33,062 bases of DNA from an uncultured Bacteroidota bacterium. GTDB taxonomy: Bacteria > Bacteroidota > Bacteroidia > Bacteroidales > FEN-979. Shown piece by piece: positions 1 through 33,062 of the stretch; position 1 is the stretch's first letter; each line of letters opens with the position of its first letter. The notes under the pieces are model-generated. The model was not told the DNA's origin. It did not search any database and saw only the letters and a list, made by a program, of their open reading frames with translations. The stretch lies in contig CALCGJ010000018.1 in assembly GCA_937900965.1 (NCBI GenBank), forward strand, positions 1-33,062, written 5' to 3'. The translations under genes and the position numbers were made by a program.

Positions 1-97
1 GCAGAACAGTTTGTTGGTGAAGTGTCTTGTAAACACTGTCAAAGCCTTCGATCGTGTCGATGGCCTTTTGAACCAGGGTGGGTTCATTTCTTTTCAT
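1..97 (-). CDS. Partial gene, N-terminus only (possible small recombinase)
   Basis: Reading leftward from the ATG at 95-97 there is an open frame to the window edge, giving 32 residues that begin MKRNEPTLVQKAIDTIEGFD. The composition (basic N-terminus, amphipathic helix) is protein-like and the frame has no stop. By impression only, it recalls the first helix of small tyrosine recombinases that travel with IS91-like elements in Bacteroidota; 32 residues are too few to decide. The start codon is immediately preceded by a 9-bp inverted repeat (98-106/148-156) that would form a hairpin in the leader. No clear Shine-Dalgarno sequence is present, which is normal in this phylum. Confidence 0.45.
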   Translation of the reverse strand, partial: MKRNEPTLVQKAIDTIEGFDSVYKTLHQQTVL

Positions 98-156
98 GAT
101 ACTGAGATTTAAATGAATGTTTAAATTTGGGGAGTGTCTATCTCCCCCTCAGTATC
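98..156 (-). repeat. Nested inverted repeat directly upstream of the leftmost gene
   Basis: GATACTGAG at 98-106 is perfectly complementary to CTCAGTATC at 148-156. Inside it, GGGGAG (129-134) pairs with CTCCCC (142-147) around a 7-base loop. In the minus-strand transcript the outer arm ends at the base before the ATG of the partial gene at 97. It could be a regulatory leader hairpin or the terminus of a mobile element. Confidence 0.5.
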
Positions 157-171
157 CTTTTACCTATATTT

Positions 172-201
172 GTTAAAAAAGCTATCCCGCGGAAGCGGGA
201 T
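172..201 (-). terminator. Rho-independent terminator, minus strand
   Basis: ATCCCGC (184-190) and GCGGGAT (195-201) form a perfect 7-bp stem with a 4-base loop. On the minus strand the stem is followed, after three bases, by a T tract (complement of 175-180). It lies 73 bases downstream of the small minus-strand ORF at 275-403 and would insulate the leftmost gene from it. Confidence 0.6.
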
Positions 202-274
202 TTAGTTCAACAAATTGAAACCAGAGAAAATGATTGAATAAAGTGCGGCACTCACCATTCAAACCGTAAGCAAT

Positions 275-403
275 TCAATAGATAGACCGGATCGCGATCT
301 GATTATCAAAAGGAACGATTTCTCTCCAGTCTATTGATTTCAAATGATAACGACCACTGAATTGAGGGTGAAAATTGAGAGCCAAAAACGAGAAAAAATA
401 CAT
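275..403 (-). CDS. Small ORF (42 codons), possibly a gene remnant
   Basis: An ATG at 401-403 opens a 42-residue frame ending in TGA at 275-277. The second half reads LKSIDWREIVPFDNQIAIRS and looks like the C-terminal tail of a folded protein rather than random sequence, with WR, aliphatic and acidic positions spaced normally. It is followed by the terminator at 172-201, so a short minus-strand transcription unit is plausible. It is too short for a confident gene. It may be the surviving 3' end of a gene deleted when the neighbouring island was built. I recognise no family. Confidence 0.3.
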   Translation of the reverse strand: MYFFSFLALNFHPQFSGRYHLKSIDWREIVPFDNQIAIRSIY

Positions 404-537
404 ACTGATAATCACTAAATTATTTTACGTTAGTCAGAAGTTTATTAGGGAATGTAAACTTAAAGCCGACCGTTACCGTGCATTAATTTATAAGGATCCT
501 TGATAATTTCTTCGTAATTTTAGGGAAACGAATCCAT

Positions 538-1530
538 ATGAGTACTTCACATATCGAGATTTACCAAGTTGAGCCAGGAAAGACTGACATTTCAGTACGA
601 CTGGAAAATGAAACCGTTTGGTTAAGCCTCAATCAATTATCGGATCTTTTTCAACGTGATAAATCCGTAATATCCAGGCATATAAACAATATTTTTAAAG
701 AGAAAGAACTTGATCGAAAGCCAACTGTTGCAAAATTTGCAACAGTTCAGATTGAAGGTGAAAGAGAAATTGAAAGAGCCATTGAATATTTTAACCTAGA
801 TGTAATAATCTCAGTTGGTTATAGAGTTAAATCCACTAGAGGGACGCAGTTTAGGATCTGGGCAAATAGAATATTAAAAGACTATCTCATAATAGGTTTC
901 GCAATAAATGAGAAACGACTCACTGAACAAAATAAACAACTTAATAGCCTACAGGAGTCAGTAAAATTGATCGGAGAAGTATTAAAATCGAAGGAGCTAG
1001 CAAATGATGAAAGCATAGGGTTAATAAACATCATCTCTCAATATGCCTATGCATTTGATATCCTAGATCAATATGATTACCATAACCTTCAAATAACTGA
1101 AACATCAGGGAAAGAGACCTACCATCTAACGTATAAAGACGCAATAGAACAAATTAAACTCATCAAAACTGCTCAAAGTGCCAGTAACCTATTTGGTCGT
1201 GAAAAGGACGAATCACTAAGAAGTTCACTTTCAGCAATCTATCAAACATTTGAAGGTGCAGATTTGTACCCTAGTATCGAAGAGAAAGCAGCTCATCTTT
1301 TATATTTTATAACCAAAAACCATTCATTTGTGGACGGCAACAAGAGGATCGCAGCATTCTTGTTTCTCTTATTCCTTGATCGTAATGGAATTCTTCTTGA
1401 TGATAACGGGATGAAGAGGATAGCGGATAATGCTCTTGTAGCTTTAACATTAATGATCGCTGTAAGTAAACCTGAAGATAAGGACACCATGATAAAAGTA
1501 ATCGTAAATCTAATTAATAAAAAGAATTAA
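538..1530 (+). CDS. RhuM-family protein with C-terminal Doc/Fic domain
   Basis: This 330-residue protein has two parts. Residues 1 to about 125 match the RhuM/virulence-protein type: a helix-turn-helix-like stretch (LSLNQLSDLFQRDKSVISRH), then the IEYFNLDVIISVGYRVKS and FRIWANRILKDYL motifs typical of that family. Residues about 180-330 form a Fic fold with the active-site loop HSFVDGNKRIA at 262-272. The loop has GNKR rather than the GNGR of AMP-transferring Fic enzymes, so by family knowledge it is closer to Doc, a kinase-like toxin that phosphorylates EF-Tu. No separate Phd-like antitoxin lies beside it. The start is the ATG at 538; upstream no longer frame is open. Composition is AT-rich like the rest of the accessory island. 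The toxin role is inferred from the motif. Confidence 0.85.
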   Translation: MSTSHIEIYQVEPGKTDISVRLENETVWLSLNQLSDLFQRDKSVISRHINNIFKEKELDRKPTVAKFATVQIEGEREIERAIEYFNLDVIISVGYRVKSTRGTQFRIWANRILKDYLIIGFAINEKRLTEQNKQLNSLQESVKLIGEVLKSKELANDESIGLINIISQYAYAFDILDQYDYHNLQITETSGKETYHLTYKDAIEQIKLIKTAQSASNLFGREKDESLRSSLSAIYQTFEGADLYPSIEEKAAHLLYFITKNHSFVDGNKRIAAFLFLLFLDRNGILLDDNGMKRIADNALVALTLMIAVSKPEDKDTMIKVIVNLINKKN

Positions 1531-1541
1531 CGCATGGTAAG

Positions 1542-1560
1542 CCTGCACCCTCCATGCAGG
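1542..1560. repeat. Short inverted repeat after the RhuM-Doc gene
   Basis: CCTGCA (1542-1547) pairs with TGCAGG (1555-1560). An alternative pairing GCATGG (1532-1537) with CCATGC (1552-1557) overlaps it. There is no T tract, so a terminator role is weak. It is one of several palindromes that separate genes in the 1.5-4.6 kb island. Confidence 0.4.
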
Positions 1561-1620
1561 TCAAGTGATTCAAAGTGAACGATAAAGGAAATAAATGAAC
1601 AAAAAACGAATACTAACTCT

Positions 1621-1662
1621 CGGCCAAGCAAACCCTCCCCGGCGGGTGCTGGGCCGTTCTGC
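1621..1662. repeat. GC-rich imperfect palindrome with attC-like shape
   Basis: The stem is interrupted: CGGCC (1621-1625), AGC (1627-1629) and ACCC (1632-1635) pair with GGGT (1644-1647), GCT (1648-1650) and GGCCG (1652-1656). This leaves unpaired extra bases on each arm, a geometry known from integron attC sites. It ends in GTTCTGC (1656-1662), one base different from the GTTATGC at 2842-2848. The GC content is far above the flanking genes. The recombination role is inference. Confidence 0.45.
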
Positions 1663-1685
1663 GTCATAAACAGATGAACTAATCA

Positions 1686-2747
1686 ATGGAAATTAATAAA
1701 AGACCATTTAGCAATTTAAATTTGTATGTAGCAATTACTCTAAATGTTATTGTGCAATCTTGTAGTTGTCAAGAAAATAAAGGAGTTTCGCAAAATACCA
1801 TTTCACAAACAGAAATAATATCTCGAGATTTAAATTTGAAAAACAATCAAATAAGTCAAGTAGTAAGGACAGTATTTCAAGATAGTAAAGGCATAATTTG
1901 GTTTGGAACTGAAAATGGAGCTTTTAGACTTTATGGTAAGTCATTAATTCATATTGATGGTATAAGAAGTGAATCTGGAAAGGGTGTAACAATTAAAGAC
2001 ATTGCTGAAGATAAAAATGGGAAAGTATGGTTTGGACATACAGACGGTATTAGCAGTATTGATGGAGAAAAAGCTACAAATTATTATGAATCAGATGGCT
2101 TGATAAGCGATGATGTCTGGTGCATTGCTGCAGATTCCAATGGTAATATCTGGATTGGAACCATAGATGGCACTTGTATATTTAATGGCCAAGAGTTCAA
2201 TAATTTTGAACTACCCGAAGGAAAGATTGATTCAACTCTTGGCATATCAAGTACCAAAATGGTTCATAGTATAATGGAAGATAGTAAAGGTACATTGTGG
2301 TTTAGTTCTAATGCCGGGCTTTTTTCATATTCAAATAATATGCTGATTGACGTCTCTGATAAAGTTGGGATTCGAACCAATTTCGTTAACGAAGTATTTG
2401 AAGGTAAAAACGGAGAATTATGGGTTTCAACAAAAAAGGGATTATACAATCTCAGGGAAAATAGGATAAACAATATTACAGAAAGTAAAATTGAAGTTGG
2501 AAAAAGTATAGGAAGTATAGCTGAAGATAAAGAAGGCAATATCTGGTTTGTTTCTAATCAACATTATTTATATTCTTATAATAGAAAAGAAATTATTGAA
2601 TATCAAAAGTCAGAAGAGAATAAAGGACCAGTAATTTTTCAAATCTACAGAGATCAAGATGATAGGCTCTGGTTTGTTGGGTATGGTGGTGCTTATCGAT
2701 TAGAAAATGGGAAATTTCTCAATATTACGAAGAATGGTCCTTGGTAA
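1686..2747 (+). CDS. Seven-blade propeller lipoprotein (two-component-regulator propeller repeats)
   Basis: This 353-residue protein starts with a hydrophobic segment followed by SCSC at about residue 25, compatible with a lipoprotein signal. It then carries seven repeats of the form (D/E)xxGxxWFGTxxGxxxxxG, for example KGIIWFGTENG, GKVWFGHTDG, GNIWIGTIDG, GTLWFSSNAG, GELWVSTKKG, GNIWFVSNQ and DRLWFVGYGG. These are the Reg_prop repeats normally found in the periplasmic sensor half of hybrid two-component systems. Seven repeats make one closed beta-propeller. Unlike the usual hybrid sensors there is no Y_Y_Y domain, transmembrane helix or kinase after it, so it is a free-standing surface or periplasmic binding protein; its ligand is unknown. 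Flanked by GC-rich palindromes, it is one of the island's separate cargo genes. Confidence 0.75.
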   Translation: MEINKRPFSNLNLYVAITLNVIVQSCSCQENKGVSQNTISQTEIISRDLNLKNNQISQVVRTVFQDSKGIIWFGTENGAFRLYGKSLIHIDGIRSESGKGVTIKDIAEDKNGKVWFGHTDGISSIDGEKATNYYESDGLISDDVWCIAADSNGNIWIGTIDGTCIFNGQEFNNFELPEGKIDSTLGISSTKMVHSIMEDSKGTLWFSSNAGLFSYSNNMLIDVSDKVGIRTNFVNEVFEGKNGELWVSTKKGLYNLRENRINNITESKIEVGKSIGSIAEDKEGNIWFVSNQHYLYSYNRKEIIEYQKSEENKGPVIFQIYRDQDDRLWFVGYGGAYRLENGKFLNITKNGPW

Positions 2748-2816
2748 AAAATGATCAAGCCTTATACGAGTTCATTAAACCGTATCCGGGAAATCAAGGA
2801 AGATAAATCAATAAAA

Positions 2817-2851
2817 GCCGCCCCGGCGGCTACTGGCCGCCGTTATGCTGC
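2817..2851. repeat. GC-rich palindrome ending in GTTATGCTGC
   Basis: Three alternating arms GCCGCC (2817-2822), GGCGGC (2825-2830) and GCCGCC (2836-2841) allow two mutually exclusive hairpins. The element ends in GTTATGCTGC (2842-2851), found inverted at 3509-3518 on the other side of the HigBA genes. A run of seven T follows (2853-2859), so it may also terminate transcription of the propeller gene. Confidence 0.5.
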
Positions 2852-2866
2852 ATTTTTTTAATTGAA

Positions 2867-2898
2867 TTTGGGAAATTGCCAAACAATACTTACCTTTG
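2867..2898 (+). promoter_or_regulatory. Bacteroidota-type promoter of the HigBA pair
   Basis: TTTG at 2867-2870 is separated by exactly 20 bases from TACCTTTG at 2891-2898, matching the known -33 TTTG and -7 TAnnTTTG consensus of this phylum. Transcription would begin within the palindrome at 2899-2911, about 20 bases before the HigB start codon. Confidence 0.65.
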
Positions 2899-2911
2899 AC
2901 GTTAGTAACGT
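2899..2911. promoter_or_regulatory. Candidate HigA operator
   Basis: ACGTTA-G-TAACGT is a perfect 13-base palindrome that begins at the base after the -7 box and covers the expected transcription start. HigA antitoxins are known to repress their own operon by binding such palindromes; assigning this one to HigA is inference from position. Confidence 0.5.
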
Positions 2912-2922
2912 AATGCGGGACT

Positions 2923-3207
2923 ATGATAAAATCTTTCGGGTCAAAGGAAACAGAGAAAATCTGGGAAGGTATCAGGTCAAAAAAACTACCGAATGATATT
3001 CAACAAATTGGGCGCAGGAAACTAAGAATGATTAACAACTCCATTGACCTGAAAGATCTTCAGATACCACCTGCGAATAGAATTGAAAAATTGTCAGGTA
3101 AGTTGAAAGACTATTATAGTATCAGAATAAATGACCAATGGAGAATCCGATTTAAATGGCTTGAAGGTCATTCGTATGAAGTAGAAATTATTGATTATCA
3201 TAAATAA
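2923..3207 (+). CDS. higB: HigB-type toxin (RelE/ParE superfamily)
   Basis: This 94-residue protein has the HigB layout: the opening MIKSFGSKETEKIW, the central RKLRMINNSIDLKDLQIPPANRIEKLSG, and the C-terminal YYSIRINDQWRIRFKW followed by EVEIIDYHK. This is the 'plasmid maintenance system killer' family, ribosome-dependent mRNA endonucleases. Length and end are normal. The toxin gene precedes the antitoxin gene, which is the diagnostic order of hig loci. The antitoxin's ribosome binding site touches the toxin stop codon, so the two are translated from one message. A consensus promoter and palindrome lie just upstream. Confidence 0.9.
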   Translation: MIKSFGSKETEKIWEGIRSKKLPNDIQQIGRRKLRMINNSIDLKDLQIPPANRIEKLSGKLKDYYSIRINDQWRIRFKWLEGHSYEVEIIDYHK

Positions 3208-3217
3208 AGGAGGCAAG

Positions 3218-3517
3218 ATGGATAAGCTAAATAACATCCACCCAGGAGAGGTTCTCGCAGAAGAATTTCTTATTCCATTAAATATTACTGCTTATAGGCT
3301 ATCACAGGATATAAATATTCCTCAAACACGAATTAGTGAGATTATAAAGAGGAACAGGAGAATCACTGCCGATACAGCATTACGTTTAAGTAAATATTTT
3401 GGGAATTCAGCGAAATTCTGGTTAGGACTTCAAGATGATTTTGATTTAGAAGAAGAGTTGGCTAAAAAATCACATGAGTTTAGTGTGATCAAAAGGCTTG
3501 AAAATAACGCAGCATAA
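3218..3517 (+). CDS. higA: HigA-type antitoxin (XRE helix-turn-helix)
   Basis: The protein has 99 residues with the family signature NIHPGEVLAEEFLIPLNITAYRLSQDI, then the recognition-helix region IPQTRISEIIKRNRRITADTALRLSKYFGNSAKFWLGLQ. It is expected to neutralise HigB and repress the operon. I chose the ATG at 3218 because AAAGGAGG (3206-3213) sits five bases ahead of it; an in-frame TTG at 3191 would extend into the HigB gene without its own binding site. The stop codon overlaps the inverted core sequence GCAGCATAAC (3509-3518), so the coding region ends exactly at the cassette boundary. Confidence 0.9.
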   Translation: MDKLNNIHPGEVLAEEFLIPLNITAYRLSQDINIPQTRISEIIKRNRRITADTALRLSKYFGNSAKFWLGLQDDFDLEEELAKKSHEFSVIKRLENNAA

Positions 3518-3518
3518 C
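3509..3518. repeat. Inverted copy of the GTTATGCTGC core
   Basis: GCAGCATAAC here is the exact reverse complement of 2842-2851. The two copies frame the HigBA pair with its promoter, giving a 677-base unit (2842-3518). This inverted arrangement (R'' GCATAAC, R' GTTATGC) resembles the paired core sites of integron cassettes. Confidence 0.5.
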
Positions 3519-3612
3519 CGAGTAGGTGGCCGGTGAGCAGATAGCCCACCGGTGCGCCTCTCACACCATTGTACGTTCGGGTCATCCCGAGTACTCGGGA
3601 GCGATTCGGCAA
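3519..3612 (-). mobile_element. Group II intron 3'-end remnant (domains V-VI)
   Basis: On the minus strand the segment contains TGGTGTGAGAGGCGC, then a hairpin (ACCGGTGGGC/GCTCACCGG around TATC), then CCTACTCG. This is the layout I know for the 3' end of Bacteroidota group II introns: end of domain V, GGTGTGAGAGG linker, domain VI stem, CTACTCG terminus. The domain V part (ACCCGAACGTACAATGG) is degenerate against the usual CCGTACGTACGG. It also contains the perfect palindrome CCCGAGTACTCGGG (3587-3600). No reverse transcriptase gene or intron 5' end is present, so it is a 5'-truncated relic. It abuts the GTTATGC core at 3512-3518. Identification rests on remembered sequence patterns, not on a search. 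Confidence 0.5.
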
Positions 3613-3693
3613 CCATAATAACCAGCTCTTTTCACCTGATTAACTAGTCCTTTTTTTCCAATGATGTTGCAATCAACCAGGGTACCCTACATT

Positions 3694-4056
3694 ATGAAAA
3701 CAACTCCCGAACACGATGAACGAATAGCAAAAATGAAATTTGCATCGGTCTATCCACACTACATCACCAAGGTTGAGAGCAAAGGCAGGACAAAGGGAGA
3801 ATTGCATCAGGTAATAGAATGGCTGACGGGATTTGACGACAAAAAACTGCGTGAACTCATCGATGAGGAAGTAACTTTTGAAACTTTTTTTAAGAGAGCA
3901 AAATTAAACCCCAATGCACAACTAATAAAAGGAGTAATTTGTGGTTATCGGATAGAAGAAATTGAAAATCCATTAACAAAACAAGCAAGATATTTAGACA
4001 AATTAGTGGACGAATTGGCGAAAGGCAAAAAGATGGAAAAGGTTTTAAGGCAATAA
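3694..4056 (+). CDS. DUF2200 family protein
   Basis: From the ATG at 3694 this encodes 120 residues. It matches the DUF2200 layout: MKFASVYPHYITKVESKGRT, then LHQVIEWLTGF, then FETFFKRAKLNPNAQLIKGVICGYRIEEIENPLTKQARYLDKLVDELAKGK. The family is small, cytosolic and of unknown function. An upstream in-frame ATG at 3661 would add 11 residues lacking family similarity and is less likely. It is followed 14 bases later by the DUF1801 gene, so the two may be co-transcribed. Such proteins are frequent cargo in accessory islands of this phylum. Confidence 0.8.
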   Translation: MKTTPEHDERIAKMKFASVYPHYITKVESKGRTKGELHQVIEWLTGFDDKKLRELIDEEVTFETFFKRAKLNPNAQLIKGVICGYRIEEIENPLTKQARYLDKLVDELAKGKKMEKVLRQ

Positions 4057-4070
4057 TCAAAATCAGGACT

Positions 4071-4517
4071 ATGACAAAAACAAAGACAACTTACACAGAG
4101 GAAAACGTAATAGGTTTTATAAATTCATACGTTGACAACGACCTGAAAAAAGCCGACAGTTTTCGACTAATAGAACTAATGCAGAAATGGTCTGGCTCTG
4201 AACCCAAAATGTGGGGACCGACTATAATAGGGTTCGGCAACTACCATTACAAATATGCTAGCGGACACGAAGGCGATGCACCAGTTCTTGGATTTTCTCC
4301 GAGAAAAACAGCATTCTCGCTCTACGTCTATTCTGAGACAGAAAGAAGTAAAATATTGTTAGCTGACCTCGGTAAATTCAAAATGGGTAAAGCCTGCATT
4401 TATGTGAAAAAACTTTCTGACATCAATATTACGGCTTTACAAGAACTCAGTATAGAATCAATTAAATACATTAACGAGCATCACGAATGTTCTTGCAGAA
4501 TAAAACAAACCAATTAA
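4071..4517 (+). CDS. DUF1801 (YdhG-like) family protein
   Basis: The 148-residue protein carries the DUF1801 hallmarks: an N-terminal helix pair (VIGFINSYVDNDLKKADSFR), the central MWGPTIIGFGNYHYKY, LGFSPRKTAFSLYVY, and the late block DLGKFKMGKACIYVKKLSDIN. The fold is known from YdhG/Frataxin-like structures, but the biochemical function is not established; some members are linked to iron or stress. A final CSCR near the C-terminus adds two cysteines. Spacing of 14 bases from the DUF2200 gene suggests one cargo unit. AT-rich codon use matches the island. Confidence 0.8.
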   Translation: MTKTKTTYTEENVIGFINSYVDNDLKKADSFRLIELMQKWSGSEPKMWGPTIIGFGNYHYKYASGHEGDAPVLGFSPRKTAFSLYVYSETERSKILLADLGKFKMGKACIYVKKLSDINITALQELSIESIKYINEHHECSCRIKQTN

Positions 4518-4603
4518 CGAAAGACAGAAACACTGCCGGTAACACCGTATAAATTTATTTGAATATTTAAACTTTTCATCAAGGCTACGACGTTATTCAA
4601 AAC

Positions 4604-6139
4604 ATGGGGTACAAGGTATTACAATTAAAACTTCCTACATATTATTCTGATGATGATATCCGACTTCTAATAGGTAAGAAGCTTGGTTTATCGGATTTCT
4701 CATATCAAATTGCGAAGAAAGGTCTTGATGCCCGTAAAAAGAAAGATATACATTGGTTGATAAGCATTGTTGTTTCTTCCGACAAACTATCCACTGATGA
4801 GTATCCAGAACCCAAATTATTTCCTATTCCCTACAAAAAAAGAGACAAAACGGTTATTGTAATAGGTAGCGGGCCGGCCGGTTTTTTTACTGCACAAGTA
4901 CTTCAACTCGCTGGTTTTAAAGTAACTATTGTTGAACGGGGATCTGAGGTCGAGCAACGAAGTCTGGCTATTCAACGATTAGAGGAAAGGGGTGAATTCT
5001 CACCTCAAAATAATTATGCTTTTGGCGAAGGAGGTGCCGGCACTTTTTCTGACGGAAAATTGACGTCGCGTTCGAAGCATATATCTTCCGAACGGCTGTA
5101 TATCTTATCGGAGTATGTGAAGGCAGGGGCTCCAAAAGAGATTTCTTATATGTCTCATCCACATGTAGGTACTGACATACTTAAAGTTGTGGTAACCAAT
5201 CTGCGCCAAATGTTTTTAAAAAACGGAGGTGTATTTCTATTTAATACGATGCTTGAAGATGTTCTTATTAAAAATAATCGTGTTGAAAAGGTGGTTTGTA
5301 ATAATGCGGAACTTCAAGCTGACTACATAATTCTTGCAACTGGTCATTCAGCTTATGAAACGTATCGGATGCTTATCAGGAGAGGCATTCAGATAGGTAC
5401 GAAAAACTTTGCAATTGGACATAGAATTGAACATAAACAACGCTTTATTAATATGGCTCAATGGGGGAAAGAGAGTCTCCCGGGTGTAAAAGCCGCAGAA
5501 TACCGCTTAAATACGACAACCAGTTCCGGATTGCCAGTTTACACATTCTGTATGTGTCCTGGAGGATATGTGGTGCCAGCTTCCGCTTACCCGGAAAAGA
5601 GTGTTGTGAATGGCATGAGCTATTTTATGCGAGATGGCATTTTTTCGAATGCAGCATGTGTTGCTGGCGTTCATCCCGATATGTTATTGGGGCATACCTC
5701 TACGTCATCTGAAATACTCGACTGGATGGATAAGCTGGAGGGTCAGTTTTACAACTTCTCAAATAATTTGGTAATTCCTGCTGTACGAGCAATAGATTAT
5801 ATAAACAGAAGTGAATCGAATGAGATTTCATCTGGCAGCTATCGTCCAGGCGTGAAACCTGCACCACTGTATAATATGATACCAAAAATAGTAAGCAGTG
5901 CCCTTTCGGAAGGACTAACTAATTTTAGCAATAAGTTGAAAGGGTTTGAGCTGGGTGTAATGATGGGGCTGGAAAGCAAAACATCATCACCAGTACAGGT
6001 CGCCAGAGAAAAGACTGGACGCTGCCCTGGATTTGACAACTTATATTTTGTAGGTGAGGGAAGTGGTTTTGCAGGCGGAATAATTTCCAGCGCATCAGAT
6101 GGTGTTAAGTGTGCAATATCCATAATTAATTCTTGCTGA
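4604..6139 (+). CDS. FAD-dependent dehydrogenase (COG2509-like)
   Basis: This 511-residue protein has an N-terminal domain of about 80 residues (YKVLQLKLPTYYSDDDIRLL...) and then a dinucleotide-binding fold with VIVIGSGPAGFFTAQVLQ at about 84-101 and the acidic end of strand two, VTIVERG. YAFGEGGAGTFSDGKLTSRSKH, ATGHSAYETY and the C-terminal LYFVGEGSGFAGGIISSASDG are typical of the uncharacterised FAD-dependent dehydrogenase family COG2509. Length is normal for the family. It probably oxidises or reduces an unknown small substrate in the cytoplasm. It may be the last gene of the accessory island or the first of the stable chromosome; base composition is closer to the island. The gene to its right is convergent. 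Confidence 0.85.
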   Translation: MGYKVLQLKLPTYYSDDDIRLLIGKKLGLSDFSYQIAKKGLDARKKKDIHWLISIVVSSDKLSTDEYPEPKLFPIPYKKRDKTVIVIGSGPAGFFTAQVLQLAGFKVTIVERGSEVEQRSLAIQRLEERGEFSPQNNYAFGEGGAGTFSDGKLTSRSKHISSERLYILSEYVKAGAPKEISYMSHPHVGTDILKVVVTNLRQMFLKNGGVFLFNTMLEDVLIKNNRVEKVVCNNAELQADYIILATGHSAYETYRMLIRRGIQIGTKNFAIGHRIEHKQRFINMAQWGKESLPGVKAAEYRLNTTTSSGLPVYTFCMCPGGYVVPASAYPEKSVVNGMSYFMRDGIFSNAACVAGVHPDMLLGHTSTSSEILDWMDKLEGQFYNFSNNLVIPAVRAIDYINRSESNEISSGSYRPGVKPAPLYNMIPKIVSSALSEGLTNFSNKLKGFELGVMMGLESKTSSPVQVAREKTGRCPGFDNLYFVGEGSGFAGGIISSASDGVKCAISIINSC

Positions 6140-6151
6140 ATATTTTTTGAT

Positions 6152-6170
6152 AATGTTTTGCAACAACATT
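6152..6170. terminator. Weak hairpin between convergent genes
   Basis: AATGTT (6152-6157) pairs with AACATT (6165-6170) around a 7-base loop in the 68-base gap between two converging genes. There is only a short T-rich tail, so termination here is a guess from position. Confidence 0.25.
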
Positions 6171-6207
6171 TATTAATCCCTGTACCTTAATTCGTAGTAG
6201 CTGCAAA

Positions 6208-8208
6208 TCAATCCCGGTGCAGAGAATCCGAAGTATCCATCACCGGAGGAAAAACATATCGATCGCTGTAAAACCAAACGTTCATGGCTCCCGATCCACG
6301 GTGACACCAGGAGTAGTAGGGTCGAAGGACGAGGGACGAGGGACGAGGGACGATGGGTTGGTTGAAGCCGTCTCCGATGAGTTTGTCGACTTCCCCTGTC
6401 AGGGTCCCGACACCATTCAGAAGATCAGGATCAAATGTATAGGTAAAAGGTGTTTGTAATGATACAACTAGCTCTTTCACATCCCCGTCATTGTCAACCC
6501 CTTCTGCACAAAAAACAATCGGGCCACGTGTCAGGGCGACTTTGTCACGATCCTCATCAACCTGATCGCGGGCAATTACTTTCCTGACCGGCATCGGGAG
6601 AGAGAGATGTACCTGATCGCCAGGTTTCCATCGGCTGGTGATGTAAACATACCCGTTATGCATCTTCATCTGCCGGAGCTTCCCGTTCAGATCCAGGGAA
6701 GGGGCTGCCTCTGAACGTTCTGCAAAATGATATAATCCACCCGGAAGCACTTCGTTATGAGCCCAGCCGGGGATGCGGAGGGCAAGTGTCATGAGGACCG
6801 GTTTCTCGGGGTTAACCGTAATGGTGATATCTCCCTGCCAGGGATATTGCGTGGTTTGAATAACGTTGACATTCTGTCCCTGGATCCTGACAGTCCCATC
6901 GCTTCCGATATAGAGGTTCACAAAAAGGGTGTCGGCCCGGGTAGCATAGATGTATCCCGAAACTGAAGGAATGAACCTGGAGATGTTGGATGGGCAGCAG
7001 GAGCAATCGAACCACTCGGAGCGGGCTGTTGTCCCTTCCGACTCAAGTGGGTTTGGATAGAAAAAGGTCGTTCCATCCAGGGAAACACCGGAGAGCAACC
7101 CATTGTATAATGTCCTTTCCAGCACATCAACATATTTACTCTCACCATGAAGCAAAAACATTCTGTAGTTCCAGAAAACATTGGCAATTGCTGCGCAGGT
7201 TTCGTTATATGCTGTGAGGTTCGGCAGTTCAAACTTATCACCATATGCCTCACCCGAAGAACGTGAACCTATCCCCCCGGTCAGATAGATTTTTCCGGAA
7301 ACCACATCGTTCCATATTTTATCTATCGCCCTGATATACGCCGAATCGCCTGTAAGGGCTGCGATATCAGCCATTGCCGAGTACATGTATGTAGCCCTGA
7401 CAGCATGACCTACCGCCTCCTCCTGCTCGATCACAGGGAGGTGATCCTGTGTATAGGTACTCCCACTCTTCGTCCCTTTTCCTCGTTGATCGAGTAAGAA
7501 TTTAGCCAGATCAAGATACTTCTGCGCCATGGTAACCCGGTATAATTTTGCCAGCCCAATCTCTATCTCCTGGTGACCTGAAGCAATTTGCTCTTTATCC
7601 GTACCAAACGTATTGCACAGCATATCAGCATTCCTGATCGCAACATCAAGCAGAGTGCGTTTCCCGGTGGCTTCATGATATGCAACGGCTGCTTCATACA
7701 TGTGCCCCACGTTGTACAACTCATGGCTGCCATTGTATCGGGTGTTAGCCCAACGTTCCCTTGCCCATGAATTTTCGATGTTGATAGAACTCATTGTATA
7801 CAGATATCCATCGGGTAACTGGGCCGAAGCGATATCAGAGATCAAACTGTCGAGAAACGATTCAAGTTCAGGATCAGGATGTGTGGTGAGGGAGTATGCC
7901 CCTCCTTCAATAATCTTATATACATCGGAATCGTCGTACCCATATTTACTGCAAAAGGTTCCTCTTTCAATGATGCCGGCATTAACCTCCCCGGCTAATT
8001 TGAAATTCTTCAACCGTCCTGTCTCTTCCGACTTCTGAAAAGCAAATGGGATGGTAACAATCCGGTTTGTATCCTGGCGTGGGGTCCAGAAGGCATCACG
8101 GATCTGAACATCCGAGAACTTGACTGGTGAATATGGATAATCGCCTGTTTGCGAAAAGAGTGATGAGGAATAAGACAAAAAAACAGAGAACAGGATTAAC
8201 TTTCTCAT
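6208..8208 (-). CDS. Secreted GH127 glycoside hydrolase (beta-L-arabinofuranosidase-like)
   Basis: The 666-residue protein starts with a signal peptide (MRKLILFSVFLSYSSSLFSQ). The body matches GH127/DUF1680: FSDVQIRDAFWTPRQDTN, LDVAIRNADMLC, YLTGGIGSRSSGEAYGDKFELPN, LTAYNETCAAIANVFWN, and WFDCSCCPSNISRF. By analogy with the characterised HypBA1, Glu320 (GEAYG) is the likely acid/base and Cys404 the nucleophile, with Glu336, Cys338 and Cys405 as zinc ligands; all are present. It should release beta-L-arabinofuranose from plant glycans or glycoproteins in the periplasm. The gene stands alone, without SusC/D genes. A 7-base tandem repeat (6327-6354) inserts extra residues (RPSSLVL) just before the conserved C-terminal PYYSWCHRG block. 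Confidence 0.9.
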   Translation of the reverse strand: MRKLILFSVFLSYSSSLFSQTGDYPYSPVKFSDVQIRDAFWTPRQDTNRIVTIPFAFQKSEETGRLKNFKLAGEVNAGIIERGTFCSKYGYDDSDVYKIIEGGAYSLTTHPDPELESFLDSLISDIASAQLPDGYLYTMSSINIENSWARERWANTRYNGSHELYNVGHMYEAAVAYHEATGKRTLLDVAIRNADMLCNTFGTDKEQIASGHQEIEIGLAKLYRVTMAQKYLDLAKFLLDQRGKGTKSGSTYTQDHLPVIEQEEAVGHAVRATYMYSAMADIAALTGDSAYIRAIDKIWNDVVSGKIYLTGGIGSRSSGEAYGDKFELPNLTAYNETCAAIANVFWNYRMFLLHGESKYVDVLERTLYNGLLSGVSLDGTTFFYPNPLESEGTTARSEWFDCSCCPSNISRFIPSVSGYIYATRADTLFVNLYIGSDGTVRIQGQNVNVIQTTQYPWQGDITITVNPEKPVLMTLALRIPGWAHNEVLPGGLYHFAERSEAAPSLDLNGKLRQMKMHNGYVYITSRWKPGDQVHLSLPMPVRKVIARDQVDEDRDKVALTRGPIVFCAEGVDNDGDVKELVVSLQTPFTYTFDPDLLNGVGTLTGEVDKLIGDGFNQPIVPRPSSLVLRPYYSWCHRGSGAMNVWFYSDRYVFPPVMDTSDSLHRD
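6327..6354. repeat. Tandem repeat, 7-base unit, four copies, inside the GH127 gene
   Basis: GGACGAG occurs three times in a row followed by a variant GGACGAT. The unit is not a multiple of three, so gain or loss of one copy would shift the frame about 40 codons before the stop. The current copy number keeps the frame open, because conserved residues continue on both sides. Confidence 0.8.
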
Positions 8209-8261
8209 GGAGATGGATATTGGTTTTCACAAATATCGGGAAAATAAATGACCCGTCCCTG

Positions 8262-8293
8262 CCTCCCCTTCAGGGGAGGGGCCGGGGGAGGGG
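8262..8293. repeat. GC-rich hairpin and G-quadruplex-like repeat
   Basis: CCTCCCCT (8262-8269) pairs perfectly with AGGGGAGG (8272-8279) around a two-base loop. Overlapping it, the + strand has four G runs: GGGG (8273-8276), GGGG (8278-8281), GGGGG (8284-8288) and GGGG (8290-8293), with loops of 1, 2 and 1 bases, a textbook quadruplex motif. It lies between the LytTR gene (13 bases away) and the start of the GH127 gene. Similar short GC-rich elements are, from memory, dispersed in Bacteroidota genomes. Confidence 0.6.
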
Positions 8294-8305
8294 TGAAGGG
8301 AGGAT

Positions 8306-9037
8306 TTATACAATTTTCTTCTTCTCCAGCAACATCTGAAAACTCTTCTTAAAGCTCTCTCCCAGGGGAATAAGCTTATCGCTGACCTTGATCATATTGC
8401 CTTCAATGGATTCGATCTTGTCGATCGCGACGATATAAGATTTGTGTACCCGGATAAAATTTGCTTGCGGAAGGATCTCTTCAATCCCTTTAAAGGTCTG
8501 CAGGGTCATGATCCTTGCCTTTGGGGTATGGATCTTCAGATAATCACCCTGACCCTCTACAAAAAGAATTTCGTCAAAGGTCACCTTATGCAGTTTAAAA
8601 CCACTTTTAATGAAAAAGTAGTCAATCCTGGGATTGAAGATTGAAACCTCTTCAGGAGGACATTTGGAGTTGAGCTGCCTGCAAAGTCTTTCATGTACTT
8701 TGTCCACCGCTTTCACAAAACGTTCAAATGAAATCGGTTTCAACAGGTAATCGGTGATGTCAAGCTCATATCCCTGAAGTGCAAACTGATCATATGCGGT
8801 GGTAAAGATCACCTCTGGTTTTGGCTTGAGGATATTCAACATCTGGATGCCTGTAAGTTCTTCCATCTGAATGTCGAGGAACATCAGGTCGACCTTTTGC
8901 TGGCGCATGAAATCCATTGCCTCAAGTGCATTGTCAAAGGATTTGACTAACTGAAGGAAAGGGATTCTCTGGATATAATCTTCAATAACCTCAAGAGCCA
9001 GGGGCTCATCGTCAACTGCAATGCATGTTATTTTCAT
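8306..9037 (-). CDS. LytTR-type response regulator
   Basis: This 243-residue protein has a receiver domain (residues 1-120) with the acidic pair Asp9-Asp10 (AVDDEPLAL), phosphoacceptor Asp55 (LMFLDIQM) and the conserved TTAYDQFALQGYELDITDYLLKP switch region. A LytTR DNA-binding domain follows (about 145-243), with FFIKSGFKLHKVTFDEILFVEGQGDYLKIHT and NFIRVHKSYIVAIDKIESI. It is the output partner of the LytS-type kinase, whose stop codon overlaps its start by four bases (ATGA), a sign of translational coupling. Targets are unknown; the GH127 gene just downstream is a possible one but has the element at 8262-8293 between. Confidence 0.92.
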   Translation of the reverse strand: MKITCIAVDDEPLALEVIEDYIQRIPFLQLVKSFDNALEAMDFMRQQKVDLMFLDIQMEELTGIQMLNILKPKPEVIFTTAYDQFALQGYELDITDYLLKPISFERFVKAVDKVHERLCRQLNSKCPPEEVSIFNPRIDYFFIKSGFKLHKVTFDEILFVEGQGDYLKIHTPKARIMTLQTFKGIEEILPQANFIRVHKSYIVAIDKIESIEGNMIKVSDKLIPLGESFKKSFQMLLEKKKIV

Positions 9038-10059
9038 AGTCGTTGTATCATTAAATGAACTTGGTACTCTTCGTCATTCTGCTCAATTTCCAGTGAATAG
9101 GTTCCCGGATAGATTATTTCCAGTCGTTTTTGTACATTATCAAGTCCGATCCCCCCCTGCTTATCCTTATTCACCGGGAACCCGGTCGAAACGTAATTCC
9201 GGATATCAAAGTCCAGACGGTTTCCTGCAACCTCCAGTTTAATGGAGATTCCGGGCAATTTATAATTTTTTCGACCGTGTTTGAAGGCATTTTCAACAAA
9301 AGGGACCAAAAGCATGGGGGGGATTACTTTGGACTGGATATCTCCCTCCACATCAAATTTCACAAACCGGCCCTCTTTCATTCGCAATTCATTCAGTTCT
9401 ATGAAACTCTCGAGATATTCAATCTCTTTCTCCAGCATCACTTTATCACTGTTGGAGTCATAGAGCATATACCGCATGATATCTGAGAGTTTCATAACCA
9501 TAGAGGGAGCTTCATCTGATTTCTTATAGACAAGCGAATATAGATTATTCAGGGTATTGAACAGGAAGTGCGGGTTGATCTGTGTTCTGAGCAAGGCCAG
9601 TTCGGAGGACTTGGTCCGTGCCAGCAGCTCACTCTTCTGCTTCTGTGTTTTGAACCAGTCAATCATAAACTTGATCAGTAGTGCCATCAGGGTAAAAGAG
9701 ATGGAGTAATAGGATTCAAGGACTATGTGGTAAAAACGGATAGTCACCTCCTGATAATCAAATCCGGCGAGGTAGACATAAACCACAACCAACACAACCA
9801 GCCTCAGGCAAATAAAAAAGGAGATGGCTCCTAATACCTTCATCAGGTTGGTTACAATCTTGCGGGTGTTTAGAAAATCAATCGAGATCAGAAAGTAGAC
9901 CAGGTAGAAATTTACCACATTCAGTAGCTGCGAAGAGAGGGTATAATAGTAGTAGTAGAGAGGATATTTCTTGTCTGGAAATATCATCGGAAGCTCCGGA
10001 ACAAGGGCGAAAAGGATCCAGAACGAGATGTGTAACAGAATGATATATCTCTTACTCAT
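9034..10059 (-). CDS. LytS-type sensor histidine kinase
   Basis: From the ATG at 10057-10059 this is 341 residues. Four transmembrane segments occupy about residues 5-150, without a separate sensor domain. The His_kinase domain follows with LRTQINPHFLFNTLNNLYSL (phosphoacceptor His164), and an ATPase domain with PPMLLVPFVENAFKHG (N box) and GGIGLDNVQKRLEIIYPG (G box). It probably senses a membrane or envelope state and phosphorylates the LytTR regulator encoded directly downstream. The frame is open up to 10200 and an earlier ATG there would add 47 polar residues; I prefer the later start because kinases of this type begin right before the first helix. Confidence 0.88.
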   Translation of the reverse strand: MSKRYIILLHISFWILFALVPELPMIFPDKKYPLYYYYYTLSSQLLNVVNFYLVYFLISIDFLNTRKIVTNLMKVLGAISFFICLRLVVLVVVYVYLAGFDYQEVTIRFYHIVLESYYSISFTLMALLIKFMIDWFKTQKQKSELLARTKSSELALLRTQINPHFLFNTLNNLYSLVYKKSDEAPSMVMKLSDIMRYMLYDSNSDKVMLEKEIEYLESFIELNELRMKEGRFVKFDVEGDIQSKVIPPMLLVPFVENAFKHGRKNYKLPGISIKLEVAGNRLDFDIRNYVSTGFPVNKDKQGGIGLDNVQKRLEIIYPGTYSLEIEQNDEEYQVHLMIQRL

Positions 10060-10406
10060 ACCTGGTAAATCGTTTGTAAAGATATGAAGAACGATTTCAT
10101 ATTGAGTTTTACCTGTTCGATTTATCGATGAAACGGCCTTGCCGATCTGTAAAAGAGGTTTTTTCGATACATAATGAAATACATCCCGGTGAAACCACAA
10201 TAAGCCGAGCTAACTGAGCTGTTGATCCAAATTATTTTTTGAAATGAAGACATGCATCTATTTTTGGTGCCAGAAGCTGATGAGAATCGATGGTTTTGGT
10301 TTAATGAATCCTCCAATTTTTAGTGAATATTTAAAATTTACTTCCCCCCTTAAAAATCCCCGAGCTTCCATCAGCTTCTTTTTTTTTCTTATCCTGGTTG
10401 GCGTTT
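10060..10406. other. Gap between the divergent kinase and DUF5916 genes
   Basis: This 347-base AT-rich stretch separates two divergently transcribed genes and should hold both promoters. I see no consensus TTTG / TAnnTTTG pair with correct spacing, no RNA gene and no strong inverted repeat. A T-rich run (10377-10388) precedes the DUF5916 start. Part of it (10060-10200) is an in-frame extension of the kinase frame that I consider noncoding. Confidence 0.5.
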
Positions 10407-12538
10407 ATGGCAGAGAAGAATTCACTCACACTCCTTTTACTTATTCCTTTGTTCTTTCTTACGCTTGCACCGGTTACGGCTCAATCTGAACATGATTCAA
10501 ACGGAAAACCGGACTCTGTATATCTTGTCCGTAAAACCATTGATGCTGGCAGGATCACCACACCTCCAAAAATTGACGGGGAGCTGAATGAGCCCTTCTG
10601 GAGCACCCTCCCCGTAGCTACCAACTTCGTTGAATACTCTCCCAGGAATGGAATTCTGCCCCCTTTTGAGACCGAGGTCAGGTTTGGTTATGATGATGTG
10701 GCTTTATACATCAGTGCCATCATGTTTGATCCACACCCCGACAGTATTTGCAAAGAGCTGGGGCGAAGAGACCAGATTGAATTGCTCAACACCGACTATA
10801 TTTCATTCGATATTCTTCCCTACAATGATGCCCTGAATATGTTCGAGTTCAAAGTGAGCCCGGGCAATCTGCAGAGCGATACAAAATACTCACCTGTAGG
10901 TCAGGATGTTAACTGGGATGCCGTATGGGAATCAGCTTCCAGGATCACTGATGAGGGATGGGTTACAGAGGTTAAAATTCCCTATTCCGCTCTTCGTTTC
11001 ACTAAGGCTAAAGAACAGGTATGGGGCATCAACATGTGGAGGCATGTTCGGCGATACCAGTCGTGGTCGACCTGGTGTTTTGTTGACAACAAAGTCAGGG
11101 AGCTATTTAACTATTACGGCGAAGTCACAGGTATCCTTGATGTAGATCCACCGGTCAGACTCTCCTTTTCCCCTTACCTGACAGGATATGTTGAGAAAAA
11201 TCCTGACAACACCAAATGGTCGTGGCTTCTCAGAGGTGGCATGGATGTAAAATTCGGAATCAATGATAGCTATACCCTCGACATGATGCTTATTCCTGAT
11301 TTCGGACAGGTTCAATCTGACGACATCATCCTGAACCTCTCCCCTTTTGAGGTCAGATATGACGAGAAGCGGCAGTTCTTTACCGAAGGGACAGAGTTGT
11401 TCGATAAATGTGAAATTTTTTATACCCGTCGTGTAGGAGCGTTTCCCCGGGATTATGGGAGCGCATGGGATAGTCTTGGCCCATTGGTCACCGGTATCGT
11501 ATCTCCGTCTCAAAACCCAGCGGAAAGTTCCAGTATGAGGTATTTCGTGATGCAATGGATAACAAATACAATCCAAACGACATGGGCTTCCTGACCAATA
11601 ACAATGAAGATTTCAATTATGTAAGTCTGGCTTACAACACGTTCGACCCTTTCTGGAAAATCAACAGAACCCAAACTTACTTGTATACATTCTACAGCAC
11701 CCTCAATACACCAAATAAATTCATGGATCTTCGGTTTGAACTGAACCATTACACACAATTCACAACCTTCTGGGCTATATATCTGGAGGGGGGACTCCAT
11801 CCATTGGGATCTCACGACTTTTATGAACCGAGGGTTTGGGGATATGTCTACAAGCGCCCGCTCTCTTATGATTTCACCTGGAACGTGGCTACAGACCTGA
11901 GAAAACCCTTCCGGATCTATACCAGCATATCGGTCACCAATCATCCTGGTAACAAGAATTTCTCTTATGACATCGGGCTGGTTCCCCGTATCCGGTTCAG
12001 CGACAGGTTCACCATAACCGTGAATTCCAGCTACACGAAAGATTTGAATGACAATGGCTGGGTTGATACACGTTATGATTCGTTGAACAATCCGACCATC
12101 TATTTTGGCAGACGGGATATCTCTACCATCAACAATATCCTGAGTGCCAGCTATATCTTCAATACGAAAATTTCCCTGTCTCTCAGAGTCCGCCACTACT
12201 GGTCAAAAGTCAACTACCTGGATTATTATTCACTGAACAGTGATGGTGATCTCAAGCCAAACAACTACTGGCAGGATCATAATATCAACTTCAACGCATT
12301 TTCTACCGATTTGCAGTTTATATGGTACTTTGCTCCGGGAAGCGAGTTGAGTGTTGTTTGGAAAAACTATATCATGACTATGGGCGACAAGTTAGACAAG
12401 GATTATATTGCGGCCATCCAGACAACTTTCAATGCACCTCAAACCAACAGTTTCTCTGTCAGGATACTCTATTACCTGGATTATCTCTTCATCAGGAAGG
12501 TTTTTTCCAAAAAACAGAGCCGGCAGAATAAGCTATAA
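10407..12538 (+). pseudogene. DUF5916 outer-membrane protein, broken by frameshift and internal deletion
   Basis: The first frame (10407-11594) has a signal peptide and a CBM9-like carbohydrate-binding domain (ITTPPKIDGELNEPFW, WDAVWESASRITDEGWVTEVKIPYSALRF). It enters the DUF5916 barrel (SFSPYLTGYV, LIPDFGQVQSDDIILNLSPFE, RQFFTEGTELFDKCEIFYTRRVG), then runs into nonsense and a stop. The second frame, open from 11474 to 12538, picks up family-like sequence (KFQYEVFRDAMDNKYNPNDM) and continues as barrel to the end. The stretch normally between RRVGG and this block (about one to two hundred residues, including NATKISGRT-type sequence) is missing. So sequence was lost near 11480-11510 and the frame changed. 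It could be a true pseudogene or an assembly error. ATG at 10407 is preferred over TTG at 10398. Confidence 0.75.
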
Positions 12539-12551
12539 AGTTATATATCCA

Positions 12552-12584
12552 GGGAGATCTCCTAAATATTCCATGAGATCTCCC
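12552..12584. repeat. Inverted repeat between converging genes
   Basis: GGGAGATCTC (12552-12561) is perfectly complementary to GAGATCTCCC (12575-12584) with a 13-base spacer; each arm also contains the self-complementary GAGATCTC. It spans the end of the antiporter gene and the short gap to the DUF5916 end, so it may act as a bidirectional terminator, but no T tract follows on either strand. Confidence 0.45.
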
Positions 12585-13788
12585 TTACCTCTTCAATGAT
12601 CTCCTTTCCGCTCTTAGGTTTTTTCCAGGAGATCCCTCCCCAAATCATCACCAGGAGTGAAAAGATAAAAACGATCAAAAGTACGTATTGGTTGATCACA
12701 TCTGATAAGAGCGCGGTTGGGATGCTAAGAAACAACAGAATGTTAATGAGTCCGCGAGGTGCAATAAAGACTTCAGGTGTGATCCTGCCTTTTGACATAA
12801 TCCGTAAGTAGGCGAAACGGATGGCAAAGATGATCACGACAATGATGGTCCCCCAGATTAGCAGCCAGGGATTGCCCATTTTACTCACCACTATCGTAAA
12901 TCCGAATATCAGGAAGAAAAAGGTGCGAATCAGGAATGCCGATTCGCCTGTAAGCAGCTGAAGTTGTTTAAGATTAACATCCACCTGTTCATGATCCAGG
13001 AATTTACGGATCCGACGTGGAAAGAGGGTTCGGCTGTTTGCCATAAAGAGGCCAAAGAAGAATACCATCATCAGGGATGAGATGTGGAACATTTTCCCCA
13101 GTGCATAAAGTATTATCAGAACGGCAATGGGAAGAAAGTACTTGATCTTATGCTCTATCCGGTGGAGTAGTTTGATCAGGAGGAAGGAGCAAACCACTGT
13201 AACAGCGAGTACCAGAATGGTCTCAATTCCGAAATAAACAAGGATCTCAGGTCCAAATGTCCGGTTTGCGAGGACATGATTGAACAGAATGATCCCGATG
13301 ATATCGGAAAAACTGGATTCATAGATGATGAATTCACGTTTGCTTGTTGCGAATCCCATTGAGCTTGGAATGGCTACTGCACTGCTGATGATGGAAAGAG
13401 GAATTGCATTCACAATGCTGATATAGAGTTTCATGTGAAACCCGTAGTAAAACAGAATTGTCAAAGCGGTAACCGTAAGGAGCATGATAATCAAAGAAGA
13501 AAAAAATGCCCGGATGATAAGTCCGAGTTTTTCACGTTCAGTCGATAGCTCGAGCGCTCCTTCCAATACGATGAGAATCAGCCCGATAGAACCCAGAGTA
13601 GGAAGAATATCTTCTAATACAGGAAATGTCAGCCCTTCTGCATCGGTATAAAGGCGAACAAGGATCCCGATCAGCACCAGGAGGATGACCGACGGGAATT
13701 TTGTCCTTTTTGCAAGCAGATCAAACAGGTAAGAGAAGATCGTGATCAAACCTAAACCAAGCAGAACCCATTCAGTCTGAATATCCAT
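12562..13788 (-). CDS. Cation:proton antiporter (CPA1/NhaP-like)
   Basis: The 408-residue protein is almost entirely hydrophobic, with about 12 predicted membrane helices. Typical Na+/H+ exchanger features are the N-terminal LLGLGLITIFSYLFDLLAKRTKFPSVILLVLIGILV, the GLILIVLEGALEL helix, and the ion-site region AIPSSMGFATSKREFIIYESSFSDIIGIILFN, where the S-D pair sits in the place of the usual N-D/D-D. It lacks the long C-terminal regulatory domain of larger antiporters. It likely exchanges Na+ or K+ for protons across the inner membrane. It is divergent from the subtilase gene and has no operon partners; a Na-K-Cl-type permease is encoded 4 kb away. Confidence 0.88.
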   Translation of the reverse strand: MDIQTEWVLLGLGLITIFSYLFDLLAKRTKFPSVILLVLIGILVRLYTDAEGLTFPVLEDILPTLGSIGLILIVLEGALELSTEREKLGLIIRAFFSSLIIMLLTVTALTILFYYGFHMKLYISIVNAIPLSIISSAVAIPSSMGFATSKREFIIYESSFSDIIGIILFNHVLANRTFGPEILVYFGIETILVLAVTVVCSFLLIKLLHRIEHKIKYFLPIAVLIILYALGKMFHISSLMMVFFFGLFMANSRTLFPRRIRKFLDHEQVDVNLKQLQLLTGESAFLIRTFFFLIFGFTIVVSKMGNPWLLIWGTIIVVIIFAIRFAYLRIMSKGRITPEVFIAPRGLINILLFLSIPTALLSDVINQYVLLIVFIFSLLVMIWGGISWKKPKSGKEIIEEVREISWNI

Positions 13789-13920
13789 TACTATTTTATT
13801 CAGGAGTAAAAGTAATAAATTATCCGGTTGCCTTGTCTTTGGGATTCTTTGCCGACCCGGAAAAGGGGTTAGTAGATTTTTATTTCAGAAAAGAGTCCAA
13901 ACGTGTACTTTCGCCCTCTG

Positions 13921-15177
13921 ATGCAACTATCGAACCTCAAAAACATTTACCGGATCCTGATTCCTTTGTTGATTCTTGTAATTGTTAGTTGCGTACCGGA
14001 AGAGGAGCGGCAACATGAAACCGGGTATGTAGAGTCGTTGAAGATGATCCATGCTGAAGCCTTCTTTCATCAGGGTCTTAGAGGTAAAGGCGTCAAGATT
14101 GGTGTGCTGGATATCGGTTTCGCCGGGATCAACACCGATACCTCTCTCGCTCACATGAGAAGAGACAACCAGATCCTGTTTGTCAGGGACCTTATTCCCC
14201 ATCATCCGACAAATATGTTCAGACACAGCCATGGGACCCAGGTTATAAAATACATTGCAGGTGTTTATCCGGATGATACTGTTTATGGTGGAAGTTTCGC
14301 CCGTGAAGCTAATTTCTACCTACTGAGGCCTGCTGGTGGCGTGGGGGCTAAAGAGGATGCCCGCAAAGACGAGATGAACATCGATACCGCATTTATGATC
14401 CTGGATTCCCTCGGCGTAAGGCTGGTCAATATGTCTATCGGCTTCTGGAATGAATATACCAAAGAGGATGAAAACTACTCGGCCGATCAGATGGATGGGC
14501 GAACAACCGCGATCTCCCGTACCTGTCAGAAATGGGCTGAAAAGGGGATGATCATTGTCAACAGTGCCGGAAATACCGGAGAGTATGCGTGGCGCATCAT
14601 CTGGGCCCCTGCCGATGCTCCCGGTGTGATTGCTGTTGGTGGCGACCGCTTTACGGATAAAGTTTTCAAAGCCAGTTACAGCGGGATGGGAAACCCGGAT
14701 GTTCCATTTGTCAAACCCGATCTGATCACCTATACACCGTGGGGCACCTCTTTCTCAGCCCCTGTGGTGACCGGCATCATTGCCTGCATGCTACAGAAAG
14801 ACAGCACTCTGACCGCAGGAGAGGTGATGGAGATCCTGCACAAATCGGGGACACTCTATCCCTATCCGAATACCTATGTGGGATATGGCATCCCCGATGC
14901 AAGAAAGATCCTCGCCCTGATTGACAACCCGGATACATCGTTCACCGGTGTAACAGCAGTCAGGGTTCGCGATGACAAGTTCATACTTCATACGTCAAGT
15001 AAGAATATAGTAGTGTTTGACAAAACAGACTCTATAAGAGTCAGACACCAGGAGATTTGTGAGGCTTCCGACAATGCCCTTGTTCTGAAACGAAAACGAA
15101 ATACGCCACGCACAACTGTTACCATTGGCCTTGATGAAGTGTGGGAGATATTCTGGGAGAAGGAGAACAACAATTGA
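13921..15177 (+). CDS. S8 subtilisin-like serine protease, lipoprotein
   Basis: From the ATG at 13921 this is 418 residues. A lipoprotein signal (LLILVIVSC) places it on the outer face of a membrane. The catalytic triad is visible: Asp64 in GVLDIGFAG, His104 in RHSHGTQV, and Ser277 in WGTSFSAPVVTG; the oxyanion asparagine is in IIVNSAGNTG. There is no obvious propeptide and no C-terminal sorting domain; about 90 residues follow the protease core. An in-frame GTG at 13903 is the only alternative start. TACTTTCG at 13906-13913 resembles a -7 box but lacks a matching -33 element. The next gene, also an exported peptidase, starts 105 bases on, so the two may be co-expressed for protein degradation. 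Confidence 0.9.
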   Translation: MQLSNLKNIYRILIPLLILVIVSCVPEEERQHETGYVESLKMIHAEAFFHQGLRGKGVKIGVLDIGFAGINTDTSLAHMRRDNQILFVRDLIPHHPTNMFRHSHGTQVIKYIAGVYPDDTVYGGSFAREANFYLLRPAGGVGAKEDARKDEMNIDTAFMILDSLGVRLVNMSIGFWNEYTKEDENYSADQMDGRTTAISRTCQKWAEKGMIIVNSAGNTGEYAWRIIWAPADAPGVIAVGGDRFTDKVFKASYSGMGNPDVPFVKPDLITYTPWGTSFSAPVVTGIIACMLQKDSTLTAGEVMEILHKSGTLYPYPNTYVGYGIPDARKILALIDNPDTSFTGVTAVRVRDDKFILHTSSKNIVVFDKTDSIRVRHQEICEASDNALVLKRKRNTPRTTVTIGLDEVWEIFWEKENNN

Positions 15178-15282
15178 TGATAACCGGCTCATGACTGCAG
15201 ATATCGAGAAATACCAGCAATTCGTATAATTTCAATGGAATCTTGTCTTCTTCGACCTATTTTTGAACAAATATCCCCTATT

Positions 15283-17553
15283 ATGAGACTCTTTCTACGT
15301 TTTTCCCTCGTTGTCTTATCCATATTGATACTGGGACCAGGAGTTTTTACCCAGGAACTGGATGATGGCCCAAGAGTACATCTCAACCCTGTACTATTTG
15401 AAAATCCTGATACTTATCACAACCCCCTTAACCCGGTGATAGAGGCTTGTGTGAACGAAGTTAACTCAGACAGCATCAGGGCAACACTACTGCATCTTCA
15501 AAATTATGGAACCCGGTTTCTCCTCCAGGAAAACCGCAAAGAGATCGCTGAGTGGATTGCCGGGAAATTCATTTCCTATGGATTTACCGACGTGGTTCTT
15601 GACTCCTTCCTTTGTTACGTAAACTGGGGTGGTATCTTCGTTGACACGCTATGGCAATACAATATCGTTGCCACCCTCACAGGCCAGAGCGCCCCTGATG
15701 AGATATATGTCGTTGGCGGACATTATGACGCCATTGTTCTTGCCACACCCGATTCGGCTCCCGGTGCCGATGATAACGGATCAGGCACCGTTGCCACAAT
15801 GGAGATAGCACGGGTGATGAAGCAGAAGGACTATCAACCCGAATCCACTATTAAATTCTGTCTGTTTGCAGCAGAAGAACTCGGCCTTTTCGGGTCCCGC
15901 TATCAGGCCCAAAAAGCTTATGAAACGGGAGAAGATATCCGCTTTATGCTTAACATGGATATGATTTCGAACAATCCCGACAGTCTGAACCGGGTAATGA
16001 TCTTCAGGTATCAGTACGCTGAATGGGCCAGCATCCTTGCTGCTTCCGTAATCGAGCAATATACCTCACTGGAACCCTATTTCTCTGGTCAATGGAACAG
16101 TGCAGGGTCAGATTCAAGAGGTTACTGGGAATGGGGATTCCCGCCTACTTATCTTGAAGAGTATAACTTCAGTCCAAACTGGCACAAACATACTGATATC
16201 ATTGAAAACTGCAACATCGACTACTGTGCTGAGATAACCCGGGGTGCATGTGCAATCCTCATGTCACAACAGTTTCTCCCATACCCGCAGGGGCTTTTCG
16301 CAACATCATCCAGGGAACACATCACAATATCATGGGAGCCTGTTGAGAATGCATTGGTTGAGGGCTTTAACCTATACAGGTCAGAATCCTTGAATGGAGA
16401 GTTCGCAAAAATCAATCCTGCATTGATTGCAGATACGTTTTATCTGGAAACTCCTTCACACACCGGGATAGAATATTATTATTATTTAACTGTTGTAAAC
16501 AGTCTGGGAGAGGAGAGCATGCCCTCTTCAAAGGTTTGGGGAGCCCGGTTTGGATTTACCGATACCCTTCTGGTGGTTTCAGCTTTGAATCAAGCTGATG
16601 TGACCCCCGACAGTATTTACCAGTTTTATGCATCTGTTCTCGATTCCATACCTTTTACCTGGTTTGATCTCAATGCCACAAACCAACTTGATCTGGGAAC
16701 GCTCGCCAGCCATCAGAATGTACTCTGGCTGCAGAACGGCTTCACTGCCGCCACTCCAACCGATACACTCGGTATTAATCTATACTCTTTCTTCATGAAT
16801 GGTGGGAATATGTTTGTATCCGGGTTTTTACCATCCCATTACTGGGCCAATAATTCCACCTATCCATTTCACTTTCCGGAAACCTATTTTATCTCCCACT
16901 TTTTCAAAGTCGACAGCGTAGATAAACAGGTTAACTCGATCATGTACCAGGCTTATCCTTCTGCAGATGATTATGATACTCTCCGTGTGGATCCTGCTAA
17001 GGAGCTGACCTCGGAGTTACCCGGTGAGCTTTACAACATTGAAGTGTTTGCCCCAACACCGGAAGGTAAAGTGATTTACCGCTTCAATTCGCATTATCCC
17101 CCAACCGGCAATATGGGGAAGATGCAGGATCGTCCTGTGGCTATTGAATATATGGGCGATGATTTCAAGACCATCTTCATGAGTTTTCCACTTTATTATC
17201 TTGACACAAACGATGCCCGGAACCTCATGCGGTATATAATAAAATACAAATTCGGCCATCCAACCGGGATCCCGTTTGCAGCCCAGCCTACTGATGTGAT
17301 CTTGTTCCAGAATTTCCCTAATCCATTTTCGGATCATACCACGATCCCGTTCATGGTTGACACTCCAACACATGTGAACCTTTCGATCTATTCCCTTCAG
17401 GGTATACAAGTAGCTGAACTGAACAACAGCCATCTTGAATCCGGGTATTACACTATTAACTTCTCCTCAAGTTGTCTTCCGTCGGGCCTCTACCAGGTGG
17501 TCCTCAAAACAAAACGTTCTTTATATACACGGAAGATTGTACTGATTAGATGA
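15283..17553 (+). CDS. M28-family zinc aminopeptidase with type IX sorting domain
   Basis: Starting at the ATG at 15283 (signal peptide MRLFLRFSLVVLSILILGPG) it has 756 residues. The M28 core shows zinc-ligand motifs: His147 in VVGGHYDAIVL, Asp163-Asp164 in GADDNGSG, Glu198-Glu199 in FAAEELGLFGS, and MLNMDMIS. A fibronectin-III-like domain (about 345-430: ITISWEPVENALVEGFNLYRS) and a middle domain of unknown type follow. The end is a type A type IX secretion C-terminal domain: LFQNFPNPFSDHTTIPF, LSIYSLQGIQVAEL, GLYQVVLKTK, RKIVLIR. It is therefore exported through the Sec and type IX systems and anchored or released at the surface. The in-frame ATG at 15235 would put 16 residues before the signal peptide. 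A strong terminator follows. Confidence 0.92.
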   Translation: MRLFLRFSLVVLSILILGPGVFTQELDDGPRVHLNPVLFENPDTYHNPLNPVIEACVNEVNSDSIRATLLHLQNYGTRFLLQENRKEIAEWIAGKFISYGFTDVVLDSFLCYVNWGGIFVDTLWQYNIVATLTGQSAPDEIYVVGGHYDAIVLATPDSAPGADDNGSGTVATMEIARVMKQKDYQPESTIKFCLFAAEELGLFGSRYQAQKAYETGEDIRFMLNMDMISNNPDSLNRVMIFRYQYAEWASILAASVIEQYTSLEPYFSGQWNSAGSDSRGYWEWGFPPTYLEEYNFSPNWHKHTDIIENCNIDYCAEITRGACAILMSQQFLPYPQGLFATSSREHITISWEPVENALVEGFNLYRSESLNGEFAKINPALIADTFYLETPSHTGIEYYYYLTVVNSLGEESMPSSKVWGARFGFTDTLLVVSALNQADVTPDSIYQFYASVLDSIPFTWFDLNATNQLDLGTLASHQNVLWLQNGFTAATPTDTLGINLYSFFMNGGNMFVSGFLPSHYWANNSTYPFHFPETYFISHFFKVDSVDKQVNSIMYQAYPSADDYDTLRVDPAKELTSELPGELYNIEVFAPTPEGKVIYRFNSHYPPTGNMGKMQDRPVAIEYMGDDFKTIFMSFPLYYLDTNDARNLMRYIIKYKFGHPTGIPFAAQPTDVILFQNFPNPFSDHTTIPFMVDTPTHVNLSIYSLQGIQVAELNNSHLESGYYTINFSSSCLPSGLYQVVLKTKRSLYTRKIVLIR

Positions 17554-17574
17554 TGAGGTAGTCTGGTGCACTCA

Positions 17575-17610
17575 AAGCCGGCTGTCAGTCTGATAGCCGG
17601 CTTTTTTTTT
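17575..17610 (+). terminator. Rho-independent terminator after the M28 gene
   Basis: AAGCCGGCT (17575-17583) and AGCCGGCTT (17595-17603) form a perfect 9-bp stem with an 11-base loop, followed by T through 17610. It lies 22 bases after the peptidase stop codon. Confidence 0.88.
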
Positions 17611-17653
17611 GCGCTTCTCTTTTTGTACATTCGCAGGTCAATTCTAAGATCAC

Positions 17654-19888
17654 ATGTCAGGTGTCAGCATAAAGGGGAAAACGAGCGGTTTCGGGACTGC
17701 TCCTGTGTTTTTTACCGCTATCGCCACTATTTTAGGCGCTATTCTCTTTCTGAGATTTGGGTTTGCAATTGGTACTCTCGGATTCTGGGGCGGCATCATG
17801 ATTATCATCCTGGCACATCTGGTAACCATCCCTACTGCACTGGCCATCTCCGAACTGGCTACCAACAAACGGGTGGAAGGAGGCGGGGAATATTTCATCA
17901 TCTCCCGGTCGTTTGGACTGAATATAGGCGCCACCATTGGATTCGCGCTGTTTTTCTCTCAAGCTATCAGCATTGCTTTTTATGTGATTGCCTTCACTGA
18001 AGCCTTCGAACCTTTTTTTAACTGGGTTCAAACAAGGTATGATGTCATCCTTCCCAGGCAGGTGATCAGTGTTCCTGTAATGCTCCTGCTATCTCTCCTG
18101 TTGATTCTGCGTGGCGCTAACATAGGCATCAAGGCACTCTATGCTGTAGTTAGTCTTCTGGGTGTATCCCTGGTCCTCTTTTTTGCCGGCAGCACCGACT
18201 ACTCCACCACCACAGGGTTCACCCTTGGAAATGCACAGTTCAGGAATACTGATGACTTTTTCTACGTTTTCGCCATTGTTTTTCCCGCGTTTACCGGGAT
18301 GACAGCAGGAGTTGGGCTATCGGGAGACCTGAAAAATCCTGCCCGTTCGATTCCAATGGGAACCATTGGGGCCACGTTGATAGGGATGATCGTGTATGTA
18401 TTCATCATATACAAGCTAACGGTATCGGCCTCTCCGGAAGACCTCGTCAATAATCAGCTGATCATGAGTAAGATAGCGATTGGAGGAGCCATTATCATCC
18501 CCCTTGGACTGGCTGCATCCACCCTATCTTCCGCTATTGGTTCGGCTATGATTGCTCCCCGCACTCTCCAGGCACTGGGAGGGGATCAGTCGTTTCCAAT
18601 GAAACGGGTCAACAATTTCCTCGGCCGTGGGCGTCACCAGGACGGTGAACCCCAGAACGCCTCCATCGTGGCATGTACAATTGCTATGTTCTTCGTGTTA
18701 CTTGGAAATGTAAATGCTGTGGCAGAAGTGATCTCCATGTTTTTCCTCGTTACCTATGGCTCTCTGAATCTTATCTCCTTTCTCAACCATTTTGGCTCTT
18801 CTCCATCCTACCGGCCCTCCTTTAAATCCAAATGGTATATTTCCCTGATCGGATTTGTTGTCTCTATCTGGGTGATGTTCAAAATCAATACCCCATACGC
18901 CCTGTCTGCCTACCTGATCATGGTCATCATCTACCTGATTATCAACTACTATCATAAGGACAGGAAGGGATTGGAAGCCATCTTCACCAACTCCATTTTC
19001 CAGATGAGCCGGAACCTGCAGGTTTACCTGCAAAAAAGCAGGAAAAGCCAAACCAACCATGAATGGCGTCCAAGTGCTATCTGCATCTCCCAACACTCTT
19101 TTGAACGCCGGACGGCATTCAATTTCCTGAACTGGATCTCATATAAATATGGTTTCGGGACTTATATCCATCGCATTGATGGTTATTATTCGCGCCAATC
19201 ACATCTTCAGTCGAAACATGAGATGCAGCGGTTACTGAGGTTGTTCGACACTGTTAGCAACCATGTTTACATCGACACGATCATCTCTCCCTCCTACTCT
19301 TCAGCTATTGTCACAGCCATACAGGTTCCGGGCATCGCAGGGATGGAGAACAACATGGTAATCTTCGAATTTGACAAAGAGAACCCTACGAACTTATCGG
19401 ATATAGTGGACAACTTTGGCCTGGTTAATTCAGGGGAATTTGATATCTGTATAGTTGGAAGCTCACGCCGTGAGATCAACACCAAGGGCGATCTTCATCT
19501 TTGGATTCACAGCAGTTTCGAAGAGAATGCCAACCTGATGATTCTCCTTGGGTTTATCATCCTTGGTCATTCCGACTGGCAGAAATCAACCATTAAAATC
19601 TTTGAGATCTGCAAACCTGAAAGGGTGGAAGAGAACCGCGAGAAGATGGAGAACCTTATCAAGACAGGGCGTTTACCTATAACAAGGAAAAATATTGAGA
19701 TCATCCTGGATGTCCCTGAAGTCAGCAAAAAAGATTTGATCAATCAAAAATCGGCTGATGCCGGTCTGACCATGATCGGCTTCGGGAAGGATACGTTGAA
19801 GCATAAGGAGACTGAACTATTTTCAGGTTACGACGCTCTTGGAACGGTCATCTTTGTCCATGCACACGGTCCTATGGAGATTGAATAG
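17654..19888 (+). CDS. Na-K-Cl cotransporter-like permease (SLC12/APC superfamily)
   Basis: The 744-residue protein has an N-terminal transport domain with about 12 membrane helices (residues 10-440) and a hydrophilic C-terminal domain (about 450-744). The first helix, FTAIATILGAILFLRFGFAIG, is the SLC12 signature, and GGEYFIISRSFGLNIGATIG and FPAFTGMTAGVGLSGDLKNP are other conserved parts of this family. The C-terminal domain is the soluble kind that regulates eukaryotic cation-chloride cotransporters. Substrates cannot be read from the sequence; amino acids or cation plus chloride are both possible. TACATTCG at 17626-17633 is a possible -7 box. The last 17 bases overlap the convergent ABC ATPase gene. 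Confidence 0.85.
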   Translation: MSGVSIKGKTSGFGTAPVFFTAIATILGAILFLRFGFAIGTLGFWGGIMIIILAHLVTIPTALAISELATNKRVEGGGEYFIISRSFGLNIGATIGFALFFSQAISIAFYVIAFTEAFEPFFNWVQTRYDVILPRQVISVPVMLLLSLLLILRGANIGIKALYAVVSLLGVSLVLFFAGSTDYSTTTGFTLGNAQFRNTDDFFYVFAIVFPAFTGMTAGVGLSGDLKNPARSIPMGTIGATLIGMIVYVFIIYKLTVSASPEDLVNNQLIMSKIAIGGAIIIPLGLAASTLSSAIGSAMIAPRTLQALGGDQSFPMKRVNNFLGRGRHQDGEPQNASIVACTIAMFFVLLGNVNAVAEVISMFFLVTYGSLNLISFLNHFGSSPSYRPSFKSKWYISLIGFVVSIWVMFKINTPYALSAYLIMVIIYLIINYYHKDRKGLEAIFTNSIFQMSRNLQVYLQKSRKSQTNHEWRPSAICISQHSFERRTAFNFLNWISYKYGFGTYIHRIDGYYSRQSHLQSKHEMQRLLRLFDTVSNHVYIDTIISPSYSSAIVTAIQVPGIAGMENNMVIFEFDKENPTNLSDIVDNFGLVNSGEFDICIVGSSRREINTKGDLHLWIHSSFEENANLMILLGFIILGHSDWQKSTIKIFEICKPERVEENREKMENLIKTGRLPITRKNIEIILDVPEVSKKDLINQKSADAGLTMIGFGKDTLKHKETELFSGYDALGTVIFVHAHGPMEIE

Positions 19889-20573
19889 CCTCATCGCTGA
19901 TCACCTTCCCATCCTCCACCTGGATTACCCTCCGGGCTTTATTCACCACCCGTTGATCGTGCGTGGAGAAAATGAATGTAATGTTCTCCTCCCGGTTCAG
20001 CTTCTCCATGATATCCAGTAAATTGCTTGTCGACTTTGAATCAAGGTTGGCAGTAGGTTCATCGGCCAGGATAAATTTTGGTTTCGATGCCAGTGCGCGG
20101 GCAACGGCCACGCGTTGTTGCTCACCACCGGAGAGTTTGTTGGGACGGCTGTTCAACCGATCTCCCAAGCCTACCGATTTCAGCAACTCAACAGTTCGGG
20201 AGTGACGTTTATCCTTGTCGTACCCCTGCAGACTCATGATGAATTCTACATTCTCATAGGCAGTCAGGACTGGGATCAAGTTGTAGGATTGAAAGACAAA
20301 ACCAATGTTGTTCAACCGGAAATTGATCAACTTACGACTTGAGAGCTCGCCAATATTTACTCCATCTATCCGGATAGAACCTTCCGAAGGTACATCCAAT
20401 CCGCCAATTAGATTCAGGAGGGTTGTTTTCCCACTTCCGGATGGTCCTACAATAGCTGCAAATTCTCCCTGCTTAAAAGAGAGGTCTACTCCGTTCACTG
20501 CATGAACGGCTACTTCTGAGTCGTTGTAGATCTTTTTAAGATCCTTGATTTCAATGATATTCATAGCATTCAT
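19872..20573 (-). CDS. ABC transporter ATPase, LolD/MacB type
   Basis: The 233-residue protein has Walker A GPSGSGKT at 43-50, a Q-loop in [20 protein letters not shown], signature [15 protein letters not shown], Walker [14 protein letters not shown] and the H-loop FIFSTHD. The LTAYENVEF and ANLDS features place it in the LolD/MacB/FtsE group, whose permeases are FtsX-like and use ATP to drive mechanical work on the periplasmic side rather than ordinary transport. It starts two bases after the stop codon of the second permease, so it is the last gene of the six-gene operon. An internal ATG at residue 4 is an equally possible start. Confidence 0.92.
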
Positions 20574-20574
20574 T

Positions 20575-21801
20575 TTATTCTGATCTGACGGCTTCTGCTG
20601 GATTGAGTTTCAACGCTTTTCTGGCCGGGTAGATAGAGGCCAGGATTCCAATACAGATGACCATAATGGTCAATGTGATAAAAAAGTTTAAATCCAGGTA
20701 TGGATACATGATCGGGTTGTACCCGATCTTTTCAAATCCCTCTGCAAAACTGCTGAGATTTATGCCGGTATAAGAGGTATAAAGGGTAAGAAAATAGCCG
20801 AGAGCCATGCCTACTATAGCCCCTGTTAGCGAAAGATAGACCGATTCCAGCATGATCATGAGGAAGATCCGGTGCTTATTCATACCGATCGCTGCCAGCA
20901 TACCTAGTTCCCGTGTGCGTTCCAGGATGGTCATCAACATGGTGTTGATGATTCCAAATCCCAATGCGAGCAGGATGATCGCCATAAACATGTAAAGCCA
21001 AACAGCAGTAAGATCTGCCATCATCCCGATCATTGGATCAATCTCTTTCCAATTCCTGACAAGCAATTCGGGGAATCCATCAGTCAACTCCTCCTGGACA
21101 TCAGTCACCTGATCCGGTTCAGAGAGTCTAACTACCAATTCCTGGTACTCTTGTGCGTTCATGATAAGTAACGATGCGATATCGGTTTTCCTTACGAAAA
21201 CATTCATCTCGTCAAATACGGAGTTACTCGTCCGGTAAATCCCGCAAATCCTGAAAGCTGCGCCGGTAAGGGTCCCCTCCTGATCCTGGAAAGTCAGTAC
21301 AATCTTTGACCGAAGCCGAACCTTAAGCTTCTCAGCCAGCGCTTCCCCAACCACGATCTGGTTTTTCTTTTCACCATTCAGGTAGGTGCCGCAAGAATCA
21401 CATATCATGGCTGATATCTCTGTAACCTGTCTTTCTTTTTCCGGGTCAACTCCGTAAATCATAACTCCGGTACCGGCATTGGCACTGTTTGCCATAGCCT
21501 GAAACTTGATCCGGGAAGACCAGCCCTTCACCTCCGGCAAAGAATCAAGTGTTTGTTCCAGGTTTTGAGCTTCCCCATCTATGGTATACTGAACCTCATT
21601 GTTGTCAATATATTTCGGGTTGTGTATCTGAATATGAGCTGTTTCCCGGCTGACCGCCTCTTTTATGCGTTGCTCCACCATCCCTTTCATGACCGCAGAG
21701 GAAAAAACCCCTCCAAACAGGCCTAATGTGATAGCCAGGATTATTACAAGGCTACGAACCTTGTTCCTCCAGATATTCTTCCAGGCAATTATCCAAATCA
21801 T
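20575..21801 (-). CDS. FtsX/LolE-type ABC permease (second of pair)
   Basis: The 408-residue protein shows the MacB-like permease layout: one N-terminal membrane helix (about 16-37, SLVIILAITLGLFGGVFSSAV), a large periplasmic domain (about 40-260), and three C-terminal helices with the conserved FtsX cytoplasmic loop ILERTRELGMLAAIGMNKHRIF. The end, SIYPARKALKLNPAEAVR, is the classic tail of this family. The periplasmic domain has a CDSC pair and one more cysteine, which could form a disulfide. It is expected to form a heterodimer with the permease encoded 12 bases upstream and to be driven by the ATPase encoded immediately downstream. Confidence 0.9.
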   Translation of the reverse strand: MIWIIAWKNIWRNKVRSLVIILAITLGLFGGVFSSAVMKGMVEQRIKEAVSRETAHIQIHNPKYIDNNEVQYTIDGEAQNLEQTLDSLPEVKGWSSRIKFQAMANSANAGTGVMIYGVDPEKERQVTEISAMICDSCGTYLNGEKKNQIVVGEALAEKLKVRLRSKIVLTFQDQEGTLTGAAFRICGIYRTSNSVFDEMNVFVRKTDIASLLIMNAQEYQELVVRLSEPDQVTDVQEELTDGFPELLVRNWKEIDPMIGMMADLTAVWLYMFMAIILLALGFGIINTMLMTILERTRELGMLAAIGMNKHRIFLMIMLESVYLSLTGAIVGMALGYFLTLYTSYTGINLSSFAEGFEKIGYNPIMYPYLDLNFFITLTIMVICIGILASIYPARKALKLNPAEAVRSE

Positions 21802-21813
21802 AACGGTAAGGTA

Positions 21814-23034
21814 TTATCTTCTTAATGCGTTAATTGGGGTTAGTCTGCTGATTTTCACTACAGGCAGCAGCATCACCACCAGCAATATGATGCATACTGT
21901 CATCGCCTGAGCAATGAAGTAGGATGGTTCCCAGGCCACCGGCATAATTGGTTCAAATCCCATGTTGATACTGGCCTCTGCCAACTCCCCTGTAAGCGGT
22001 ATAGGATTCAGGAAAAAGTAATAAAGTAGTGGGATAGCCGCTACAATTCCAGCGACCACACCCAGCAGACCAATGAAGAAGAGCTCGGTCACAACTATCC
22101 GGATCAACTTAAACTTTTGCATCCCGATAGCTATCATCATCCCGAACTCCCGGATTCGTTCGCTGAACATCATCAGGGTGGTTCCAAAGATTCCGAATCC
22201 AACAATCATATATAATATAGCAAGCATGATCAGCCCGGAGGCATTATCCGACTGGATTTGTTGTACAACATCAGGCATCATCTCCTCCCAGGTCATCACC
22301 TCATAGAGTTCAGGGTCCAGTTCTTGTTTCAAATGTTGTGCAACCCGCTTGTAGTTCTTCGTATCGTCAAGGTTGAACGCAAGAGATGTCAGCATGTTTT
22401 CAGCAGAAAATAGTGCCTGAGAGGCAGGCAGGCTGAGGAAAATCATCCGGCCATCAAGCTCAGGAGATGGAAAGTGAACGATTCCCCTTACCGGATACAC
22501 ACCGGCAGCGCTCACCCCATGATAGCCCTGTCCGATCAATACCAGGGTGTCTCCGATTCCGATCTTCAGGTATTGTGAAAGTTTCTGACTAATCAGTGCA
22601 CCATCATCGTCGGAAGTGAGGTACTCGCCTTCAACCATTTTTTTATGCAACCCTGTCAACTTGTCCTCTTCAGCCGGAATAACGCCATTAACCATCACGC
22701 CCTTTGTTTGTGTACCATAAGACCCCAAAGCAAATGATTCCAGTCGTGGTGCGTAGCTGGTTATTTCGGGGATCTCATTAATCCGGGTAATAATTTCAGG
22801 AGTGTATTCAAAAGTATTGTTGATAATCTTATCATCCCAATATCCGGTAGCATGAACCTGGAAATATCCTGAATAGGCATGCACAATGTTAACGACCATC
22901 AGATCGTAACTGCCTAATTGGAATGCGCGCATGAGCAGCGCCAGAAAAATGGCAAAAAATACGGAGGACGAAGTGATCAGTGTTCTTCGTTTATTTCTCC
23001 AGAGGTTTCTCCAGGCGATTTTTATTATTTCCAT
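21814..23034 (-). CDS. FtsX/LolC-type ABC permease (first of pair)
   Basis: The 406-residue protein has the same topology as its neighbour: N-terminal IAWRNLWRNKRRTLITSSSVFFAIFLALLM, a periplasmic domain of about 220 residues, then three helices with SERIREFGMMIAIGMQKFKLIR between the first two and VKISRLTPINALRR at the end. The two permeases are only distantly alike, which fits a heterodimer as in LolCDE. With the LolA-like protein encoded 61 bases upstream it suggests release of a lipid or lipoprotein from the inner membrane. The start ATG at 23034 is followed directly by the conserved N-terminus. Confidence 0.9.
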   Translation of the reverse strand: MEIIKIAWRNLWRNKRRTLITSSSVFFAIFLALLMRAFQLGSYDLMVVNIVHAYSGYFQVHATGYWDDKIINNTFEYTPEIITRINEIPEITSYAPRLESFALGSYGTQTKGVMVNGVIPAEEDKLTGLHKKMVEGEYLTSDDDGALISQKLSQYLKIGIGDTLVLIGQGYHGVSAAGVYPVRGIVHFPSPELDGRMIFLSLPASQALFSAENMLTSLAFNLDDTKNYKRVAQHLKQELDPELYEVMTWEEMMPDVVQQIQSDNASGLIMLAILYMIVGFGIFGTTLMMFSERIREFGMMIAIGMQKFKLIRIVVTELFFIGLLGVVAGIVAAIPLLYYFFLNPIPLTGELAEASINMGFEPIMPVAWEPSYFIAQAMTVCIILLVVMLLPVVKISRLTPINALRR

Positions 23035-23095
23035 CAGGCAATTCTATTTAACTGTTTTCATGTGGAATATCCCACGCCATCATTGACGGTTAGAT

Positions 23096-23866
23096 TTAAC
23101 GCAGTTTGTTTGGATATTTCATATTCTGCTGGGAGAAAAAATTCTCCTGCAACCGAATGTCAAACTTAGCACTTATGATGTCAACCAGCGTTTTCTGGTT
23201 GGGTTTGTCCTCAGGAATGATCTCAAAATGGGTTGGGATCTTCCGGTCATACATAAATCTGATATCGGAAAGTATGTGTGTTTTAACCAGGTAACCATCT
23301 TCATCGAAAAACTCTGTGCGTAGTTGGTAATACTCTTCTTTACTCACCCACATGATGATCTTCCCCCATACAACGGCCGCCTCTTCCTTTGGATCCAATT
23401 GAATTTTATAGCAATCAAAATCATCAATCGTTTCGTTATCAATTATTTTATGGGTGTAATCCACCACGATGGAGGACTCTTTCAGGATATCATCGTTGGA
23501 ATAATCCGATCCCATCCAGCCCTGTGACATCATGGATGGAGGGAGTTTGATCATGCGGTTGATAGTAGGATTCCAACTCCACATGTCCTTCTTCAGCTTC
23601 AAGAATGATTGTCCGCTCTCCTTCGAAGGGGCAGTGATAAGTGTCAGGGCATAGTCTCTGCCTTTAGCCCAATTTTTAAAACTGACTGTGCGTTGCCATG
23701 TTGGTCTGACCACAGTCATCACCATCTCCATCTCGCTCGACTCCCCCTCCATCTTGTCATGTGCTTTTTTGATTATCTCTTTAGCGTCCTGAGCCTGAAT
23801 CAGAGCAGGTAACAATATGATGGATGTTAAAAAGGTGAGTTTGAGAATTTGTTTTATTTTAATCAT
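23096..23866 (-). CDS. LolA-like periplasmic outer-membrane lipoprotein-sorting protein
   Basis: From the ATG at 23864-23866 it has 256 residues. I chose this start because AGGAGGAAC lies directly in front on the minus strand; the longer frame from 23896 reads through that binding site. A signal peptide (MIKIKQILKLTFLTSIILLPALIQAQ) is followed by AKEIIKKAHDKMEGESSEMEM and the MTVVRPTWQRTVSFKNWAKGRDY, KLKKDMWSWNPTINRMIKLPPSMMSQGWMGSDYSNDDI and ILSDIRFMYDRKIPTHFEI blocks typical of the LolA-like family often annotated 'outer membrane lipoprotein-sorting protein'. Such proteins cradle acyl chains in a half-barrel. In other genomes they sit beside MMPL or FtsX-type exporters. Its cargo here is unknown. 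Confidence 0.85.
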   Translation of the reverse strand: MIKIKQILKLTFLTSIILLPALIQAQDAKEIIKKAHDKMEGESSEMEMVMTVVRPTWQRTVSFKNWAKGRDYALTLITAPSKESGQSFLKLKKDMWSWNPTINRMIKLPPSMMSQGWMGSDYSNDDILKESSIVVDYTHKIIDNETIDDFDCYKIQLDPKEEAAVVWGKIIMWVSKEEYYQLRTEFFDEDGYLVKTHILSDIRFMYDRKIPTHFEIIPEDKPNQKTLVDIISAKFDIRLQENFFSQQNMKYPNKLR

Positions 23867-23880
23867 TGTTCCTCCTGGGG

Positions 23881-24468
23881 TTATTTTAGGTTGCAATATT
23901 TCTGAATTACCAGCTTCTTTATTTTATCAATTGGATATTTGTCCGGGTTGAATACATAATTTATGGCAATTCCATCCAGAATCGTATGAAAAATCCATGT
24001 TTCACTCTCCGGATCTGTAAAATTGTGTATCTGGAAATATGTACCAATCATTTTCCACATTTTGGATGTCAGTACCTCCAACTGTAGTTTTTCCATCATC
24101 TCCTGGGCAGAAGGCTGCATCAGCAACATGTACAGGAATTTGTAGTAGTCAATATTCTTCATCAGGTTTTCAACCTGCTGTTCAATAAAATATTCCATCT
24201 CTTCCGTGCTCAGAATGCCATCACCATCAGGATCAAAATAATCATACAGGTGGTTGATAAAGGATTTAATAAGCTCGTTGAGAAGATCTTCCTTGTTGGT
24301 GAAATAGTTGTAGATCAACCCTTTTGAGATTCCTGCTTTCAGTGCGATGTCCTGCATTGTAGTATGATTAACACCCTGCCTGGCAAATAGCTCCAATGCC
24401 GCATTCAGGATCTCCTCCTTTCGATCCTCCCGAATTTTTGCATATTGTTCTTTCGTTTTTGGTGCCAT
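23881..24468 (-). CDS. TetR-family regulator with an EF-hand calcium-binding loop
   Basis: This 195-residue protein has a standard TetR DNA-binding domain: REDRKEEILNAALELFARQGVNHTTMQDIALKAGISKGLIYNYFTNKEDLL (residues 14-63). Directly after helix 4, residues 79-90 read DPDGDGILSTEE, a complete 12-residue EF-hand loop with Asp at 1, 3 and 5, Gly at 6, Leu at 8 and Glu at 12. It is framed by helical stretches (LLNELIKSFINHLYDYF and MEYFIEQQVENLMKNI). TetR proteins normally bind small organic ligands, so calcium binding would be unusual. It is the second gene of the operon, starts 10 bases after the barrel-protein stop, and probably binds the palindrome at 25682-25701. Calcium sensing is inference from the motif. 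Confidence 0.88.
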   Translation of the reverse strand: MAPKTKEQYAKIREDRKEEILNAALELFARQGVNHTTMQDIALKAGISKGLIYNYFTNKEDLLNELIKSFINHLYDYFDPDGDGILSTEEMEYFIEQQVENLMKNIDYYKFLYMLLMQPSAQEMMEKLQLEVLTSKMWKMIGTYFQIHNFTDPESETWIFHTILDGIAINYVFNPDKYPIDKIKKLVIQKYCNLK

Positions 24469-24477
24469 AGTTTTCCT

Positions 24478-25668
24478 TTAAAAATTCCATTTCAACCTGA
24501 GGGCAGAGATACAAGCCTGAAAATAGATATTCTGATCCTGTTGTGAGCCCGTGTTGGCAAACCTCCCGTTAAAGTATTGGAGGAAGAAACTCAGATCTAT
24601 ATTTTGCCGGATCGAATAGTTTACATTGGGTCCGATGAAGTATCCGTTCAGATCCGGGTAATACATTACAGCCAGGTTAATATCAAGCAGTGGGGTGATT
24701 GGATAGGTTCCCTGGAGAAAGATGTTCCACTCAGAAAAAGAGAGCGTTTTTGGTGAAGGTGGAGCCTGGTATACAGAGAGCAGGGTTTCAGGTTGGAAAT
24801 TGGGCGGCAACTGATTGTAAAATACCTGAAAGATCAGGTACAGTGAATTTGAAAACGAATAATCGAGCCCCATTGTGGCCAGCAACACCCCGCTTGTGTC
24901 CCTGGATAAATTTTTTGGATAAAAATAACTTACCTCACCTCTGAATCCTGCCTGACTTATGTTTCCTGACCACCCGGTTCCAATAACCCAATCCTGATCA
25001 TTAACAAGACCGCTCATAAACTGAATATCATATTGCCAGAGATTGAAGCGACCGAGCCCAGCTATGGTGATCTTCCCCTGACTGTTCCACTTCACGGCCG
25101 CTTCAACGGTGGAGGTATAACCTGGATAGAATTGCAAACGGATTGCGTCACTGCCGGGGCGTTCCGGATAATCAAAGTCATAAAATGAGTAGGTATTGAA
25201 AATATCGTTTGGATTCCAAACGATCGACTGCCCCCAATTTATCCGTTGACGACCTACAGTTATCTGAACTTTTCCGGTGGTTAAAGAGAACCAGGCCCGA
25301 TCAAATTGAGAAACCATCAGAAAAGATTTACCGGAGAGTATACTCCATGTCATGTTGACTAATCCCGGGTCTGTTGTCAGAGATCCTTTGTATGCAGGAT
25401 TCGAAATAAAACCCTGTCCGAAAAGGAAGCGATTCCTCATCCCTAATCCCATCCGGAACACCCTGCCCGGGTACCATGAAAAATCGAGACGATTGTGCAC
25501 TTCATTGTCCAGGATCCAGGGATCGTTGATCTTCTGAAACTGGACCATTTGCATGTCGTTCAGATAGCCTTTGAGCTCCCAGCTTTTGTCCTTCCCGGAG
25601 CTCTGAGCTAGTGCTGACTGTGAAGTAATCAGAAGTAATATGAAAAGGATATGTTGAATTTTTGACAT
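24478..25668 (-). CDS. Outer-membrane beta-barrel protein, first gene of the export operon
   Basis: From the ATG at 25666-25668 it has 396 residues: a signal peptide (MSKIQHILFILLLITSQSALAQ), then a chain of amphipathic strands rich in aromatic residues and ending ...LRLKWNF, with the terminal Phe typical of BAM-inserted barrels. WSLTTGKVQITVGRQRINWGQSIVWNPNDIF-like motifs (QITVGRQRINWGQ) resemble porin-like proteins of unknown role. I recognise no named family. The longer frame from 25716 would place the operator and -7 box inside the gene, so the shorter start is far more likely. As first gene of the operon with LolA-like and FtsX-type partners, it may be the outer-membrane receiver or outlet of the system. 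Confidence 0.75.
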   Translation of the reverse strand: MSKIQHILFILLLITSQSALAQSSGKDKSWELKGYLNDMQMVQFQKINDPWILDNEVHNRLDFSWYPGRVFRMGLGMRNRFLFGQGFISNPAYKGSLTTDPGLVNMTWSILSGKSFLMVSQFDRAWFSLTTGKVQITVGRQRINWGQSIVWNPNDIFNTYSFYDFDYPERPGSDAIRLQFYPGYTSTVEAAVKWNSQGKITIAGLGRFNLWQYDIQFMSGLVNDQDWVIGTGWSGNISQAGFRGEVSYFYPKNLSRDTSGVLLATMGLDYSFSNSLYLIFQVFYNQLPPNFQPETLLSVYQAPPSPKTLSFSEWNIFLQGTYPITPLLDINLAVMYYPDLNGYFIGPNVNYSIRQNIDLSFFLQYFNGRFANTGSQQDQNIYFQACISALRLKWNF

Positions 25669-25681
25669 GCGCCAAAATGCA

Positions 25682-25701
25682 TTGACTAAACGGTCAGTCA
25701 A
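25682..25701. promoter_or_regulatory. Palindromic TetR-type operator
   Basis: TTGACTAAACGGTCAGTCAA has outer arms TTGACT/AGTCAA and, read on the minus strand, the form TTGACTGACCGTTTAGTCAA, a spacing and GAC-GTC pattern common for TetR/AcrR operators. It overlaps the -7 box and the expected start of transcription and lies 14 bases before the first start codon, ideal for repression. The regulator is encoded in the same operon. Confidence 0.7.
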
Positions 25702-25730
25702 AAATATAATATCCAACTGAAACTACCAAA
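25699..25730 (-). promoter_or_regulatory. Bacteroidota-type promoter of the six-gene export operon
   Basis: On the minus strand, TTTG (complement of 25727-25730) is followed after exactly 20 bases by TATTTTTG (complement of 25699-25706). This is a perfect match to the -33 / -7 consensus of the phylum. The last three bases of the -7 box are inside the TetR-type operator. Confidence 0.75.
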
Positions 25731-25758
25731 AAAAAACCGGAAAAAATTCCGGTTTTTT
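25731..25758 (-). terminator. Terminator after the PorP/SprF gene
   Basis: AAAAAACCGGAA (25731-25742) and TTCCGGTTTTTT (25747-25758) form a 12-bp stem with a 4-base loop. It starts five bases beyond the end of the PorP/SprF gene. Runs of T on both sides make it potentially bidirectional. On the minus strand its T tract runs straight into the -33 box of the next operon. Confidence 0.85.
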
Positions 25759-25763
25759 AAATT

Positions 25764-26876
25764 CTAATAAAAACTTGGACATTCGAGCGGCCCATATCCT
25801 CTGGATCTGCCCGAAGGGACAAATCCACGAGTTCCACTGCCACCGCCATTACCGCCACCGAAGAATGAGAATCCACCGAATTCAAGAACCAGGCTAATCT
25901 CATGAGCTCCTCCAGTCCCCTGCATAACACCGGCGATTTGGAGATCGTAGCTGTATATGAACTTGATACTCATATCCTCCATGAAATTGTACCGGTATCC
26001 GGCCAGCAAAGCCACTGAATTATTCGTGGTACCTGTCATAGTTGTTTTATACCATGCACCCAGATAAATATTGAACTTCAACATGTTCAAGCCTATTTCG
26101 AGTGAATTGAGGTTTGCCTGGTTGAGGAACATGAATCCCGGACTGATCATCAACGGATCACTGCTCCCGCCACCCATGCTGGATGAAGAACCATATCCAG
26201 CCGTAAAAACAGCGTCGCCATGTACAACAAACTTCCTGGGGTATTTAGCACTTCCGTCAGAGAGTAAAGAAATATCAGGTTTAAACATGTGGTCGACAGC
26301 AAAACCAATTGATCCGGTAAGGCTTCCAACCTCATTGGAAAACTGCAGAATACCACCTGCACCAAAATCGGGTACAACCCTGGAGTTGGCATCAGGAGGA
26401 ATAAAAGAAGTTTGGTAAATAGCGCCATACTTTGGATCGAGCTGATCGGCGAAAACCAGGTCGTCCCAGTTGACTTTTCGTTGAATAATCGCGGCTTTGA
26501 TACCCACTTGTGCTACCATAAATGTTGTAATTGGTATCCTGACACCGATAGTCAAAGCAGCCTGCAGGGTATTGATCAGCCCCAACCCGGGTGAATCTGA
26601 ATTGATCATAATCCCGATACCACCTGCTCCAGGCAGATTTCTGTCCCCAATATCTGCCGCAAAATAGTACGACTTAAAATCGATGGGTAAAGCGGGCCAT
26701 TGATCCCGAAACAGGAACCTTGCCCGCAACCCTGTATTTATCCCGGTATAGGCCGGGTTGTAATAAAGGGGCGAGCTAAAGAACTGGGAATAGTTTACAT
26801 CCTGCGCCAGGGTAGTCTGAGATACACCCAGGAATCCCAGGATCAATAAGCATGGATATATAAAAACCTTTTTCAT
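25764..26876 (-). CDS. PorP/SprF-family type IX secretion-associated membrane protein
   Basis: The 370-residue protein starts with a signal peptide (MKKVFIYPCLLILGFLGVSQTTLAQ) and the family hallmark DVNYSQFFSSPLYYNPAYTGI, followed by RARFLFRDQWPALP, FGAGGILQF and other strand motifs of the PorP/SprF outer-membrane barrels. In Flavobacterium, SprF is needed for secretion of the adhesin SprB, and genes of this family generally follow the gene of the large protein they serve. Here it lies 18 bases after the giant PKD-repeat gene, in the same direction, so that protein is the expected client. The C-terminus is glycine-rich (SFFGGGNGGGSGTRGF), an extension not needed for the barrel. A strong terminator closes the unit. 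Confidence 0.9.
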   Translation of the reverse strand: MKKVFIYPCLLILGFLGVSQTTLAQDVNYSQFFSSPLYYNPAYTGINTGLRARFLFRDQWPALPIDFKSYYFAADIGDRNLPGAGGIGIMINSDSPGLGLINTLQAALTIGVRIPITTFMVAQVGIKAAIIQRKVNWDDLVFADQLDPKYGAIYQTSFIPPDANSRVVPDFGAGGILQFSNEVGSLTGSIGFAVDHMFKPDISLLSDGSAKYPRKFVVHGDAVFTAGYGSSSSMGGGSSDPLMISPGFMFLNQANLNSLEIGLNMLKFNIYLGAWYKTTMTGTTNNSVALLAGYRYNFMEDMSIKFIYSYDLQIAGVMQGTGGAHEISLVLEFGGFSFFGGGNGGGSGTRGFVPSGRSRGYGPLECPSFY

Positions 26877-26894
26877 CTAGGTATATTTAGCTAA

Positions 26895-29800
26895 TTAACG
26901 AATTAATGTGACAGTACCCATGGTTTTATATTCACCCTGGCCAATATCGGAACCATTCCAGGGCGAATTATCAATGAATGTGGCACTAACTTTCCACATA
27001 TAATTCCCCTGAGGCATTAAGTTCCCTTCGTAGATGCCATCCCACCCTTCTGCCGGACTTCCCTGCGAATCGAGTTTTGTGGACTCCCACATAAGGTGAC
27101 CGGAAGAATTAAAGACCTGAATATAATACTTCTTCAAATTGACACCTGCTGGCTTGAACAATCTCACTGCCAGGTTGGTGCTACTTGGAGCAAATGCATT
27201 GGGGATATATAGCCCGGTGAACAGGAGTTCATATTCAAAGAAGGTGGTATCTGTACACCCGAACTCATTCAGTGAGATCAGCTCAATCAGATAGGTTCCA
27301 TCTTCTGCATAGGTAACCACTGGATTCTCTTCCGCAGAGGTATTCCCATTCCCGAAATTCCACCAATAGCTATCAGCCCCAGTCGAAAGATTTTGCATTT
27401 GAAGTTTCCCATTCATGCCATCAATATATTCGGTGATGTTGAAAGCACTGAGTGGTGTCACATTTACAACAACAGTTGAATCAACCGTGTCCATACATCC
27501 ATTCAGATCCTTTACAATCATCCGTACGGAATAGGTCCCAACGGAGTCATAGATGTATATCGGATCCTGTAAATTGGATGTATCAGTCTTGATACCCGGT
27601 ACGCCAAAATTCCATTTCCAGAATGCAAATGTTGTATCAGCTTCGCTGGAAAGATCTGTAAATTCTGTAGGATCTCCCTGGCAAGGTGTCGTACTTTCAA
27701 AATGGGCATCAGGTATATCAAACACCCTTGTTGGTTTAGTAATTGAATCCATACATCCCCACTGGTTAGCGACAATCATCCTGACATCATAATCTCCCGG
27801 GGTCATATAAATATGTGACGGATTCTTCACTGTTGAGGTATCCAGTACGCCTGACCCGGGTTCCCCAAAGTTCCAATACCACGATGTATTGGGATCCCCA
27901 AATGTGTAAGAGGTATCTATAAACAGAGAGGTCTGGTTGAAACACCTGGCTATGTTGGAGAAATAGGGCTCAGGAGTAGGTCTGATTCGTATCATCTGAT
28001 AAGAACTGTCAGTAAACGGTACCCCGCTGACTGTTGCATTGACAATCAGTTTCACAATGAAATCTCCGCCATTAGCATATTCATGAGAAACGGTTTGGGT
28101 ATATGTGGTATATGTAGTATCATTTCCATCCCCGAAAATCCATTGCCACTGGTTGATGCTTTCAACCGGATAGGAACTGTCGGCAAAAATGATCGGGTTC
28201 CTGGCACACAACAGGGTGTCGGATACAAAAACGGCATTGATGCAGGCATACCGTTCGATAGTATCAGTTATCACATCAACACAACCAAAATTATTTGTCA
28301 CCCCGAGGGTTACAATATAGGTACCCAGGTTGGGGTATAGGTGTGAAGTACTTCCCGGACCCGGTGCGAGTATAGTCTCCGGGGGAGATCCATCTCCAAA
28401 GTTCCATTCCCAGCTTGCTATTGAATTCCCGCCTGCAATACTCATGTCGGTAAAATCGACGATGCTGTCGCAAGGTTCAGAGACAAACGTAAAGGCAGGT
28501 TTTGGCAGATCATATACGGTCACCTCCCTGTAGATGCTATCAACACAGTTATCTGAATTCCAGGCTTTCAGTTTGACTACAAAGGTACCTGGGTCAGTAT
28601 ACACGTGGGTTGGATTATACAGGAAAGAGGTATTGTTTGGCACAGATGCCGGGTTTCCAAAATTCCAGGCTACAGAGTAAAGTGAATCTCCCATGGCCAG
28701 GTTTTGCGTATAGAAATGAGTCGGATTTCCAAGGCATACCGTGTCATTCGTAAAGGTATATTCAAAACCGGGTTTCACATACACACTGTCAATGATCGTA
28801 TCCATACAACCGTAGTTATCGGTTACGATCAATGTTACAGCGTAGGTTGTGTCATTCTCAGTAAATGTATGGACTGGATTCACCCCTGTGGAGGTATATC
28901 CCGGTTCAAAGATCCATAACCTTGTCACAATGGTGGAGCCAGCTCCAACAGACTGATCCTGGAAGTTAACCCGACCGGCCGGACAGAAAAAGTTGATATA
29001 GGAAAAGTCAGCTGTTGGGTTTTGTCTCACCGTAACCGGCATGATCACAGAATCTTTGCAGTTAAACAGGTTGGTAATACGCAGTAAAACACTGTACGTA
29101 CCAGGGGCCGTGTAGGTGTATATAGGATTTTGAACGTTCGAGGTACCTACTCCATCCCCGAAATCCCAGAACCAGGAGCCAATGTTACTTCCCGGAGCAA
29201 TGGAGAGGTCGGTAAATACAGTTTCGAATCCAACGCAGGCAGATGAAAATTCAAACATCGCAACAGGTCTTGGATTTACCGCGATCTGCCTTGTTGTATC
29301 GTCTGTACACCCATCAGAATTTGTTGCGGTGAGCATGACATTGAAGGTGCCGATGTTGGTAAAGGTATGTGTTGGGTTTTGCAGCGTTGAGGTATTATTT
29401 CCTCCTGAAGCCGGATCACCGAAATTCCACAGCCATCCGGTGATTGTACCAGAACCGGTTGTAGAGGCATCCGTAAAGGATGTCGGGAAATTGAAACAGG
29501 CCGTATCTGCTGAATAAACCGCTGTGGGTGCATCAAATATCGTAATATCCTGTGATATGGAATCGATGCAACCCTCCACATTGGTTATGAAAAGGTTTAC
29601 AGTATATGTACCGCCAGATGAGAAGGCATGGGACGGATTCTGCAACACAGAGGTGTTGTTTACCCCTGAGGCAGGATCTCCGAAATCCCAGCTCCAGGTG
29701 ATGATGGATCCACCGCCGTTTTGTTGTGAAAGATCAGTGAATCCAACCCCGACCTTTGCACAGCCGCCTGACTGAAAAGAGAAGTTTGCCAGCGGAGCAT

Positions 29801-32800
29801 AGGTGATGTTGACAGGATTCATTTTCTGGGCTGTACACCCGTCACTGTTGGTCACTACCAATGTCACAACATAATTGCCCCCGTTCGCATAGGCATGGGA
29901 GATATTGGGATTCGCCGGATAGGTAACTGTGACTGGAGGTGTCCCATCCCCGAAATTCCATACCCAATCGGTGATGTACCCATGGGGCGAGTTGGACTGA
30001 TCTATAAACTGAATTGAATCACCGGCACAGGCAGCAGATACATAGCTAAATGCAGCTGTAAGAGCCGGATGTACAATAACCTGTTTGGATGTATCCTTTG
30101 TACACCCGTTGGATGTTGTAACAGTAAGGATGACTGTATACAGTCCAGCGTTGTTATAAAGATGCGTTGGAGTAGCGCCCGAACCGGTCTGTCCGTCACC
30201 AAACTGCCAGAAACGGCTGGCAATTGTTCCGAAAGTTGTTGTTGAAAGATCGATAAACTGGGTCAAATTACCCAGGCAGGCTGTGTCGGCGCTAAAATTC
30301 GCCACCGGCCTTGAAGCAATTGTAACAACATTGACCACGGTATCCCGGCATCCGTTAGCGTTGGTGGTTATTAACCGCACATCAAAGACCCCTGCATTGG
30401 AGAAGGTATGTGATGGATTTTGTGCATTGGAGATGTTATTCAGTCCCGAAGGCGGATCATCAAAATTCCAGGCCCACTGCACGATCACTCCCCCGCCGTT
30501 TGGCTGGGTCAGATCAGTGAACGGTACGAGATTCTGTTCACAGGGCATTGCGGGAAATGAGAAATTGGCAATGGGGGATGGTGTGCTGAAAACATCATGC
30601 TCGATATAATTTGTACAACCATGGCTGGTCGTTACCGTTAACCGAACAGTATGCGTAAGGGCCAGACCTACGAATGTATGTGAAATATTAGGATTGGCAG
30701 GATAGTTGACCGTTTGTGTTATCCCGTCTCCAAAATCCCATACCCAGGTAGCTATATAGTCCTGGAATCCTGGGACTGTTGAAGCGAGGCTGGTATAGTT
30801 AACAACCGCTCCTACACAACTTGGATTGCTGAAACTAAACTCTGATATCGGCAATGGATAGACAAGCACATTTTTCGAGATACTGTGTGTGCAGCCGTCA
30901 AGATTGGTAACGGTCAGGGTAACCAGTTTGGTTCCGTAAGTCGCATACAGGTGCGTTGGATTTGACTGTCCGCTTAACGGTGAGCCATCCCCAAAGTCCC
31001 ACGAATAGGTAAGTGTAGGGGTGGTCGTGCCAGAGGTCGAAAGGTCGATAAATGTAGTAATTAAGCCCCGGCAGGCCGTATCTGCCCTGAAATTGGCAAC
31101 CGGCAGCGGGTTCACAATCACAGTCTTGCCGACAGTATGATCGCAGTTATTGGCATTGGTAGCCGTCAGGGTCACTGAGTAGGCTCCGGCTGTAGCGAAG
31201 GTGTGCGATGGGTTTGGTAATGTTGAGGAGTTATTGACACCCGACGAGGGATCTCCAAAGCTCCAGAGGTAACCGGTAATGGCTCCTCCGCCATTTTGCT
31301 GACTCAGGTTGGTAAATGCGATTGGTTGATTCACGCAATGTACAGCTGCGTATTCATAATTGGCAACGGGGGCTGGAACCAGGGTTACCGTTTTCTGAAT
31401 GGTTTTCGAACAACTGTCATTGGACCATACCGTAAGCTGGACATTGTAACTGGTTGATCCTCCAGCGAATGTGTGCAGGACATTGGGGGAGTTAGGCAAA
31501 ACAACAGTTTGGGTTGTTCCGTCTCCGAAATCCCAAAACCATTTAGCTATATATCCGGTAAAGCCCACCGGAATGTAGGATTGATTTGTAAACTGCATCG
31601 GATCTCCTTGGCATGTTGGAGCAGCCCAGGTGAAATTAGCAACCGGAAGCGGATTAACGCGTACAGTATGGAAAACCGAATTCTGGCATCCGTGATGATC
31701 TACTACGGTTAACGTAACCACGTAAATTCCGGCGGAAGTATACAGGTGCTGAGTTGTAACCGGGTCTGTAACCGCAGGTGTTCCGTCTCCAAAATCCCAG
31801 GACCATGTTGCGATTGAGTCGGCAGTGGTGATGGTGTTTGTTGCTGTAAACGTTACCAGTGAATTCAAACAAGCCGTATCATGCGTGAAATCGATGGGCG
31901 GGGAAGGAAATACATAGACTGGTTTGATGATTGTATCCAGGCAATTGTTGAAGTTCTTTATAATAAGCCTGACCATATAGGTGGCGTTGCCATTGGCAAA
32001 CAGGTGAGTCGGGTGCTGAAGGGAGGAGGTGTTGTTTATTCCTGAACCGGGATCAGCAAAATTCCACTTCCAGCTGATGATATTGCCTCCTCCGTTAGCC
32101 GTAGAGAGGTCGGTAAAGGAGACAGGCTGGTTCCGGCATGGGATGGAATAATCGAAGTTAGCGGCCGGATTTGGTTTGATGTAAACCTGGGCCGTATAAT
32201 CATCCGTATATCCGCTATTGTCAATGATATACAAGGTTACATCGAAGGTATCGATGGTAGTATAGGTATGACATACATTGGGAACATTCGGGAACTGGAT
32301 GGTATCAAAAGGTGATCCGTCGCCAAAGTCCCAGATCCATGTAACAATGTATCCAAAAGGTGGCGTAGGCACAGAACTCAGATCGGTGAAACAGACCGGA
32401 GATCCGTCGCAAACCGGGGAGTTGGATGAGAAAAATGCAAGAGGTACTGAAGGTACCGTGACCGGGTAGGTGACAGAGTTGGTACAACCCACAGTATCAA
32501 CCACACTTAAAGTAACAAAGAAGGTGCCGGCTGCCGGATAGGTATGAATGGGATTGTGCCCGTATCCAAAGGTGCCGTCACCGAAGTTCCAGAAGACCAT
32601 ATTTCCGATCATGGGGATCGGAGTTACAACTGTATCAATATGAAAATGAATTTCATTATTCTGTGCTCCATAATTCCATGTGTAATCCACTCCAGGTGCA
32701 TCAAAGAGGATGACCTCTTTGTAAATTGTATCCGGGCAGCCAGTTGAGTTAATTGAGACGAGCATTACGTTATAGGAGCCAACAACTGTGAAAATGTGCC

Positions 32801-33062
32801 ATGGATTCTTTAATGTGGAGGTATTGGATCCTGAGCCGGGATCATCGAAATTCCAATAATAGGATGTAATAGCAGGTCCGTTATTAGGGATAGAGAGGTT
32901 GTTGAATGTTGTTGTATCTCCAACACAGGCGGCCTGGTAACTGAAATCCGATATCGGTGAAGGATCCAATTGAATATTCCTTGTAATGGAATCACGGCAA
33001 CCCTGGTTTGTTACAACTGTAAGGCGGGTCGGGTATGGGCCGAGACCAGGGTATGTATAGGT
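26895..33062 (-). CDS. Giant PKD-repeat surface protein with gliding-motility C-terminal domain (5' end outside window)
   Basis: The frame is open from the right window edge to TAA at 26895-26897, at least 2055 residues; the ATG-like TTG at 32969 is not the start, because PKD sequence continues upstream of it. I count 22 complete PKD-type domains plus part of another, each centred on WxFGDG or WNFxDPxSG and ending in a cysteine; most domains also have a cysteine near their start, suggesting one disulfide per domain. The final 108 residues (GLYIPNAFAPSS, YIQVFNSSGHLMWES, GWDGIYEGNLMPQGNYMWKVSA, GTVTLIR) are the CHU_C type B sorting domain for type IX secretion. It is probably a long cell-surface adhesin or carbohydrate-binding fibre exported with the PorP/SprF protein encoded next. 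Confidence 0.93.
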   Translation of the reverse strand, partial: TYTYPGLGPYPTRLTVVTNQGCRDSITRNIQLDPSPISDFSYQAACVGDTTTFNNLSIPNNGPAITSYYWNFDDPGSGSNTSTLKNPWHIFTVVGSYNVMLVSINSTGCPDTIYKEVILFDAPGVDYTWNYGAQNNEIHFHIDTVVTPIPMIGNMVFWNFGDGTFGYGHNPIHTYPAAGTFFVTLSVVDTVGCTNSVTYPVTVPSVPLAFFSSNSPVCDGSPVCFTDLSSVPTPPFGYIVTWIWDFGDGSPFDTIQFPNVPNVCHTYTTIDTFDVTLYIIDNSGYTDDYTAQVYIKPNPAANFDYSIPCRNQPVSFTDLSTANGGGNIISWKWNFADPGSGINNTSSLQHPTHLFANGNATYMVRLIIKNFNNCLDTIIKPVYVFPSPPIDFTHDTACLNSLVTFTATNTITTADSIATWSWDFGDGTPAVTDPVTTQHLYTSAGIYVVTLTVVDHHGCQNSVFHTVRVNPLPVANFTWAAPTCQGDPMQFTNQSYIPVGFTGYIAKWFWDFGDGTTQTVVLPNSPNVLHTFAGGSTSYNVQLTVWSNDSCSKTIQKTVTLVPAPVANYEYAAVHCVNQPIAFTNLSQQNGGGAITGYLWSFGDPSSGVNNSSTLPNPSHTFATAGAYSVTLTATNANNCDHTVGKTVIVNPLPVANFRADTACRGLITTFIDLSTSGTTTPTLTYSWDFGDGSPLSGQSNPTHLYATYGTKLVTLTVTNLDGCTHSISKNVLVYPLPISEFSFSNPSCVGAVVNYTSLASTVPGFQDYIATWVWDFGDGITQTVNYPANPNISHTFVGLALTHTVRLTVTTSHGCTNYIEHDVFSTPSPIANFSFPAMPCEQNLVPFTDLTQPNGGGVIVQWAWNFDDPPSGLNNISNAQNPSHTFSNAGVFDVRLITTNANGCRDTVVNVVTIASRPVANFSADTACLGNLTQFIDLSTTTFGTIASRFWQFGDGQTGSGATPTHLYNNAGLYTVILTVTTSNGCTKDTSKQVIVHPALTAAFSYVSAACAGDSIQFIDQSNSPHGYITDWVWNFGDGTPPVTVTYPANPNISHAYANGGNYVVTLVVTNSDGCTAQKMNPVNITYAPLANFSFQSGGCAKVGVGFTDLSQQNGGGSIITWSWDFGDPASGVNNTSVLQNPSHAFSSGGTYTVNLFITNVEGCIDSISQDITIFDAPTAVYSADTACFNFPTSFTDASTTGSGTITGWLWNFGDPASGGNNTSTLQNPTHTFTNIGTFNVMLTATNSDGCTDDTTRQIAVNPRPVAMFEFSSACVGFETVFTDLSIAPGSNIGSWFWDFGDGVGTSNVQNPIYTYTAPGTYSVLLRITNLFNCKDSVIMPVTVRQNPTADFSYINFFCPAGRVNFQDQSVGAGSTIVTRLWIFEPGYTSTGVNPVHTFTENDTTYAVTLIVTDNYGCMDTIIDSVYVKPGFEYTFTNDTVCLGNPTHFYTQNLAMGDSLYSVAWNFGNPASVPNNTSFLYNPTHVYTDPGTFVVKLKAWNSDNCVDSIYREVTVYDLPKPAFTFVSEPCDSIVDFTDMSIAGGNSIASWEWNFGDGSPPETILAPGPGSTSHLYPNLGTYIVTLGVTNNFGCVDVITDTIERYACINAVFVSDTLLCARNPIIFADSSYPVESINQWQWIFGDGNDTTYTTYTQTVSHEYANGGDFIVKLIVNATVSGVPFTDSSYQMIRIRPTPEPYFSNIARCFNQTSLFIDTSYTFGDPNTSWYWNFGEPGSGVLDTSTVKNPSHIYMTPGDYDVRMIVANQWGCMDSITKPTRVFDIPDAHFESTTPCQGDPTEFTDLSSEADTTFAFWKWNFGVPGIKTDTSNLQDPIYIYDSVGTYSVRMIVKDLNGCMDTVDSTVVVNVTPLSAFNITEYIDGMNGKLQMQNLSTGADSYWWNFGNGNTSAEENPVVTYAEDGTYLIELISLNEFGCTDTTFFEYELLFTGLYIPNAFAPSSTNLAVRLFKPAGVNLKKYYIQVFNSSGHLMWESTKLDSQGSPAEGWDGIYEGNLMPQGNYMWKVSATFIDNSPWNGSDIGQGEYKTMGTVTLIR

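Follow-up and report, generated by a model that had tools for sequence, protein, structure and literature searches.

A conserved EF-hand-type loop in the hinge of a TetR-family regulator encoded with LolA-like and FtsX-like genes in Bacteroidota

The regulator gene, its loop and its operon

The window, i.e., the whole stretch of 33,062 nucleotides analysed here, is one entire contig of the genome of an uncultured Bacteroidota bacterium. Named close relatives of this genome are assemblies assigned to Bacteroidales or Bacteroidetes. The reverse strand of the window encodes a regulator of 195 aa (23881–24468), identified by its open reading frame, Pfam and fold matches. The TetR_N DNA-binding domain (PF00440, residues 20–66, 24271–24411, reverse strand) was detected at 5.4e-19 with 68.2 bits against a cut-off of 24, which places the protein in the TetR family. 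Residues 79–90 (DPDGDGILSTEE, 24199–24234, reverse strand) fill every position of the canonical 12-residue EF-hand pattern, and the canonical loop assigned to this site in the initial annotation was borne out by the open reading frame and its translation. The EF-hand_7, EF-hand_6 and EF-hand_1 families gave matches in residues 65–95 (0.0013, 0.0047 and 0.0061, respectively), all of them short of the Pfam cut-offs. As EF-hand_1 reached 16.5 bits relative to a curated cut-off of 25.4, the loop is named EF-hand-type here and the protein is not regarded as a member of the EF-hand family.

The regulator gene is part of a reverse-strand operon. In this genus, its first gene (24478–25668) encodes a protein with a signal-peptide-like N terminus, recognised from its open reading frame and synteny, for which no Pfam family was found and whose outer-membrane label we infer. 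The regulator is followed by a LolA-like periplasmic protein (23096–23866), corresponding to the Pfam outer membrane lipoprotein-sorting protein (PF17131, 2.4e-50) and representing the only match in this 96% complete genome. Further genes code for two FtsX/LolCE-like permeases, permease 1 (21814–23034; PF02687 and PF12704, TIGR02212 at 1.3e-26) and permease 2 (20575–21801; TIGR02212 at 1.3e-41), and a LolD-like ABC ATPase (19872–20573; TIGR02211 at 5e-70). All three TIGR matches lay below the NCBIfam equivalog cut-offs, with 142.9 of 362.45 bits for the better permease and 235.4 of 307.75 bits for the ATPase, and the genes are therefore named Lol-like and not Lol. A predicted operator, the palindrome TTGACTAAACGGTCAGTCAA (25682–25701, unstranded), ends 13 nt upstream of the first gene's ATG and is the sole match to this sequence in the window with up to 3 mismatches allowed. 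Elsewhere in the window, the reverse strand carries an ORF of 370 aa (25764–26876), the product of which resembles type IX secretion membrane proteins of the PorP/SprF type, and an ORF of 2024 aa (26895–32969), which appears to consist of many PKD-like repeats with a C-terminal end resembling a sorting domain.

Distribution and conservation of the loop and the operator

Relatives of the regulator were searched for in its own genome and 60 relatives (a match at 1e-10 in 24 of 61), in a public one-genome-per-species set (27 loci), in 393 genomes from the order (hits at E 1e-30 in 108) and in 395 from the phylum (hits in 35, the own genome included), the profile used for the order and phylum consisting of 23 rows both with and without the loop. 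No relatives were found in viral contigs. The 206 ORF hits were reduced to 156 unique proteins, and the removal of two fragments (L023 and L025, both without the strict loop) left 154 rows for a quick tree, computed without the loop columns and rooted at the midpoint. For the strict loop we used the textbook pattern D.[DNS].[DNS]G.[ILVMF]...[DE], fixed at a time when the first relatives were already known.

The strict loop was present in 70 of the 156 proteins, a fraction which reflects the sampling and the query and is no population frequency. All 70 fell inside one clade of 118 rows (SH-aLRT 89) and none among the 36 tree rows outside it. In the remaining 48 clade rows the strict loop was missing or degenerate. 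The refutation test named in the initial annotation, i.e., whether homologues located beside LolA-like/FtsX genes lack the acidic positions, was withstood by 70 of the 118 clade rows. The loop-bearing rows represented 34 family codes of one Bacteroidota order and the clade 53 codes, 12 of them mixed; six clade rows from named loci carry no family code. The 65 loop-bearing relatives outside the genus shared 27–43% identity with the window regulator. The distribution of the loop label required at least 23 changes on the best tree compared with a mean of 51 for shuffled labels, none of 500 shuffles being as low, and 2 changes were forced by the well-supported branches alone.

Several sister genera of the same family (L013, L014, L016, L017, L019 and L021) had decayed loops still starting with (D/N/V)P(D/E), which form a natural series of loop degeneration.

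The operon was mostly retained in both groups of clade members when genes on the same strand within 7 kb were counted, some of the stretches ending early. The LolA-like gene was present in 68 of 70 loop-bearing and 46 of 48 loop-poor rows (114 of 118 in total), almost always directly after tetR. The corresponding numbers were 64 and 45 for permease 1, 58 and 44 for permease 2, 56 and 41 for the ATPase and 54 and 36 for the outer-membrane-type protein. The LolA-like gene was missing in L063, L183 and L116, with no hits across 2.5–4.6 kb downstream, and in L167, in which the permeases and the ATPase are present. In the genus of the window (five rows, L005, L006, L007 and L008 among them) the gene of the outer-membrane-type protein comes first, while in the rest of the clade its relative lies downstream, after the ATPase gene. 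Among the 38 rows outside the clade (the two fragments included), a LolA-like gene followed the regulator on the same strand in 21 and lay divergently beside it in 8 more, and therefore the link between the regulator and the operon probably predates the loop.

The palindrome at 25682–25701, already pointed out in the initial annotation, proved to be real, with a similar motif conserved in the clade. In a first scan of the 250 nt preceding tetR, TGACN(4-12)GTCA was detected in 76 of 116 rows, compared with a mean of 1.8 and a maximum of 7 in 100 sets of shuffles. A refined pattern, TGACYRAMCGKTYAGTCA with up to two mismatches, was drawn from the first-scan sites and the window copy. With this pattern, 105 of the 112 clade members from other genera (L147 omitted, as its upstream sequence was lacking) showed a TGACCGACCGTTCAGTCA-like palindrome upstream of tetR, compared with none of 2240 single-base shuffles. 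Column counts of the sites yielded TTTGACCGACCGTTCAGTCA(T/A)A. The frequency did not depend on the loop, the pattern being present in 61 of 65 rows with and 44 of 47 rows without it outside the genus. In the five genus members the motif, with no more than one mismatch, precedes the relocated outer-membrane gene instead of tetR. A palindromic operator at the own operon is a feature of the TetR family and the motif fits this feature. Taken together, these data make control of the operon by its own regulator very probable, irrespective of whether the loop is present.

Genome-wide, operator hits with up to 2 mismatches numbered 3 on the forward and 2 on the reverse strand, compared with 3 and 3 for a reversed-pattern control, and the only exact copy was that in the window. 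A regulon extending beyond the operon was thus not supported.

Within the clade, the loop was conserved as a block. Counted across the 118 rows, six strict positions were kept in 70, five in 9, four in 5, three in 7, two in 18, one in 5 and none in 4, so that 27 rows retained two or fewer. The variance of the number of positions kept was 3.64, whereas 2000 column shuffles gave a mean of 1.02 and a maximum of 1.54. An earlier simulation on the tree with a stationary root did not reach the observed variance in any of 1000 runs, with 26 of the 1000 having as few intermediate rows as observed; since its frequencies did not match the data, the simulation was redone with a fixed loop-bearing root, i.e., with the loop assumed to be ancestral. 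Six independent positions evolving at fitted rates then gave a mean variance of 1.19, a maximum of 2.35 and no more than 44 full loops, and none of 2000 runs reached the data. A test of pairs on supported branches yielded just 2 pairs per comparison, in the four loop comparisons listed for position 79, and did not confirm a joint loss of the positions. The fitted gain rates were zero for 4 of the 6 loop positions under the loop-bearing root, which agrees with a single origin of the loop followed by several losses without proving it.

A domain insertion as the source of the loop was not supported. The 12 loop columns were gapless in 43 of the 48 loop-poor clade rows, and the loop therefore probably arose in place; a one-residue insertion near the loop was noticed in a few rows.

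The loop rows also resembled an EF-hand in features beyond those of the search pattern. Position 12 was Glu in 70 of 70 loop rows even though the pattern permitted Asp, position 9 was T/S/E/N/D in 69 of 70, and positions 13, 16 and 17 together with the residue preceding position 1 were hydrophobic in all 70 (Ala, Cys and Tyr counted). In 90 rows of less than 60% identity, the entropy was 1.6–2.4 bits at positions 1, 3, 5, 6, 8, 9, 11 and 12 and 2.9–3.4 bits at positions 2, 4, 7 and 10; in these thinned rows the loop was less conserved than the DNA-binding domain. Among the 33 flanking positions (64–78 and 91–108), 16 had at least 3 bits and the lowest values belonged to regularly spaced helix positions. 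Synonymous codons were exchanged among the loop rows, with both Asp codons and all four Gly codons in use. An alternative is a metal-free acidic loop which caps a helix or offers a contact surface to a partner protein and resembles an EF-hand by accident; in its favour, Asp-Pro and Ser/Thr-x-x-Glu are ordinary helix-capping motifs. Capping, however, needs neither the joint presence of Asp/Asn at positions 1, 3 and 5, Gly at 6, an aliphatic residue at 8 and Glu at 12, nor their loss as a block, and this explanation is considered improbable.

EF-hand_1 matched 69 of the 70 loop-bearing members with E up to 0.1 (best 1.8e-7) and 6 of the 48 loop-poor clade rows, and it was not found among 25 of 46 families for the 36 rows outside the clade. 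Of ten loop-bearing rows scanned singly, two exceeded the cut-off of 25.4 bits (L077 with 30.7 and L136 with 26.2 bits). At most one strict loop per chain was present among the rows listed, and the loops are accordingly not paired within a chain as in EF-hand proteins. Of 200,000 shuffled versions of the regulator, 78 contained the strict loop anywhere, as did 3 of the 1224 other mechanical ORFs (at least 200 aa) from the fetched loci.

A lone acidic loop arising by chance in a single protein was also considered. DxDxDG loops of the calcium type are argued to arise repeatedly by convergence, with only two contexts found intracellularly in large numbers, and provide examples of such a loop inside an unrelated fold, as in the regulator; a term search of the main text of the same source for TetR, transcription, DNA-binding and repressor gave no match (PMC3123361). 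The pattern turned up in 3 of the 1224 control ORFs, whereas 70 of the 118 clade rows carry it at one and the same site, which speaks strongly the other way. Chance was rejected as scarcely credible in view of the conservation, the control ORFs, the column shuffles and the tree simulations.

Predicted structure and the nearest known proteins

The AlphaFold2 model of the regulator, built from a ten-row alignment, had a mean pLDDT of 86.6 and a pTM of 0.76. It contained ten helices, including the predicted entering helix (residues 59–75, 24244–24294, reverse strand), which corresponds to TetR alpha4 and follows the DNA-binding domain, and the predicted exiting helix (residues 88–104, 24157–24207, reverse strand), corresponding to alpha5. 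The latter starts at loop position 10, i.e., in the helix-loop-helix register of an EF-hand. These predictions agree with the suggestion that the loop separates the first helix beyond the DNA-binding domain from its successor. The model confidence was lowest for residues 71–80 (67) and amounted to 78 for residues 81–90. In the model of the loop-less L037 (pLDDT 88.0), a short helix was present at its residues 73–79, near the corresponding place, which constitutes weak evidence. Overall, the data support a loop of the EF-hand type that lies in the alpha4/alpha5 hinge and is conserved beside LolA-like/FtsX genes.

The TetR fold, all-helical with about nine to ten helices, was recognised by Foldseek, with a TM of 0.72 to FadR of Bacillus subtilis (PDB 3whb). 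A structural aligner gave a Z of 16.1 and an rmsd of 3.6 over 179 residues for FadR of B. halodurans (5gpc, with 5gpa as a further entry), AcrR and TtgR being tied within 1 Z. Comparisons by profile, by Foldseek and by the structural aligner all placed FadR near the top, and it has the TetR fold and DNA-binding domain in common with the window regulator; its entry titles refer to fatty-acid regulation and stearoyl-CoA. Unlike the window regulator, FadR 3whb had no EF-hand loop in the alignment, and no solved TetR structure carrying the loop was found in 3 alignments out of 277 matches.

Canonical EF-hand proteins of the calmodulin type possess a 12-residue DxDxDGxLxxxE-type loop, which is also present in the regulator in the predicted helix-loop-helix register. 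In contrast to calmodulin, the loop of the regulator is single, unpaired and embedded in TetR alpha4/alpha5. A further comparison is DREAM/KChIP3, described as an EF-hand transcriptional repressor under the control of Ca2+ and a eukaryotic neuronal calcium sensor. DREAM/KChIP3 is not known to have the TetR fold. EfhP of Pseudomonas aeruginosa is described as a bacterial Ca2+-binding EF-hand protein which links Ca2+ to gene expression, and not as a DNA-binding regulator, whereas the loop studied here lies within the regulator itself. No EF-hand TetR regulator was found among the matches listed in the open-licence literature (titles and starts of abstracts), consistent with the earlier remark that calcium-gated TetR proteins are not known as an established class.

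A candidate calcium switch in the allosteric hinge

In our reading, the loop is a selected cation site in the allosteric hinge with a role which is probably regulatory and possibly just structural. The regulator would be a one-component TetR-type repressor whose alpha4-loop-alpha5 hinge has been turned into a divalent-cation site, most likely for Ca2+. Judging from the operator and the synteny, a dimer would bind the conserved palindrome before the operon and repress it. The ion would be held by D79, D81, D83, the carbonyl of residue 85, residue 87 via water and E90, the same loop positions that provide the ligands in canonical EF-hands. In TetR proteins, alpha4 relays the ligand signal from the core to the DNA-reading heads, and the occupancy of the site by Ca2+ could fix the alpha4/alpha5 angle and hence how far apart the two heads lie. 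An increase in cytosolic Ca2+, e.g., in a cell with a leaking envelope, would most probably release the repressor and switch on the LolA/LolCDE-like operon, the direction of the response being a guess. We put the probability that the hinge site acts as a Ca2+-responsive repressor switch at roughly one half, with repression, the binding of Ca2+, the gating and its direction all inferred.

The main alternative is that Ca2+ or Mg2+ is always bound and merely stiffens the alpha4/alpha5 turn, the true signal coming from a different ligand, possibly a lipid or acyl-CoA bound in the usual TetR pocket. This would suit the place of acyl-CoA regulators of the FadR type among the nearest proteins by profile and fold (AcrR and TtgR tied within 1 Z), the single and unpaired state of the loop and the persistence of the operon and the operator where the loop is lost. 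It would, however, make the placement in the allosteric hinge coincidental, and it fits less well with Glu at position 12 in 70 of 70 loop rows, as Glu at this position is the choice of Ca2+-type and not of Mg2+-type EF-hands. Such a constitutive structural role is regarded as a real but less likely possibility and the Ca2+-responsive repressor is favoured over it. Given the neighbours of the FadR type, a second input of a lipid kind is conceivable.

The repeated absence of the loop in lineages which kept the operon and the operator fits an accessory input that some of them dispensed with, and equally fits a stabilising site open to replacement. The 48 clade rows (of 118) without the strict loop mostly keep the operon and the operator; the regulator can therefore work without it, which counts against the loop being indispensable. 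EF-hands usually operate in pairs and the presence of one loop per protomer also counts against the Ca2+-responsive switch, as does the low model confidence at residues 71–80. Cytosolic free Ca2+ is usually submicromolar; the affinity of a single unpaired loop for Ca2+ may be too weak and Mg2+ could occupy the site. A Na/Ca exchanger (PF01699) gave no match in the 96% complete genome of the window, a further point against the switch, and 11 of 14 control genomes have one.

With the Ca2+-responsive switch as the favoured reading, a broader scenario may tentatively be drawn, for which the odds seem not quite even. The hinge of a group of one-component TetR repressors would have evolved in place into a calcium switch of the EF-hand type, through which cytosolic Ca2+ directly gates an operon for envelope lipid/lipoprotein transport, with repeated losses of the loop in one Bacteroidota order.

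The question whether cytosolic Ca2+ is a genuine signal in bacteria has long stood open, one reason being the small number of transcription factors known to bind Ca2+ directly. The conserved calcium-type loop in the hinge suggests, at the level of sequence comparison, an undescribed bacterial coupling of calcium to gene control. With a protein that is small and soluble, an operator already predicted and relatives without the loop to serve as natural controls, the system would make bacterial Ca2+ signalling testable in one laboratory. If the proposed switch is true, the regulator would clearly exemplify how a calcium loop can arise within the allosteric lever of an already known regulator fold, and it may offer a genetically encoded Ca2+-responsive repressor.
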